This document shows positions 1 through 64,000 of a stretch of DNA of 64,000 nucleotides, one piece after another (the first letter of the stretch is position 1; each line of letters opens with the position of its first letter). The notes under the pieces are model-generated. The model was given only the letters and a program-made list of their open reading frames with translations. It was not told the origin of the DNA and did no database searches. A program made the position numbers and the translations under genes. The stretch covers positions 1 to 64,000 of the IMG/VR virus record IMGVR_UViG_3300008963_000003. One strand, written 5' to 3'. The stretch comes from a virus.

Positions 1-148
1 AAAGATGTAGGAAATTTTCACCTATTATTTTTCCGTATCCAGTAAACCTATCTCCAGGAAAACTGAGATCAGTTTCGGTGTTAACTCCATTATCTTCAAC
101 TGTTAGTTCGCCGTTTTCGTTGTTGGTAAATTTTATAACATATGTCAT
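1..148 (-). CDS. Partial virion structural protein, N-terminus only
   Basis: The start codon is ATG at 148-146 on the minus strand, and the frame stays open to the window edge, giving 49 codons. The visible residues begin MTYVIKFTNNENGELTV and later read SFPGDRFTGYGKIIGENFLHL. I recall this N-terminus, with its Gly-Tyr-Gly and ENFLHL pattern, from small tail-associated structural proteins of marine T4-like phages. It follows the 204-aa gene in the same late transcription unit, with one base between the upstream stop and this ATG. Its function is unknown; it is probably a tail-fibre or baseplate accessory. The rest of the gene lies outside the window. Confidence 0.6.
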   Translation of the reverse strand, partial: MTYVIKFTNNENGELTVEDNGVNTETDLSFPGDRFTGYGKIIGENFLHL

Positions 149-149
149 A

Positions 150-764
150 TTAATTCTCGCTAAATCCTGATAGGCTTTGGATTCTTACAGTGTAATCAAT
201 TTGTATTAATCTGTTCAAGCTCTTCTGAACAGGGTGAAAAATAACATGTGTTAAAAGTCTTGATTGTTCTGGTGTATCTGCAAAACTGATTAGTCCTAAT
301 TCATCAAAGACAAAATTTTGTTCTGTGTCACTGGCTGTGTCAAATGCATCTTGTCCATTGGGCTCTCCGTAATCCAACAGACAACTTACTACAATATCTG
401 TATAATTTGTTCCACTGACATGCCTAGTTTCTAATTTATTTCTTGTAGGATCTAGATTGTCTACACTATTGTCATCGACTATTTTTTGGTATGTTTGATT
501 ATAAAGACTGGCATTAGTTCCTGTGCTGTTTGGAGTCAAATAAGTAATTATTCCAGTTGGATCAACAACTGTGCCGCCATTACCAAATGCCATTTCATTT
601 ATAAATCCACGTCCTGCATTTGCTAAACTTTCAGCCATAGCAATACTCATGTTTTCGTAATGAATAGCATTCCTTTTATTCACAAACACAAACCCACTTT
701 CAGGATTGCAAATTTTAATATGTCCTTCGACATGCATACTGTTTATTTCATCTGTTTTTTTCAT
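150..764 (-). CDS. Conserved virion structural protein, 204 aa
   Basis: This 204-aa soluble protein has no signal peptide or membrane segment. Conserved-looking stretches are NAIHYENMSIAMAESL near residue 33, FGNGG near 61, a central LDYGEP near 132 and the C-terminal HPVQKSLNRLIQIDYTVRI. I recognise this pattern from uncharacterised structural proteins of cyanophages and Pelagibacter myophages. It starts 22 bp after the giant wedge gene and has its own late-type box (GATAAATA, 783-790) overlapping the stop of that gene. Location and promoter suggest a late baseplate or fibre-attachment component. The biochemical role is unknown. Confidence 0.65.
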   Translation of the reverse strand: MKKTDEINSMHVEGHIKICNPESGFVFVNKRNAIHYENMSIAMAESLANAGRGFINEMAFGNGGTVVDPTGIITYLTPNSTGTNASLYNQTYQKIVDDNSVDNLDPTRNKLETRHVSGTNYTDIVVSCLLDYGEPNGQDAFDTASDTEQNFVFDELGLISFADTPEQSRLLTHVIFHPVQKSLNRLIQIDYTVRIQSLSGFSEN

Positions 765-782
765 TTGACTCCACCTATATTA

Positions 783-790
783 TATTTATC
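783..790 (-). promoter_or_regulatory. T4-type late promoter box GATAAATA
   Basis: The minus strand reads GATAAATA followed by TAATATAGG, 19 nt upstream of the 204-aa gene. It is one base from the T4 late consensus TATAAATA recognised by gp55. The TAA stop of the giant upstream gene (788-786) lies inside the box, so stop codon and promoter share bases. Confidence 0.6.
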
Positions 791-3700
791 GTGGTAACTG
801 TATTGAGCTATTTGTTAAAAACTTAGCAATTTGAGTTTCGCTGTCGCTTAAACTTTTTCCGTTGTCGTTCCACACTTTTCCTATTTTACGAACAATTTGT
901 ATTTTTTCATTGCTTAATGGAATTTGGTCACTGTGCAAATTATCTTGAATATTAAAAGTTATAACATTATCTTGTACAGAGTATTCTGCCGGAGAAATAA
1001 TATCTGCTTCAGGGCTGTCTAAATTTAACTCTGCGTCATAAACAGAAAGTTCGTGGTCTCGTAATCTTCTTCCGCCGACAAACACTTCAATTTCTTTCAC
1101 CGAATTTGGTGTATAATCTAGTATATATTCAGCAGTAACTCCATCACCAATTTTAATATCATTTATAATTTGGTCTTTATATGGTATATTTTCTGATGTT
1201 CCTTGGCCAACTACTTTTTCGCCTGCTAAATGCACTGTTTTAATACCTGTACCCAATGTACCTCTTCTTAATTGTCTTAATAGATTTCCTTGTTTTACAA
1301 AATATTCTATTCTTTCCTTATCTATCCAAATAACACCAGGAATGCCCAATAATTTATTAGGTTCATCGATTCCTGTAGCATCTTCCAATTCAATTATATT
1401 ATCATAATATTTTAAATCCTTAGATAGAGTATATGAATTTTTTTCTGATAATCTCTTATAATGATATCTATTAAGTATGTCTTTGAAAATTCTAAATGCA
1501 TACTCAGATCGTGCAACCGGCGCTGTAAAATGTAAAATATCTATAATATCGCCATCTTGTATTTTTTTATCAATTTTAAGTTGTGTTTTGTTTTCAAGAA
1601 TATAGTCAACTCCAGCAGTTAGGAGAGTTCCATTAAGCATAACCCACACATGTTTGGCGCCGATTGCAGGTTTTCTTAGATTTACAATGCCTCTAGTTAA
1701 ACCATTTCTAATTAGTATTTGTTCCGGATCTACTAATGCAGTAGTAGGTTCATAAACTACCGAAAGCGTTTGTCTTTCAAATTCATTAACATCATGATTA
1801 CTGAATACATAGATTTTAATATCTGTATAATCATTTGTTCTTAGATTCAATCTTTCACTTTGGATAACATCAAATGATTTTACAGTAAACTCTGTACTAT
1901 CTTCATTGTAAAAGATTTTGCTACTGTCACTCACATATAACAGTTTAAACAATTCTCTTACATATCCTTGTAATGTTAAAAATACAGTGTTTCCTGTTTG
2001 TGTAAAATCTTGTAAAACCATTGGAATTTGTGTTCCATCGTCGGCTGTTATTACAAACTCTTCACCTGTGTTAATTGTCCAATTTACTCCATTAGGAAGA
2101 TCAATTTCTAATTGTGTATCAACTGTGGTATATTCAGCATCTTTTAATACACTAATAATTAATTCACTTCCTGGAATTATATCCTCTTGTTTTAAAAATA
2201 CAACTCTATAATTAACAGGATCATATGAATATCGACTATTATCAATGAGATTTCCATTAATATGTATAACAATATCGTTGGTTATCAGATCGCTTGGATT
2301 ATCAAACTGCCAAGCTTGTATGTCATACTGATTATCATTGGTCATTGTATACTTAATAGCATAGCCTGGATTTAAAAACCTATTTCCGTCTTTTACTAGT
2401 ACATATCTAGCAATTGGTTGTTTGTTAAATGGATAAGGAATTGGGTTATTATCAGTGTTAAATTCGTGAGCTTTATTGACTCCATTTTGATTAAATGTTC
2501 GATCAATAATCATTTGACTATAAGATTGATTTTCAGTATTATATATAGTGTAATTTATAACGGCGCCATTTTCTGGTGCAGTATTAAAACTGATTACTAA
2601 TCTATTTTCTTTATCCCCGTAACTACTGTCTGCTTTTTCTAATACAAAATTATCTACTTTTACACCATTTACTGTAACAAACGCACTAACTGGGGTGTTG
2701 TAGTTAACACTTGAAACAAAGCTTTCTGTACTTCCGTCACCAAAATCAAAATCTGAATCAATGATATTTGTACCGTTTGCACCAATTGTTAAAATACTTA
2801 AAATTTTATTTTCAGCAGGTGCATTAGTTAAATTAACAGTTTTAGACTCAAAATCAATTTGATATTCGTCTGTGTGCAATACACGATTGTCTATTTTTAT
2901 TATAGTCGATTCTATAGTAAATGGATATTGCTCAAATGAATAAGTTGTAGTTGAACCATCTGTTATAAAATTCTCAACTGTAATTTGTCCCTGGCCATCG
3001 GGCACTTTGTGATATACTTGCATATCCATAGTATCGGCTACTTGACCAGGTATTAATTCTTCAGGTCCTTTGCTGGTAGTTTCTGTTACAAAACCATCAC
3101 CATCGACAATAATTTCTCCACTGTCGATACCTTTGGCAGTGGTATACTGAAAATTGCCACCGCTTAACTCTGTGTCAAACAGTGCATCACTTGGTACAAA
3201 ACTTCCGTCACTAGTCGATTTTCTAATTACAATTACATCACCGTCTTGAGTCGGAATTACTTCTTCGTCAATGTCAATTGTATTAGTAATTCCGTCGCCA
3301 ATAATACTGTTTATAACTGCATTTTCGTTTGATACTGCACTGCTGCCGTCAAAATTTGGATCATCTAATCTTACATTATTTTTATAAAAATTGTAAACTA
3401 CACCAGCTTCAAGAGGTGATTTTAATTCAAGTGTCTGAGTGCTTCCGTCTAATATAAAAATCTGATCATCAAACACTTGATCAAAAGTATCAAACCTAGT
3501 AGTGCCAAATCCACTGCTTGCAAAACCTTGCTCATTTCCGAAATCAATGCTATCAACTTGAACTCCGCCGTAATCAATTCCGTCCATTAGCTGTGCTAAA
3601 TCATTTCCTGCCATTCCAGTAGTTGGATTATAGAAAAAATTAATTCTATCCGAAGCTGACAACATTTCAATTGATTTTTTATAATTAACAGTTATATTAG

Positions 3701-6251
3701 CATCCAAAGCAGGAGCATTTTCAAAAGTAATTTTTCCTAATTGACGCTGATAAGATTTTGTATTATCAACAACGTTTTCGACAAAAAATTCGCCTGATAG
3801 CAATTCAATATTGTTTACAAAGATTGTAATTGTATCTCTATTAGTATCAACTGGATATCTTAGAATAAATTCTTTTTTTGAACCTGTTCCTGTAAAAGCA
3901 TCTGTTTCGTCTAATTTAGTAAACAGATAATTACCTGTTATTCTATCAAATTTCACAGTAACATGTGTGCTTCTAGTTTTATTATTTCCTAATATTACAT
4001 TTGCCTTAGCAGGTTTACTAGATTCTGCTTGAGAACCTTCAAATGTAACTGTCGGAGCAGTGATATATATTGCGTTTGAAACATCAATATCAATACTATT
4101 AACAACTCCTTTTGCAATAGTAGCCTTTCCTTTTAAAGTCGGGCCGCCGCCGCCGGAGATAGTTACAAAAGGTCCTGATGACCAACCGGAGCCGCCGTCA
4201 CTGATTACTATGTCTTTGATTTCAAACCCTACATTGTCAAGCCAAGATTTTTGAGGTGGAGTTTGTATAGCGTCATTGATTCCTGTTATTTGAGAATCAA
4301 AAACTTTAACATTTTCTGAAATAATTTTTTTAGCAATTTCGTCATACCTTGGCGGTAAGTCAAAATCAGTTACTGTGGTATTTGTCGGTTCAAGTTTTTC
4401 ATAACTGCTGATGTACTCCCTTACCTTGGTTTTATAAGGTTTAACTTCATTAACATAATCTTCATAGTTTTCTAGGTTATCATTCTTAAATGTAACTTTT
4501 TGTTCTAATTCACCTACATTATGCTTGGCTTTTATAAAGCTAGTCTTAAATATCCAATCAACTGATGACTGTTCAGCTAATGCATATCTGACACTGGCAA
4601 AGAATAATTTATTAAATTCAACTGCTAACTGATCAACAAAAATATTATCTTTGAGTGCTTTTAATATTATTCTAGTTTCTTCTATAGCTTCTCTGTCATA
4701 TAATAAAGAATCATAAACTTGATTGTCAAAACCACTGGTAATATTATTGTATAATAATTTACTAAATTGTATAGTTCCGTTTTGCCTACCAATGGTTTTA
4801 TAATTCACTGTATAATCAACCTCGGGCTGATTGTCTATTTTTTGTAACAATAACCATCCGCCAGTGCCTATGTTTTCAATTTTGACAATATCACCTATTC
4901 TATCGTTTAATGAATCAATTTCGTAACTAGCAGAAATCAGATAATCAATTGGTGTTAGATTATCAAAACCTTCGTCATACCAATCCCTATACTGCCAATA
5001 TAGATTTGTATCATAATCTTGATTATCGACTCTAAACCATTCATTGGTAGCGTCATTCCAATTGTATAGAGACCAAAATCCACTTATTGAATTGTCATTT
5101 TCAACTAATACACTGAATCTTCTAACTGATACTATTGTGTTATCATCATAATCAAAACCAGTATTTTTTACTGTGGCATTTATTATCTGTCCTATATTGT
5201 TTATTTCAGTCTTAATAACAGCATTTTTGCCTGTACCAATAACACTTACAGTCGGTCCTTTTCTGACTGTGTCAGTTTGACTATCATATGAAGGATCGAT
5301 ATAACCACGTCCAGGATTAATAATTTTTACATCGATTATTTTTCCATCTTCGATAACTGGTTCTAATATTGCTCTTGAAATTTTAGCAGTGCCAACAAAC
5401 CTTAGTTCAGAATCTGTTTCAACTTTAACGTCATATGTTTTTGAAAATTTCGACGGTAAAGGATCTATTTTTGATAGAGGCGATAAATCAAAATCATCAA
5501 CAATCAAGTTTTTTTCAAGAACACTGTTTACTCTTTCAACAACTTGCTTCAAGGCTTCATTTTTGTTTACAAACATACTTTGATTTGGATCATTGAGAAT
5601 GCCGTATCTTCTAGCTGGACTGAGGTTTAAATCAGGTAATTGGTTTCTTTCTTGATCATAGCCTACTAGACTATCTATCCATTTATCAATTATGTAATTA
5701 TTTGGAATACTTGTTTCAAGTCCTTCTGATAACAACTCATATTCTCTATGAATATTTTTATCATTGTCTAATGTATTGTAATATTCAAAATGTATGACTG
5801 TGTCTTTATCTTTAATTAAACTTTTACAATTATACAAGGCGTACTGATTGTTACCAAATATGGCAACAAATCTATATCCTGTACCTGCTGGATCTCTTAT
5901 AAGATCAGCAATTTCGCTGCCAGAAAGTTGTCTATTATCAGTGTTAGGAACTGTTTTTTTGTTCTTTACCCAGAAATAGTATTTGCTGTTAAAAGTGCTT
6001 GATATTGGATCATAAACATCAGCTCTACTGTAGCGGCTATCACCATATTTACTTTGTCCACTAATTCCGTCAACGACTCCGGCAGTAGTATCAGCTAACT
6101 GATCCCACTCTGACGGCGGAATATCACTTTCGACCCATTCGTAAACATCAATATCAAAACCTGGAATTAATCTATTCCAATTGTTTGCACTATATTCAAT
6201 ATTACCTTGATATGGATTATACCATTTAGTTACACTGAGATCCCACCACAA
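786..6251 (-). CDS. Giant baseplate/tail structural protein, C-terminal part (1821 aa)
   Basis: This frame begins at a TTG (6251-6249) with no Shine-Dalgarno sequence, 22 nt inside the 3' end of the 2833-aa frame. It is therefore more likely the continuation of that protein than a separate gene. It starts with Trp-Trp-Asp-Leu-Ser. Two or more modules of the G-x-G-[YW]...P-x-V-T/S-[IV] type occur near residues 317 and 690. From about residue 790 onward there are at least six fibronectin-like or tail-type beta modules, each with an 'NG/NN + Y + I.F..aP..g..I.V.Y' pattern. There is no transmembrane segment or enzyme motif. Position after gp6 matches the T4 gp7/gp8 region, so a baseplate wedge or peripheral tail protein is inferred. 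Confidence 0.65.
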   Translation of the reverse strand: MWWDLSVTKWYNPYQGNIEYSANNWNRLIPGFDIDVYEWVESDIPPSEWDQLADTTAGVVDGISGQSKYGDSRYSRADVYDPISSTFNSKYYFWVKNKKTVPNTDNRQLSGSEIADLIRDPAGTGYRFVAIFGNNQYALYNCKSLIKDKDTVIHFEYYNTLDNDKNIHREYELLSEGLETSIPNNYIIDKWIDSLVGYDQERNQLPDLNLSPARRYGILNDPNQSMFVNKNEALKQVVERVNSVLEKNLIVDDFDLSPLSKIDPLPSKFSKTYDVKVETDSELRFVGTAKISRAILEPVIEDGKIIDVKIINPGRGYIDPSYDSQTDTVRKGPTVSVIGTGKNAVIKTEINNIGQIINATVKNTGFDYDDNTIVSVRRFSVLVENDNSISGFWSLYNWNDATNEWFRVDNQDYDTNLYWQYRDWYDEGFDNLTPIDYLISASYEIDSLNDRIGDIVKIENIGTGGWLLLQKIDNQPEVDYTVNYKTIGRQNGTIQFSKLLYNNITSGFDNQVYDSLLYDREAIEETRIILKALKDNIFVDQLAVEFNKLFFASVRYALAEQSSVDWIFKTSFIKAKHNVGELEQKVTFKNDNLENYEDYVNEVKPYKTKVREYISSYEKLEPTNTTVTDFDLPPRYDEIAKKIISENVKVFDSQITGINDAIQTPPQKSWLDNVGFEIKDIVISDGGSGWSSGPFVTISGGGGPTLKGKATIAKGVVNSIDIDVSNAIYITAPTVTFEGSQAESSKPAKANVILGNNKTRSTHVTVKFDRITGNYLFTKLDETDAFTGTGSKKEFILRYPVDTNRDTITIFVNNIELLSGEFFVENVVDNTKSYQRQLGKITFENAPALDANITVNYKKSIEMLSASDRINFFYNPTTGMAGNDLAQLMDGIDYGGVQVDSIDFGNEQGFASSGFGTTRFDTFDQVFDDQIFILDGSTQTLELKSPLEAGVVYNFYKNNVRLDDPNFDGSSAVSNENAVINSIIGDGITNTIDIDEEVIPTQDGDVIVIRKSTSDGSFVPSDALFDTELSGGNFQYTTAKGIDSGEIIVDGDGFVTETTSKGPEELIPGQVADTMDMQVYHKVPDGQGQITVENFITDGSTTTYSFEQYPFTIESTIIKIDNRVLHTDEYQIDFESKTVNLTNAPAENKILSILTIGANGTNIIDSDFDFGDGSTESFVSSVNYNTPVSAFVTVNGVKVDNFVLEKADSSYGDKENRLVISFNTAPENGAVINYTIYNTENQSYSQMIIDRTFNQNGVNKAHEFNTDNNPIPYPFNKQPIARYVLVKDGNRFLNPGYAIKYTMTNDNQYDIQAWQFDNPSDLITNDIVIHINGNLIDNSRYSYDPVNYRVVFLKQEDIIPGSELIISVLKDAEYTTVDTQLEIDLPNGVNWTINTGEEFVITADDGTQIPMVLQDFTQTGNTVFLTLQGYVRELFKLLYVSDSSKIFYNEDSTEFTVKSFDVIQSERLNLRTNDYTDIKIYVFSNHDVNEFERQTLSVVYEPTTALVDPEQILIRNGLTRGIVNLRKPAIGAKHVWVMLNGTLLTAGVDYILENKTQLKIDKKIQDGDIIDILHFTAPVARSEYAFRIFKDILNRYHYKRLSEKNSYTLSKDLKYYDNIIELEDATGIDEPNKLLGIPGVIWIDKERIEYFVKQGNLLRQLRRGTLGTGIKTVHLAGEKVVGQGTSENIPYKDQIINDIKIGDGVTAEYILDYTPNSVKEIEVFVGGRRLRDHELSVYDAELNLDSPEADIISPAEYSVQDNVITFNIQDNLHSDQIPLSNEKIQIVRKIGKVWNDNGKSLSDSETQIAKFLTNSSIQLPR

Positions 6252-9200
6252 TTTTCTACTGCATCAGAATTCCAAGGATTATCTGTTCCAGTGTTAGATG
6301 AACCTACATTGTAAACCGCAGGATCATAATAAAGTTTGTAACTTAATTCTTGTTCTGCAGGATTTGCAATTTTTCCTTTGATTGGATCAATTATGTCTAA
6401 ATATGTGATCAAATCATCAGTTGTCTTGTCATATAAAAACGCAGTCTTCATAAAATCATAATCTACATGATCCTTGGCAGAACCAATTGCTTTCCAATTT
6501 TTTACATTTCGGTCGCTGCGTAAATCGAAGATTACGCCTTTTTTATCATCGGTATAATCTACATTTGGCAAGGACAAAGTTATATGGTTATTTTTAAATA
6601 TTAACTTTGAGCTGTACACATTACTAAAGTCTCTTAGTGTTCTAACTCCGTTGTTATCTATTGAATAACTTGCGTAATCAACAATTTCGCCAATGATATA
6701 CTTGTCACTGATTTTTTCAAATACATAAATCTGATTTTGTCGTTTTAAAATCTCATTAAAATTAGTAGTTTTATTATCAAAAAATGTTGAATTATTGTCA
6801 AAAGTTACAGTTTCTTCAACTTTGCCATTGAGACTTAAAACTGCCAATTTGTTTTCAACATTAAATTCTAAACTATATCCAAACAATTCATTTTTTAGTC
6901 CTTTTAATGGATATAAAGTTTGATTTAAATTATAAGATTGTTGTTCAGTATCGTATGTATATATTAAAACTCTGCCGGTGTCTATACCCTTGTCATCGTT
7001 GTACACATCGCCAACTGCAATGTTAGAACCATTGGAATCAATTGCTAATCCAGTATTCCATAAATTATCGGTACTGTTAATTGTTTCTTGAAATTGATAT
7101 CTTCCATTGTTTATTTTGTATATTGCTAGCTTGGTAATCGATTCCACTGTATCAAAAGAACTCATAACTAAAGTATTAGTATCAGTGCTAACATCAAACA
7201 AGTCTGCTATATTTGTTGAATTTGTAAAACCTGTACTATCACTGTCGCCATCAATGACATCACTGAGATATGGCAAATAACCAACTCTATCAAAATTTAG
7301 ATCAATTTGATTCCAGTCCAGTTCTCCTCTGAAACCGGTATTTTTTGGAACAGTGTTAATTGCACTATACAGTAAACCTTCATAAAATACAATTTCGTCT
7401 TGCTCATATTTTACAGCAGGATTAAAGGTTCCTCTGTACAACGGATCGGCTGCTGTTCCAAAATTGTTTTCGTTTTTTTCAAACAAGTATATTCTGCCGT
7501 TGTGTTTTTTGCTTTTAATGTATAGCTTATTTTTAAGTGACACATCAATTGCACTTTTGATTTCTGAACCAAATTTTTCATTTTGCGACGGAAATACAGA
7601 AACAAAACTGTCTAATAATTCAAATCTGTTGTTTAATTTTTTTTCGTAAATTTGAACAACACCTTGATCTTTAAAATTGCTAACTGTTCCGTTAGAGTCT
7701 ACAGGTATTGAAAATACCTGTTCCCAGTCATCTAATGTATAGTCTATAGTGCTTCCGTCGGCAGGCGAATCTATCTTTGCCCTCCACAGTGTTCCTCTGT
7801 CATTAACAATATCGCCTTCTAGAATATTTCCTTGGACTTGTTCTAATAACCCAATGTATCTTGTTTTTACATTTGAAGCAGCTGGTGCTCCAACAATAAG
7901 ATAATTACCATCATCGGTTATTTCAACTGATGCACCAAAATTTGAACTTAGATTGAAATTTTTTCCATATGTTATAACACCGCCCTTGATATATGCGTCA
8001 AAACCTGTTGCATCTACTGGAATAGTTAATTCAAAATCTTTGTATAATTCAATTTGATTTCCAAATGCCGTAGTCTTCACAAAGTAGTTTTTTTCGTTTA
8101 TTTGAGTAGTACCAACAACTTCAGAAATTGTTATTTCGTCACTGTTGGATAAATCATGAGGAATACTCGTTTGCACTACAGCCGGATTATTCAATAATAC
8201 ACCATTTATGTTTAATGTTTTATTAAATTGAGAGTCAATTGTTTGAGTTAAGGTATATTCTTGAGTATCACTAATTCTAGTATAGATGTACACCTTGTTG
8301 TCTTTAGGTCGGCCAACTGCCATTACATTATTGTTAGGATTAGTATCAATGCCTACGCCAAAAAGACCATTGCCTAGTTCAGCATTTTCAATTTCTTGCT
8401 GTTGCTCATAGATTTTAGAATTTTGTAAAACTGCAAATTTATTGTCTATATTGTCAACCCAAATTTTTTCTCCTGGTGTTAATCCAAGATCGTTTATAAG
8501 CAAATTCATTTGTTCAGCTGTTGCAACACGTTTGCTGGCTATTTCGCTTACAAAACCAAGTGTGCTATCTTCAAAATCATAAGATTCGCTACTCAATGGT
8601 GTATTAAGGTCGATATCAACACTGTTAAGCGTACTGCTTTTAACAATATGGAATCCATTAATTTCATTATTAATATTGTCTATTCCAATAATCGAACCTG
8701 GTACAAAATTTATATTCTTATCAAAATACGCAGTAAATCCTGTTTCTATACGCTCAATTGAAGTAATTCTTTTATCAGTTTTTATGTGTTCAAAAACATT
8801 CCAGGAATTTTTAAACTGAGGTACCCATATAATATTTCCTATTTCAACAAATTTTATGTCTAATGCTAAGACATCATCTATAGTTTTTGCAATAAAATTA
8901 ACTTGATCTAAATTTAGATAACCACCAGTTTTGCTAAAATTGTTATCTGAATAAATTACTGGAAATGGTGTATGATCATAATTTTTTGGTTTTACATAGA
9001 CATCTTTTAATGGATATTGAAATACCAAGTCTGTTCTAGTATTATCTACAACATTTACCAATTCAACTAACTGTGGTTCAATTCTAAATAATTTTTCATC
9101 TAAAATATATTCTACTTCGTCGGATTGATCAATTGCACCGTATTGTCCTTTTCTAACTGCCCATTCTTCAAAAAATTCAAGACTGTCTTTGTTAGCACTG

Positions 9201-12200
9201 CCTAATTTATCAAACAGTTTAATTAAAGCATTGTTAGTACCTTTGTCTTGTATAAATCCTTGATAAAACTTGTATTGACTTACGTCATCCGTGATAATAT
9301 TAGACAAATAATTTCGTTTTTGATATCCAATAAGGTGCTGTGCTAATCTTTGTTGTTCGCTGTCAAAATTATCTGTATCTAGATCATAGAAATCGGCAAA
9401 CTGTTTTGCTCGATAATCCCAATTTGGTTTTAGTGTCGATTCTGGTCTTTCACTAAGTCTATTCCAGTTTGATGCATCAAAAATATTTGATCCTGAAATG
9501 TCTCTATCGGCACTATAATAAAATTCTTTGTATTTGACTAGGTCTCCAATACGATAATCTTGCCACGGTGTCCATTCTGTTACTTTTGCATCATCGTATA
9601 TAAATCCAGGAATATTTAATGTACCGTTCCAATCAGTGGTCCTGTAACCAATAACACGAATTCTTTCTTGTCTATATCCAGGTTCAGGATCATATATGGT
9701 ATCGTTAAATACTGTTCTATTATCTATTAAGACACTGTGTTCAGTTTGTATCAATGCAAATTTTGCAAAATATATTCCATCATCAGTATTAGTCGGAACA
9801 ATAGAAAATTGATTTCCATCTTCTCTTACAGTATTTGTAAAATCAGTTTTAAGAACATTTCCGTCACTTTTTAAGACATTATACTCGTAAAAACCATTAT
9901 AAATGTCCTGTACAGTATAAAAATCTCTAGTAAATTTGCACTCATTGGCAGCAGGGCTTATAGTAATAATTGTTCCAGCGGCCCAGTTTTGTGTAGTCCA
10001 AAACAGAAATTCCCTAATTGCTTGTTGAAAATTTTCAACGGCTTCGGTTGTTCTGTTAAAATACTCAAATTCAAAACCAATTGATTTTAAATATTCTCCA
10101 TACCCTAAAATAAAGTCAACTACTTGTTGAATATCAGTATAAACTTTTCCGTAATTAACTTTGCTTGGTACAGTTTCAAATTTTTTCTTGATAGTTGCAG
10201 TAGCGCCACCAACTATAGGCAGTTCTGGCAATAATCTAAATTTGTCTAATTCAAAGCTATCATTGGATGTATGAGTTGTAATTACTCTGTAAAAGTTTTG
10301 TTGAAATCTTACAATTTTTCCAGTTACATAATTGCGGTTTTCGGCCCAATTTATAAAACTTTCACTGATTCCGCCAACATTTATATTAGGATCATTATCC
10401 GATTCGATAGGTTTAAAATAGTTAAAATAGGTGTCTTCGTTGTCATAACCTTTGACACGATATCCTTTATCGATTTTTTCAATTATTATACCACTGTATC
10501 TTACAAGTTCTTGTACACTTGAACTTGTTAAAATTACATCATAATTTTCTTTGGGTACAAAAATATTTCCCTTGTTAGAGGGTGTTCTGCTATCTAGCAC
10601 AAGATTTAACTTACTCTTATCAGTAAATCCTGCTAATTTAAATCCAAGTTGATGATCTAGACCTGACAATTCTTTAATATAATTGTTGTAAATTGTCTTC
10701 ACATTGCTTGTCATATAATTTTGTATGTAATTGACCAACCCGGATGTTATAACATTTTGATCATTGACAATTGATCCAGGAAATACTAACTCACTGAGTT
10801 TAATTCTTCTGCCTGTTTCGGTGTACTGTAAATCGCCATTTAAACCTCTATTGATGCGACTGCAATCAAAGATTTTTGCTAATACATCTGCCGGTCTTTG
10901 AATTATTAATGCCGATAATAAACTAAATGGATATTCACTGCTACGTCTCCATGCTGTTTCCGTTGGTGCCTGGTCACCAAATTCGTATTGCAAATCTCTT
11001 TGAGTTATATAACTAAATTCTTTTGCATATCCACTCGCTAAAGGACTTAGTAAATTACCATTTTGATCTACTGGTAAATGTTTAAGTAACCCTGCTCTAA
11101 TATATTTTTTTAATCTTACTGGTTGTTTTCCGGGTTCATTTACTACACCGTTTTCAATGTCTCTCCAAAGAATTAAATTATCACTGGTATACGGAGCAGG
11201 TCCATATTGTTGTTCCCACCACTGAGGTTTAATAGTATATCCGAGCATTTCCCAAGGATGTGTGTGAGGACGATCCGTATCGTAAGCTTGTTTGTAAACA
11301 GCACGCCAAAATCCTGGAAGTTTTTTTCCATTAGGGCTAACAGAATTAGAATAATTGTATGTAAAACTTTCTGATTGTGTAAGAAAATCATTGTCTGTAT
11401 AATCAGGATCGCCAGCTTTTTTTAACCATTCGACAAAATCACTAATCATTATATTATTCAATGCAGAATCAGAAATTTTTGTATTTCTAAACTCTCCGCC
11501 TACATAATCAGTGATATCAAAAATATCACTGTTATACTCAACTTTGATATTATTAAATATTCTTTTTTCTAATTCTAACAATAAATCATCACGAAAATCG
11601 CCATATGCAATGTTGATACTGCCGTCATGTCCTCTAATTACATCAGTTGGAGTTTTATAGGTGTTATCAAAATACTTTTCAGGAACATATTTTGGATAAA
11701 TTCCTAAGCTACTAGGTGTCGGAGGAATAAAGCAGCCTTCAGTGGTCTCATATTCATATATTTCAATTATATCGTTGTTGTTTAACTCAGATAAAATGTT
11801 TACAAACCCTTCCGGTGTAAAGATATAATCTTGTTCGAATACAAGTTGAATGCTGTTAACATAAACTGTAACTGCCTTGTTAGAAACGGATATCATATCA
11901 AAAGGTTTTGATAATGCATAAAATTTGTTCTTATTATTTAAAACAGTATATTGTAATTTTTTAGCAGCACCTATGCCTATCATGTCAGTGCTAAAAAACG
12001 GCATATTAGAATTTTTGTCTTTGTTAATTTCATCTAAAATGCGATCTACATGTTTTTTTACAGGTCCGTCAAAGCCTAATGTTTCAGCTGTTTGCATGAA
12101 AACTTTTTTAAACTTAGCATATTCATTTCTAGCAAATTTAATTGCATCAATAATATTAGCATCTTTGCTTGCCAAATGATACAATGCAAGATTCAAAGGA

Positions 12201-14731
12201 CCACTGTGTTGCACAAATGTTCGTCCAAATTGAGCTACTGGTCCTATATCTCGTAAATTGTTTGATCCTGGCTGAGCTCCTTCAAAGTTATTTGCTTCAA
12301 TTACAATACTGCCAACATGATCATTTACTTGTCCTAAAGTAAATTCTACTATATTTTCATTTAATGGATTTTTTTCAAAATTATGCGGTGTCTCATAATA
12401 TCCATTTTGGTTTTTTGGTGTATCGCTTAAGGTTTTTATAAGAACTACACTGTTTTGATTTATATTTTCATTAAATTTAATAACTTTTTGATGGTTTACA
12501 TTCAATAATATATAATCGTCATCTAACTTTTGAAGCTGATTATCAATATATACAACAACTTTTAAATCCGAAATTTCAGCCGAATTATTATATACATCAA
12601 TAGGAAAATTATTTACAATTTCGTTTCCGTAAAACTGTCTAATTACATATTGATTGCTTTTTTTATTTGCTTTAGACCAACCATTTACAAATTCAAAAGA
12701 ATCACCAAAATTATCATATTTTTTTATAAATGCATTATCACTGCGTATTACAGCAGGCTGGTTTATTTCTTCGTAGGCGTAACTTTCATTTAATAGATTA
12801 AATTCAAAAGTAATATCACCAGTATTTTGTATATTCTTATATACAAGCGGGAATCCTAATTCAGTATCTGCTAAACCTTCGCCGGTTTTATAAGAAAATA
12901 TTTTATTACCTTTGAAATCTGTATTTTGATATATTGTACTATCTGAAAAACTTGCACCATTATTGTCGAACAATTCAAACAATGGAGGTTGATTTAATTT
13001 ATTTTTATCTTGTGCTTGTGTCCATTCTGAACCATTATACCAAAACATATTACCTGCATTAGCGGATCCTAGTTTTACAAGTACAGTTTGATTTTCAACA
13101 GGTTCCGAATCTTCGGTTTCTATTAAACTAATTTGCTGATTGTTTTTAAATGTAATTAATTTTACCTCGAAAATTTTTCCATAAACAAAAGTGTCATTGT
13201 CGCCTAAGAATAATATTCTCATCCCGTCTGCAATTTTTACACCGTCAACATAATAATCCGATGAACCTTCAATTTTACTAAACACATCGTCACAAAAAGT
13301 ATCAACTAAATCAACATTATCTTTTGCACTTGTGCCGTGATTATACAGTTTAAGACCGGCTTCGAACTCGATTATTGGTCTTTTTGCTCTTAAAGACTGA
13401 TCAATCTCAACAGGTTGATTGTTAATTTCAGCACTTTTATTAATTACATCGATATGAAACCATCTATTGTATCTCGACCAACTATTTCTGTCTGCACTGG
13501 ATCTATTAATAACAATATAATCTTTGGTTCCTGCAAAACTTAAGGCGTCACTAAACGGAACTCTGTCAAATCCGTTATCATCAAAAGGAACTTTAGTATC
13601 TTGTGTGAATATAGCAGGTACTTCTAGATTGTTTATTGGAACCAATTTTATCGATTCGCCGACACCTTCAACATAAAAAAGACCAGTTTCATATTTTTTA
13701 GGTGTTACTGTACCTTGAAAATACACTTTCATTCCATTTGAAAAACTCCAGCCTTGTGAAGTAGTATATGTCTTTTTTCCTATTATTTCATTTTCAACAT
13801 CAATTACACTGTTTTCTTCAATGTTTGCTATTTCTATAGAACAGCTTACATTTAGATCGAACTGACTTACAAAATACAGTGTATCTGGTGCATTATCAGG
13901 AACCGTAAATTGTAATATTCCGTTTTCCACAAAACCTTCATTGACAAATTGGTTAACGTTTTCTAAAGTATTTTCAACATCATTATGTTGAATTATAACT
14001 CCATCTGTGTATAACGTATTGTTTATTAGACTAGTAGTTTGCTCTCTTGGCTCTGGTTTTGTGCTTCTATTAACAGCAATGCTGATTGGATCGCCGTCGG
14101 TGTTTACTTCAAACCTATATGTTTGTCCTCTATACAACTTTAAACGTGGATTGCGTGTTTTACCATCAGGTGTAAACAAAAGAGCAGTGTTGTTATCATC
14201 AACTACTGTTGTAACAGTATAAGTGCTAATAATGCCTCTAGCTTGACCCTGAACTGCTATTTCCTGAGGTCCGTTTGGCAACCAGTAATATTCTCTAAAG
14301 TTAACAAACTTATCAAAATCAATTCTAGGATTCCAAACATAAAATTCTTGACTGTTTAATAAACTGTGATTATCTACAGAACCTCTGTACGATTTTATTA
14401 ATCCTAGATAATCTACATAATCTTTATTATAAAGTATGTTTCCAATTTCATCACGAAACACACTAACTGGATCAAATTGATAATTTCTTCTAGTATTTGA
14501 TATTTCTTCTAAATAATTATCATCAATATTAACAGCTTTAGCTTCTCTTTTACCTACAAATGCATCAATTTTTTCTGCTACACCGTCGCTATTAAATTGA
14601 TCTATTGTAGCATCAAGGAATTTTCTATTAGATTCAGTTCTAAAATATTTAGGTAAAAATTCTGCGCCTTTTTTTGGAGACTTTTTGCCACCTGGTAAAG
14701 GGAAGTCATTTTGATTGTCTTCGTATGCCAT
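6230..14731 (-). CDS. Giant baseplate wedge-region protein, N-terminal part (2833 aa)
   Basis: The ATG at 14731 overlaps the gp6 stop by one base (TAATG), so the two are translationally coupled. The N-terminal 200 residues include FREYYWLPNGP near 145, typical of giant virion proteins of marine T4-like phages as I recall them. The middle is long and beta-rich without catalytic motifs. Residues about 2130-2650 hold repeated FG-GAP/integrin-like blades, for example FGASVEITDDGNYLIVGAP near 2260 and related strands near 2137, 2390, 2577 and 2620, suggesting a beta-propeller. By position it replaces T4 gene 7 (1032 aa) but is far longer. The last residues, after VE (NCGGISV), look like an out-of-frame tail: in the -1 frame the sequence continues as KLWWDLS. 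See the frameshift finding. Confidence 0.7.
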   Translation of the reverse strand: MAYEDNQNDFPLPGGKKSPKKGAEFLPKYFRTESNRKFLDATIDQFNSDGVAEKIDAFVGKREAKAVNIDDNYLEEISNTRRNYQFDPVSVFRDEIGNILYNKDYVDYLGLIKSYRGSVDNHSLLNSQEFYVWNPRIDFDKFVNFREYYWLPNGPQEIAVQGQARGIISTYTVTTVVDDNNTALLFTPDGKTRNPRLKLYRGQTYRFEVNTDGDPISIAVNRSTKPEPREQTTSLINNTLYTDGVIIQHNDVENTLENVNQFVNEGFVENGILQFTVPDNAPDTLYFVSQFDLNVSCSIEIANIEENSVIDVENEIIGKKTYTTSQGWSFSNGMKVYFQGTVTPKKYETGLFYVEGVGESIKLVPINNLEVPAIFTQDTKVPFDDNGFDRVPFSDALSFAGTKDYIVINRSSADRNSWSRYNRWFHIDVINKSAEINNQPVEIDQSLRAKRPIIEFEAGLKLYNHGTSAKDNVDLVDTFCDDVFSKIEGSSDYYVDGVKIADGMRILFLGDNDTFVYGKIFEVKLITFKNNQQISLIETEDSEPVENQTVLVKLGSANAGNMFWYNGSEWTQAQDKNKLNQPPLFELFDNNGASFSDSTIYQNTDFKGNKIFSYKTGEGLADTELGFPLVYKNIQNTGDITFEFNLLNESYAYEEINQPAVIRSDNAFIKKYDNFGDSFEFVNGWSKANKKSNQYVIRQFYGNEIVNNFPIDVYNNSAEISDLKVVVYIDNQLQKLDDDYILLNVNHQKVIKFNENINQNSVVLIKTLSDTPKNQNGYYETPHNFEKNPLNENIVEFTLGQVNDHVGSIVIEANNFEGAQPGSNNLRDIGPVAQFGRTFVQHSGPLNLALYHLASKDANIIDAIKFARNEYAKFKKVFMQTAETLGFDGPVKKHVDRILDEINKDKNSNMPFFSTDMIGIGAAKKLQYTVLNNKNKFYALSKPFDMISVSNKAVTVYVNSIQLVFEQDYIFTPEGFVNILSELNNNDIIEIYEYETTEGCFIPPTPSSLGIYPKYVPEKYFDNTYKTPTDVIRGHDGSINIAYGDFRDDLLLELEKRIFNNIKVEYNSDIFDITDYVGGEFRNTKISDSALNNIMISDFVEWLKKAGDPDYTDNDFLTQSESFTYNYSNSVSPNGKKLPGFWRAVYKQAYDTDRPHTHPWEMLGYTIKPQWWEQQYGPAPYTSDNLILWRDIENGVVNEPGKQPVRLKKYIRAGLLKHLPVDQNGNLLSPLASGYAKEFSYITQRDLQYEFGDQAPTETAWRRSSEYPFSLLSALIIQRPADVLAKIFDCSRINRGLNGDLQYTETGRRIKLSELVFPGSIVNDQNVITSGLVNYIQNYMTSNVKTIYNNYIKELSGLDHQLGFKLAGFTDKSKLNLVLDSRTPSNKGNIFVPKENYDVILTSSSVQELVRYSGIIIEKIDKGYRVKGYDNEDTYFNYFKPIESDNDPNINVGGISESFINWAENRNYVTGKIVRFQQNFYRVITTHTSNDSFELDKFRLLPELPIVGGATATIKKKFETVPSKVNYGKVYTDIQQVVDFILGYGEYLKSIGFEFEYFNRTTEAVENFQQAIREFLFWTTQNWAAGTIITISPAANECKFTRDFYTVQDIYNGFYEYNVLKSDGNVLKTDFTNTVREDGNQFSIVPTNTDDGIYFAKFALIQTEHSVLIDNRTVFNDTIYDPEPGYRQERIRVIGYRTTDWNGTLNIPGFIYDDAKVTEWTPWQDYRIGDLVKYKEFYYSADRDISGSNIFDASNWNRLSERPESTLKPNWDYRAKQFADFYDLDTDNFDSEQQRLAQHLIGYQKRNYLSNIITDDVSQYKFYQGFIQDKGTNNALIKLFDKLGSANKDSLEFFEEWAVRKGQYGAIDQSDEVEYILDEKLFRIEPQLVELVNVVDNTRTDLVFQYPLKDVYVKPKNYDHTPFPVIYSDNNFSKTGGYLNLDQVNFIAKTIDDVLALDIKFVEIGNIIWVPQFKNSWNVFEHIKTDKRITSIERIETGFTAYFDKNINFVPGSIIGIDNINNEINGFHIVKSSTLNSVDIDLNTPLSSESYDFEDSTLGFVSEIASKRVATAEQMNLLINDLGLTPGEKIWVDNIDNKFAVLQNSKIYEQQQEIENAELGNGLFGVGIDTNPNNNVMAVGRPKDNKVYIYTRISDTQEYTLTQTIDSQFNKTLNINGVLLNNPAVVQTSIPHDLSNSDEITISEVVGTTQINEKNYFVKTTAFGNQIELYKDFELTIPVDATGFDAYIKGGVITYGKNFNLSSNFGASVEITDDGNYLIVGAPAASNVKTRYIGLLEQVQGNILEGDIVNDRGTLWRAKIDSPADGSTIDYTLDDWEQVFSIPVDSNGTVSNFKDQGVVQIYEKKLNNRFELLDSFVSVFPSQNEKFGSEIKSAIDVSLKNKLYIKSKKHNGRIYLFEKNENNFGTAADPLYRGTFNPAVKYEQDEIVFYEGLLYSAINTVPKNTGFRGELDWNQIDLNFDRVGYLPYLSDVIDGDSDSTGFTNSTNIADLFDVSTDTNTLVMSSFDTVESITKLAIYKINNGRYQFQETINSTDNLWNTGLAIDSNGSNIAVGDVYNDDKGIDTGRVLIYTYDTEQQSYNLNQTLYPLKGLKNELFGYSLEFNVENKLAVLSLNGKVEETVTFDNNSTFFDNKTTNFNEILKRQNQIYVFEKISDKYIIGEIVDYASYSIDNNGVRTLRDFSNVYSSKLIFKNNHITLSLPNVDYTDDKKGVIFDLRSDRNVKNWKAIGSAKDHVDYDFMKTAFLYDKTTDDLITYLDIIDPIKGKIANPAEQELSYKLYYDPAVYNVGSSNTGTDNPWNSDAVENCGGISV

Positions 14732-17076
14732 TATTGATTGTATCCTCCACCTAATGACTCAGTATTAGTAATAATTATGTTTGTATCCGAGTCACTGCTT
14801 TGTATTCCGGTATTTGGGTCTGATGTTTCTGTAACAATAGCGCCGCTAGCTCTAAGGCGACTAGCAGTAATTGAATCTATTATTTCAACATCGCTTACTA
14901 CTGCTGAACTTACAAAAATTTCATCGTTTTCGCTCTTAATTTCGTATAAACTGCCAAAACTTTGATTAGCATCTCGCGGGACCAAAACTATACTTACAAT
15001 ATCTGGTGCTAAACTGTTAATCAAATATGCTGCTAGTTCACTAAAATAAAAAGTTTCGCCAAAATCCCAATTGTCTAAACTGAAATATTGATTTATTGCA
15101 TTTATAATTCGACTTTTTATATCATTATCGTTGACTACTCTTTCAGGGTTTTTTACAACTTTAAAGACTGCTTGTAAATCAAGATTAGATTTGCTACCAA
15201 ACAATGGTTTGTATTTTACTGGATGATACACTAAATCATCGCTAATACTTTTTATTTTATTAACTTCGCCTCCATAACTTAGGAATAGCTGATCATTGCT
15301 CGGCGGAAGTGGTTTTTGATCAATTCTGTTTTGTAAATAATTTCTAAATGCAATATCATATTGTCTAGTAAGAAGATATACATCTATTAAATTACTGCTG
15401 CTAGGATCAATTCTTGCATTCTCGTCAGCTGCATGACTGTATTCAAATTTTAATAATTCTCTACCAAGAAAAGCCTTATAATCAGTTACAAGGTTCAATT
15501 TTTGGTTTGGTAAATCTAATTTTTTAAATATATCTCTATCGATAATATAAAAAACTGTGCCATTGCTATAATTTGCAAAAGGCTGAGCATTTGATTCTGT
15601 AAGTATAGGAACAATGTTTTCTTGTTCAGCATTTACATAGTTATAAACTTCTGTTTTATTTAAGAATGATTTTTTTTGGAAAATATATCTATCTGTTTGT
15701 GGAAGATTTTCACTGTCCACAATTTGTTTAAATAAATCAGGATCGTCAACTACACCATCTGTATCGCTATCAAAAAAAGTAACTTCGATTTTTTTGCTAT
15801 CAATGTATCCTGCTTGATTTTTAAATTCTTTTGATATTTGCCAAATCCAATCAACTGTAAACGAATCTAAACTGTTTGGTTTATTGTTATTGCTTAATAT
15901 TTTTACTGTATCATTTACAATTTTACCTGTTTTACTGTTATAAATTTTATCTTTGCTGTCAAAAAAGAATCTTGTTTGATCGTTGCTTTCAAAGATATAT
16001 CTTAAACCTCTGCTTTTTATAGTGTAAACTTCGCCATCGGTTTCGAACAACAGTATCCAACTACTGTCTAACTGTTGATTGCTATTGTCTCCTTGTTTTC
16101 CTAAACTAAAATTACTTACTGTATTTAGATTATTGTTTAAAATTACACGCCATTGTCTTTGATTAAAATCATATCTTAAACCAAATGTTTTAAATGAAAA
16201 TATTTGATCAACTACTTGTCGTGTAACATCTGATGAGATTTGATTATTAAATACTGGTATTATTTCTTCTAGTATACTACGCTGAGGTATTATATCATTT
16301 AACACAACTGGACCTAAACCAGTGTCAATATCAACTACAGTTCCTTGGTCATCAACACTTATTACTTTGGTCCACAAATAATTTTTTGATCCTAGATGTG
16401 TTGCCGGTCCAGACATCAAAGTACCGTCAGGCATAAAATGAAATCCTTCAGGTGCTTTAAATTTTAAAAAACTTCCTGGTTCAATAAATTTTAGAATACT
16501 CTGTGTAAAACTACCTATAGTAACTGGTAAATCATTTTCGTCAACAAAATAACCTGTGGTTCTGTTTGTATCTACAGTGGTTTGATTCCAAGATATTCCT
16601 AAATTAACAATTTCTTCATTACGAGGAAATTGATCGTAATAAAAGTTTTTAGTTCGATCGTCTTTTATTATTGGTTCGACAGTATTTCTAATAACAGATT
16701 GTATATCGTTTTTGGAATTAAATTCAAAACTTTGTATATCTTCTATTTGTTCTTTGTAAAGTATACCATCGTTGCCAAATATCAAAGTATTACTATATTT
16801 TCCTGTTGCATCTCTTAGATCAAAATTTCTACTAATACCGCTGGATGTTCTATTAACTGCTTTGGCTTTGACAATTTCTTGAGATATTCCTAATGTTCCT
16901 ACATTGTAATCTTCGCCGGTAATTAGTCTATTCTGTGTATAATAAGTAGCAGGGGCGTTTGCTTTTATACTATTGTTATCTTCACTAGTACTCGCATTTT
17001 CTACAGTTTCTTTTAATTCTAAAATTAAATTAATAGTTTCTCTTTTTCCGTTTCTACTGATATAAGGAATTTGCAC
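14731..17076 (-). CDS. 6: Baseplate wedge protein gp6, C-terminal portion (781 aa)
   Basis: This is the part of gp6 downstream of the first GTG in frame (17076). There is no convincing ribosome-binding site there, and the frame is open upstream without any ATG, GTG or TTG all the way to the in-frame TAA at 17794-17796. It is therefore best read as the continuation of gp6 rather than an independent gene. The start of this part (QIPYISRNG) continues a wedge-protein segment. The C-terminal region around residue 680 (NQYFSLDNWDFGETFYFSEL) resembles the gp6/gpJ-like C-terminal wedge domain. gp6 forms the inner baseplate ring with gp25 and gp53. The stop overlaps the next gene's ATG by one base. 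The acidic tail after about residue 730 is low-complexity. Confidence 0.75.
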   Translation of the reverse strand: MQIPYISRNGKRETINLILELKETVENASTSEDNNSIKANAPATYYTQNRLITGEDYNVGTLGISQEIVKAKAVNRTSSGISRNFDLRDATGKYSNTLIFGNDGILYKEQIEDIQSFEFNSKNDIQSVIRNTVEPIIKDDRTKNFYYDQFPRNEEIVNLGISWNQTTVDTNRTTGYFVDENDLPVTIGSFTQSILKFIEPGSFLKFKAPEGFHFMPDGTLMSGPATHLGSKNYLWTKVISVDDQGTVVDIDTGLGPVVLNDIIPQRSILEEIIPVFNNQISSDVTRQVVDQIFSFKTFGLRYDFNQRQWRVILNNNLNTVSNFSLGKQGDNSNQQLDSSWILLFETDGEVYTIKSRGLRYIFESNDQTRFFFDSKDKIYNSKTGKIVNDTVKILSNNNKPNSLDSFTVDWIWQISKEFKNQAGYIDSKKIEVTFFDSDTDGVVDDPDLFKQIVDSENLPQTDRYIFQKKSFLNKTEVYNYVNAEQENIVPILTESNAQPFANYSNGTVFYIIDRDIFKKLDLPNQKLNLVTDYKAFLGRELLKFEYSHAADENARIDPSSSNLIDVYLLTRQYDIAFRNYLQNRIDQKPLPPSNDQLFLSYGGEVNKIKSISDDLVYHPVKYKPLFGSKSNLDLQAVFKVVKNPERVVNDNDIKSRIINAINQYFSLDNWDFGETFYFSELAAYLINSLAPDIVSIVLVPRDANQSFGSLYEIKSENDEIFVSSAVVSDVEIIDSITASRLRASGAIVTETSDPNTGIQSSDSDTNIIITNTESLGGGYNQ

Positions 17077-17793
17077 ATTTATACCAAATAAATTCTCAGG
17101 TGTAATTTTATAACTGCGATTTGCGCTGGTTCTATAATATATTTTAAATTTACCCTTAGGTAATTCGCCAAATGTACCGTCACTGAATATTAAACTAATT
17201 TTATCATTTATTCTGCTAAGAACACTGTAAATATTTCTAATGTTTCTATTGATACTGTTGTAGATAATATTGTTACCTTCAACACTATCTACTTTGGTCC
17301 ATAGTTCAGTTTCAAAATTATTGCTGTCTAATTTATATAACCAAAGATCGCTGTTATTAATATTATTGGTATCTATGTTAACAACAGTATTAGGAGCAGC
17401 ACTGTTTACTTCAAATGTATTGCTTTGAATAGTACCTTGTCTAAAATGAAAGAAAAATCCAGTATTATTGCTGCCAGATCCTCTACCATCATCTCTATAA
17501 AGAAACGCTAACTGATTTCCTGGATATGGATCTTCTTCAAAAATATTCGAATTATCAAAATTTGTGCTAACAACTTCAAACGCAGTCGAAACACTGTCTA
17601 TGCTTTTTGAAAAATTATATACTGCTAAATTTTGATTAGCACCATTGAATCTATACTGCTCTGTATTGACACCTTGAATATTAGACTTTTTAATTGGTCT
17701 GCCGAACGTATTATTAACTGGTAATCCAGCATTTAATATTTTAACAAACTGTTCAAACCAATTACTATTAGTGCTATCGTTCCATATTACAGT
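17077..17793 (-). pseudogene. 6: Open in-frame gp6 segment between stop and restart
   Basis: These 717 bases (239 codons) on the minus strand contain no stop in the gp6 frame. They translate to TVIWNDSTNSNWFEQFV at the 5' side, then PVNNTFGRPIKKSN, FEVVSTNFDNSNIFEE, LAFLYRDDGRGSGSNNTGFF and FSDGTFGELPKGKFKIYYR, all recognisable as gp6 wedge protein of marine T4-like phages. The segment has no ATG, GTG or TTG codon in frame, so it would not be translated unless the TAA at 17794-17796 is read through, suppressed or a sequence error. I list it separately so the region is not read as empty. Confidence 0.8.
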
Positions 17794-18213
17794 TTAATTA
17801 GCTAAATTAACTCCGTTGCTATCAATTATATCCTCAGTTGTACTAATACTTTCTAGTTTTAACAAACCATTTGCAGGAATATTTCTTTTAGGATTGTAAC
17901 TAAGTAGTCTAGCTAAACGCAGTACTGATTCTCTGCGCTCTGCTGTTTCTATAAAGTTTTCTCGTGCATTAAGATCAGTCCTAAACGCCAAATTTTGACC
18001 AAGGAATGCAATAAGATCAATAAGAGCAAGATATTCTGAACTTTCGATATAATCATTAAAATCTTCAGGGTAATTTTGTCTGATATAATTTATCATAGTT
18101 CGGCGTAAATTATCAAAATCATAACTTTGAAAATCTGCATATTTAAAACTTTGATAAATTCTTTTCCAGTCTTCAGCTAATAGAAGTCTGTTCTGACGTT
18201 CAGTATTTGCCAT
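17794..18213 (-). CDS. 6: Baseplate wedge protein gp6, N-terminal portion (139 aa), truncated by in-frame TAA
   Basis: The ATG at 18213 follows AAGGA at a short spacing and a GATAAATA late box at 18238-18245. The protein carries the strongly conserved gp6 N-terminus: NYIRQNYPEDFNDYIESSEY (about residues 44-63), then LIDLIAFLGQNLAFRTDLNA and ETAERRESVLRLARLL. It ends at TAA (17796-17794) after SNGVNLAN, in the middle of a domain. The distance from this stop to the next restart at 17076 is 720 bp, exactly divisible by three, and the intervening frame is open and gp6-like. The intact gene would span 14731-18213, about 1160 codons, longer than T4 gp6 (660 aa). Confidence 0.85.
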   Translation of the reverse strand: MANTERQNRLLLAEDWKRIYQSFKYADFQSYDFDNLRRTMINYIRQNYPEDFNDYIESSEYLALIDLIAFLGQNLAFRTDLNARENFIETAERRESVLRLARLLSYNPKRNIPANGLLKLESISTTEDIIDSNGVNLAN

Positions 18214-18237
18214 TATGCATTCCTTGTTTTATTTTAA

Positions 18238-18245
18238 TATTTATC
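18238..18245 (-). promoter_or_regulatory. T4-type late promoter box GATAAATA for gp6 unit
   Basis: The minus strand reads GATAAATA then TTAAAATAAAACAAGGA, about 25 nt before the gp6 ATG. It lies in the 51-bp gap after gp25. It probably drives gp6 and the giant wedge gene with gp55-programmed RNA polymerase. Confidence 0.6.
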
Positions 18246-18264
18246 AGTATGTATAAACTGCGTA

Positions 18265-18702
18265 CTAAAGTAAACTAGCACTTTGATCAAATCTTAAACG
18301 CAATGTTTCTGATATATTATATGGCAAATATATCAATTCAGCTTCGATTTGAATACCACTTTCAAAAGTATCAATTGTTACACTGTTAACCGAAACTCTT
18401 GGATCGTAGTTTATTATTTGTGTAACGTTTTCAATAATAGCTTCTTTTAAGCTGTCAGTTAATGGATCATACAACACATCCCATATTATTGTTCCAAATT
18501 CAGGATCACTGAGCTTTTCGCCTTGACGTATATGAAAATGATTAATAATATCCTGTTTTATTAAATCTAAATCATATAGATTATAACTTCGGCCTGTTCT
18601 GTTAACTGTGCTGATTCCCCTATACTGTTTTGAAATAGGTCTTTCGGGCACTTTGTCTGCGGTCACTGTTATATTTTTATATAATCTATTATCTGTTGAC
18701 AT
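18265..18702 (-). CDS. 25: Baseplate wedge subunit gp25
   Basis: This 145-aa protein belongs to the gp25-like family. gp25 (homologue of gpW of P2 and TssE of type VI secretion) binds gp6 and gp53 in the inner baseplate and helps start sheath assembly. The family core is visible in the middle: an N-terminal arm, then LYDLDLIKQDIINHFHIRQG near residue 42, KLSDPEFGT near 63 and IIWDVLYDPLT near 73. The C-terminus ends in an Arg-rich beta strand (ETLRLRFDQ). It lies 7 bp after the 307-aa gene and just before gp6, the same neighbourhood as in T4. Length is close to T4 gp25 (132 aa). Confidence 0.9.
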   Translation of the reverse strand: MSTDNRLYKNITVTADKVPERPISKQYRGISTVNRTGRSYNLYDLDLIKQDIINHFHIRQGEKLSDPEFGTIIWDVLYDPLTDSLKEAIIENVTQIINYDPRVSVNSVTIDTFESGIQIEAELIYLPYNISETLRLRFDQSASLL

Positions 18703-18709
18703 AGTATAT

Positions 18710-19633
18710 TTACCCTCTGTTTATATAAGTATCAGCAGCTTCTCTCAATTGATTGTCTAAGTTTATTTGCTGTTGATCAATTATTTGTCCATTGACAACA
18801 AATTGTACATTCTCTAGGTCTGCTCGAGGAATAACATTTCTAAAAACAAAACCATTGTTAGAAGATTGTAATAATCTAGTTATTTGAGTTGCACTTTCTT
18901 GAGCCCTTGAACTGAGATTAGCAAAAATATCATTTCCAGTTACTTCAAAGATTATTTGATCTAAATTTCTAGCTTGTGTTGATATTTGTTGCATATCGCT
19001 TGCAGGATTAGTAGTAAAATTTATATTTCTTCTTATTTCTTCTGTTTGCGTTTCAGTAAACACCGATGAAAAATTTTGTAAATTTCTATTGCCATCTACT
19101 ATACTTGCTCCAATTTGCAATGTAGCACTTTGTATAAATTCTTGTGTACTTTGAGGTAGGCTGTTGTAAGCTTGGCTAAGATTATTTGAAAAATTTCTTG
19201 TGACTCTAATAAAATCCTGTAGTACTGGGCCAATGCCTGGTATTTCAGATATTGTTTCGCCTATGTCGTTTAACAAAGAACTGGCAGCATCCTGTAAAGC
19301 GCCTGCAAATCTTCCAATTGACTCCGAAATAGCAGTACTAAAATTAGATATTGCACCACTTAATACACCTGATAATGCTGTGCTAGATATTAAATCTTGT
19401 GCAAACTGCGGCAATTGTTGAAACAAATTGTTTGCTAAACTTGACAAAATAGTACTAAGACTGCCTGGCAAACTTTGTAAAAAAGTATCAATAGTAAATG
19501 GCACTTCTCGTCCAGTAACATCTATAATACCACTAGGTTCTGAAACCTGGTTATTCGGAATTGTATTAATTGAATTACTGCTGTTTCTAGTACCAAGTGA
19601 TCCGTTGTTTACTGGATATGTATCAGGCATCAT
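18710..19633 (-). CDS. Unknown virion/baseplate-region protein, 307 aa
   Basis: I do not recognise a family. The protein starts with tandem Met codons after GGAGATA. Its N-terminal 40 residues are Asn/Ser-rich. Residues about 50-200 are dominated by predicted amphipathic and Ala/Ser/Leu-rich helices (for example SSTALSGVLSGAISNF), interrupted by a hydrophobic Gly-Pro turn IPGIGPVLQDF near 130. The C-terminus is Gln/Asn-rich and probably alpha-helical. It sits between gp5 and gp25, with 8 bp and 7 bp gaps, inside the baseplate operon, so it is likely a tail or baseplate component, perhaps a hub partner. No catalytic motif is seen. Confidence 0.6.
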   Translation of the reverse strand: MMPDTYPVNNGSLGTRNSSNSINTIPNNQVSEPSGIIDVTGREVPFTIDTFLQSLPGSLSTILSSLANNLFQQLPQFAQDLISSTALSGVLSGAISNFSTAISESIGRFAGALQDAASSLLNDIGETISEIPGIGPVLQDFIRVTRNFSNNLSQAYNSLPQSTQEFIQSATLQIGASIVDGNRNLQNFSSVFTETQTEEIRRNINFTTNPASDMQQISTQARNLDQIIFEVTGNDIFANLSSRAQESATQITRLLQSSNNGFVFRNVIPRADLENVQFVVNGQIIDQQQINLDNQLREAADTYINRG

Positions 19634-19641
19634 TATCTCCT

Positions 19642-21027
19642 TTATTCGTCCGGCGGTTTTGCTTGAGTTTTTTCAGGTGTTGTTTCCAACGGATTCCAAT
19701 TTTCATGACCGTTCCATGGTTCGTGTTGCGGGATTCTTGTTGGAATATTTGCAGGATTAGCTTCAGCTGCTGCTGCGCCATTCATGTCAATTCTATCTGC
19801 TGTTTCTTTATGATGAGAACTTTTTATGTTGCTAGACCCACCACAGGTAATTTTGCCATCAGCACCTGCTAATACCTCTAAATTTGCAGCAGCAGTTTGA
19901 AAAATATTTGTATTTGCATTTATGTTTATATTTCCGGCAGCATTGAAATTTATATCTCTTCCTGCATCAAAATTAAAATCATTATCAGTGTGAAAACTAA
20001 TGCTATCTTGTGCATAAACATCAATTTTGCCATTACTGGTCATTTCTATCCATGCAGTTCCTCTACTGTTGTTTATATAAATCAAATCTTCAGATGTATG
20101 CATTACAATTTGCATACCTGTTCTAGTTCTTAATCTTACTAGTTCATTTTGTGGCAATGTTACATCGCCGCCTGCTTCGCCTGCTTCCTTGTTGATGTAA
20201 TTATAGGGTGTAGTTGCTGGCGGGCCTTCTCTGATCAATTTATCATCGCCGTCATCAATTAGTATACTACTGCTTCCTAATCTGCTAGTATGCATGGTAG
20301 CTTTGCTTTCTTTTAATCCTACTTCTGCCGTAGGACTTCCGCCTCTTTTATCCAGTGGACCCGGGCTACTAAATCCTACGACTGCACTTGGAGTTTCTCT
20401 TTGAGCGCTGCTTGTTGTTAATCCTCTAACTTCGTCGTCAATTAATCCTTGTGCCAAAAGAAAATCCACATAATCTTTGTTGTAAGGTCTTTTGTATTTT
20501 ACAACATTATTAGTTCTAGGCTTGGTTATTTTTTTATTGTATTCGCCTCCGGGTAATTTTTTTCCTCTAAGATTGCTTGGAACATCTCCTGACAGTTGTT
20601 CTGTCGAAGGATGGCCGTCAGGTAGCATAAATGTCATACCTCTTTCTGGTACACAAGCAAACCAATATCCGTAATCTCTGCTACCCTCAACAAAAATAAC
20701 CATAACTATAGACCCTGGATCAGGGGGTACTGCCCACCAGCCATAGCTTTTTTGAGTATCTGCGTAATTGTCATTGCTGCCTGGGCCGCGTTGACTATTA
20801 GTTAACCCGTAGAAAGGACTAGCATAAAAAACCTCAACTGTTTGACCAAGTGTTTCACTGATATTTCCGGCCTCAGTGGTTTTTAACAATTCTACTTTTA
20901 ATCCACCAGCATAATAGCTATCCAAATGTTCAATAACTCTTGCCAAATACGGACCCGGACGTCTTGTATCAGTGGCGTTATCAGCTGTTCTTGATTGTTG
21001 ATTTTTGCTTACATTTTCTTCAGCCAT
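19642..21027 (-). CDS. 5: Baseplate central spike protein gp5 (OB-fold plus beta-helix, no lysozyme)
   Basis: gp5 forms the trimeric membrane-puncturing spike under the hub. I choose the second ATG (21027) because AAGGA directly abuts the first one at 21033 and is well spaced from the second. The N-terminal OB-fold region reads PGPYLARVIEHLD then LGQTVEVFYASPFYGLTN and GWWAVPPDPGSIVMVIFVEG, the typical VgrG/gp5 pattern. The C-terminal third (about residues 290-420) has repeating strands such as IDVYAQDSISFHTDNDFNF and NINANTNIF, a VgrG-type triple beta-helix. The lysozyme domain found between these parts in T4 gp5 (575 aa) is missing; the linker instead holds Ser/Gly-rich loops. It ends in a Pro/Lys-rich tail. 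Confidence 0.85.
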   Translation of the reverse strand: MAEENVSKNQQSRTADNATDTRRPGPYLARVIEHLDSYYAGGLKVELLKTTEAGNISETLGQTVEVFYASPFYGLTNSQRGPGSNDNYADTQKSYGWWAVPPDPGSIVMVIFVEGSRDYGYWFACVPERGMTFMLPDGHPSTEQLSGDVPSNLRGKKLPGGEYNKKITKPRTNNVVKYKRPYNKDYVDFLLAQGLIDDEVRGLTTSSAQRETPSAVVGFSSPGPLDKRGGSPTAEVGLKESKATMHTSRLGSSSILIDDGDDKLIREGPPATTPYNYINKEAGEAGGDVTLPQNELVRLRTRTGMQIVMHTSEDLIYINNSRGTAWIEMTSNGKIDVYAQDSISFHTDNDFNFDAGRDINFNAAGNININANTNIFQTAAANLEVLAGADGKITCGGSSNIKSSHHKETADRIDMNGAAAAEANPANIPTRIPQHEPWNGHENWNPLETTPEKTQAKPPDE

Positions 21028-21047
21028 TAACATTCCTTTTATATAAT

Positions 21048-23612
21048 TTAATCTGTACGGTTTGACGGTCTTACGGTTGGCGACGGTCGCGGTCCTGGCC
21101 TTGCAGCCTGTCCTGGGCCTTGTACTGTTCCATCGGAATTAAATGTTCCAAAACTGCGATCCGGTGCAGAAACAGTTTCTGGTCTAGGTCTCGGACGAGG
21201 AGATGTTTCGGGTGCATTTGAAGTAACATTATTTGAATTTTCTGTTTCTGTTTCTGAATCTGTTGTTGCACCTTCGTCCTCAAGTGCTTCTTCAAGTGCT
21301 GCATCAATAAGCTGTCCAAACAATTGCCCAATGTCTACACTAGGAGAACTAGAGGCACTGCCTGAATATGGACTATGAGATTGTTCATCTGGTTGTGCAT
21401 CAGTTACCTTAGTAGGTTGATCTGGTGTAACATTTCCGTCTTGATTTCTTCTTCGCAATAATTGTAGTGTTTGTGTAAATTTATTATCTCTTATTCTGTT
21501 TGTAAGCGTAGTTACACGATACAACCCACTAAAAGCATCTACCGGAATTGTATCTTCAGGAAAATGCATTCCTCCTGAATTTTCGTTGTAATCAACCGGT
21601 GTTCGAAAGTTAACTATTACATCTACTTCGCTTCGCTGATATTCCAGTGTACCGTCGACTGTTTGATTTGTATCTAACGTTCTAGCAGTGTAATTTCCTA
21701 GACCGCTGTCAAACATAAAGTATGGATCCCCATGAATTTCCAATTCTAAACTTACTAAATCTACATCACTATTGATTATTGTATCATGAAATAGTCTTGC
21801 AGTTCTAATTTTATTATTATCAATGCCGGCGCCTCCTCCGCCTTGTGTCGAAGTACTGATATTATCAATTTGTAATACATGTCCAGTTGAACTTATTGCA
21901 TTTACTGGTCTTTTGTTTGTTTCTGTTTCAGGGTCTTGTTGTATTAATCTATTTTGACTGCCACCGGATTTATAATCAATGTTGTTTTGTCCTCTGTCTG
22001 GCATAGTAGCTGAAAAGAACGCAGCATTGATGTTTATATCAAAATTAATAATTTCAGTGTTTTCGCCGGTATAGATATAATTGTATTCTCTTAGTGCAGC
22101 TTTTTTAAGATTATCGTAATTTAATCCAGGATCAGTAGGTTGTTGTAAAGTATTACTATGTACTTTATAGGGTACTACTCTATAATGATAAACTTTTGCA
22201 GTTTGTCCGTCCTGCAATTCCTGTGCAGGATCCTGTTTTACAAAAGTCTGGCTTTCAATTTTAAACCAATCAATCATGCCGTTTTCGTCAGGAGATCTTT
22301 GTCTTAATTGTTTTGCCCATTCGCTAGTTAGTACAACTTCTTCGATCATTCTTGTAATTTTTGTACCAGACGAAAACTGAAAACTTCTATTATTATTACT
22401 AACTACATTTTTACCTCTAGTGTAAACTTTATTTCTAGAATCGTATTGCAGCCCACTGTTTCCCATTGGCGAATGACCTGCATCTGCAAAATTTTCAATG
22501 ATATTTGCATTTCCTATTTGATTTAAACTGCCAGTATCTTGAGATATTCTACTTAATCCTTCGCCGATACTGCTTTTGCTCATAATTAATCCAGTTATAC
22601 TGCTAAGGAATGCTTCAAAATTTTGTGGTGCTTGTGCACCTAAAAACCCTGATATGCTTTGATAGATTTGATTTATATCTCCACTTTGAAAACTGGTTAA
22701 CAAATTATTAACACTGGATTCTAATGTTCCATTAATTGCATTAGAGACCACGCCGCCGACTATTCCTTTGGCTACATTTCCTAAAATGTTATTCACTCCG
22801 CTGCGCTGTGTGCCAGAAACTGTGGTTGCTCCAGTGTCGTTATCTATATTTTGTACTGAATTTTGAACTGCTGTGGAAATTTCTTGTGGAAATGTAATTA
22901 CAATTTCATCCGATGACTGCAATTTGTTTTCATTGCGTAATTCTTCATATCTGCCGTTAATCACCGTGGTTAAACTGTTTTCACCGTTTTGCAATATTTC
23001 CGATACAGTTGATCCTGATATATTAATATCAGTTTTAGACATTTCAACTTGATCAATGTTAGCTTGTTCATTCCACGGAATTGCTTGTATTTCGTATGTA
23101 GTACCGTTGTTACCAATATCAAACTCAATATTAGTAAATTTTAATGGAATCATTCTTTTGTAATTTTGTTCTTCTATACTTATAGATTGACCGTTGTCAT
23201 CCCAGCCTATAAATTCTACTGTTAACAAAAATGGTGCTTGAATATAATTAGTATATCCTGCCTGTGTTGCTGCAATATGCAAAGTTTGTAAAAATAAACC
23301 CATGCTATACGGTTCTTGCACTGTAAGATTTATGCTAGTTGCGTTGGTTAATCTAGTTTTACCTGTTGGAGCAATAATAGCATCAATTTCTACATTGTTT
23401 ATAAAATACTCTAACTTTGCACCTATTGCATCCTCATAAACGGTGGTTACTTTGTTTTCTGCGCCGCCGCCGCTACGTAATATCGTCAAAGCAGGAGCAG
23501 TAACCCGATATGTTTCATCAGGAAGATTTATCTCTTCAGCAGTAAGAACGCTAAGAGTAAAAATTGTATTATAACTGCTGTATCTTCTTAATGGATTTGG
23601 TTGTATTGCCAT
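21048..23612 (-). CDS. Baseplate hub protein (gp27 position), 854 aa
   Basis: The gene starts at the TAATG overlap with gp53 and precedes gp5, so it occupies the place of the gp27 hub that holds the gp5 spike. The N-terminal 210 residues (for example YEDAIGAKLEYFINNVEID, then LTVQEPYSMGLFLQTLH) resemble hub-domain beta-barrels of marine T4-like phages as I recall them. A central low-complexity Ser/Gly/Asn region around 230-370 is probably helical or flexible. A second beta domain spans about 430-700. The last 150 residues are acidic, then Pro/Arg-rich (RPRPRP, RPGPRPSP), likely disordered. It is more than twice T4 gp27 (391 aa), so extra domains or fusion are likely. I am confident it is a hub protein, less so of strict gp27 orthology. 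Confidence 0.7.
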   Translation of the reverse strand: MAIQPNPLRRYSSYNTIFTLSVLTAEEINLPDETYRVTAPALTILRSGGGAENKVTTVYEDAIGAKLEYFINNVEIDAIIAPTGKTRLTNATSINLTVQEPYSMGLFLQTLHIAATQAGYTNYIQAPFLLTVEFIGWDDNGQSISIEEQNYKRMIPLKFTNIEFDIGNNGTTYEIQAIPWNEQANIDQVEMSKTDINISGSTVSEILQNGENSLTTVINGRYEELRNENKLQSSDEIVITFPQEISTAVQNSVQNIDNDTGATTVSGTQRSGVNNILGNVAKGIVGGVVSNAINGTLESSVNNLLTSFQSGDINQIYQSISGFLGAQAPQNFEAFLSSITGLIMSKSSIGEGLSRISQDTGSLNQIGNANIIENFADAGHSPMGNSGLQYDSRNKVYTRGKNVVSNNNRSFQFSSGTKITRMIEEVVLTSEWAKQLRQRSPDENGMIDWFKIESQTFVKQDPAQELQDGQTAKVYHYRVVPYKVHSNTLQQPTDPGLNYDNLKKAALREYNYIYTGENTEIINFDININAAFFSATMPDRGQNNIDYKSGGSQNRLIQQDPETETNKRPVNAISSTGHVLQIDNISTSTQGGGGAGIDNNKIRTARLFHDTIINSDVDLVSLELEIHGDPYFMFDSGLGNYTARTLDTNQTVDGTLEYQRSEVDVIVNFRTPVDYNENSGGMHFPEDTIPVDAFSGLYRVTTLTNRIRDNKFTQTLQLLRRRNQDGNVTPDQPTKVTDAQPDEQSHSPYSGSASSSPSVDIGQLFGQLIDAALEEALEDEGATTDSETETENSNNVTSNAPETSPRPRPRPETVSAPDRSFGTFNSDGTVQGPGQAARPGPRPSPTVRPSNRTD

Positions 23613-23917
23613 TATAGTCCTAACACGGCTTTAAGTGAACTGCTTTTAGGAAGATAAATTTGTGTTCCGGCTTCAATATCATAAACAGGATCCTGTATTA
23701 CATCTAAATTTCTCTGTGCAAATACCCACCAAAGGTTTCTACTGCCATAAAGAGTATATGATAGCAAATCTGGACGGTGTTGAAATTGCGGTTCAATAGT
23801 ATATAAAACATCATCATCCTCTGCTGGCACTGGTCTAATTTTTAAAAACCCTAGCTCGCCACTTTCAGTAACTATAGTGTTAAAATACGGACTGCTTTTA
23901 GTATATGTTGCCATCAT
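23612..23917 (-). CDS. 53: Baseplate wedge subunit gp53
   Basis: This 101-aa protein matches gp53 of marine T4-like phages, which bridges wedges through gp6 and gp25 in the baseplate inner ring. The diagnostic stretch is FQHRPDLLSYTLYGSRNLWW (about residues 45-64), followed by VFAQRN and a C-terminal LysM-like end with IEAGTQIYLP. It overlaps its upstream neighbour by 4 bp (ATGA) and its downstream neighbour by 1 bp (TAATG), showing tight translational coupling. Two consecutive ATGs allow a start at 23917 or 23914; I keep the first. It is shorter than T4 gp53 (196 aa), which is usual in this branch. Confidence 0.85.
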   Translation of the reverse strand: MMATYTKSSPYFNTIVTESGELGFLKIRPVPAEDDDVLYTIEPQFQHRPDLLSYTLYGSRNLWWVFAQRNLDVIQDPVYDIEAGTQIYLPKSSSLKAVLGL

Positions 23918-24726
23918 AAGAATCCTTTATCAAGTAAATCGCCATTAACAAACTTGTCTAAACTGAAACTTTCGACTTTTGCTCTACTGTATGTTGGTTG
24001 TACAGTAATTGTTAGAGTGCTGTTTGTAGGCACCCAGGTATATCTTTCTATTTGAGAAGCTGTACCTGCAACTACTGGAGACCTAATATAATCTACAGTA
24101 TTTTCTAAATTGACTGTAAAATTTGTAATCACAACAGGAATGTTATTCAATACAAAATCGCCGTAACCATTAAGTTTGCATAAGGGCGGCGGTGCACCTT
24201 TGTTGCTAGTTTCACCATAAAACATTTTAGTGGCACTTCTAAAAAAATGATTTGCAGCTATCCAATACCGGCCTTCGTCTTCATTTTGTACTGGAAATTC
24301 ACCAGCTATAGTAATTGCATCAATATTACTGTTTTGATAAACAGGAAAAGGATAATTATTATGAATAGGTTCCATTAAATCATACGATGCATTGTGACTT
24401 AATGTTATAGCAGGAGTTATAGGAAAAACCACTGAGTTATCGGTTTGTGCTAATGGTTGTAGTAACGGACTGGTTTTAAAAGTTCCTACATCAGGTAAAT
24501 TAATTTTTACTCGCCAGTCTTCGCCTACTGCACTGTTACTAGGAACAAACCGTGCAGCCGTTGATACTCTGCTAGCAGGTTCTGCACCTACTGGAAACGA
24601 ATTTGTTTGTAAACGCTGTTTTAGAAAAGTTCTTGGATTACTATAGTCAGTTATGCTAGATTTTTGACTATATAAAAACTCAGAACCCTGCTGATTTGGC
24701 ACATTTGATTGTGGATTGTTAACCAT
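23914..24726 (-). CDS. 48: Tail-tube cap/baseplate protein, gp48-like
   Basis: This is the first gene of the minus-strand baseplate operon, with a CTAAATA late box 18 nt upstream and AGGAG before the ATG. The 270-aa sequence has a Gln/Asn/Ser-rich N-terminus, then beta-rich tail-tube-like segments: DWRVKINLPDVGTF near 68, FPITPAITLSHNASYDLM near 97 and ITIAGEFPVQNEDEGRYWIA near 136. These are typical of the tube-fold proteins (gp48/gp54/gp19) that cap the hub and start the tail tube. I choose gp48 from its place directly upstream of gp53 and hub genes; gp54 is the alternative. Confidence 0.6.
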   Translation of the reverse strand: MVNNPQSNVPNQQGSEFLYSQKSSITDYSNPRTFLKQRLQTNSFPVGAEPASRVSTAARFVPSNSAVGEDWRVKINLPDVGTFKTSPLLQPLAQTDNSVVFPITPAITLSHNASYDLMEPIHNNYPFPVYQNSNIDAITIAGEFPVQNEDEGRYWIAANHFFRSATKMFYGETSNKGAPPPLCKLNGYGDFVLNNIPVVITNFTVNLENTVDYIRSPVVAGTASQIERYTWVPTNSTLTITVQPTYSRAKVESFSLDKFVNGDLLDKGFL

Positions 24727-24743
24727 TTAAATACTCCTATAGA

Positions 24744-24750
24744 TATTTAG
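24744..24750 (-). promoter_or_regulatory. Late promoter box CTAAATA for the baseplate operon
   Basis: The minus strand reads CTAAATA followed by TCTATAGGAG, upstream of the gp48-like ATG (24726). It keeps the TAAATA core of T4 late promoters. The same CTAAATA form occurs at 40880-40886. Confidence 0.5.
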
Positions 24751-24779
24751 TTGACAAAATTATCTATGTGTATTATTAT
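24751..24779 (+). promoter_or_regulatory. Sigma70-type early promoter for gp55-47-46
   Basis: A perfect -35 TTGACA (24751-24756), a 17-bp spacer and -10 TATTAT (24774-24779) lie immediately upstream of gp55. This is a strong host sigma70-type promoter. Expected transcription start is near 24786, giving a very short leader with the AAAAGGA ribosome site. It abuts the leftward late box on the other strand. Confidence 0.75.
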
Positions 24780-24796
24780 AAATTAAAAGGATAATC

Positions 24797-25624
24797 ATGG
24801 CAAGACGAGTAAATTATTTAAACAACAAAGACATGTTAAAGGAAATACACAAGTCTAAAAACACATTTTGTAGTTATATTGATCCAGAATATGCAAATTT
24901 CGACATCATTTTACCAAGTTTGGATAAAATCAATATACGAACCATAGCCGAAGCTAAAAGAAATAAAGCAAAAAAACTATCAACTGAACAATACGAAAGA
25001 AGAAAAGCAGCTGGCGAAAAAGTTAAACAGGCAGATTGCGATATTGATTATAAAACTATCGAAAAATCTGAATTAATTTTTCGAATTATGACATTTGATC
25101 ATATACCCGACGAAGAAGGTCGTAAAAAAAATCCTAAAACCATTGCCGATACCAAAACAAAACTGAATTTTCCACCATTTCAGCATTATAAATTTGATGA
25201 AAATGACGAACTAAAATGCGTAGGCAAAAGTCATTGGTGCGGAGGATTAGAAAATGGCTATTTTTCAAAAGATCACGGAAGAGCCACCGATGAATTAGCA
25301 AAAATGTGGATGAAATTGGTTGACAGATACGCTACTCGAGGAAATGTAAGAGGATATACTTATAATGACGAAATGAAAGGTCAGGCTATATTGCAACTTT
25401 CACAAATCGGACTGCAATTTGACGAATCAAAGTCAAATAACCCTTTTGCATACTATACAGCAGCAGTAACCAATAGCTTTGTAAGAGTTATTAATCTTGA
25501 AAAAAGAGCACAAAATATCAGAGACGACGTCCTTGAAATGAATAATCTTAATCCTAGTTATACTAGACAGCACGCAGGCGAATGGGAAGCATCATTGCGA
25601 AGACATGAAGATAATAACAAATAA
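24797..25624 (+). CDS. 55: Late-transcription sigma factor gp55
   Basis: gp55 is the phage sigma factor that directs host RNA polymerase to TATAAATA-type late promoters, with gp33 and the gp45 clamp in T4. The start matches the T4 gp55 pattern (R-x-NYLNNKDML). The conserved sigma region 2-like block lies at about 190-245: RGYTYNDEMKGQAILQLSQI, then GLQFDESKSNNPFAYYTAAV and FVRVINLEKRAQNIRDD. These correspond to the DNA-melting and -10-recognising helices. The protein is longer (275 aa) than T4 gp55 (185 aa) because of a Lys-rich N-terminal half, as in other marine members. It is headed by a TTGACA/TATTAT promoter and AAAAGGA. Late boxes throughout the window are its expected targets. Confidence 0.9.
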   Translation: MARRVNYLNNKDMLKEIHKSKNTFCSYIDPEYANFDIILPSLDKINIRTIAEAKRNKAKKLSTEQYERRKAAGEKVKQADCDIDYKTIEKSELIFRIMTFDHIPDEEGRKKNPKTIADTKTKLNFPPFQHYKFDENDELKCVGKSHWCGGLENGYFSKDHGRATDELAKMWMKLVDRYATRGNVRGYTYNDEMKGQAILQLSQIGLQFDESKSNNPFAYYTAAVTNSFVRVINLEKRAQNIRDDVLEMNNLNPSYTRQHAGEWEASLRRHEDNNK

Positions 25625-25628
25625 ATCA

Positions 25629-25657
25629 TTGACTTTGTTAGCATTTTTTGTTATTTT
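25629..25657 (+). promoter_or_regulatory. Weak sigma70-type promoter before gp47
   Basis: TTGACT (25629-25634), 17-bp spacer, TATTTT (25652-25657), in the 54-bp gap between gp55 and gp47. Each element departs from consensus (5/6 and 4/6), so activity is tentative. It would make a short leader before the GAGG ribosome site. Confidence 0.4.
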
Positions 25658-25678
25658 AATATTATATGAGGTATAAAA

Positions 25679-26692
25679 TTGTTTAAAAAAGCAGCAGTAT
25701 TTACTGACTTACATCTAGGCTTAAAAGGCAACAGCAGAATACATAATCAAGATTGCGAAGATTTTGTTGACTGGTATATTAAAACTGCCAAAGAAAACAA
25801 TTGCGAAACTGGTATTTTTTGCGGTGATTGGAATCACAATCGCAACAGTCTTAACCTTACAACAATGGATACTGGTATTAGGTTACTAGAAAAATTAGGT
25901 TCTGCATTTGAAAAATTTTATCTTTTTGCCGGCAATCACGATTTATATTACAAAGACAAACGTGATATTAAATCCACTGAGTTTGCAAGACATATTCCTG
26001 GCATAACCGTAGTTGATGAAATTTATCAAGAAGGCGATGTTGCACTAGTGCCATGGTTAGTAGGTGATGAATGGAAAAAAGTAGCGAATCTTAAAGAAAA
26101 ATATGTATTTGGTCACTTTGAATTGCCCAGCTTTTACATGAATGCTATGGTTAAAATGCCAGATAACAGCGAGCTTAAGTCAGAACATTTTAAAAATCAA
26201 GAATATGTGTTTTCGGGACATTTTCACAAACGTCAAAATCAAGGCAAAATACACTATATCGGAAACGCTTTTCCTCATAACTATGCTGATACCTGGGACG
26301 ACGAAAGAGGAATGATGATACTAGACCTCGAAAACAGTTCTAGCCCTGAATATGTTAATTGGTCAGATTGTCCAAAGTATAGAACTATTAAACTTTCTCA
26401 GCTAATCGACGAAAAAGATCAATTAATAAAAAATAAAATGTATCTTAGAGTTACATTAGACATTGATGTAAGTTTTGAAGAAGCTAGTATGATCAAAGAA
26501 ACTTTTATAGAAACCTATAAGTGCAGAGAAATTACATTGATTCCACAAAAACACATCGAAGAAGTAAACACAGATTTAGATATTACTCAATTTGAAAGTG
26601 TTGATCAAATTGTTAGCAACGAAATACTTGCAATCGAAAGTGACAGTTTTGACAAATCTACACTTCTTAACATTTATAATGGATTACAATGA
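25679..26692 (+). CDS. 47: Recombination endonuclease subunit gp47 (SbcD/Mre11-like)
   Basis: gp47 is the calcineurin-like metallophosphoesterase subunit of the gp46/gp47 nuclease, which resects ends for recombination-dependent replication and host DNA breakdown. The motifs appear in order: DLHLG (about residues 10-14), GDWNHNR (about 48), AGNHD (about 82), FGHFELP (about 142) and SGHFHKRQ (about 178), supplying the metal-binding Asp, Asn and His residues. The start is TTG at 25679 with GAGG seven bases upstream. Length (337 aa) matches T4 gp47 (339 aa). Its stop overlaps the gp46 ATG by four bases, indicating coupled synthesis of the complex. Confidence 0.93.
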   Translation: MFKKAAVFTDLHLGLKGNSRIHNQDCEDFVDWYIKTAKENNCETGIFCGDWNHNRNSLNLTTMDTGIRLLEKLGSAFEKFYLFAGNHDLYYKDKRDIKSTEFARHIPGITVVDEIYQEGDVALVPWLVGDEWKKVANLKEKYVFGHFELPSFYMNAMVKMPDNSELKSEHFKNQEYVFSGHFHKRQNQGKIHYIGNAFPHNYADTWDDERGMMILDLENSSSPEYVNWSDCPKYRTIKLSQLIDEKDQLIKNKMYLRVTLDIDVSFEEASMIKETFIETYKCREITLIPQKHIEEVNTDLDITQFESVDQIVSNEILAIESDSFDKSTLLNIYNGLQ

Positions 26693-28467
26693 TTAAAATA
26701 CAAGATCTTACAGTAAAAAATTTCATGAGTGTCGGCAATGTTACACAAGCTGTAAACTTTAACGACGAAAACTTAACTCTAGTGCTTGGAGAAAATCTTG
26801 ACCAAGGCGGAGACGACAGCGGTTCACGCAACGGAACAGGAAAAACTACGATTATTAATGCTCTTAGTTATGCATTGTATGGACAGGCATTAACTAATAT
26901 CAAACGTAATAATCTTATTAACAAAACCAACAGCAAAGGCATGTTGGTGACATTAAATTTCGAAAAAGATGGAAATAAGTTTCGTATTGAGCGCGGAAGA
27001 TCCCCTAATGTATTAAAATTTTACATCAATGGTCAAGAACAAAGCGACGAACTTAACAATGAAAGTCAAGGTGATAGCAGAAAAACTCAAGAAGACATAC
27101 AAAATCTGCTAGGTATGAGTCATAATATGTTTAAACATATCTTAGCATTGAACACTTACACTGAACCATTCTTGAGTATGAGAGCAAATGATCAAAGAGA
27201 AGTAATTGAACAACTACTTGGTATAACTATACTTACAGAAAAAGCTACTTTACTTAAAGAAAAAATTAAAGAAACTAAAGAAAGTCTAACTGAGGAAAAT
27301 CTCAGAATCAGTGCTATTGACGAAAGCAACAAAAAAATCAATGAGAGTATAGAAAACTTAAAAAGTAGACAGCGTGCATGGGCAGCAAAAAAAGCCAAAG
27401 ATCATGAAAATCTTCTTGCTGCTATTGATGAATTAGAAAAATTAGATATTAACAAAGAACTTGAAGCACACGAGACACTGCAAAATTGGCACGAAATGAA
27501 CAATCAAATTCAATCTTTGACTAAAGAAAAGTCAACTTTAGAAAGTGCATTGATAAGAGCAGATAAATCGGTTGAAAAATCTAAAAAAGACATTGAAGAT
27601 CTTGACGATGCAGTGTGTTATGCCTGCGGTCAAGAACTACATGAAGACAAAAAAATAGAAATTGTAACAAAAAAGACACAAGAGTACAAAGAAGCTGTTG
27701 AATATCAAAACGATCTTGCTCAAAAACTAGAAAAAGTTATATCTCAGCTTAATGAAATCGGTGATATTGATGGCAAGCCTAACACATTTTACGAATCAGC
27801 TAAAGAAGCATACGAACACCGAAGCAATGTAGAAAATCTTAAAAGTGCGCTAAAAAATAGCAACGAGGAAGACGATCCTTATCAAATACAAATTAACGAA
27901 CTGAATCAAACCGCTATTCAGGAAATAGATTGGACAACAATCAACGAACTGACCAACGAAAAAGAACATCAAGAGTTTCTGCTCAAGTTATTAACCAATA
28001 AAGATAGCTTTGTCCGCAAAAAAATCATTGACCAGAATCTTGCATATTTGAATAATCGATTAACAACTTATTTAGATTATCTTGGATTACCTCATCAAGT
28101 TACATTTCAAAACGATCTTTCGGTTGAAATTACACAATTAGGACAAGATTTAGACTTTGATAATCTCAGTAGAGGTGAAAGAAATAGACTTATATTAGGA
28201 ATGAGCTTTGCATTCAGAGATGTTTGGGAAAATCTCTACCAATCTATTAATTTACTGTTTGTAGACGAGTTAATTGATAGTGGTATGGATACTTCGGGCG
28301 TCGAAAATGCAATTGGAGTATTAAAAACAATGACTAGAGAAAGAAACAAAAACGTTTTCCTTATCAGTCACAAAGACGAATTAATAGGCAGAGTAAATCA
28401 TGTATTAAAAGTTGTTAAGGAAAATGGCTTTACTACTTACTCAAATGATGTTGACATAGTAGAATAA
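26689..28467 (+). CDS. 46: Recombination endonuclease subunit gp46 (SbcC/Rad50-like ATPase)
   Basis: gp46 is the SMC-like ATPase partner of gp47. The N-terminal Walker A region is SRNGTGKTTIINALSYALYG (about residues 45-64). Long coiled-coil arms flank a zinc-hook at about residue 312, here CYACGQEL, a C-x-x-C that dimerises arms around Zn. The ABC signature LSRGERNRLILGMSFAFRD lies at about 490, followed by Walker B LLFVDELID and the SHKDE motif near 562. Length (592 aa) is close to T4 gp46 (560 aa). It overlaps gp47 by four bases and its TAA overlaps the next ATG by one base. It acts in the cytoplasm on phage and host DNA. Confidence 0.93.
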   Translation: MIKIQDLTVKNFMSVGNVTQAVNFNDENLTLVLGENLDQGGDDSGSRNGTGKTTIINALSYALYGQALTNIKRNNLINKTNSKGMLVTLNFEKDGNKFRIERGRSPNVLKFYINGQEQSDELNNESQGDSRKTQEDIQNLLGMSHNMFKHILALNTYTEPFLSMRANDQREVIEQLLGITILTEKATLLKEKIKETKESLTEENLRISAIDESNKKINESIENLKSRQRAWAAKKAKDHENLLAAIDELEKLDINKELEAHETLQNWHEMNNQIQSLTKEKSTLESALIRADKSVEKSKKDIEDLDDAVCYACGQELHEDKKIEIVTKKTQEYKEAVEYQNDLAQKLEKVISQLNEIGDIDGKPNTFYESAKEAYEHRSNVENLKSALKNSNEEDDPYQIQINELNQTAIQEIDWTTINELTNEKEHQEFLLKLLTNKDSFVRKKIIDQNLAYLNNRLTTYLDYLGLPHQVTFQNDLSVEITQLGQDLDFDNLSRGERNRLILGMSFAFRDVWENLYQSINLLFVDELIDSGMDTSGVENAIGVLKTMTRERNKNVFLISHKDELIGRVNHVLKVVKENGFTTYSNDVDIVE

Positions 28468-28721
28468 TGGACGATACACAGGATAAATTAGCACAAACCT
28501 ATCTCAATTACTTTGATGCAAACGAAAAGTTTGAGAAAAGACCCAGTGAACGAACTAAACGCACTGCCAGAAGAGAATTGCGTAAGCTTATAGCACTGGC
28601 AAAACAAAGACAAAGTGAGATTCAGGAAAAATATGATGTTGTTTTAGAAGAATTAAGAGCAAACAACAAGTGGCAATGCAACAAAAGACCACAAAATTCA
28701 AAAAAGGCAAAGGACGATTAA
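28467..28721 (+). CDS. Small conserved protein downstream of gp46, 84 aa
   Basis: This small, highly charged, mostly alpha-helical protein (Lys/Arg/Glu-rich, for example RPSERTKRTARRELRKLIAL) starts at the last base of the gp46 stop codon. It is therefore coupled to the recombination nuclease operon. A short hypothetical gene commonly sits here in marine T4-like phages, but I cannot give a function. The basic helical middle could bind nucleic acid; that is inference only. It ends in a basic, probably disordered tail. Confidence 0.65.
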   Translation: MDDTQDKLAQTYLNYFDANEKFEKRPSERTKRTARRELRKLIALAKQRQSEIQEKYDVVLEELRANNKWQCNKRPQNSKKAKDD

Positions 28722-28740
28722 TTGATTTTATACATAGTGT

Positions 28741-29175
28741 ATGAGTTGGACGTATCAAGGTCAAAAAATTGACAGTATTCCAGAAGAATACGAAGGATTT
28801 GTATACTTGATAACAAACCTTTCTGATAATCGCAAGTACATAGGCAAAAAATTAGCAAAATTTAAAACTTCTAAACCACCACTTAAAGGCAAAAAGAATA
28901 GAAGAAAAGGCAAAAAAGAATCTGATTGGCGCGATTATTGGGGTTCATCTGAACAACTTAATCGAGATGTTGAAAAACTAGGCGAAAAAAATTTTACTAG
29001 AGAAATACTTTATTTTTGTACATCTAGAGCAGAAATGAGTTATTTAGAAGCCAAAGAACAGTTCGACAGGCGTGTTTTAGAATCAGATGAATACTACAAC
29101 GGCATTATTAACGTAAGAGTAGGCAAATCAAAGACTCTTGTAGAGGCACTTCAAAACAGAAACAAGGCTATATAA
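28741..29175 (+). CDS. GIY-YIG-like putative endonuclease, 144 aa
   Basis: The sequence contains a GIY-YIG-type signature near residues 21-40: FVYLITNLSDNRKYIGKK, with VYL in place of GIY and YIG conserved. A basic Lys-rich insertion follows (KGKKNRRKGKK), then DYWGSSEQL near 63 and a conserved Glu in SYLEAKEQF near 102. This fits a small nuclease family widely carried by T4-like marine phages, not a full homing endonuclease with a DNA-binding arm. It follows the gp46 operon by 19 bp and directly precedes the hairpin-rich non-coding region. That adjacency is worth noting, since GIY-YIG enzymes are often intron-linked. Cleavage activity is not proven from sequence. Confidence 0.7.
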   Translation: MSWTYQGQKIDSIPEEYEGFVYLITNLSDNRKYIGKKLAKFKTSKPPLKGKKNRRKGKKESDWRDYWGSSEQLNRDVEKLGEKNFTREILYFCTSRAEMSYLEAKEQFDRRVLESDEYYNGIINVRVGKSKTLVEALQNRNKAI

Positions 29176-29472
29176 CGGACAATATTGACTCCATGTCCTT
29201 CAAAATCCAGCCGAGGTAATGCTCGTAGCCGGTGGTGTGAAGAGTCCGCGTGAAGAAGTATACGATAGGCTTTAAAAGATTGTGGCTCTGAGAAAAAGCA
29301 ACCACAAAGGTAACTGTTTTCGCTTGGTAGGGAACGTGTGCCTTCCGTTGATATGACGAAGCTTGAGTAGGGGGATACCGGTCAACCGCCTCCGACAAAA
29401 TGTTTTTTACATATGCATTTTGAATCTCATTTACCAAGTGTGCGAAAGCAACTCGAATGATGTTCTTTTGTC

Positions 29473-29496
29473 ACTTCGCCCGGCAACGGGCGAAGT
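29473..29496 (+). other. Perfect 10-bp hairpin with GNRA (GCAA) loop
   Basis: ACTTCGCCCG, loop GCAA, CGGGCGAAGT. The stem is unusually GC-rich for this genome. The GNRA loop exists only on the plus strand. No T-run follows, so it is not a simple terminator; more likely it is a folded RNA domain or processing site. Confidence 0.7.
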
Positions 29497-29526
29497 ATGA
29501 CTACACAATCTGAATGATATTATACA

Positions 29527-29560
29527 CATATGATACTGCTTCGCAGTACCATATGCTTTT
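29527..29560 (+). terminator. Rho-independent terminator-like hairpin
   Basis: CATATG (29527-29532) and TACTGC (29534-29539) pair with GCAGTA and CATATG (29543-29555), with one mismatch and a TTC loop. CTTTTAT follows, so it can end plus-strand transcripts leaving the structured region. Confidence 0.6.
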
Positions 29561-29602
29561 ATACGTTGAATACGTTGTCTTTCTTCATCAAAATAAAATA
29601 AT

Positions 29603-29647
29603 GTGATTGAGCGACAGCGACAATCACAAGTGAGCTTTAGCTCACTT
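29603..29647 (+). other. Two adjacent hairpins before the late promoter
   Basis: GTGATTG (29603-29609) pairs with CAATCAC (29621-29627). Immediately next, AAGTGAGC (29628-29635) pairs with GCTCACTT (29640-29647) around a TTTA loop. The second stem ends two bases before the TATAAATA box, so it lies upstream of that transcription start. It may end upstream readthrough or be a protein site. Confidence 0.55.
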
Positions 29648-29649
29648 CA

Positions 29650-29657
29650 TATAAATA
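29650..29657 (+). promoter_or_regulatory. T4 late promoter box TATAAATA (exact consensus)
   Basis: TATAAATA at 29650-29657, 24 nt before the ATG at 29682. Exact match to the T4 late consensus. Expected transcript begins near 29664. Confidence 0.75.
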
Positions 29658-29681
29658 ACTTACATTGCTGGAAACATTCTG

Positions 29682-30887
29682 ATGAAATTACAAGAATTAT
29701 TAATTGAAAACACTGAAACTCCTGAGTTGACTTTGCAGAGATTTAATCCTGATCTTGATGCAAGTATTATAGGACAAGTGAACGACTCTGATAGATTTTT
29801 GGTTAGAGCCGGTGGTGAAGTGTTTAGATTTGACAATGAATCTGATGCAGAACGATTTGAAAGAAGATACAATCGTGGAGGAAGCGAAACAAGAACTAGA
29901 CTGGTTAACAGCAACAATATTCGATCTAAAAGAATCAACATAGCACAGAAATTCAGCAGTGCATGGAAAGGTCTTGAGGATGTGCCTGCAAACAAACGCA
30001 GTTCTGTTAGACGCTTTGTAAACGGATTTGCTGATATTCCTGGTGTTAAGTTGATGGGTAGAATATTTGAAGCAATGGGATTTTCATATCTGTTGTTGGA
30101 AACTCATGCCTACAACGTGGCTTACTTTCAAGATCAAGCAGAAATAGGACCAGAGGCTGGCGGAATGAGTCAACAAGAAGCAGCTGATCACATTATTGCA
30201 GCACAGGCCAGTCTAGGTGCACAAATTACTACGTTATTGCTTGTGTCTCTTAGCAGCGGAATGCGCAAAGTTCGTCAACTTATAACTGGCGTTAGATGGG
30301 GTGTAAGAGCAATACAAGGAACTGCCGCAGCCACTGGCGTAGGTTTTTTTCCTGCGATAGTTAGCATGATTGTCACTGAAGCAGGATTTCTGCTTGCTCA
30401 GTACATGTTAACACGTCCCAGTGTTCAAAGAGCTCTTACAGAGTGGTTGGTTGAATACATGAGCAACAGTGTATTAAGAACAGTGTTAGAAGGCATGGCA
30501 AGTATCACTGGCACTGGACTAAGAGCAGCCAATGCAGCACTGGACAGTGTAACTGATGGGGCTGTGGGCATGGATGAATTGTTGAACCGCGGAGGATTCA
30601 CTGAACAACAAAGATCCACGCCTGCTGGCAATGCCTATGCCAGCAGTGAATGGGCCAAGTTGACTTTTCAAAACAGTTTGTTTCCTGAAGGCACTGCCAG
30701 TCAGTTGGTGGAATATATTCCACCAGGGCAGAGAGAAAGACTGATTTTAAACAAAATGAATTTAACTCAAGCACCTGGTGCTCAAAGTTCTCAGGATCAA
30801 ATCGGTGGTACAGGTGCCACCGCGCCTGGCGACGCAGGCGACGGAACCAGAGGAACTGTAGGACAGCCTTCTGCTGAAATTGATTAA
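29682..30887 (+). CDS. Unknown late virion-type protein with capsid-targeting-like N-terminus, 401 aa
   Basis: No family is recognised with confidence. The N-terminus, MKLQELLIENTE, resembles the T4 capsid-targeting sequence (MKTYQEF-type) that is removed by gp21, which would suggest an internal head protein. Residues about 100-250 include hydrophobic, Gly/Ala-rich helices (for example FSYLLLETHAYNVAYFQ, ITTLLLVSLSSGM and GVGFFPAIVSMIVTEAGFLL) that could insert into membranes. The C-terminal 50 residues are Gly/Gln/Ala-rich and probably disordered. The gene has its own exact late promoter and faces the gp26 pair tail-to-tail; the two stops share TTAA at 30884-30887. A packaged, ejected protein is my inference; a tail component is the alternative. 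Confidence 0.6.
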   Translation: MKLQELLIENTETPELTLQRFNPDLDASIIGQVNDSDRFLVRAGGEVFRFDNESDAERFERRYNRGGSETRTRLVNSNNIRSKRINIAQKFSSAWKGLEDVPANKRSSVRRFVNGFADIPGVKLMGRIFEAMGFSYLLLETHAYNVAYFQDQAEIGPEAGGMSQQEAADHIIAAQASLGAQITTLLLVSLSSGMRKVRQLITGVRWGVRAIQGTAAATGVGFFPAIVSMIVTEAGFLLAQYMLTRPSVQRALTEWLVEYMSNSVLRTVLEGMASITGTGLRAANAALDSVTDGAVGMDELLNRGGFTEQQRSTPAGNAYASSEWAKLTFQNSLFPEGTASQLVEYIPPGQRERLILNKMNLTQAPGAQSSQDQIGGTGATAPGDAGDGTRGTVGQPSAEID

Positions 30888-31105
30888 ATTAAAGGCATTT
30901 TTGCATTCTTGGTATTTTCGATATTGTCTTTGATTATTTTTCTCATGATCTCTTGATCTTCAATGTCTGTGTCATATAACAAATCATGATAATTTACGCC
31001 GCCACGCATGTACCAACACACTCGGTACAGCATATCTTTCAATTGCTTGATGTTGTTTTCTAAATCATCGGCCAGTGAGTTAATTTCATCGTCGTCGAGA
31101 CTCAC
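30884..31105 (-). CDS. Small baseplate-hub/tape-measure assembly protein (gp51-like), 73 aa
   Basis: This small helical protein starts at GTG overlapping the gp26 stop (TAGTG). It contains an acidic N-terminal coiled helix (SLDDDEINSLADDLENN) followed by a conserved-looking block VCWYMRGGVNYHDLLYDTD. In marine T4-like phages a short protein of this pattern follows gp26 and is often labelled gp51 or hub assembly catalyst, though it is much shorter than T4 gp51 (249 aa). Coupling to gp26 and its location beside the tape measure also recall the small tail-assembly chaperones of other phages. The exact role is inferred. Confidence 0.6.
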   Translation of the reverse strand: MSLDDDEINSLADDLENNIKQLKDMLYRVCWYMRGGVNYHDLLYDTDIEDQEIMRKIIKDNIENTKNAKMPLI

Positions 31106-31947
31106 TAGCCTTTGCCGAAAAAATCAGTTTGATCCAATGAAACATTCATATCGTATTCTTTGTTGCATCCGCCGCATACCACAGTTTGTTTTGGTATTTT
31201 CCATTTAGCAGCTTCATCGTCGATGTGATTTTTCAATTCACTGAACAAAGATCTATCACTGCTGTTGAGGAAATCAATTATTTCTTCGCGATTGGATTCA
31301 ATTTCGCCGTTGATTTCGACACTGACTACACTGAGCATAATGGCATTAAGCGCCATTCTTGCAATTTTATCCAAACACTGATCTACAAATTGATTTTTTT
31401 CTTCTTCGTTTTCAATTTTTGGCGCTTGAATTCTCAGTGCACGCTGTAATGTTACACTTTCTTTTTGTATTTCAGTATATTCTCTATAGGTCAATGGTCT
31501 TATTTTAAATTTGAAATCGTCAATTACTACAGTGTCATTGAAACTTAAACTGTTAAAATAATCAATAAATTTTTGCAACTCAAGATCGTATTGATTGTGT
31601 TCACCACAGTGTTTGCATTTGGATTGAATATTCATATGAGGTCCATAACTGGCCAATCTCATTGACATCAAAATTGTGTCCACGTCCAGTGTTACTAAAC
31701 TCCATGGATCGTTTATACTGGGTATACAACTTTTAATATTTTCAGCAGTGGCATTGCCGTTAATCAAAGCATCAGGTGTTTTATAAAGTATTTCATCATT
31801 GGCTGTCATGCTGAACACTGGCAATTCATAAGCTGTATCATTGTGCAATACACCAGAATTGTAAAATTTTCCTTCGCTGGGCAAATTGATATAAATTTTT
31901 GGTTGTCTTTTGTATTTTTTAAGTGGACTTTCTTTTGTGCTTTCCAT
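31105..31947 (-). CDS. 26: Baseplate hub subunit gp26
   Basis: This 280-aa protein has the marine gp26 start (YINLPSEGKFYNSGVL near residue 19), then LPVFSMTANDEILYKTPDAL near 42, typical of the family. Two CxxC pairs, CKHC near residue 112 and CGGC near 260, probably bind one zinc ion. gp26 belongs to the hub assembly pathway that loads the tape measure and hub in T4. It is read leftward from an AATAAATA late box (31981-31988), with AGGAA before the ATG, and shares the intergenic region with the rightward tape measure gene. It is longer than T4 gp26 (208 aa), consistent with marine members. Confidence 0.8.
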   Translation of the reverse strand: MESTKESPLKKYKRQPKIYINLPSEGKFYNSGVLHNDTAYELPVFSMTANDEILYKTPDALINGNATAENIKSCIPSINDPWSLVTLDVDTILMSMRLASYGPHMNIQSKCKHCGEHNQYDLELQKFIDYFNSLSFNDTVVIDDFKFKIRPLTYREYTEIQKESVTLQRALRIQAPKIENEEEKNQFVDQCLDKIARMALNAIMLSVVSVEINGEIESNREEIIDFLNSSDRSLFSELKNHIDDEAAKWKIPKQTVVCGGCNKEYDMNVSLDQTDFFGKG

Positions 31948-31961
31948 TGCTGATTCCTATA

Positions 31962-31969
31962 GATAAATA
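31962..31969 (+). promoter_or_regulatory. Late promoter box GATAAATA for tape measure unit
   Basis: GATAAATA 44 nt before the TTG start at 32014. Reads rightward toward gp29 and the head genes, and faces the leftward box at 31981-31988. Confidence 0.6.
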
Positions 31970-31980
31970 TAATGTACTAA

Positions 31981-31988
31981 TATTTATT
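31981..31988 (-). promoter_or_regulatory. Late promoter box AATAAATA for gp26
   Basis: The minus strand reads AATAAATA then TTAGTAC. Predicted start is near 31974, about 27 nt before the gp26 ATG. It overlaps the start region of the opposing rightward promoter. Confidence 0.5.
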
Positions 31989-32013
31989 TGAGCAATTAAA
32001 CTGGAGTTTTAAT

Positions 32014-34095
32014 TTGGCAGACGATGATTTAATAAACAGTCTAAGAAGTGGTGCTGGATTTTTAGGAAATGTATTCAGCGATACTGCTAAAACTGCTGTG
32101 GGTTTTGCAGGTAACCTTCTCAGTGGCAGTCAAAAACTCAGCGACTACGGTGAAGCAATTGAATCAAACACCAAACTGTTTGGAGCATTAAATAAAACCA
32201 TAAATGGTTTGATAAAATTTGCCGAAGGCAGTTTAGAAGAATATCAAACACTCAGCGGCATTGGTGCCAGCTTTGGCAAAGAAATGTCAAATATTAAAAT
32301 TTCAGCAGCACAAATGGGACTCACAGTTGAGGAAATGACAGAAGTCTTGCAAAACAACATGGACTCATTGAGTGCATTTGGTGGCACAACCAATGATGCT
32401 ATTGCTAGATTTAGAGATTTTAGCAGCGCAGTGTTAGACAGTGAAGTAGGATCTAGATTAAGACGTTTAGGATTTACTGTAACTGACATCAATGAAACTC
32501 TAGCACTGTATCAAGAAATTGCTATGCAAGATGGCAATGCAACTAGAATGAGTGAACAACAGCGCCAGCAGTCAGCTGAAGAGTTAGCAACTGAATTAGA
32601 TAAACTTAGCAAACTCACAGGAAAACAAAGAGAACAAATTGCTGATGAAATGAGAGAACGCAGAAGACAAGGTGATGTACAAGCGTTTTTAATGGGCCGA
32701 ACTGGTGAAGAACAACAGGCATTTATACAGAATCTTGCAGAAATTGAAAGCACACTGGGAAAAGATGCAGCAGATCTATTTGTAGACATGGCTGTAAGAG
32801 GAGCACCTACTACTGAAGCAACAAGAAATGCAATGTTGGCTTTAGGACCAGCAGCAGAAGAATTAGCACAAGGCGCTCAAGCATTTACTGCTGGCAACAT
32901 GGCCAATTTTGATAGCAGTATACAAGCAGCAACAGCTAGTGCAGTGGATTATTTGCAAACCGAAGAAGCTCGTACTGTTGCAATGCTAGGTGATATGAAT
33001 ACTGTCAGTGGCGCTTATGCTGATATGTATGAAAGCATGTACGGTTTTATGAACAGAATCGAAGGTGCAGCGCAAGAAGGCGAAAGCGCAGGCGCAGCGT
33101 TGGCAAGAATGAATGCCAACATTGAAGCAGAACAAAGAACACAAAAATTAGATCAAGCCAATAATCTTTTAGACCAAACTATTGCTATGCAGGAAACAGT
33201 TAGAGATTTTGTTGTAGAAATACAAAGAAACACACTAGATAATCTCGAAGACATGGGAACAGAAGCAATACAAAGAGTCAGGGATGCATTACCTGACAGC
33301 CAAACAATGGCCAGCGAAATAGGATCAGCTGTTAACAGTTTATTAACCGAAGTAGAAAGTTCTGTTTATAACCAACCTTTTGAAAATTCTATTTTTCAAA
33401 ATGCTGAATTTTCCGGTGATGGTATTCTCACAGCTGAGGATCTTGCTAACGAAAGCACTGACACAAGAGACCTTATGTCTGAATCGTATCAAAACGTAGA
33501 TTTAGGTTTACAAAATAGTTTTCAAGAAACTAGAGATGAAATTGAACGTCTCGCCAACGAATTAGATACAAGAATCAGTCAAGGTGTTGAAGCGGAAATT
33601 GCAGAAACGCAACAACAATTAGAAAATGCTCAATCAACATTGGACAATCTTGTTGAACTTCAAAGAGCTATGATTAGAAATGCACAATCACCATTTGCTG
33701 GCGGATTTGCTGATGGTGGATTTATACCCGAAGGCAGTGTCGGACTGGTCGGCGAAGCAGGACCAGAATTTATATCCGGTCCTGCTGACATTCTAAGTTC
33801 TCAGTCATCTCAATCAGTAATGGAATTTATGAATAGCATGGCAAGTATCAATAGACAAGCTGCGTTTAATGCAGAAACTGCTGTTCAAACACCTACTCAG
33901 GAACAATTAGAAAACATAAGTAACACTAGCGAATTAAACGAACTTATGAAAATGTTAAGTGGTAATTTTAAAAATATGAATGTAATTTTAAACAAAATGT
34001 TAAATGTAGAAAATCAAATTGCAGAAACAAATAGAAGACAATATAAAGCTACTAGAGGTTTAAATGGAAATCTTCTAAAAGGAGTAGGAGTATAA
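32014..34095 (+). CDS. 29: Tail tape measure protein (gp29)
   Basis: This 693-aa protein sets tail length. It is mostly helical with coiled-coil blocks (Gln/Glu/Ala-rich) at about 170-400 and 480-560. A Gly-rich motif near residue 565 reads FADGGFIPEGSVGLVGEAGP, the FxxGGxIxxGxxGLVGExGPE signature seen in tape measure proteins of many phages, followed by EFISGPADIL. The start is TTG with GGAG upstream. By the usual 0.15 nm per residue rule, a tail of about 100 nm is expected. It directly precedes the portal gene, only one base away, which is not the T4 order. T4 gp29 is 590 aa. Confidence 0.8.
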   Translation: MADDDLINSLRSGAGFLGNVFSDTAKTAVGFAGNLLSGSQKLSDYGEAIESNTKLFGALNKTINGLIKFAEGSLEEYQTLSGIGASFGKEMSNIKISAAQMGLTVEEMTEVLQNNMDSLSAFGGTTNDAIARFRDFSSAVLDSEVGSRLRRLGFTVTDINETLALYQEIAMQDGNATRMSEQQRQQSAEELATELDKLSKLTGKQREQIADEMRERRRQGDVQAFLMGRTGEEQQAFIQNLAEIESTLGKDAADLFVDMAVRGAPTTEATRNAMLALGPAAEELAQGAQAFTAGNMANFDSSIQAATASAVDYLQTEEARTVAMLGDMNTVSGAYADMYESMYGFMNRIEGAAQEGESAGAALARMNANIEAEQRTQKLDQANNLLDQTIAMQETVRDFVVEIQRNTLDNLEDMGTEAIQRVRDALPDSQTMASEIGSAVNSLLTEVESSVYNQPFENSIFQNAEFSGDGILTAEDLANESTDTRDLMSESYQNVDLGLQNSFQETRDEIERLANELDTRISQGVEAEIAETQQQLENAQSTLDNLVELQRAMIRNAQSPFAGGFADGGFIPEGSVGLVGEAGPEFISGPADILSSQSSQSVMEFMNSMASINRQAAFNAETAVQTPTQEQLENISNTSELNELMKMLSGNFKNMNVILNKMLNVENQIAETNRRQYKATRGLNGNLLKGVGV

Positions 34096-34096
34096 T

Positions 34097-35854
34097 ATGA
34101 GTTGGAAAAGATATTTTACTCCGGTGTCTACACAGGGTAACACCAATGGAAGCTACAGTCCTTTCAGCGGCAGAAACATCGGCAGTGCAGGTCCAGCATC
34201 AACAAACTACAGCAGTCATTTGCCTGATGTGTATGTAGGATCTCCAAATAGAATTGAAAGATATAATCAATACAATACCATGGACAGTGACAGCGAAGTA
34301 AATGCTGCACTGGATATTTTAGGTGAATTTACATCACAGCAAAATAAACAAAATGATACAAATTTTACAATTGATTTTAAAAAAGAAGCTACCAATGTTG
34401 AAGTTAAAATTATCGGCGAGTATTTAAAAAAATGGTGTAAATTAAACGACTTTAACACAAGAATGTTTCGCATACTTAGAAATGCATTCAAATACGGCGA
34501 CCAATTTTTTATAAGAGATCCTGAAACATATAAATGGTTTCATGTTGATCCCAGTCAAGTAACTAAAATTATAGTAAATGAAAGTGAAGGTAAAAAGCCT
34601 GAGCAATATGTAATTACCAATCTTAATTTTGCATTTGACGATCTTGAAGCTACACCAGTGAACACTACTAACAGCTACGGCCCGGGCGGAACTATCGGGC
34701 CAGGTTATCAAACTGTGAACCAGCAGTCAATGACAGGTAACAGTACGCCAGCAGCTGGTACTTCGAGATTTGAAAAAGGCGAACAAGAAACATATGTAGA
34801 TGCAAATAATGTAATTCACATATCAATGAGTGAAGGGTTAGATCAAAATTATCCATTTGGTAATTCACTTTTAGAAACAGTATTTAAAGTATATAAACAA
34901 AAAGAATTACTTGAAGATGCAATCATTATCTACCGCGTACAGCGTGCGCCTGAGCGCAGAGTATTTTACGTTGATGTAGGTAACATGCCATCTCACCTTG
35001 CAATGCAGTTTGTAGAAAGAGTAAAAACTGAAATACATCAAAGACGTATACCAAGCAAAACCGGCGGCGGCCAAAATGTTGTAGACAGTTCATATAATCC
35101 TTTGTCAATTAACGAAGATTACTTTTTCCCGCAAACTGCGGAAGGTAGAGGTTCTAAAGTTGAAACACTTCCAGGCGGAACAAATCTTGGAGAAATTGAT
35201 GACCTACGATACTTTACTAATAAGCTGGTACGCGGATTGCGTATCCCAAGTTCATACTTACCAACTGGAGCAGATGACGGTGCTAGTCAATATAATGACG
35301 GACGTGTGGGCACCGCTTATATTCAAGAGCTTAGATTTAACAACTATTGCCAACGTTTGCAATCCTTAGTTGAAGAAGTTTTTAACAGTGAATTTAAACT
35401 TTATTTGAAAAAGTCAGGTGCTAATCTCGACTTTTCTATGTTTGATCTAAAACTTACACCTCCGCAAAATTTTGCTGCATATAGACAAGCTGAATTGGAC
35501 AACAATAGAATAGGAACATTTTCACAAATGCAAGCCATTCCATTTATGAGTAACAGATTTGCTATGAAACGATTCCTTGGTTTAACTGAAGAAGAAATTG
35601 CAGAAAATGAAAGACTATGGCGAGAAGAAAATGAAGAAACGCTGGAAGTACCCAGTGATGCAGGTGGAGAAATGCGCGGCGCAGGTCTTTCAGGTGCTGG
35701 ACTTGAAAGTGATGTTACTGGACTTGAAGGAGAATTACCAGATGAAAATGTTCAAGGAGATATAGTTGACGGCGAACCTCCGGAAACTAATACAGGAACA
35801 CAACTCGGCGCCGGTGATCTTGGTGCCGGACCCGAAACTTCGCAAACGATATAA
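34097..35854 (+). CDS. 20: Portal vertex protein gp20
   Basis: gp20 forms the dodecameric portal that starts prohead assembly, is the DNA entry channel and joins the neck. The 585-aa sequence shows the marine gp20 core: the N-terminal RNIGSAGPASTNYS region, RIERYNQYNTMDSDSEVNAA near 54, FGNSLLETVFKVYKQKELLE near 254 and VQRAPERRVFYVDVGNMP near 280. GTAYIQELRFNNYCQRLQSL near 396 is also conserved. The last 80 residues are Gly/Glu-rich and probably flexible. It is slightly longer than T4 gp20 (524 aa). The TAA stop lies inside the TATAAATA late box of the next gene. Confidence 0.93.
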   Translation: MSWKRYFTPVSTQGNTNGSYSPFSGRNIGSAGPASTNYSSHLPDVYVGSPNRIERYNQYNTMDSDSEVNAALDILGEFTSQQNKQNDTNFTIDFKKEATNVEVKIIGEYLKKWCKLNDFNTRMFRILRNAFKYGDQFFIRDPETYKWFHVDPSQVTKIIVNESEGKKPEQYVITNLNFAFDDLEATPVNTTNSYGPGGTIGPGYQTVNQQSMTGNSTPAAGTSRFEKGEQETYVDANNVIHISMSEGLDQNYPFGNSLLETVFKVYKQKELLEDAIIIYRVQRAPERRVFYVDVGNMPSHLAMQFVERVKTEIHQRRIPSKTGGGQNVVDSSYNPLSINEDYFFPQTAEGRGSKVETLPGGTNLGEIDDLRYFTNKLVRGLRIPSSYLPTGADDGASQYNDGRVGTAYIQELRFNNYCQRLQSLVEEVFNSEFKLYLKKSGANLDFSMFDLKLTPPQNFAAYRQAELDNNRIGTFSQMQAIPFMSNRFAMKRFLGLTEEEIAENERLWREENEETLEVPSDAGGEMRGAGLSGAGLESDVTGLEGELPDENVQGDIVDGEPPETNTGTQLGAGDLGAGPETSQTI

Positions 35855-35857
35855 ATA
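35850..35857 (+). promoter_or_regulatory. T4 late promoter box TATAAATA overlapping the gp20 stop
   Basis: TATAAATA spans the gp20 stop (35852-35854). It lies five bases before the gp67-like ATG at 35863, so transcripts from it would start at or beyond that ATG. It more plausibly serves the downstream genes at 36124 and beyond, or is a chance product of the stop context. Confidence 0.45.
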
Positions 35858-35862
35858 TACAC

Positions 35863-36120
35863 ATGCTACTTAGAGAACTTTTTTATTTTGACAAAGACAC
35901 AATGGAACCGGAAGAAGATGACTTCTACGAACCAAATGATGATGAGTCTGTAATAAATGTCAATGACACTAGAAAGACCAAATTGTCTTTAAAGGATATT
36001 AATCGTGCTAGAAAATCCAGTGACATGTCAAAAAAAGTAAAACAAGAAGAATTAGAATTTGTAAGACAAATGTACGGAATAACCGGCATGGCCCAGCAAG
36101 CAACACAACAAGGTTTTTAA
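35863..36120 (+). CDS. 67: Prohead core protein, gp67-like, 85 aa
   Basis: This small acidic-then-basic protein lies between portal and protease, the place of T4 gene 67, whose product is a prohead core component cleaved by gp21. It starts MLLRELFYFDKDTMEPEEDD, a conserved N-terminus in marine T4-like phages as I recall. The middle is Lys/Arg-rich (KTKLSLKDINRARKSSDMSK) and the end reads ELEFVRQMYGITG. The start MLLREL-x-YF loosely resembles other head-targeted N-termini here. Length is close to T4 gp67 (80 aa). Assignment rests on position, size and composition. Confidence 0.65.
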   Translation: MLLRELFYFDKDTMEPEEDDFYEPNDDESVINVNDTRKTKLSLKDINRARKSSDMSKKVKQEELEFVRQMYGITGMAQQATQQGF

Positions 36121-36123
36121 ACA

Positions 36124-36732
36124 ATGTCGGAAAAAGTTGCTTTTGTATTAGGCAATGGTGTTAGTCGAAAGAGCATCAATCCTCAAGACTTAAAAAAACA
36201 TGGAACAGTTTACGGATGCAATGCTCTCTATAGATCCTTTTCGCCTGATTATCTAATAGCAGTTGATACTAAAATGATAAGTGAAATTGTAGATTCGCAA
36301 TACCATTTAACTCATTCTGTTTGGACTAATCCAAACAAATACACTGAAAAAATAAAAGAAATAAATTTGTTTAGACCGAGCAAGGGCTGGAGTAGCGGAC
36401 CAACAGCATTATGGTTAGCTAGCAATCACGGTTATGATACTATCTATATTTTAGGCTTTGATTATGTTGGTCTTGGCAAAAAACACGAATATGTAAATAA
36501 CATTTATTCTGATACAAAAAATTATAAAAAACAGAATGATAGAGCTACTTACTATGGTAATTGGTCTAGGCAAACTGACATGTGTATTAAAAAATTTCCT
36601 AAAACTAAATACATCAGATTACTAGGAGATATAGATTTTATACCCGAACAGTTAAAAACAGTATCTAATTTAACTCACGAATCAATAGAAATTTTTGCAA
36701 AAAAATTTGGTATAAAACCTATAAAATCATAA
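36124..36732 (+). CDS. DUF115/MptE-like enzyme, possible glycosyltransferase, 202 aa
   Basis: The N-terminus shows a Rossmann-like opening, FVLGNGVSRKSINPQDLK (residues 7-24), followed by YGCNALYRSFSPDYLIAVD. A second conserved region, GWSSGPTALWLASNHGYDTI with LGFDYVG, lies near 82-120. This is the pattern of the DUF115 / MptE-like family, related to flagellin Maf and some sialyltransferases and pterin enzymes. The substrate is unknown; virion glycan or lipid modification is a reasonable guess. It sits between gp67-like and the acidic scaffold, where T4 has no such gene, and is followed by a hairpin. It looks like an inserted accessory gene within the head operon. Confidence 0.6.
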   Translation: MSEKVAFVLGNGVSRKSINPQDLKKHGTVYGCNALYRSFSPDYLIAVDTKMISEIVDSQYHLTHSVWTNPNKYTEKIKEINLFRPSKGWSSGPTALWLASNHGYDTIYILGFDYVGLGKKHEYVNNIYSDTKNYKKQNDRATYYGNWSRQTDMCIKKFPKTKYIRLLGDIDFIPEQLKTVSNLTHESIEIFAKKFGIKPIKS

Positions 36733-36769
36733 AACGTGCTGTTTTCAGCCCGTTTAACCCCCTTTTTTT
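36732..36769 (+). terminator. Terminator-like hairpin after the DUF115-like gene
   Basis: AAACG-T-GCTG, loop TTTT, CAGC-C-CGTTT (36732-36755, one mismatch), followed within eight bases by a run of seven T. It overlaps the stop of the upstream gene and would separate it from the late unit starting at 36779. Confidence 0.55.
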
Positions 36770-36778
36770 CTATTAAAT

Positions 36779-36785
36779 GTAAATA
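36779..36785 (+). promoter_or_regulatory. Late promoter box GTAAATA for head scaffold/capsid unit
   Basis: GTAAATA then TAATAGACAG, 34 nt before the preferred ATG at 36820. Keeps the TAAATA core. It follows a terminator, so it probably starts the acidic-protein, gp21, gp22, gp23 transcript. Confidence 0.5.
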
Positions 36786-36819
36786 TAATAGACAGCCTTG
36801 CACAAAACAGGAGAATAAA

Positions 36820-37899
36820 ATGACTGATCGTAACAAATTTGAAGAAATGCTTGAGCGCTTGATTAATGAAGATCGCGAAGGAGCAGAAGATTTATTTCAT
36901 GAGATTGTAGTGGAAAAATCAAGAGATATTTATGAATCTCTTCTCAACGAAGAAGAAGACAGTGACGAAGATAGTGACGAAGATATTGACGAAGCCGAAG
37001 ACATGGACGATGACGAAGATATTGACGAAGCCGAAAACATGGACGATGATGACGAAATGGACGAATCTCTTTTCGGAGAAGCAGATCCTAGTGATGACAT
37101 GTTAAATGATATTTCTATGGACGATGATGACATGGGCATGGACGATGATGACATGGGCATGGACGATGATGACATGGGCATGGACGACGATGACATGGGC
37201 ATGGACGATGATGACACGGGCATGGGCATGGACGATAATGCAGATATCGAAGACACAATGTTAGACATCAAAGACGAACTAGAAAGTCTAAGAGCAAGTC
37301 TTGAAGATGCTATCGGAGATATGGAAGACAGCGATGGCAACGATGACATGGACATGGATGCCGATGCAGGCATGGATGTGGATGCCGATGACATGGATAT
37401 GGATTTAGACATGGATTCAGGAGATAATGATGCCGATACTGACAGCGGCGACGACGATACTGATGACGACGACGATGATGTAAAAGAAGGTTCTTACAAA
37501 AAAAAGAACAAGAAATCAAGCAGTGAAGAAATGCGCGAGTATGTAGAAAAAATCCAAGGCGGCGAATTAGGATCAAATATCGGCGGCGATAACGGAAATA
37601 ACACAAAAAGCACAGTAGCAGGTAAAAATGATATGGGCGGCACAACTCAAAATATTGCACGCGCAGATTCAGAAAACGGTGTTGAAGCAAACAAAGGACA
37701 GCTACAAGGTTCATCACTGTCAGACGGATCTCCAAAGGACATGAATACAGGAAATATTAATGTTCCAGGAGGCAAAGCTGGTAAGACTGCATTTAAAAAG
37801 TCTGAACCAGGTCATGGCGCCGAAAAGAAAGGCAAGCCAGATACTGCCGATAAAAGTGCAACTAGCACACTTAACAAAGTAAGCAGTCGCGCAAAATAA
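36820..37899 (+). CDS. Acidic prohead core/scaffold protein with MDDDDMG repeats, 359 aa
   Basis: I start at ATG 36820, which has CAGGAG eight bases upstream; a further in-frame ATG at 36736 lies inside the terminator. The first 40 residues (MTDRNKFEEMLERLINEDRE) are helical. A very acidic Asp/Glu/Met stretch of about 170 residues follows, including five tandem 21-bp units at 37117-37221 encoding MDDDDMG (last unit MDDDDTG) and an earlier 36-bp-type repeat. The C-terminal half is Lys/Gly/Asn-rich. It lies just before the prohead protease, where T4 has the core protein gp68. Composition fits a scaffold degraded during head maturation, like other head-core proteins. Homology to gp68 is not clear; assembly-core role is inferred. 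Confidence 0.6.
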   Translation: MTDRNKFEEMLERLINEDREGAEDLFHEIVVEKSRDIYESLLNEEEDSDEDSDEDIDEAEDMDDDEDIDEAENMDDDDEMDESLFGEADPSDDMLNDISMDDDDMGMDDDDMGMDDDDMGMDDDDMGMDDDDTGMGMDDNADIEDTMLDIKDELESLRASLEDAIGDMEDSDGNDDMDMDADAGMDVDADDMDMDLDMDSGDNDADTDSGDDDTDDDDDDVKEGSYKKKNKKSSSEEMREYVEKIQGGELGSNIGGDNGNNTKSTVAGKNDMGGTTQNIARADSENGVEANKGQLQGSSLSDGSPKDMNTGNINVPGGKAGKTAFKKSEPGHGAEKKGKPDTADKSATSTLNKVSSRAK

Positions 37900-37920
37900 G
37901 GCAAGAAAGAAAGGCCAACT

Positions 37921-38544
37921 ATGAAAACACTAAATGAACATTTGAGTTTCGACCAGGCTAAGATGGTAGTTGAGTCTGCTAATGACGGGAAAGACTTGTA
38001 TATGAAAGGTATTTGTATACAAGGCGGAGTACGCAACGCAAATCAGCGTGTATATCCTGTAAATGAAATTGGCAGGGCTGTCAAAACTCTCAACGAACAA
38101 GTAACCAGCGGATACTCAGTGTTAGGTGAAGTAGATCATCCAGACGGCCTTAACATTAATCTTGACCGTGTAAGTCATATGATCACAGAAATGTGGATGG
38201 ATGGCCCAAACGGATATGGAAAAATGAAAATTCTACCAACCCCGATGGGACAACTAGTTAAAACAATGCTTGAAAGCGGCGTAAAACTTGGTGTCTCATC
38301 GCGAGGTTCTGGAAACGTAAAAGAAGACGGAAGCGGTGAAGTTTCCGATTTTGAAATAATCACTGTGGACGTTGTGGCTCAGCCCAGCGCCCCTGGTGCA
38401 TATCCTACACCAATCTACGAGCATCTAATGAATGCACGTGGCGGATATAAGGCATACGAATTAGCACAGGCAACACAACACGACGACAAGGCACAAAAGT
38501 ATTTAAAAGAGAGCTTATTAAAAATAATAAGCGGACTCCGCTAA
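37921..38544 (+). CDS. 21: Prohead core protease gp21
   Basis: gp21 is the serine protease that cleaves the scaffold and trims the capsid protein (peptidase family U9/S80 fold). The N-terminus reads MKTLNEHLSFDQAKMV. Conserved residues appear in GEVDHPDGLNINLDRVSHMI (about 63-82, with the candidate catalytic His in DHPD) and in VKLGVSSRGSG (about 121, with the candidate catalytic Ser), then FEIITVDVVAQPSAPGAYP near 143. Length (207 aa) matches T4 gp21 (212 aa). It lies between the acidic protein and gp22, as expected for the T4 head cluster. AAAGG sits before the ATG. Confidence 0.93.
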   Translation: MKTLNEHLSFDQAKMVVESANDGKDLYMKGICIQGGVRNANQRVYPVNEIGRAVKTLNEQVTSGYSVLGEVDHPDGLNINLDRVSHMITEMWMDGPNGYGKMKILPTPMGQLVKTMLESGVKLGVSSRGSGNVKEDGSGEVSDFEIITVDVVAQPSAPGAYPTPIYEHLMNARGGYKAYELAQATQHDDKAQKYLKESLLKIISGLR

Positions 38545-38559
38545 CGAGGAGAGGATAAC

Positions 38560-39654
38560 ATGTTAGATGCACTAAAATCACTCTTTGAAAACAATGTACT
38601 TTCAGAAGAAGTGCGCTCAGAACTTGAAGAAGCATGGAACAAAAAGGTGAAAGAAAATCGCCTTGCTGTAACTGCTGAATTACGCGAAGAATTTGCTCAA
38701 AAGTACGAACACGACAAAAAAACAATGGTAGAATCTATTGATAAAATGTTAAGTGAACGTCTTGCAGAAGAAATTGCAGAATTCAAAGAAGATCGCAAAC
38801 AATTAGCAGAAGCAAAAGCAAAATATGCTGTTGCACAACGCAAAAATGCAAATCTTCTTAAAAATTTTGTTAGTGAAACACTGGCAAAAGAAATCAAAGA
38901 ACTACATGCTGATCAAAAATCAACAGCTGACAAGTTTGTTGCACTTGAAGATTTTGTAGTTGAGGCACTTTCAAAAGAAATCGCAGAGTTTTACGAAGAT
39001 AAAAAAGATTTGGCCGAAACCAAGGTAAGACTTGTAAAAGAAGCCAGACAGAATTTTGATAGAGTACAAAAAGACTTTATCAAAAAAAGTTCTGCTATAG
39101 TGTCTGAAACAGTGTCAACAAATCTCAATAAAGAAATTTCGTCACTGAAGGAAGACATTGAAGAAGCACGCAGAAACGACTTTGGACGTAAGATATTTGA
39201 AGCATTTTCAAATGAATATACTCAAAGCTATCTTAACGAAAAGTCTGAAACAGCTAAATTGATGAAAGTTGTTGAATCAAAAGACCAGCAACTGATTCAA
39301 GCAAAACAGGCAGCGTCCAAGGCAATTAATCTTGCAGAATCAAAGACCAACGAGATCAAAAAAATCAATGAGTCAATGAAACGCAAAGAAACTATAAATG
39401 AACTTACTGCTCCTTTATCAAGAGAGCAAAGTGAGATTATGAAAGATCTACTGGAATCAGTTCAAACAAACAGACTTCGCTCTGCGTTTGACAAGTACCT
39501 ACCATCAGTGATGAATGGTAACAGTCCAGAAAGACAGAAGGCAGTATTAGCAGAAGGCACAGAAATCACAGGCAACAGACAACAAACAAATGACAATAAA
39601 AATGCTAACGACGGAAATGTAGTTGAGTTACGCCGTCTAGCTGGATTGAGTTAA
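38560..39654 (+). CDS. 22: Prohead core scaffold protein gp22
   Basis: gp22 is the major scaffold around which gp23 assembles and which gp21 later destroys. The 364-aa sequence is nearly all charged coiled coil (Glu/Lys/Ala-rich), with the marine gp22 start MLDALKSLFENNVLSEEVRS and a conserved C-terminal half containing RNDFGRKIFEAFSNEYTQSY near 208. It ends in a short low-complexity tail and VVELRRLAGLS. T4 gp22 is 269 aa. GGAGAGG precedes the ATG, and the gene is followed 11 bp later by gp23. Placement between protease and capsid gene is the T4 arrangement. Confidence 0.9.
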   Translation: MLDALKSLFENNVLSEEVRSELEEAWNKKVKENRLAVTAELREEFAQKYEHDKKTMVESIDKMLSERLAEEIAEFKEDRKQLAEAKAKYAVAQRKNANLLKNFVSETLAKEIKELHADQKSTADKFVALEDFVVEALSKEIAEFYEDKKDLAETKVRLVKEARQNFDRVQKDFIKKSSAIVSETVSTNLNKEISSLKEDIEEARRNDFGRKIFEAFSNEYTQSYLNEKSETAKLMKVVESKDQQLIQAKQAASKAINLAESKTNEIKKINESMKRKETINELTAPLSREQSEIMKDLLESVQTNRLRSAFDKYLPSVMNGNSPERQKAVLAEGTEITGNRQQTNDNKNANDGNVVELRRLAGLS

Positions 39655-39665
39655 GGAGAAATCAA

Positions 39666-40832
39666 ATGTCAGAACTATTAGAAAGTCGCTGGCAAGACAC
39701 AAAGACAGCACTTCTTGAAGGCCTTCAAGGCAATAAGAAAGCAGTTATGGCTTCAACTCTTGAAAATACTCGTAGGTATCTTCAAGAAAGTGCCACTGCA
39801 GGTGCTACTTCTGCCGGTAATATCGCAACACTAAATCGTGTGATTCTACCAGTTATTAGACGTGTTATGCCAACAGTTATTGCAAACGAACTCGTTGGAG
39901 TTCAACCAATGACCGGACCAGTTGGTCAAATTCACACACTACGTGTTCGTTATAGTGACACAAGTAATGGAGCAGCAGCAGGCGAAGAAGCACTAAGCCC
40001 ATTCAAGATTGCTGAAAGCTATTCAGGTAAGCCTGGTAGCAACGATGCTCCTAGTGCTACTTCATCACTAGAAGGTGAAGCTGGTAACAGATTAAGCATT
40101 CAAATCTTGAAGCAAACAGTTGAAGCTAAAACTCGTAAGCTCAGCGCACGCTGGACTTTCGAAGCTGCACAAGATGCACAAGCACAGCACGGCATCGATG
40201 TTGAAGCAGAAATTATGGCTGCTCTTGCACAAGAAATCACTGCTGAAATTGATCAAGAAGTTCTTGCAAGTCTAGGTTCACTTGCAGGTACACCAGCAGA
40301 AACTTACGACCAAGCCGCAGTAAGTGGTACTGCTACTTTTGTTGGTGATGAGCATGCTGCACTAGCTGTTCAAATCAACAGAGTAAGCAACCTAATTGCT
40401 CAGCGTACACGTCGTGGTGCTGGTAACTGGGCAGTTGTTAGCCCATTTGCGCTAACAATTCTTCAGTCAGCAACTACAAGTGCTTTTGCTCGTACTACTG
40501 AAGGTACATTCGAAGCACCAACTAACACCAAGATGGTTGGTACACTGAACAATGCTATGAAAGTTTATGTAAACACTTATAGCGCAGACAATGCACCAGT
40601 ACTTATTGGTTATAAGGGTACTTCAGAGTCAGACGCAGCAGCGTTCTACTGCCCATATATCCCACTTATGAGTTCAGGTGTTGTGCTAGATCCATCGACA
40701 TTCGAACCAACTGTGAGCTTTATGACTCGCTACGGTTATGTCGAACTTAGCAACAGTGCATCGTCGCTGGGTAATGCAGCTGACTACCTAGGTAAAGTTG
40801 CAATTACTAACAGTAACGTAAGCTTCTCGTAA
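39666..40832 (+). CDS. 23: Major capsid protein gp23
   Basis: gp23 forms the head shell. The N-terminal 60 residues are the cleavable part; a gp21-type site is not certain. The conserved core begins ATLNRVILPVIRRVMPTVIA (about 53-72), then NELVGVQPMTGPVGQIHTLR near 73 and VEAKTRKLSARWTFEAAQDA near 151. Next comes IDVEAEIMAALAQEITAEID near 175, then RRGAGNWAVVSPFALTILQS near 246. These are strong marks of gp23 in marine T4-like phages. At 388 aa it is shorter than T4 gp23 (521 aa), lacking the insertion domain. GGAGAAATCAA precedes the ATG. A strong terminator follows, so capsid transcripts end here. No gp24-like vertex gene follows. Confidence 0.95.
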   Translation: MSELLESRWQDTKTALLEGLQGNKKAVMASTLENTRRYLQESATAGATSAGNIATLNRVILPVIRRVMPTVIANELVGVQPMTGPVGQIHTLRVRYSDTSNGAAAGEEALSPFKIAESYSGKPGSNDAPSATSSLEGEAGNRLSIQILKQTVEAKTRKLSARWTFEAAQDAQAQHGIDVEAEIMAALAQEITAEIDQEVLASLGSLAGTPAETYDQAAVSGTATFVGDEHAALAVQINRVSNLIAQRTRRGAGNWAVVSPFALTILQSATTSAFARTTEGTFEAPTNTKMVGTLNNAMKVYVNTYSADNAPVLIGYKGTSESDAAAFYCPYIPLMSSGVVLDPSTFEPTVSFMTRYGYVELSNSASSLGNAADYLGKVAITNSNVSFS

Positions 40833-40850
40833 TAGATTTAAATTTTCAAA

Positions 40851-40876
40851 AATAGGCCCTACGGGGCCTATTTTTA
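40851..40876 (+). terminator. Strong rho-independent terminator after gp23
   Basis: AATAGGCCC, loop TACG (UNCG-type), GGGCCTATT, then TTTA. Perfect 9-bp stem, 18 bp after the capsid stop. An A-run precedes it, so it may also work leftward. Confidence 0.9.
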
Positions 40877-40878
40877 TG

Positions 40879-40886
40879 ACTAAATA
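40879..40886 (+). promoter_or_regulatory. Late promoter box ACTAAATA
   Basis: ACTAAATA directly after the gp23 terminator, 17 nt before the ATG at 40904 with GAGGTG between. Same CTAAATA form as before the gp48-like gene. Confidence 0.5.
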
Positions 40887-40903
40887 TTCACAGAGGTGAA
40901 ACA

Positions 40904-41056
40904 ATGAAATATTCAAAAGAAAAAATGAAATATTACTCTTTGCTTGCACAAGGTAAAATGAAAAAAGCTGCAAAAATAAAACAAAACTTAATTGAAAGAG
41001 TACTAAAAAAACGTGCAAAAGGTAAATCTCTTTCAACTTGGCATGTTATAAAGTAA
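40904..41056 (+). CDS. Small basic protein, 50 aa
   Basis: ATG at 40904 with GAGGTG eight bases upstream; stop at 41054-41056. The 50-aa product is very Lys-rich (MKYSKEKMKYYSLLAQGKMK at the start, then AAKIKQNLIERVLKKRAKG) and probably a single or double helix. No family is recognised. Its place directly after the capsid terminator with its own late-type box suggests it is truly expressed. A nucleic-acid or capsid-interior role would fit the charge, but that is speculation. Confidence 0.6.
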   Translation: MKYSKEKMKYYSLLAQGKMKKAAKIKQNLIERVLKKRAKGKSLSTWHVIK

Positions 41057-41081
41057 TATATGATTTTTATGGAGGTTCATT

Positions 41082-41279
41082 ATGTTTACAGGAACCATTT
41101 ATGTTTATAATAACAAGAGAAAATATAACATTATAAGACCAGATAAGTGGACTACTGGGCTAATAGATATTTTATTTGAACAAAAAGGTGACTACGTGGT
41201 TGGCGAAAAAGTACAATACAGATACAAAGAAGTCAACGGAAAAAGATATGCAGAATATATTAAAAAAATAAATGCATAA
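41082..41279 (+). CDS. Small hypothetical protein, 65 aa
   Basis: ATG at 41082 with a strong GGAGG site (41071-41075) upstream. The 65-aa product is basic and beta-rich (TIYVYNNKRKYNIIRPDKW, then VVGEKVQYRYKEVNGKRYAE). It resembles a small beta-barrel by pattern only; I recognise no family. It lies 25 bp after the 50-aa gene, probably in the same transcript, ahead of the GATAAATA promoter of the fibre cassette. Confidence 0.6.
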   Translation: MFTGTIYVYNNKRKYNIIRPDKWTTGLIDILFEQKGDYVVGEKVQYRYKEVNGKRYAEYIKKINA

Positions 41280-41299
41280 TAACCCATTTTTTATACTTT

Positions 41300-41307
41300 G
41301 ATAAATA
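41300..41307 (+). promoter_or_regulatory. Late promoter box GATAAATA for fibre cassette
   Basis: GATAAATA followed by CTATTGTC, 90 nt before the ATG at 41398. The long leader contains the hairpin described at 41331-41374. Confidence 0.65.
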
Positions 41308-41330
41308 CTATTGTCAAAGAGGAATGAGCC

Positions 41331-41374
41331 TCTAGGATGAGGACTTATGCGGTGCCCGCCGCGTATTACCTAGA
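41331..41374 (+). other. Structured 5' leader hairpin
   Basis: TCTAGG (41331-41336) pairs with CCTAGA (41369-41374), enclosing GCGG/CCGC (41349-41362). It lies in the predicted untranslated leader between the late box and the AAGGAG ribosome site of 41398. Possible regulatory or RNA-stabilising element. Confidence 0.5.
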
Positions 41375-41397
41375 ACGTAACATATAAGGAGAAACAA

Positions 41398-41847
41398 ATG
41401 GGACGTCCACTTAATAAAAGATATTTTGGTAGATTAGCAAACACAAACGATGACAGATTTGCACCTCTAAACGACAGTGAACATAACCTCACTGCCATTG
41501 TTAAAGTAGGTTCAAACACAGTATCAGAATCGGGAATATTTCTTGCTCAAAGATCAGAAACTGTATTCAAAGTAAATGATGCACTAGACGGCACGGCAGT
41601 AAATGCTGACGGAACCAATGTCGACGGAACTGAAGGATCCGGAAATGTTGGATTTTGCCGACTAGTTGACAAAGATGTACCTGGCGACAACGAAATGGTT
41701 GTTAAAGGATATATCGACGGCGACGGCGACGGTGTAAATATTAGAAAATTTCACAATAGAACTGTAATTGATTTTGATAATAACAGATATACTTGGGAAG
41801 TTCAGGATGATTCTACACAAACACTACTAGTGTTAACTGCCATTTAA
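41398..41847 (+). CDS. Conserved structural protein, 149 aa (fibre cassette)
   Basis: The start MGRPLNKRYFGRLANTNDDR is one I recall from marine T4-like structural proteins upstream of fibre genes. The rest is beta-rich and acidic, with Asp/Gly-rich loops (DADGTNVDGTEGSG-like and YIDGDGDGVN) and a closing strand YTWEVQDDSTQTLLVL. No membrane segment or enzyme motif. It has AAGGAG before the ATG, a structured leader and a GATAAATA late promoter. The next gene starts 11 bp later. Likely a small virion or fibre-base protein; the exact role is unknown. Confidence 0.65.
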   Translation: MGRPLNKRYFGRLANTNDDRFAPLNDSEHNLTAIVKVGSNTVSESGIFLAQRSETVFKVNDALDGTAVNADGTNVDGTEGSGNVGFCRLVDKDVPGDNEMVVKGYIDGDGDGVNIRKFHNRTVIDFDNNRYTWEVQDDSTQTLLVLTAI

Positions 41848-41858
41848 TAGGAGTTATT

Positions 41859-42935
41859 ATGACAAAAGTAGTCAATAGAATCGGTGGCAATTATTATAAA
41901 TTAAAAGTCGACGACGCTGGCGAAATAATCCTAGACGTCGGTGACAGTGGTAAAGTTACTATCGCCGGCGACTTAGATGTTTTAGGCGAACAAACTTCTA
42001 TTGGCTCTACAGATTTAATTGTCAGTGATAATACAATTACTGTAAATGAAGGTGAATCCGGTGCAGGAGTTTCGTTAGGTACTGCTGGACTAATTGTAGA
42101 CCGTGGTACTGAAAACAATTCTGAATTTTTATTTAACGAATCTTTAAATAGTATCAGAAATGGTACAATTGTTACAGGAAGCTTTGTATTTCAAGACAAT
42201 ACCCAAGCAAGTTACGGTATACATACTAGCAGTATCAGCACTCAAAACAATGAAAACTTGTATCTTTTAAACAACAGCGGATTAGGAATAATCACTGTAA
42301 ATCAAGCAGGCGACTATGAAAAAAGTGTATTTAATTATGATGTTAACAATAATATCGAATTCAATGCATCAGCTGAAGATAATCTTGAACCAATCGGAGT
42401 ACAAATTGATCAAACTGGCAATAGTTACGATGAAGATGCTTTAATTACAGCTAGATTATTAATTGATTATACAAGAAGCTATCACTTGTATAACTTTCAA
42501 AATAAAATTTTATCTGATGACCTAACACCGAGCAGTGTAATAGCTAATTCAGAATCTGTTGTTATAAATGTAAATGGTGATGCAAATAACGTAGCATTTT
42601 TTACTGAAACCAATGTTGATTTGTACGGATTAACAATAAGAAAAGAATCTAATATAACAGCAGATGATTCATTGTTACAACCTGCATCTACTAGTGCAAA
42701 TTTAATACTTAGAGGAAATGGCTTAGGAATAGTTCAAAATGATGATTATTTAAATTTAACAAAACAAAATAATCCTCTTGAATTAGGTGAAGTCGGAGCA
42801 CCTACAGATGGAGTTACATTGTATGGAGATACACTAGCTGACGGCGGCACTGGCTTATTTTTTGTAAATCAAGACGGTACTAATGACGAGATAGCAAGCA
42901 GAAATAAAGCATTACTTTTTAGTATAATATTTTAA
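41859..42935 (+). CDS. Structural/fibre protein, 358 aa
   Basis: The N-terminal third is beta-repeat-like with Gly-Asp turns: KVTIAGDLDVLGEQTSIG near 31, then STDLIVSDNTITVNEGESG, a pattern typical of phage tail fibres and spike stalks in marine phages. The rest alternates polar strands and short loops; the C-terminal half contains FFTETNVDLYGLTIRKESN. No chaperone domain. GGAG lies before the ATG. It belongs to the four-gene block 41398-51755 read from one late promoter, and probably contributes to the fibre base or a short fibre. Confidence 0.6.
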   Translation: MTKVVNRIGGNYYKLKVDDAGEIILDVGDSGKVTIAGDLDVLGEQTSIGSTDLIVSDNTITVNEGESGAGVSLGTAGLIVDRGTENNSEFLFNESLNSIRNGTIVTGSFVFQDNTQASYGIHTSSISTQNNENLYLLNNSGLGIITVNQAGDYEKSVFNYDVNNNIEFNASAEDNLEPIGVQIDQTGNSYDEDALITARLLIDYTRSYHLYNFQNKILSDDLTPSSVIANSESVVINVNGDANNVAFFTETNVDLYGLTIRKESNITADDSLLQPASTSANLILRGNGLGIVQNDDYLNLTKQNNPLELGEVGAPTDGVTLYGDTLADGGTGLFFVNQDGTNDEIASRNKALLFSIIF

Positions 42936-42944
42936 GGATTTGAA

Positions 42945-43277
42945 ATGGCAATAAAGAACGAAATTATAACCACAACTGGAGTTGCAATATTAACAGTGCC
43001 TGCTGGTAAAAAATATGCCGTGACAACCTTACTAGTATGTAACACTGGAACCGATGACGGCACTGGTTTAAATGATACTAGTTTTAACATGTATGTATAT
43101 CCAACATCTGGAAGTGCCAGCAACGAATATCAAGTACTAAATGATTTAAAAGTATCAGCCGGTGATACTTTTACTTTCAATGTTGAAAGATTGATTTTAG
43201 AAGAAAACGACACTATATGGTTAGACGGAACTGCACCTACTAATCTTACTGCTACAATAAGTTATCTGGAAGTATAA
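42945..43277 (+). CDS. Conserved small virion protein, 110 aa
   Basis: A beta-sandwich-like protein with MAIKNEIITTTGVAILTVPA at the start, then GKKYAVTTLLVCNTGTDDGT and a C-terminal YLEV. This is a widespread small structural protein type in marine T4-like phages, in my recollection, often close to fibre genes. The stop (43275-43277) abuts the ATG of the next gene with no gap, showing tight coupling. The function is unknown, perhaps a fibre-attachment or head-decoration component. Confidence 0.65.
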   Translation: MAIKNEIITTTGVAILTVPAGKKYAVTTLLVCNTGTDDGTGLNDTSFNMYVYPTSGSASNEYQVLNDLKVSAGDTFTFNVERLILEENDTIWLDGTAPTNLTATISYLEV

Positions 43278-46200
43278 ATGGAATTTTTTAAAAAGCAAAC
43301 CATACATGAACGAAAAATAGATGACAGATCTATTATTTTAACAGCCGACGGTAATGTAGAAATAAATCCCTCTGGCGGTAATGTAAACATGACAGGAAAT
43401 TTGTCTGTGACAGGAAATGTCACAGGACCAAAGACTTCAGATATACTCTATGTTACACAGGATGGTGATGATCTCAACGATGGTAAAAGTCAAGGCGCTG
43501 ATGGTGCAAAACGAACAATTAAATCAGCAGTAGAAGCAGCAGTAGAAGGCACTACAATTTTAGTCGGTCCGGGCGATTATTTTGAAGAAAATCCTATAGT
43601 TCTGCCAGACAAAGTTACAATTGCAGGTACAGGCGAATTACAAAATACACAGATATTTCCTAAAAACAACACAGAAACAATTTTTTATCTCGGTAATGGA
43701 TGTTATCTTTTTCAATTAACTTTTAGAGGATTGCGTGATCCAGGCTGGTGTGTAGAAATTAGACCAGGTACTTTATGTACACAGTCACCCTATGTTCAAA
43801 ATTGCTCAAATATCAACGGTCCTTGGCTCAATGATGGTACAGAATTTATACCATTTGAAACTGTGCAAATAGAAGGAGTTGAACCTGGTGCACGTCCGTT
43901 GCTTGTAGAAGATTTTCCAAATCTTCCGTTTGAAAAGCAGGTAAACGAAACCGGCGGCGGCAATGGAATGTTAGTCGACGGTGACTTGTACAATCCTGCT
44001 AGTTTAGTTAAATCAATGGTTGCTGATGCTTTCACGCAAATTGCACAAGGTGGAATAGGCTTTCATATTACAAACTTTGGTTATACACAAATTGTTAGCT
44101 GCTTTACAGTTTTCTGCCGTGTTGGATTTTTAACAACCAAAGGCGGTTATTTAAGTATATCTAACAGTGTTAGCGACTTTGGTACACAAGGTTGTGTGTC
44201 TGATGGTTTTTATCCAATTGCATACACAAATGCTAAACCAGTACAAAATTATTTTAGTAATGTAGCAAGTATTACAGTTACAAACGCTGGATCAGGATAC
44301 ACTTCTGCACCTACAGTAACTATTGAACCCCCAAGTTCGCCAGGTGGAACACAGGCTACTGCGTTTGCCGACATTGATGCTACAACCGGCGAAGTATCAT
44401 CAATAACAGTTTCGGACCAGGGCAGCGGATATACCAGTGTTCCATTGGTTACTCTGTCCGGCGGCGATGCACAACTGCAAGCAGAAGCAGTTGTTAATCT
44501 TGCAACAAATACAACTATACAGATTCAAAGTTTAAGAGATAAACCACAAACTGGCAGTATAATAAAATTTGATGGCGATCCTGAGTTTTATTTTATTACT
44601 GAAAATAATATAATCGAATCTCCTTTCTTTTATGATGAAGAAATATGCAAACGAGATACTAGAAGAATTATCGATGCTGTAACAGGCGATATTGTTTTAC
44701 AAACAAACTATCAAAGTATTACAGCGGCACAAAGTTATCTAAGAGGAACAGCTTCAAAAGTATTGCTAGATCAGTTAGAACCGACAATATATGGAATAGA
44801 AACAGCTAGAGATGAAATGAAATCTGTCATTAATAATCTAGCTATGAGAGAAGAAATTGATCAACGTTTTAATATTATTTTAAATACTTTACAAGCTGGT
44901 GATAGTGCAGGAATTCCTGATATTGTTTACAGTGATTTAAACAGTTTAGATTCCGGATTAATCAAAGCAAAAGATAATATTGTACAAAATAGAGACTTCA
45001 TAATAAATGAAGTTACAGCGTACATAAACGAACAGTTTACAGAATTAAGCTATAATTTTGAAAGATATAGAGAAGATGTCGAACGTTTAATTCAAAATAT
45101 AGCACTTTATGCACTGTTTGGTAGTGACCATCAAGTATTAAGATCTGCCCAAGAGCTAGAATTCAGAGACAGATTTAAGGACATGTATATTGACAGTTTT
45201 AATTTTTTAAAACAAGAAATTTTAAATCTGTCTAGTGTGCAAAGCAGTGCTACAGCATCAGCAAGAGTTGAAGAAGGATTTAACCAATTTATTAATATAA
45301 TTGATGATGGCGACAGCAGTGCAATTACTACTGAATTTCCTAATCCTGATGGATTTGTACAAAATAGAATAGATGCAAAAGATCAATTACAAGCTAATAG
45401 AAGTTTTCTTGCAGCAGAATTTGTAGCATACATTGAAAATGAACCTATAATATTTGATTTTAACAGTGCAGCTTACGCTACAGATTTTGAAAGAATTGTT
45501 GACTCTCTTACTTTTGATATTTTGTATGGCGGCGACAGTGCTACAATTCAAGAAGCAAAATATTATTTCTTTAATAATAATAATTTTTCATCATTGGGTA
45601 ACGTGCAAAAACAATTGTTAGTTGATGCATTTTCAAGAATGAGATTTGTAATTGATAGAGTAGTAAAAGGCATAACTGTAACTAAAACACCTGGCAACAG
45701 TGAAACTCAAGATACAAGCAATAATAATGCTACTAACAGTGAGTCTAGTGTTTTAGATGCCTTACTGTTTAACATCGAAGACGCTGTAGATAATCTAACG
45801 CTGGATAGACTTCCAACTAGTAGAACATTCCCAGTTATTGAAAATCAACCAAATGATCTTCAGGATGCATACAATCAAATAACAGCACAGCAAGTAACAT
45901 CAACAACTAACGCAATAAATTACATTGGTGCAAATTATCCTAACAATACCTATAATGTAGAAAAATGTAAAAGAGATGTAGGATTCATAATTGATGCAAT
46001 TTACAGAGATGCACAAACTGGATCAAATCACAATACTATTACAGCTGGGTTAGCTTATAACAGAGCTAACACTGAGTATCTAAATAGAGAACAAAAACCA
46101 GCAACCATTATAGCATTAAGACAGGCTAAATCATTAGTTGAATCAACATTGATAGATTATCCTACTTTTCAAAACAATGCTGTAGATTTATTTCAAAATG

Positions 46201-49200
46201 TTTTAGACATAATTGAATTTAATCAATTACCTAGCGAAGGAACTGAATTTCCTGATCCAGGCCCAGCGGCTGCTGAACTTATTGCTGCACGAGATCAGTT
46301 GGTTGCTAACAGAGACTTTTTAGTCGAAGAAGCAATTGCATATCTTGCAGACAATTATTTTATCTATGATAGTGATAAGTGTAGTCGAGATACTGAAATA
46401 ATTCTCGATGCTGCATATTATGATAGTGCACTTGATACCAATTATAATGCAGTAACATCAGGATTAGCATATAGAAGATCTTATAGTGCGAACGTTCTAA
46501 ATGATCAATTAACGGAAACTGTTGGGGCATTAACATATACAAAAGGTTTAGCAAATACTGCGTTAAGTAGCAGCACAGTTGCTCAAACTAGAAGTGATGC
46601 AACCTTTGACGAAATTATAGACATTTTGCAAAACGGAACAGCCGAAGCAGATACTATAATATTCAATAATCCAACTGATGCAACTTCTGCTGAAATTAAT
46701 GCTAAGACAAATCTTCAAAACAATAAAGAATTTATTGCAGATGAAGCTGCGGCATATATCAATAACAATTATGTAAACTTTACATATGATCAAACTTTGT
46801 TTAACAACGATTTAGAAGTTGTATTTGACGCTGTGGCCTTGGATAGTGCACTAGGAACAAATTATAATGCAGTTACCGCAGGTTTGTATTATCAAAGAGA
46901 GTACAATGCAACAAGGTTAGCAGATCAAAAATTACAAACTGTTGGCTCATTGGAATATTTAAAAGATAAAACTGTGTTACTAGGTCTAAGCGATACAGTT
47001 GAATCAAGAACCGTTGCAGCATTTGATGAAATTATTGATATTATTGAAAACGGAATTGTAAGCACAGATACAGCGGCAGATGCTTTACAATTTACAACAC
47101 CTTCTGTATTACCAAGTACAAATGCAGTGGAAGCCAAAGATCAACTAATTGCAAATAAACAATTTTTAATTGATGATACAATTGCATATATTAACAACAC
47201 TTATCCGAGTCTTGTATACGATCAAACCAAATGCGAAAGAGATTTGGGATATATTGTCGATGCCTTATGTCATGATATTCTTTATGGTGGAAACAGTGCT
47301 ACTGTATCAGCTGCTGAAAGTTATTTTAACGGCGCAGTTAGTCAGCTAGGCGCTGGACAGCAAACCGCTACCGCTGATTCGTTTGCACATTTAGCCTCAA
47401 TAATTTCAAGTGTAGTAGTTAATACCGCAGTTACTCCGCAACCAAATAATAATACTTCTCAGGATACTTCTAATCCACCGGCTACTTCAACTGAAGCAAA
47501 TACTCTTGATGGATTAGTACAAATAATCGAAGATGTAATTACAGCAGGCGATACTAGCGGATTGCCCGCAGTGGTATTACCAAACTTATCTTGGACAACA
47601 CTTGATGTACAAGAAGGTTACAGTGTTATCAAATCAAATATATCTTCACTCACAGCAGATGTAAATCAATTTATTTCTGACACTTATCAAAGTTTTACAT
47701 TTGATTCTGCAATCTGTAAAAGAGATACACGATACATTGTCGATGCATTAACATACGATATTCTTTACGGCGGAAACAGTGCTGTTTTTGAAGCTGCAAA
47801 AGCATATTGGTTTGGAAGTGTAAGTCAAGTTGCTGGTCAACAAGAGAGAACAGCTGAGGCATTTTCTTATATTTCTAATGTAATTGATGAAATTATTTTA
47901 AATCAAACAATTTTGAATCCTGAACAAACTGTGTCTACACAAACAATTTCAGCCGGTGCAGGATCAGCAACTGAAGTAACAAAAGCACAAAATTCTTTAC
48001 AGCTTATTCAAGATGTAATTATAAATGGTATCGATGTACTTCCTAATAAAACTTTTCCTGACATTGATTGGGTTGATTCTACAATTCAAAATGCAGTAAA
48101 CAATTTAGAAGCAGAACAAAATTCAATTGTAAATGATACTATTAACTTTATTAATACAACTTACAATGGATTTAGCTACGATCAAAACCTGTGTCGACGT
48201 GATACTGGATATGTGCTTGACGCAGTTACTCATGATTTATTGTATGGTACACAGACAACTGGTGATAAAACCAATATTGCTACATTAATTGCAACAAGAG
48301 CATTAATACTAGGAAGTTCACAAGAAAAACTTGATCAACAAGGTATAATTACCGGAGAAGTTTATGGAAGATTAATTGTCGCTGCAAAAGCCTGTGTCGA
48401 AGGTACAGTGTTTACAAAAACTCCAGGTAATCCAGAAGATCAAGTGTTGTTAGGCAGTTACGGCGGAACCGAAGAAGTTAATAGGACAGAAGAATTATTA
48501 AATATTTACAAAACTGCTGCTGAAACAAAAAGTTTAGTAGGCACTCCAAGCGAAGTAGAACCTGATTTTAGTTGGTTAGCTGTTGATACAAGAGCAGCAG
48601 CTTCGACTTTATTAGCAGCAAAAAGCACAATTGAAAATCAAGTAATTGAATACATTACTGATAATATAATTGAATTTGAATATAATATACAAAAGTGTGA
48701 AAGAGATACTGGCTACATTATTGATGCTGCACTGTACGATATGCTTTACGGTGGTAATAAACAGACTCGAAGAGCTGCATTAGCATATTATAATAATGCA
48801 GTAATTCAAGGTCAAGAATTAATTACTGCTTACACATATTATTATCTTGCAGATATAATGGAAAAAATTGCCAATAATGAACCAATTGAAAAATCTCTTG
48901 GAAACAATTTAACGCAAGATTTTAGCATACCAGATGGCAGTGAAACTGGAAGTGACATATTACAACTACTGATAGATAGAATTGCACAAAGTGTTCTAGA
49001 AGGTAGTACCGATGGTTTCACAGAAATTGAACACAATTATCAATTAGGCAGCAGTGAATATTTGGTAGAACGCGAATTAATTGCTACTAACGAATCAAGC
49101 ATAGTTGATACTACAATCAGTGAAATTAATTTAGAGTTTGGCGGTAAAGCAAGTATTACAGTATTTCCAGGAATTGTCAGTGTTACACAGGACAAACAAG

Positions 49201-51755
49201 CAGAGCTTTACAATGTTAGCACTATTTCAACATCAGGGCATGCATTTGAATATGTAGGTGCAGGAATAACCTATAATGCATTGCCATTTTTTGGTGGTAC
49301 ACCTATTGCTGAACAAGAAATTGTAGAAATTGGCCAAGGTAAGGTTTTTGCAGGCGGCACAGTTGACCAAATAGGTAACTTTAGAGTTGGTAATTTCTTT
49401 GCTGTTAATGCACTTAACGGTAGTATTACATTAAACGCTAATCAACTGGATTTAGCAGGTCTAACCAGTGTAGGACCTCTAATAAGAGACAATGTACCAG
49501 TGGGTGTTGAATTAAGAGAAATTAGTAATAATCCAGCATTGCAAGCAAGTACCGGTATTCAAGATCCTAATACTGCTCCAACACAAGCAGCAGTGTCAAC
49601 ATATGTTGAAAATAGATATCTTAATAAAACCACCGGCGGAACAGTTACTGGTAATCTAATACTAGACGGCGATTTTGATGTAAACGGTGATGTTATTAGT
49701 ACTGAAGTTGATAACTTTAGCCTATTAAATACCAATGCAGAAACAATAAATGCATTCGGCGATGCTACTGTAATAAACATAGGCTCCGATATAGGTTTAA
49801 TGACAATTAATCCTGATCTACTAGTAGAAGGAGCATTAACAGTTAACGGAGACACAGTTTTATCAGGAGATATCAGCTTTAATATTCCTGACGAAACATT
49901 GCAAGCATTTAGCATAACCACTGAAGGAAGTCTTGACTATATTAGTATTAATACTAGAACCGACGAAGAAAAAATAACCTTTGGTGATCGTCCGTTAATT
50001 GAGATACAAAACACAACAGAAAGTACAAATAACACATCTGGTGCGTTAGTAGTCGATGGCGGCGCAGCAATAGCTAAAAATTTAAATGTAGGCGGAAATT
50101 TAAATGTTGATCTAAATACTACATTAGGTTCAGACAGAGCTCTACATACCGTGGAAATAAATGCACAGGTCAATATTGATGTACCTGATAACACTGTAGA
50201 TGTTTTCAAAATACGTGAAAATATCACTGATTATGTTACAATCATTACTACAGACAGTAATGAATCTGTTACAATAGGCAGTGTTCCAAAATTGCTATTG
50301 GAAAATCAAGATGATGCAGTATCGGCGAATACAGGTTCGTTGCAAACTCTAGGTGGTATTGCCGCAGCAAGAAATATTCATGCTGGTGTAGACATCACGG
50401 CAGATAGAGATTTAATAGCCGGCGGCGATATAGAAGTCAATGGTACTAGTATTATTACAGACGAAACTGGTACATTTAATTTATTGAATACTAATGCGAC
50501 CACAATTAATGCATTTGGTTCTGCTGTTGATATTAATATTGGTTCAACATTTGGACTACTAACAGTTAATAATCAACGTGTTGTATTTAACAGTGTAGAA
50601 ACTATACAAATTCCTGTAGGTACTACTGCTGATAGACCGACACCAGAAACTGGACAGATTAGATTTAACACTGATACTACAGTATTTGAAGGTTATGACG
50701 GAATTGCCTGGGGGTCATTAGGAGGAGTAAAGGACGTTGATCAAGATACATTTGTGCGTCCAGAAACTGGTCCAGGAGTTGACAATGATCAATTGGAGTT
50801 CTTTACTGAAGGTTCCAAAAGACTTACAATTGGAAATTCAGAATTTATAATAGAAGATACTAATCCTGTTGAAATATTAAATCAAACAGAAAGTGTAAAT
50901 TTTTCATCTGGAGCACTAACCGTTGCCGGCGGTGTTGGTATTGCTAAAAATCTAAGCGTACAAGGATTTATAACTGGCGACAACAATGGTATATTACAGT
51001 TAACTGATTTAGCATCTGATGTTATTGATATACGTGCAAACACAGTATTAGCACAAGATGGAATTAAACTTTTAACTAATGCACCAGATAGTGCAGCAGA
51101 TGACATTGTCTATCCTATAGTATTAGCTCATCATACAATAAGTGGTTCACCGGTTGCAGGCTCAGGCACTGGTATCAAATTTGAACTCGAAACTGCAAAT
51201 GATAATTTTGAAACCGGCGGCCAAATTGATGTTATTGCGCAAGACGTAACAGGTACACAAGAAGACTTTGACATGGTGTTTAGCACTATGATCAACGGCA
51301 GTGTTGTTGAAAAATTACGCCTCGGCGAAGATACTAGTGTATTTTCAACAGATATAACAATAGACAATAACTCATTGTTAACCTCTCAAACAACATTTAA
51401 CTTGCTAAATGATACAGCAACAACTGTCAATTTTGCTGGTGCTGCAACTGCATTAAACATTGGTGCAAGCGGTGGATTAACAACAGTTGATCAAAATGTC
51501 CAAATTAACGAAGATGTAACAATTGACGGTACACTTGCTCTAACAAATGTTGATCTCGAAGTACAATACGGCGGCACCGGTGTAAGTGCATTTACTACAG
51601 ATGGTATACTATACGGTAATGGTGCAGATCCAGTACAAGTAACTGACGCAGCAGGAACTAGTGATACTAATACATCGTATCAAGTATTAACAGTGACCAG
51701 CGATGTTGATGCTACTCCGGTTTGGACTGACACAATAGATGGTGGTAGCTTTTAA
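43278..51755 (+). CDS. Giant tail fibre protein 1, 2825 aa
   Basis: Domain order: short N-terminal beta part; a pectate-lyase-like right-handed beta-helix at about 50-330 (LYVTQDGDDLNDGKSQG near 55); two G-S-G-Y-T modules at about 334-400. Ten spaced copies of a helical repeat (consensus C-x-R-D-x-x-x-[IV]-[IVL]-D-A-x-x-x-D) follow at about 450-1830. Then comes a HAFEYVGAGITYNALPFFGG domain near 1987, and beta repeats of the N-A-T-T-[IV]-N-A-F-G-x-A-T type from about 2150 on. The end is GGTG-x-A-F...ILYGNG. No S74 chaperone. It closely parallels the next giant fibre, so the two are probably paralogues. Length is unusual even for fibres. A GTGGTAG terminator overlaps its stop. Confidence 0.75.
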   Translation: MEFFKKQTIHERKIDDRSIILTADGNVEINPSGGNVNMTGNLSVTGNVTGPKTSDILYVTQDGDDLNDGKSQGADGAKRTIKSAVEAAVEGTTILVGPGDYFEENPIVLPDKVTIAGTGELQNTQIFPKNNTETIFYLGNGCYLFQLTFRGLRDPGWCVEIRPGTLCTQSPYVQNCSNINGPWLNDGTEFIPFETVQIEGVEPGARPLLVEDFPNLPFEKQVNETGGGNGMLVDGDLYNPASLVKSMVADAFTQIAQGGIGFHITNFGYTQIVSCFTVFCRVGFLTTKGGYLSISNSVSDFGTQGCVSDGFYPIAYTNAKPVQNYFSNVASITVTNAGSGYTSAPTVTIEPPSSPGGTQATAFADIDATTGEVSSITVSDQGSGYTSVPLVTLSGGDAQLQAEAVVNLATNTTIQIQSLRDKPQTGSIIKFDGDPEFYFITENNIIESPFFYDEEICKRDTRRIIDAVTGDIVLQTNYQSITAAQSYLRGTASKVLLDQLEPTIYGIETARDEMKSVINNLAMREEIDQRFNIILNTLQAGDSAGIPDIVYSDLNSLDSGLIKAKDNIVQNRDFIINEVTAYINEQFTELSYNFERYREDVERLIQNIALYALFGSDHQVLRSAQELEFRDRFKDMYIDSFNFLKQEILNLSSVQSSATASARVEEGFNQFINIIDDGDSSAITTEFPNPDGFVQNRIDAKDQLQANRSFLAAEFVAYIENEPIIFDFNSAAYATDFERIVDSLTFDILYGGDSATIQEAKYYFFNNNNFSSLGNVQKQLLVDAFSRMRFVIDRVVKGITVTKTPGNSETQDTSNNNATNSESSVLDALLFNIEDAVDNLTLDRLPTSRTFPVIENQPNDLQDAYNQITAQQVTSTTNAINYIGANYPNNTYNVEKCKRDVGFIIDAIYRDAQTGSNHNTITAGLAYNRANTEYLNREQKPATIIALRQAKSLVESTLIDYPTFQNNAVDLFQNVLDIIEFNQLPSEGTEFPDPGPAAAELIAARDQLVANRDFLVEEAIAYLADNYFIYDSDKCSRDTEIILDAAYYDSALDTNYNAVTSGLAYRRSYSANVLNDQLTETVGALTYTKGLANTALSSSTVAQTRSDATFDEIIDILQNGTAEADTIIFNNPTDATSAEINAKTNLQNNKEFIADEAAAYINNNYVNFTYDQTLFNNDLEVVFDAVALDSALGTNYNAVTAGLYYQREYNATRLADQKLQTVGSLEYLKDKTVLLGLSDTVESRTVAAFDEIIDIIENGIVSTDTAADALQFTTPSVLPSTNAVEAKDQLIANKQFLIDDTIAYINNTYPSLVYDQTKCERDLGYIVDALCHDILYGGNSATVSAAESYFNGAVSQLGAGQQTATADSFAHLASIISSVVVNTAVTPQPNNNTSQDTSNPPATSTEANTLDGLVQIIEDVITAGDTSGLPAVVLPNLSWTTLDVQEGYSVIKSNISSLTADVNQFISDTYQSFTFDSAICKRDTRYIVDALTYDILYGGNSAVFEAAKAYWFGSVSQVAGQQERTAEAFSYISNVIDEIILNQTILNPEQTVSTQTISAGAGSATEVTKAQNSLQLIQDVIINGIDVLPNKTFPDIDWVDSTIQNAVNNLEAEQNSIVNDTINFINTTYNGFSYDQNLCRRDTGYVLDAVTHDLLYGTQTTGDKTNIATLIATRALILGSSQEKLDQQGIITGEVYGRLIVAAKACVEGTVFTKTPGNPEDQVLLGSYGGTEEVNRTEELLNIYKTAAETKSLVGTPSEVEPDFSWLAVDTRAAASTLLAAKSTIENQVIEYITDNIIEFEYNIQKCERDTGYIIDAALYDMLYGGNKQTRRAALAYYNNAVIQGQELITAYTYYYLADIMEKIANNEPIEKSLGNNLTQDFSIPDGSETGSDILQLLIDRIAQSVLEGSTDGFTEIEHNYQLGSSEYLVERELIATNESSIVDTTISEINLEFGGKASITVFPGIVSVTQDKQAELYNVSTISTSGHAFEYVGAGITYNALPFFGGTPIAEQEIVEIGQGKVFAGGTVDQIGNFRVGNFFAVNALNGSITLNANQLDLAGLTSVGPLIRDNVPVGVELREISNNPALQASTGIQDPNTAPTQAAVSTYVENRYLNKTTGGTVTGNLILDGDFDVNGDVISTEVDNFSLLNTNAETINAFGDATVINIGSDIGLMTINPDLLVEGALTVNGDTVLSGDISFNIPDETLQAFSITTEGSLDYISINTRTDEEKITFGDRPLIEIQNTTESTNNTSGALVVDGGAAIAKNLNVGGNLNVDLNTTLGSDRALHTVEINAQVNIDVPDNTVDVFKIRENITDYVTIITTDSNESVTIGSVPKLLLENQDDAVSANTGSLQTLGGIAAARNIHAGVDITADRDLIAGGDIEVNGTSIITDETGTFNLLNTNATTINAFGSAVDINIGSTFGLLTVNNQRVVFNSVETIQIPVGTTADRPTPETGQIRFNTDTTVFEGYDGIAWGSLGGVKDVDQDTFVRPETGPGVDNDQLEFFTEGSKRLTIGNSEFIIEDTNPVEILNQTESVNFSSGALTVAGGVGIAKNLSVQGFITGDNNGILQLTDLASDVIDIRANTVLAQDGIKLLTNAPDSAADDIVYPIVLAHHTISGSPVAGSGTGIKFELETANDNFETGGQIDVIAQDVTGTQEDFDMVFSTMINGSVVEKLRLGEDTSVFSTDITIDNNSLLTSQTTFNLLNDTATTVNFAGAATALNIGASGGLTTVDQNVQINEDVTIDGTLALTNVDLEVQYGGTGVSAFTTDGILYGNGADPVQVTDAAGTSDTNTSYQVLTVTSDVDATPVWTDTIDGGSF

Positions 51756-51773
51756 AAAACTACCACTTTAATT
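51742..51773 (+). terminator. Terminator overlapping the stop of fibre 1
   Basis: GTGGTAG (51742-51748), loop with the TAA stop, CTACCAC (51760-51766), then TTTAATTT. Perfect 7-bp stem with T-rich tail; it closes the 41300 transcript just before the next late box. Confidence 0.8.
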
Positions 51774-51778
51774 TCCTT

Positions 51779-51786
51779 GATAAATA
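51779..51786 (+). promoter_or_regulatory. Late promoter box GATAAATA for fibre 2
   Basis: GATAAATA right after the terminator, 76 nt before the ATG at 51863. Identical box to those at 31962 and 41300, and to the minus-strand boxes at 783 and 18238. Confidence 0.65.
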
Positions 51787-51793
51787 AAACTAT

Positions 51794-51837
51794 AACGATT
51801 TCTATCGTTTATTCTTGGGCGTCTTAGAGACCTGACC
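51794..51837 (+). other. Structured 5' leader of fibre 2
   Basis: AACGAT/ATCGTT stem with TTCT loop (51794-51809), then GTCT/AGAC (51821-51831) inside GGG...CCC (51817-51837). Lies between the late start site and AGGAGG. Parallels the leader of 41398 in place, not in sequence. Confidence 0.5.
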
Positions 51838-51862
51838 CGTACCTAAATAGGAGGCATGCCGA

Positions 51863-54800
51863 ATGGCAACTAAAATCAAACACAAGCGCAGCAGTGTGGC
51901 TGGTAAACAGCCACTGGTTTCACAGTTAGATTCAGGTGAACTAGCTCTTAATACAGCAGACGGAAAAGTTTACTTACTACGCGATGACAACACTGTTCAA
52001 GATATTACTAAAAAAGTTTTTGAAGGTGATACCAGTGTACAAGTTGACGATCTCGGTACTCCTGAAACTGCACAAGTTAGTGTTACAGTAAACAATGACG
52101 ATAAAATGATTGTCACTGACAGTCAAACTAATATAAACCAAGATGTTACTATTGAAAATGCCAAAACTCTTACATTTAAAGAATTAATTGCCGGCGGTAA
52201 TGACGGAGTATCAATTAAAGCACCGGATGTGCTTGATAGTGGATATCAGCTTACACTGCCTCCTACCAACGGTACAATTGGTCAATTAGTTAAAACCGAC
52301 GGCGAGGGTAATTTAGAATTTACAGATTCAGATATTTTTGGCGGCAATGTTATCTATGTAAGTGCTGAACAAGGTGACGATGCAAATGATGGACAAAGTG
52401 CACCGGTAAAAACAGTAAAGCGTGCATGTCAAATAGCATCAGGTTTAGTATACAATCCTGACGGTACTACAAATGGAACAAGAATAAATGTTAAAGTTGC
52501 TGTTGGAGATTATCCTGAGGATAACCCAGTTATTGTTCCTGATAATGTTGTTATCAAAGGCGATGGGCTTCGTGGATGTATTATAAGACCAAAAAATGCA
52601 AACCTTGACATGCTTCGTGTACGAAATGCATGTTATTTTGGTGAATTTACTTTTAGAGACGGAATTGATACTAACTTTGTTCCTCTTATAACATTTGATT
52701 ATGCTGTTGCATTTGACGATCCAAGCGCAACTGATGTTACAGATAGAAATCTATACACTAACTTACCAGATACTAAACCAACAATTACTACATCTCCGTA
52801 TATACAAAACTGTTCAATTATTTCGTTCCTAGGCGGAAACGGTGCAAAAATTGACGGTAGTAAAGTTGAATCGCCAAACGTTCCTCGATTTGGTATTGAA
52901 GCAGAAAATCCTGTAATAGGTGCTATACCTGAACAAGGTAAGTCAATGGTTGCTAACGCCTTTACTATTCTTTCTTTTGGCGGAACAGCTTGGCGACTAA
53001 CCAATGATGCATATGCACAGATTGTTAGCTGCTTCGAAATTTTCCTACTTAACGGTGTTTATTGTCAAAGCGGTGGATATTGTTCTATTACTAACTCGGC
53101 TACTAACTTTGGATTGTATGCCTTGCGTGCAAGTGGATATTCTCCAAAAGCCTTTAATTTTGATAGAAGTTTTGTTACAGCAACAGGCGAAGCTGACGGT
53201 AAACAAACAGTATCAATCGTTGGTGTAAACAGATCCGCACCAGTTGAAGAATTTGTATTACGCTTCCGCGAACCAGATTATAAAATTGCACATGATTTGC
53301 TTTTGTTAAACAGAGATGCTATTGCAGCTGATACAGTAACTTGGATTAACGACCAAATAACAAATGCCACTGCTAGTATTTGGTCAGGATTTACATACAA
53401 TGAAGATATCTATAGAAAAAACATAAGAGATTTTATTGATTCAATTAGATATGATGTAATATTTAATAGTAATTACAGATCAATTAGTGCTGCATTAAGA
53501 TATCATTATAATTCCAACAGTTTTGAATTATACAATGATGTAGATCAAATAGTAGCATCATTAACACAGGCAAAAACCTATACTGCAAATTATCTATCAG
53601 ATGCAACTGCTATTAGTAGATCTAATGCATTGTGGGATGAAATTATTGACATAATTCAAAACGGTGTCTCTGCTGCCGATGTGTACAGTTTTCCTGATCC
53701 TACAGGTGGAGTTGATAACGCTAGCGATACTGGATTTGCAAACGCTAGAGATCAAGTAGTTGCTAATAAAAATTTTATAATTGACGAAATAACCAGCTGG
53801 ATAGACGATCAAATTACTCAGCAAAACGCTCCATTTACTGCTGGATTTACTTACAATGAAGCAAAATGTGCTAGAGATGTTGGATTAATTATAGATGCAC
53901 TAATATATGATTTAACATACGGCGGCAATCTTCAAACATACGAAGCAGCACTTGCATATTTTGTAGATGGTGTGGCACAATACGGTAACGGAGAACTCGA
54001 AGAAACTGTTGCTGCATACGAAAGACTCAAAACTGTTATTGAGCAAGTTATAGTAGAAACTGATGTTGTAATATCTTCCGGAACTACTGAAACGCAAGAT
54101 AAAACAGGCACACCTGGCAGTGTTGATGCACAAGATTTTGCAGGAAATAGAATACAAGAAATAATTGATTATCTTAATGATCCATCTACTGAACCAACAA
54201 GATTTGAACCAGATGTGTCTTGGGTAAGTGCAAACTTACAAACTGCATATAACGAAGTTGATCTAGAAGGTCAAGTCAACATTGCACAAAACGTAACACA
54301 GTGGATGAATCAACAAATACAAGCTAATATTTGGGGTAATTTTGCTTATGATGAATCCAAATGCGAAAGAGACACACGTTTAATTGTCGAAGCAGTAGCA
54401 AAAGATACTTGGGATACAGGAAATAGATTTTCAAGAAGTGCTGGACTTTCATATTATACTAGAAACCTACAAGACTCAAGTCAAATAAGTATCAGCGGCC
54501 AAGAATTGCAAACTATAGCAGCAATTGAACAAGCAGCAGTGTATGCAAATACATATATTACTGATTTATCAGTTAATGTACAAGATTTTGTAAACAGTAG
54601 ATTTGATATTGTTACAACAATTATCAATGATCCCAATGATTTACCTGAACCAACTGAAGTAAGTTCAGCTGGAGATATTACAAATGACTTTAAACCTACT
54701 CCTGTTGAAACACTTTTCAACGCTGAGACTGACGTTAGCACAATTAGTAATGTAATTACAATTGTTGATCATGGTTTTTCAAATGGACAAAAATTAATTT

Positions 54801-57800
54801 ATGATCCGGACGGTAATCCTCCAATACAAGGACTGGATGCTGAACAAACGTATTATGTTAAACTGATTAACGACGATGAATTCAGTTTAACATTTGACGA
54901 ATCAGGCGACTTTGATGTTAACATAATTAACAACAGTACCGGAACACACAAATTCTTATCAAATATTATCGAATTTTATGTTGAAGAAATTTTAAATTCT
55001 CACCAAACTTATCAAACATTGATACTTGAATCAGGATCAGAAGGTTATAATTTTGTTCCAGGACGTGTAATTACCGGTAATACAGGCGGAAATAACAACA
55101 GTGCAATTGTTTACAGTTGGGAACCAGCTGAAAGAAGACTTGTTGTTAGTATTGAAGAAGTTGTAGTTGGTAGTAGTACTCTGAGAATACAATTTGACGA
55201 AACAAGTGTTATAAGCAGTGACCATAGTTCGCCAGCAAATACCAGCATTGGAGTAAACGAAGTTGCTACTAGAACTGATCTAGGCACAGCAACATTTTCA
55301 GTTACTGCAACTGATGGAAGTAGCAGTCTGACTAATCTTGTTAATCTTCCAGAAAAACAATGTTGGTTCCATAGACCAAGTATTGTTAACAGTTCTGCAC
55401 ACACTTGGGAATATGCAGGTTCGGGTACAGATTATAATGCTCTTCCTCAAAATGGCGGAAATACAAGAGAAGAATTTGAACAATTTAATGAATTGCCAGG
55501 ACGAGTTTATTCTTCAGGAACTAACGAACTTGGTGACTTTAAAGTTGGTGATTTTATTACAGCATTTAACAGAACAGGTAATATTACTTTTAGAAATAAG
55601 GTACAGGTTGACGAGCTGGATGCTTTAAGACTCAGTCTTAGTGATGTTGCTATTGAAGAAATATCAACCAGTGTTAATCTCGGCGACGACGAAATCGGAG
55701 GACCAAGTGATTCAAGATTGCCAACTCAGTTAGCTGTAAGAAGTTTTATTGCAAATAGACTTGGTGGATTTGTTGATAAATCTGTTTCTACTGCTGCTGT
55801 TCCTGGCGCAATTGTACAACTTAATGTTAACGGACAGTTAAACCCTGATTTAATTCCAGCAACTAGACAATTTACAAATACGAATACTCAAGGTTATTTG
55901 TCTCGTCTAGAACAGGTTGACGATATTCCAGCAACTGACCTAAAAGCAGGTGATATTGCTACGGAAGAATATGAACAAGTCGAATTGGTATTAAGCAGTG
56001 GCATAAATGCCAGTGATGGAGATACAATTACACAACCAGGAGTACAAGGTGCAATAGGTTATGCTAAAGGCGATTATTTTAATAGTACTAATATTCTAGT
56101 TGCTACTATCGACGGCGCATGGGATGCTACTGACGATAGTACCGGTGATCCATGGGAAATAAATTCAGGAAATATTTTTGTTAACGGTGTCGATACCGGA
56201 GTTGACATCGATTCAAAAGGTATAAGCAGTGAAATTGTAGACAACTTCTTTTTAAGAAGCAGTAATACTAGCCAGTTCTTGGTATTAGATCCTGATGATG
56301 ATTATACCTTTACAAATGCCACTGTTACTGATGTTTCTAGGAGCAGCAACATTGCAACTATTACAACAAGTGGTGCACATAATTTAAATATTAACAATAA
56401 CGTACAAGTATTAATAGGAAGTGATGAAGAATACAATGTCAGTGGTTTAGTTTTAACTACTCCAACTGCAACTACATTTACTATTGCTAACGAAGGTCCA
56501 GATGAATCTACAAAATCAGTAACTGACTCTACTGCTAGAACAATTGTAACCAGTGCTGACGGCAATGCACAAGGCGCAGTAACAGAAACACGTTACGGTG
56601 TTTTAACAAATGTTAATAATGCAGAACTGGTTGGAGGATCAGGTTATACACCAACTGACGGAACACAAGTTTACAGAGACGTACCATTAACTAGTAGTAC
56701 CGGAATAGGTTCAGGTGCTACTGCTAATATAACAGTTACCGCAGGACAAATTACCGATGTTGATGTTAATTTTGGCGGACTTGATTATGCAGTGGGTGAT
56801 TTACTCAGTGTTAATTCAAGCAGTATTGGAGGAACTGGCAGCGGATTTGAAGTTGAAGCAACTGCAATTGAAAAACGTGCATATGTAAATATTTTAGGAG
56901 GTGAGTTATTTGTTGCAAGTACTTCCAGTGTTGACTTTGTTGAAGATAATACTGCTGTACAAAATTCTAGAGAAATAAATCTAGATGACACTATAACTCA
57001 TAACTTTTTAGCAGGTACCTTAGCCGGCGGTGGCGCAGTTAATTATTCAGATAGCAGAATTACTATAAACAATCATGGATTTGGAAACGGCGATCCTGTT
57101 ACTTATGATACTCTAGGTAATGTTGCTATTGGCGGGCTATTAAATAACAATGTTTATTATGTTAAAGTAATAACAAACAGCATAATAGAACTCTATGAAG
57201 ATTATAGCCTATTAAATCAAATAGAATTTTTAAGTACACCACTGAACAACAATCATAATATTACTAGGTTTACAATTAATTTAACTGATAACAGCGTAAT
57301 CGTTGAAAATCATGGCTATAACACCGGCGATGCTGTTCGAATCGAAACATTAGAAGACGGCAGTACCAGCAATGAATTATTTTCAGTTGACGGCGATCCA
57401 GTATCAAGTGGCGATAGATTCTTCATTGGTAGCGTAACTGACAACAGTTTTACTTTACACGAGTTGCGTTCAGATGCACTAAGCAGTGTTAATGGACTGG
57501 TTACAAATACAAAAGATATTACTGCAACAGGTATCGGAAGTGCAGAAGTTATAAAAAACAATGTACAAGTGAACAGTGTAATTAATACTTCAAGTAGAAT
57601 CAAAGACAATTGGAATACTCTTGCTGTAACCAATATTGATGCCGAAAACATTATCAGCGGAACAGTATCGCCGTCGAGATTGGCAAGTTCAGGTGTAGCC
57701 AATAGTGATTCGTTCTTAAGAGGCGACAGCAGTTATCAAGTTGTTGTTCAAAAATTAAAGAAAGCCAACACAGTTGATAACCCTATAGTGTTGACAGGAT

Positions 57801-60800
57801 CAAGTATCAGCGGAGAATTTTATGGAGATCCAGTAAGCATTGGAATTGTTAATACTGATTTTGATCCTCTTGGAACATTTTCAACACTTGGTGTTTCAAA
57901 GTTTTTACAAACACAGTTTAATGTAAACAGCAACGGCAGCGGCGAAGTGTTTATCAAAGACGGTGTTGTTGATGCAGGCACATTAGACGGTCTTGATAGT
58001 GCTTTCTTCTTAAATCCTAGCAATTTAAGTTCCCCAGTGCCAGTAAACAAAGGTGGTACTAATATTTCAACATATGCAGTTGGTGATATAATTTATGCAC
58101 AAACAACTGGTACGTTAAACACACTTAATATTGGTAGAAATAACAGTTATCTAAAATCAAACGGTACTACTCCTGAATGGGGCACTGCATTGGATCTTGT
58201 AGAAGGACTTGATGTTGGTTCAGCTGCATTAACATCTTCAAGTACAGGTTCAGGTAGTATATATAATGAAAATGTTACCAGTTTAGAAATTGGTACAGAT
58301 TCTACCAATATAAAAATTGGCAGCAACAATGCTACTAGAAGTTTAACACCTTTTGTACAAAGTTATGAAGCCACTTCTAGTCAAAACGTTGTAGTTAATT
58401 TTGGAAGTGTACTTGCTAACGTAAATCAAGCTGTTCCAAATGGTGAAACAGAAGTTTCGATGCAAGATGTTACTGGAATTCTTGCAGGAATGTTAGTAAC
58501 TGGAAGTTCAAGCATACAACCAAATACAACAGTTAGTGGTGTTACACAAGACGGATTTGTGTATTTGAGTAATCCGACTACAGGAACCTTACTTAATGCA
58601 ACACAATTAACCTTTACATATACGCCAAAGACTCTTGGTGTAGCTGACGGAGACACAATTAATATTGCAGGAAGTGCAATAACAAATCTCGACGGTAGTT
58701 GGCCAGTAATAGGTGCAAATGATATTGCTACATCATTTACAGTACGCACTGATGCAAATGTCACTGCTGATCCTAACAATGTTCCTGCAGGAACAATAAC
58801 TATTGACAGTTCGTTATTGATTAGAAATAGAAATGTAATTCTTGGAGATGCAGAAGCAAGCTCTGCTCCGGTTAGCACAGTAATCAAAGGCACTAGCGGC
58901 ATTGGCACTGATGTATCGGGTAGCAGTATTACTATTGAACCAGGATTGGGCACTGGTAATGCAACAGGTGGCGACTTTATTGTTAAAACTGGACAAGTTT
59001 CGACTACTAGCGATTTTGAACAAACATCAACTGAAAGATTGCGTGTTGATACCAGTGGTAAAGCAACATTCACAGGCGAAGTTGAAGTTGATTCGATAAT
59101 AAGCACTAGTGAAACGACTGTTGCATTATTAGACGATACAGCAACAATTGTTAACGCATTTGGTGCAGCAACAACAGTTGAAATTGGTGCAAATTCAGGA
59201 ACAACTACTGTTCATAACAATGTTGATATTGATTTAGATTTAAACATCGACGGCGGCGATATTACTACAAATCAAACTGCTTTTAATCTAATAAACACAA
59301 ATGCAACCACTGTTAATGCATTTGGTGCAGCAACAACAATTAATATGGGAACCGGCGGTGACGGCGGCGGCACTACTACAATTGGACATGACCTTGTAGT
59401 AAACGGCGACCTAACTGTTAACGGTGATACAACCACTATCAACAGTACAACACTCACTGTTGATGATCTAAATATCGTTCTAGCAAGCGGCGCTCCTAGT
59501 GCAGCAGCCGCAAACGGCGCAGGCATTACCATAGATGGTGCAAATGCAACTCTAACATATGATAGTGCTAACACCAGCTTTGATTCAAGCGAGGATTTTA
59601 ACCTTGCAAGTGGTAAAGCGTTCTACATTAACGATGCAAGTGTTTTAAATTCGACTACACTAGGTTCTAACGTAGTTAATAGTAGTTTGCAAACACTCGG
59701 AACTATCAATACAGGTGTTTGGCAAGGCAGTGTTGTATCTTCAACATACGGCGGCACCGGAGTTAACAACGAAGGCAGAACTGTTACTATTGCAGGTAAT
59801 TTTGAAACTGTTGGTGCAAATAGCTTAACATTTACCACTACAGGTACAACAAATGTAACTCTTCCTACAAGCGGCACGCTGGCCAATAGAGGAGATCTCA
59901 GTCAATTTGCTTCTACTACAAGTGCACAACTTGCTGGAGTAATCAGCGACGAAACAGGCACTGGATCTCTAGTTTTTGCTAATAATCCGTCATTTACAAA
60001 CGGTATAAGAGCCGGCAGTTCTACAATGAATCTGTTTGATACAACTGCAACAACTATTAACTTTGGCGGCGAAGCAACAACACTGAGTATTGGAGCAAGC
60101 ACCGGCACAACAACGGTGAATAATGATCTTAGTATTTCAGGAAACTTACAAATTGGCGGACTAAGTGATTTAAGTGTCAGCGGTGGAACATTTACACTAG
60201 CAAACACAGGTGCTACTACAGTTAATGCATTTGGCGAAGCAACTGCAATTAATATGGGTGCAAGCACAGGTACATTTACCATTGCTAACAGTGAATTGAC
60301 ATTGAACGGAAACCTCAATGTCAATGGAAATACAATTGACACTGACGAAACCGGTACATTTAATTTGTTAAAAGATAATGCTACAAATATAGCATTTGCT
60401 CAAGCTGCAACACAAATGGTCATTGGTGAAACCAAAGCCGCAGCTATTGCCGCTGGAGAATCTACACCGGAAATGATTGTTCGCTTAGATCTTCGCACCA
60501 ATGGCGATATGTATATTGACGGTGATTTGTTCGTTAATGATATAAACAATATTCCGATTGGAAACGAAACTCCTGCAAGCGGCGCGTTTACTACTCTCAA
60601 CGCAAACAACCTTGTGAGATTTACTGATGCAACAAATGCAAGTGTTCTTCAAACATTTGCAAACGACAGTGCTGCACTAAAGGTGTCCGGAGGTATTAGA
60701 GTTGCAAAAGATGTAGTAGCTGACAATCTCATTGGTGACATTGATGCAGGATATTTAACCAGCGGAACAATTGCTGATGCTCGTGTTACTAGCAGTAACG

Positions 60801-62602
60801 TTACACAACACCAATTAGATATTACCGGAACAGGTGCACTAAATGCAGGTAGTATCACTGCTGGTTTTGGAAATATCAATATTGGTAGTAGCATATTCTC
60901 AGGTAATGGTAGCGGCATTACTGATCTCAATGCAAGTAATCTTGCCAGTGGAACAGTGCCAGATGCTAGAATAAGTTCAAGCAGTGTAATACAACATCAA
61001 GAAGATATCACTGCTGTAGGACAATTAACCGGTGGCAGTATTTCGTCATCTTTTGGTAACATCAATATTGGAACTAATACATTCACTGGTAATGGCAGTG
61101 GACTTACAAGTTTAAATGCTGATGAATTAACCGCAGGAACAGTATCTGGTTCGCGTCTAGGTGGCAATCAAAGCATGACAGGTATCAAAACATTCACTGA
61201 TACTACCGCTGCAACCAGCACAACAACAGGTGCTATAAGAATCAGCGGCGGCATGGGTGTTGCAGGCGACGTTTATGCTGGCTCTTTAAACACCGCAGAT
61301 GGCAGTGGCATTGATCAACTTAATGCTAGTAACCTTGACAGCGGCACCGTACCAAATGCTAGAATAGACGGTATTTACAGTAACATAACCGGCACTGGAC
61401 AACTAAATCAAGGTAGTATTTCTACAGGTTTTGGCAACATCAATATCGGAACAAGTACATTTACCGGTAACGGAAGCGGATTGACCAACGTTGATGCTGC
61501 TACACTTGATACTCTTAACAGCACGCAGTTTTTGAGAAGTGATGTTGGCGATACAATGAATGCATTGTTGACAATTAATCATGCCGGCGATGAAATGTTA
61601 AGATTGCAAGATACCAGTACTACTGGCAATCCTTTTATGAGCTTTTATCAAGCCGGAACTAGAAGAAGCTATATTCAATTCCATGACAGCACTGCCAGCT
61701 TGAGATTAAACAATGATCAAACTGGCGAAAGACTGGATATCAGAAGTGGTAATAGCGGTCTTGTATTTACTGCCGGTGGAGTTGAATACAATGTGTACCA
61801 CGAAGGGTTTATTGATGGTATTGATGCTGATACGTTAGATGGTTTTGATGGCACATATTATACAAATGCCAGTAACCTTGACAGCGGTACAGTGCCAAGT
61901 GCTAGATTATCAGGAACTTATGCAATCAACATTTCAGGTAATGCTAATACGCTTGATAGTCTTAACAGTACACAATTTTTAAGAAGTGATACTAGTGATA
62001 CAATAAATGGTAATTTGACTGTTAACAGCGGCGGCCAAACACAACTTACTGTTGATGGATCAGGCGGAAGCAGTGATTATTTAAATTTCCATATAGGTGA
62101 ATCAGGATCTGGCAGTGCTGCGGTGCACATTCAGTATAGAGGCGACGGACGTGGCTGGATCGGAATGGGAGATACTGCAAATGGCACAGACTTAATGGCA
62201 AATTGGGTCATGCAGATGCAGTATCAAAGTCAAAATGCTACGTTTGCAAATAATATCACAGCCGGCGGCGAAGTAACAGCATTTTCTGATATAAGTCTCA
62301 AAGATAATATCAAAGTTGTTGCAGATCCTCTAACCAAGATCCTAGGTATACGAGGGGTAACATTTACTAGAAATGATCATGCGGATCAAGAACACAGACA
62401 TATGGGTGTTATTGCTCAAGAAGTTGAAAAATACTTGCCAGAAGTTGTGCATACCAACGACGATGGTATTAAGGCTGTAAATTACGGTGCAATGTCTGGA
62501 TTGTTTATTGAAGCAATCAAAGAGCAACAAACACAGATTGAAGATCAAGCAGCAGAGATAGCAGAGCTCAAAGAAATGGTTCAAAAATTACTAGATAAAT
62601 AA
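51863..62602 (+). CDS. Giant tail fibre protein 2 with C-terminal S74 chaperone, 3579 aa
   Basis: Order of parts: N-terminal repeat arm (HKRSSVAGKQPLVSQLDSGE near 6); beta-helix at about 165-440 (YVSAEQGDDANDGQSA) paralogous to fibre 1; three copies of the C-x-R-D-type repeat at about 510-860; HTWEYAGSGTDYNALPQNGG near 1178. A long beta-rich shaft follows, with TNNVTLPTSGTLANRGD-like and NAFGAAT repeats at about 2410-2860. Next are repeated SNL-x-SGTVP-x-AR units at about 2960-3360. The end is a peptidase S74 intramolecular chaperone: AFSDISLKDNI near 3474, then HRHMGVIAQEVEKYLPEVVH and a coiled coil. S74 domains trimerise fibres and self-cleave at the conserved Ser. The gene has AGGAGG before its ATG. 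It is likely the main receptor-binding fibre. Confidence 0.85.
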   Translation: MATKIKHKRSSVAGKQPLVSQLDSGELALNTADGKVYLLRDDNTVQDITKKVFEGDTSVQVDDLGTPETAQVSVTVNNDDKMIVTDSQTNINQDVTIENAKTLTFKELIAGGNDGVSIKAPDVLDSGYQLTLPPTNGTIGQLVKTDGEGNLEFTDSDIFGGNVIYVSAEQGDDANDGQSAPVKTVKRACQIASGLVYNPDGTTNGTRINVKVAVGDYPEDNPVIVPDNVVIKGDGLRGCIIRPKNANLDMLRVRNACYFGEFTFRDGIDTNFVPLITFDYAVAFDDPSATDVTDRNLYTNLPDTKPTITTSPYIQNCSIISFLGGNGAKIDGSKVESPNVPRFGIEAENPVIGAIPEQGKSMVANAFTILSFGGTAWRLTNDAYAQIVSCFEIFLLNGVYCQSGGYCSITNSATNFGLYALRASGYSPKAFNFDRSFVTATGEADGKQTVSIVGVNRSAPVEEFVLRFREPDYKIAHDLLLLNRDAIAADTVTWINDQITNATASIWSGFTYNEDIYRKNIRDFIDSIRYDVIFNSNYRSISAALRYHYNSNSFELYNDVDQIVASLTQAKTYTANYLSDATAISRSNALWDEIIDIIQNGVSAADVYSFPDPTGGVDNASDTGFANARDQVVANKNFIIDEITSWIDDQITQQNAPFTAGFTYNEAKCARDVGLIIDALIYDLTYGGNLQTYEAALAYFVDGVAQYGNGELEETVAAYERLKTVIEQVIVETDVVISSGTTETQDKTGTPGSVDAQDFAGNRIQEIIDYLNDPSTEPTRFEPDVSWVSANLQTAYNEVDLEGQVNIAQNVTQWMNQQIQANIWGNFAYDESKCERDTRLIVEAVAKDTWDTGNRFSRSAGLSYYTRNLQDSSQISISGQELQTIAAIEQAAVYANTYITDLSVNVQDFVNSRFDIVTTIINDPNDLPEPTEVSSAGDITNDFKPTPVETLFNAETDVSTISNVITIVDHGFSNGQKLIYDPDGNPPIQGLDAEQTYYVKLINDDEFSLTFDESGDFDVNIINNSTGTHKFLSNIIEFYVEEILNSHQTYQTLILESGSEGYNFVPGRVITGNTGGNNNSAIVYSWEPAERRLVVSIEEVVVGSSTLRIQFDETSVISSDHSSPANTSIGVNEVATRTDLGTATFSVTATDGSSSLTNLVNLPEKQCWFHRPSIVNSSAHTWEYAGSGTDYNALPQNGGNTREEFEQFNELPGRVYSSGTNELGDFKVGDFITAFNRTGNITFRNKVQVDELDALRLSLSDVAIEEISTSVNLGDDEIGGPSDSRLPTQLAVRSFIANRLGGFVDKSVSTAAVPGAIVQLNVNGQLNPDLIPATRQFTNTNTQGYLSRLEQVDDIPATDLKAGDIATEEYEQVELVLSSGINASDGDTITQPGVQGAIGYAKGDYFNSTNILVATIDGAWDATDDSTGDPWEINSGNIFVNGVDTGVDIDSKGISSEIVDNFFLRSSNTSQFLVLDPDDDYTFTNATVTDVSRSSNIATITTSGAHNLNINNNVQVLIGSDEEYNVSGLVLTTPTATTFTIANEGPDESTKSVTDSTARTIVTSADGNAQGAVTETRYGVLTNVNNAELVGGSGYTPTDGTQVYRDVPLTSSTGIGSGATANITVTAGQITDVDVNFGGLDYAVGDLLSVNSSSIGGTGSGFEVEATAIEKRAYVNILGGELFVASTSSVDFVEDNTAVQNSREINLDDTITHNFLAGTLAGGGAVNYSDSRITINNHGFGNGDPVTYDTLGNVAIGGLLNNNVYYVKVITNSIIELYEDYSLLNQIEFLSTPLNNNHNITRFTINLTDNSVIVENHGYNTGDAVRIETLEDGSTSNELFSVDGDPVSSGDRFFIGSVTDNSFTLHELRSDALSSVNGLVTNTKDITATGIGSAEVIKNNVQVNSVINTSSRIKDNWNTLAVTNIDAENIISGTVSPSRLASSGVANSDSFLRGDSSYQVVVQKLKKANTVDNPIVLTGSSISGEFYGDPVSIGIVNTDFDPLGTFSTLGVSKFLQTQFNVNSNGSGEVFIKDGVVDAGTLDGLDSAFFLNPSNLSSPVPVNKGGTNISTYAVGDIIYAQTTGTLNTLNIGRNNSYLKSNGTTPEWGTALDLVEGLDVGSAALTSSSTGSGSIYNENVTSLEIGTDSTNIKIGSNNATRSLTPFVQSYEATSSQNVVVNFGSVLANVNQAVPNGETEVSMQDVTGILAGMLVTGSSSIQPNTTVSGVTQDGFVYLSNPTTGTLLNATQLTFTYTPKTLGVADGDTINIAGSAITNLDGSWPVIGANDIATSFTVRTDANVTADPNNVPAGTITIDSSLLIRNRNVILGDAEASSAPVSTVIKGTSGIGTDVSGSSITIEPGLGTGNATGGDFIVKTGQVSTTSDFEQTSTERLRVDTSGKATFTGEVEVDSIISTSETTVALLDDTATIVNAFGAATTVEIGANSGTTTVHNNVDIDLDLNIDGGDITTNQTAFNLINTNATTVNAFGAATTINMGTGGDGGGTTTIGHDLVVNGDLTVNGDTTTINSTTLTVDDLNIVLASGAPSAAAANGAGITIDGANATLTYDSANTSFDSSEDFNLASGKAFYINDASVLNSTTLGSNVVNSSLQTLGTINTGVWQGSVVSSTYGGTGVNNEGRTVTIAGNFETVGANSLTFTTTGTTNVTLPTSGTLANRGDLSQFASTTSAQLAGVISDETGTGSLVFANNPSFTNGIRAGSSTMNLFDTTATTINFGGEATTLSIGASTGTTTVNNDLSISGNLQIGGLSDLSVSGGTFTLANTGATTVNAFGEATAINMGASTGTFTIANSELTLNGNLNVNGNTIDTDETGTFNLLKDNATNIAFAQAATQMVIGETKAAAIAAGESTPEMIVRLDLRTNGDMYIDGDLFVNDINNIPIGNETPASGAFTTLNANNLVRFTDATNASVLQTFANDSAALKVSGGIRVAKDVVADNLIGDIDAGYLTSGTIADARVTSSNVTQHQLDITGTGALNAGSITAGFGNINIGSSIFSGNGSGITDLNASNLASGTVPDARISSSSVIQHQEDITAVGQLTGGSISSSFGNINIGTNTFTGNGSGLTSLNADELTAGTVSGSRLGGNQSMTGIKTFTDTTAATSTTTGAIRISGGMGVAGDVYAGSLNTADGSGIDQLNASNLDSGTVPNARIDGIYSNITGTGQLNQGSISTGFGNINIGTSTFTGNGSGLTNVDAATLDTLNSTQFLRSDVGDTMNALLTINHAGDEMLRLQDTSTTGNPFMSFYQAGTRRSYIQFHDSTASLRLNNDQTGERLDIRSGNSGLVFTAGGVEYNVYHEGFIDGIDADTLDGFDGTYYTNASNLDSGTVPSARLSGTYAINISGNANTLDSLNSTQFLRSDTSDTINGNLTVNSGGQTQLTVDGSGGSSDYLNFHIGESGSGSAAVHIQYRGDGRGWIGMGDTANGTDLMANWVMQMQYQSQNATFANNITAGGEVTAFSDISLKDNIKVVADPLTKILGIRGVTFTRNDHADQEHRHMGVIAQEVEKYLPEVVHTNDDGIKAVNYGAMSGLFIEAIKEQQTQIEDQAAEIAELKEMVQKLLDK

Positions 62603-62605
62603 TAC

Positions 62606-62634
62606 ACAGGGCAAACAATAATTGTTTGCCCTGT
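62606..62634 (+). terminator. Perfect 14-bp inverted repeat after fibre 2
   Basis: ACAGGGCAAACAAT, one base, ATTGTTTGCCCTGT. No T-run follows on the plus strand, but the stem is strong enough to stop polymerase or protect the 3' end of the fibre transcript. A -35 TTGACA begins two bases later. Confidence 0.6.
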
Positions 62635-62635
62635 A

Positions 62636-62664
62636 TTGACAAATAGTAAATAGTATGCTAGTTT
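62636..62664 (+). promoter_or_regulatory. Mixed promoter: TTGACA/TAGTTT and GTAAATA box
   Basis: TTGACA (62636-62641), 17-bp spacer, TAGTTT (62659-62664), with a late-like GTAAATA at 62646-62652 inside the spacer. It precedes the ATG at 62684. The sigma70 reading has a perfect -35 and weak -10; the late reading keeps the TAAATA core. Confidence 0.45.
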
Positions 62665-62683
62665 AACAAAAACAGGAATAAAA

Positions 62684-62857
62684 ATGGCATTACCTCCAAC
62701 TGGAAGCACAATTACAATGAGTGAGATCCGTAATTATTTTGGATCGTCGACTACTCCTATTGAGCTAGGTCAGTTGGGAACATTTCTGGGAATTAGTCAA
62801 GGTACTATTTTGCCTATGAGTGAAACATTTGGTGGCTATTATTTTCCTGCAACTTAA
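62684..62857 (+). CDS. Small fibre-associated protein, 57 aa
   Basis: ATG at 62684 after CAGGAAT; stop at 62855-62857. The 57-aa product starts MALPPTGSTITMSEIRNYFG and ends MSETFGGYYFPAT, with a central LGQLGTFLGISQGTILPM. This matches short proteins I recall in marine and other phages, in which an SGxI/TMSxI-type motif lies near the N-terminus and the end is aromatic and Gly-rich; they are associated with fibres and adhesins. It follows giant fibre 2 and a strong inverted repeat. It could be a fibre-tip or assembly partner; the function is unproven. Confidence 0.65.
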   Translation: MALPPTGSTITMSEIRNYFGSSTTPIELGQLGTFLGISQGTILPMSETFGGYYFPAT

Positions 62858-62868
62858 TAGGAGAAAAA

Positions 62869-63246
62869 ATGAAAACACTATATGAAGTACTTAATGTAGA
62901 TCTAGCATGTGAATTTACCAAAGAAAGAAAATTTGAAAAAATGGATCAATTATCATTGGATCCAGATTTAGAAAATCAAGTAGTTAAAGAAATTCAAGCA
63001 ATGGACATTCCAAGTGATGATGAAAAATATCATTGGACTAATTATTTCGGACGCAAAGCAGGTGCCGACTTGTTAACTCTAGGGAAAGTAGATCCTGAAA
63101 CTATGTTAGCAATGTCTTTGCTTGACGAAGAGGATTTTAAACAAGCAGTAAAAATAGCAACTAGCACTGCTCGAGAGTTGAATGATATTACCATTGAAGC
63201 TGAATCAGAGCTAAATCAGGAAACTGTTAATAATACACTGATATGA
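62869..63246 (+). CDS. Hypothetical protein, 125 aa
   Basis: ATG at 62869 follows TAGGAG (62857-62862). The protein is soluble, acidic and helical, with MKTLYEVLNVDLACEFTKER at the start and a central YHWTNYFGRKAGADLLTLGK. The C-terminus is Asn/Glu-rich. No family recognised. It overlaps the next gene by four bases (ATGA), so it is coupled to the glycosyltransferase and may be its partner or adaptor. Late or fibre-modifying function is inferred from position only. Confidence 0.55.
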   Translation: MKTLYEVLNVDLACEFTKERKFEKMDQLSLDPDLENQVVKEIQAMDIPSDDEKYHWTNYFGRKAGADLLTLGKVDPETMLAMSLLDEEDFKQAVKIATSTARELNDITIEAESELNQETVNNTLI

Positions 63247-63827
63247 AAATAGGAATATGCATTCCTGCTCGTGATACAGTTCATACTGCGTTTGCAAAAC
63301 AACTGTGCTATCTGACCAATAGACTTACTGAGAAAAAAACTCAGTTTGATTTGCACATTGTTTGCGGAAGTGTTATTGCTGAATCAAGAAATCAATTGGC
63401 CAATGAAGCATTGGCCAATAATGCAACACACTTATTGTGGCTGGATTCTGATATGCATTTTCCTCCTAATATAGTAGAAAAATTCTTGTCATACAATAAA
63501 CCAATTGTTGCTGGCAATTACAGCACTAGATATTCTCCGCAACGCAGTGTAGCATTTGTTGATCCTAATAATATTAATAAAAGATTAAATCAAAAATCTG
63601 GTCTTGCAAAAGTGTGGGCAGTTGGTATGGGATGTATGCTTGTTGATGCGCAAGTATATCAACAATTACCAAAACCGTGGCACAGTCATGAATACAATAA
63701 ACAAACTGATACTTTTGGAGGCGAAGATATATATTTCTGCAATCAAGCATGGAACCATGGTATCGATATATATGTAGACTGTGATGCAAAACTTGCACAT
63801 TATGGAATTAAGGCTAACGTATTATGA
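63243..63827 (+). CDS. Glycosyltransferase family 2-like protein, 194 aa
   Basis: The N-terminus MKIGICIPARDTVHTAFAKQ and central THLLWLDSDMHFPPN show the GT-A fold pattern: a nucleotide-binding first strand and a D-x-D motif (DSD, near residue 75) that binds the metal of the NDP-sugar. Next are VAGNYSTRYSP near 97, a Gly-rich VWAVGMGCMLVD near 125, and GGEDIYFCNQAWNHGIDIYV near 159, a typical acceptor-side ED motif. It would add sugars to a fibre, capsid or DNA base, or to a host glycan; the substrate is not visible. The start overlaps the previous gene's stop, and the next ATG overlaps its stop by three bases, so the three form an operon. Confidence 0.75.
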   Translation: MKIGICIPARDTVHTAFAKQLCYLTNRLTEKKTQFDLHIVCGSVIAESRNQLANEALANNATHLLWLDSDMHFPPNIVEKFLSYNKPIVAGNYSTRYSPQRSVAFVDPNNINKRLNQKSGLAKVWAVGMGCMLVDAQVYQQLPKPWHSHEYNKQTDTFGGEDIYFCNQAWNHGIDIYVDCDAKLAHYGIKANVL

Positions 63828-64000
63828 AAGCAATAGACAAATTTGAAAAATTTTCAAAACCAATTTACAACGGCCAGGATCAATTAAAAAATCATATCTT
63901 TAAAAAATTTCCTATAATTCGCACACATGATGTTATTGATTATAGTCAGGCTGCATTGTATAAAGATACACATGATTATGTTTGGTTGGTACACAAAGAT
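63824..64000 (+). CDS. Partial gene after the glycosyltransferase (59 codons visible)
   Basis: The ATG at 63824 overlaps the upstream stop (ATGA), and the frame stays open to the window end. The visible start is MKAIDKFEKFSKPIYNGQDQ and later DVIDYSQAALYKDTHDYVWL. Final residues VWLVHKD resemble the start of a nucleotide-sugar-binding strand but no motif is complete. Coupling to the glycosyltransferase suggests a partner in the same glycan pathway. Function not assigned. Confidence 0.55.
   Translation, partial: MKAIDKFEKFSKPIYNGQDQLKNHIFKKFPIIRTHDVIDYSQAALYKDTHDYVWLVHKD

Follow-up and report, generated by a model that had tools for sequence, protein, structure and literature searches.

An isolated in-frame TAA in the gp6-type baseplate wedge gene of a metagenomic phage

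The gp6-type wedge subunits of PHROG 10646 are annotated in the Pseudomonas phage PA5oct group and in Agrobacterium phage Atu_ph07. The gene described here belongs to this family, with a profile match that covers its N-terminal and central parts, and both parts of its interrupted frame match the family in order. It also resembles the baseplate wedge gene of PA5oct-like phages at the DNA level, with approximately 67% similarity over 54% of the queried stretch. Unlike its PHROG 10646 relatives, it carries a stop at one codon, in this record alone. Annotated phage records contain only distant matches to the region and no near-identical one, and the relatives recovered from them are phages of 284–490 kb. 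A search of the literature returned nothing specific.

The interrupted gp6 frame

The window, the whole stretch of DNA analysed here, comprises positions 1 to 64,000 of the 65,084-base IMG/VR record IMGVR_UViG_3300008963_000003, in which the region of interest is single-copy. The gp6-type baseplate wedge gene lies on the minus strand (14731–18213), and our reading of this frame agrees with an earlier note on the sequence, which had described it as open for about 1160 codons but for one TAA. The TAA is codon 140 (17794–17796). The 139 amino acids that precede it (17797–18213), the product if the stop is real, match positions 1–139 of PHROG 10646, 'baseplate wedge subunit' (E = 3.5e-63), and the 1020 codons 3′ of it (14734–17793) match positions 141–844 (E = 6.4e-225). 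Because the two halves adjoin in the family profile, gp6 is one gene in which one codon has been swapped, with no insertion and no loss. Immediately upstream, a gene at 18265–18702 matches GPW_gp25 (PF04965, E = 6e-08) as well as baseplate wedge PHROGs, and gp6 thus sits in a baseplate gene cluster with a gp25-like gene upstream.

The first ATG, GTG or TTG 3′ of the TAA in the gp6 frame is a GTG at 17076 (codon 380), leaving 239 codons without an ordinary start; the earlier description of this stretch as startless and yet gp6-like holds, given that the parts on both sides of the stop match the family. The 781-amino-acid ORF that opens at this GTG (14731–17076, minus strand) is the downstream portion of gp6 and no separate gene, the corresponding frame being continuous over 1158–1160 amino acids in the sister phage and the near-identical contig introduced below. 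Gene callers would nonetheless split gp6 into ORFs of 139 and 781 amino acids. Ribosome-binding-site-like context in front of the near-cognate codons ATT, ATC and ATA was considered as a means of downstream restart; between codons 262 and 358 there are a few weak candidates, none of which restores the full-length protein.

The same interrupted frame is the sole point in favour of an intein, an intron or RNA-level repair that removes or corrects the TAA, as the earlier note had proposed among its options. The gene has no inserted residues relative to intact 1160-amino-acid copies, its length equalling that of the near-identical contig, which excludes an intein or intron, and in the family profile the first half ends at position 139 and the second begins at 141. 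U-to-C editing would be needless, as relatives already have the C in their DNA. We consider this group of explanations vanishingly improbable.

Codon 140 in near-identical and related sequences

The closest sequence to the window is a viral contig (L002; whole contig L082, IMG/VR 3300026094_001119) that aligns without indels over 10,617 bases, three of which are substituted (99.97% identity). One of the three falls in codon 140, which is CAA (Gln) in the contig and TAA in the window; the change is C-to-T on the coding strand, or G-to-A on the plus strand at 17796. The remaining two are silent third-position changes in a neighbouring gene of 2833 codons, and the gp6 of the contig runs uninterrupted for 1160 amino acids. 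When the site was searched as a pattern with the changed position open to any base, the viral contigs gave this CAA contig only and the species genomes gave none; it is the one near-identical contig that covers codon 140. Judging from the long window on the one hand and several short 3300026094 contigs on the other, the two sequences appear to come from different metagenome assemblies.

Two further contigs from the assembly of L002 provide the background against which this change can be read. L083 differs from the window at one position in 5,055 bases, silently, and L229 at four in 7,103 bases, three of them silent and one a Ser/Ala exchange. Together with L002, this amounts to 8 differences in approximately 22.8 kb with no indels (6 silent, 1 missense and 1 nonsense), which indicates that both assemblies sample nearly the same phage population. 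The TAA is the sole gene-breaking difference among the eight. As a separate observation, all four differences in L229 lie in a 95-base stretch (26086–26180) inside an SbcD-like nuclease gene (25679–26692, plus strand), a clustering for which recombination or a mixture of strains in one of the assemblies may be responsible.

The next relative after L002 is a sister phage (L003) with 83% DNA identity over gp6, and it too has CAA at codon 140. An IMG/VR scan that used the portion of gp6 3′ of the stop as query yielded 80 relatives, 78 of which, L002 and L003 included, span codon 140. Their residues at this position are Q (41), R (20), K (5), T (5), I (3), V (2), S (1) and A (1), and none of the 78 has a stop there or elsewhere in the aligned gp6. 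The comparison with related phages for which the earlier note had called thus gives a sense codon in 78 of 78 cases.

These comparisons also bear on readthrough, in which programmed or leaky decoding of the TAA would yield a short 139-amino-acid product and a little full-length gp6. The protein frame does go on past the stop, and a hairpin is predicted 3′ of it, yet this hairpin is unexceptional (z = −1.31; 19 of 200 shuffled sequences fold equally well). Against readthrough, the TAA is unique to this record, and the CAA copy is identical to the window for kilobases around codon 140, so that no readthrough signal arose with the stop. The suggestion in the earlier note that the codon is read through therefore finds a stop that is not conserved, surroundings that have not co-varied with it and a codon that ends most genes here; we regard it as very unlikely.

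Elsewhere in the window, four successive ORFs in the same frame, with a single TAA between each, extend over 36124–39654 (plus strand) and include the head maturation protease. They were considered as further cases of readthrough and rejected, as each ORF after the first has a start codon of its own and the four match different families or none; they appear to be separate genes. The ORF at 36124–36729 (plus strand, 202 amino acids), located in the head gene cluster between the portal and the protease, has a weak match to the sialyltransferase-type PHROG 4603. The ORF at 36736–37896 (plus strand), just 5′ of the head maturation protease, is highly acidic, with tandem DDDDMGM repeats and no PHROG match. 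Its listed start is a GTG, but translation probably begins instead at the ATG of 'MTDRNKFEEML'.

Constraint on gp6 and the use of TAA

Ratios of nonsynonymous to synonymous change between gp6 and its counterpart in the sister phage are 0.007 for codons 1–139, 0.017 for codons 141–378 and 0.061 for the rest, rough values given that synonymous sites are near saturation. On the evidence of these ratios, strong purifying selection has acted on gp6 as a full-length protein, startless stretch included. Such selection would make the stop new on that timescale, or absent altogether. Transitions that create a stop account for about 80 of the 3480 possible in gp6, and a single event of this kind needs no special cause.

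A suppressor tRNA or altered code, in the phage or its host, would read the TAA as an amino acid and restore full-length gp6, which is intact apart from this codon. The 65-kb record is a piece of a probably much larger genome, and a suppressor tRNA could sit elsewhere in it; a tRNA search found no tRNA gene within the window. The use of TAA in the window speaks against suppression or reassignment: it terminates 24 of the 30 genes considered, and past a terminal TAA there is usually another in-frame stop no more than a few dozen codons away, or else a separate gene. As opposed to the recurrent in-frame stops in many genes that reassignment would entail, gp6 is the only gene with a recognised homologue that has an internal stop in the parts that can be compared with the sister phage. 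The other stops in that comparison, on our reading, lie either in leaders that precede a start codon or in frames that are spurious, being antisense or overlapping. With CAA at codon 140 in the near-identical contig as well, decoding of the TAA as sense is highly improbable. We give similarly little credence to a lineage in which an essential structural gene has newly acquired the TAA and which owes its survival to a suppressor outside the 65 kb or in the host.

The sister phage differs from the window in a further respect. At 53609–54280 (plus strand), in a gene of 3579 amino acids, the sister frame matches in two parts that overlap at sister coordinates 491–590, from which it follows that the window carries approximately 670 or more extra bases, apparently with a repeated domain.

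Origin of the TAA

The TAA is almost certainly an isolated C-to-T change, CAA to TAA at gp6 codon 140, that represents either an error in the consensus or a nonsense allele of recent origin in a defective or minority genome. The earlier note had listed a sequencing or strain mutation among its options, and this one is borne out by the sense codon in the near-identical contig and in every relative that spans the site. A single transition would have turned the Gln codon into a stop in a presumably essential baseplate wedge gene. As an error, the TAA would have entered the assembled consensus through the reads, PCR or assembly; as an allele, it would be genuine and very recent, and would belong to a phage genome that is defective or a minority in the population. 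A genome with such an allele would make the 139-amino-acid fragment and no baseplate, unless a co-infecting intact phage complements it. The seven other, mostly silent, differences are true micro-diversity between the two assemblies, which makes a real variant plausible. Because gp6 is presumably essential, we lean slightly towards an error, or a minority variant picked by the assembler.

The gp6 TAA is accordingly an isolated base difference, and neither a biological feature nor a new decoding mechanism. When a phage gene from a metagenome shows a lone in-frame stop, near-identical contigs should be checked before recoding is proposed. In all respects compared, the case matches the sporadic nonsense changes of assembled viral genomes, in that a single transition, absent from a near-identical sequence, interrupts a gene under purifying selection; we see no difference between them.
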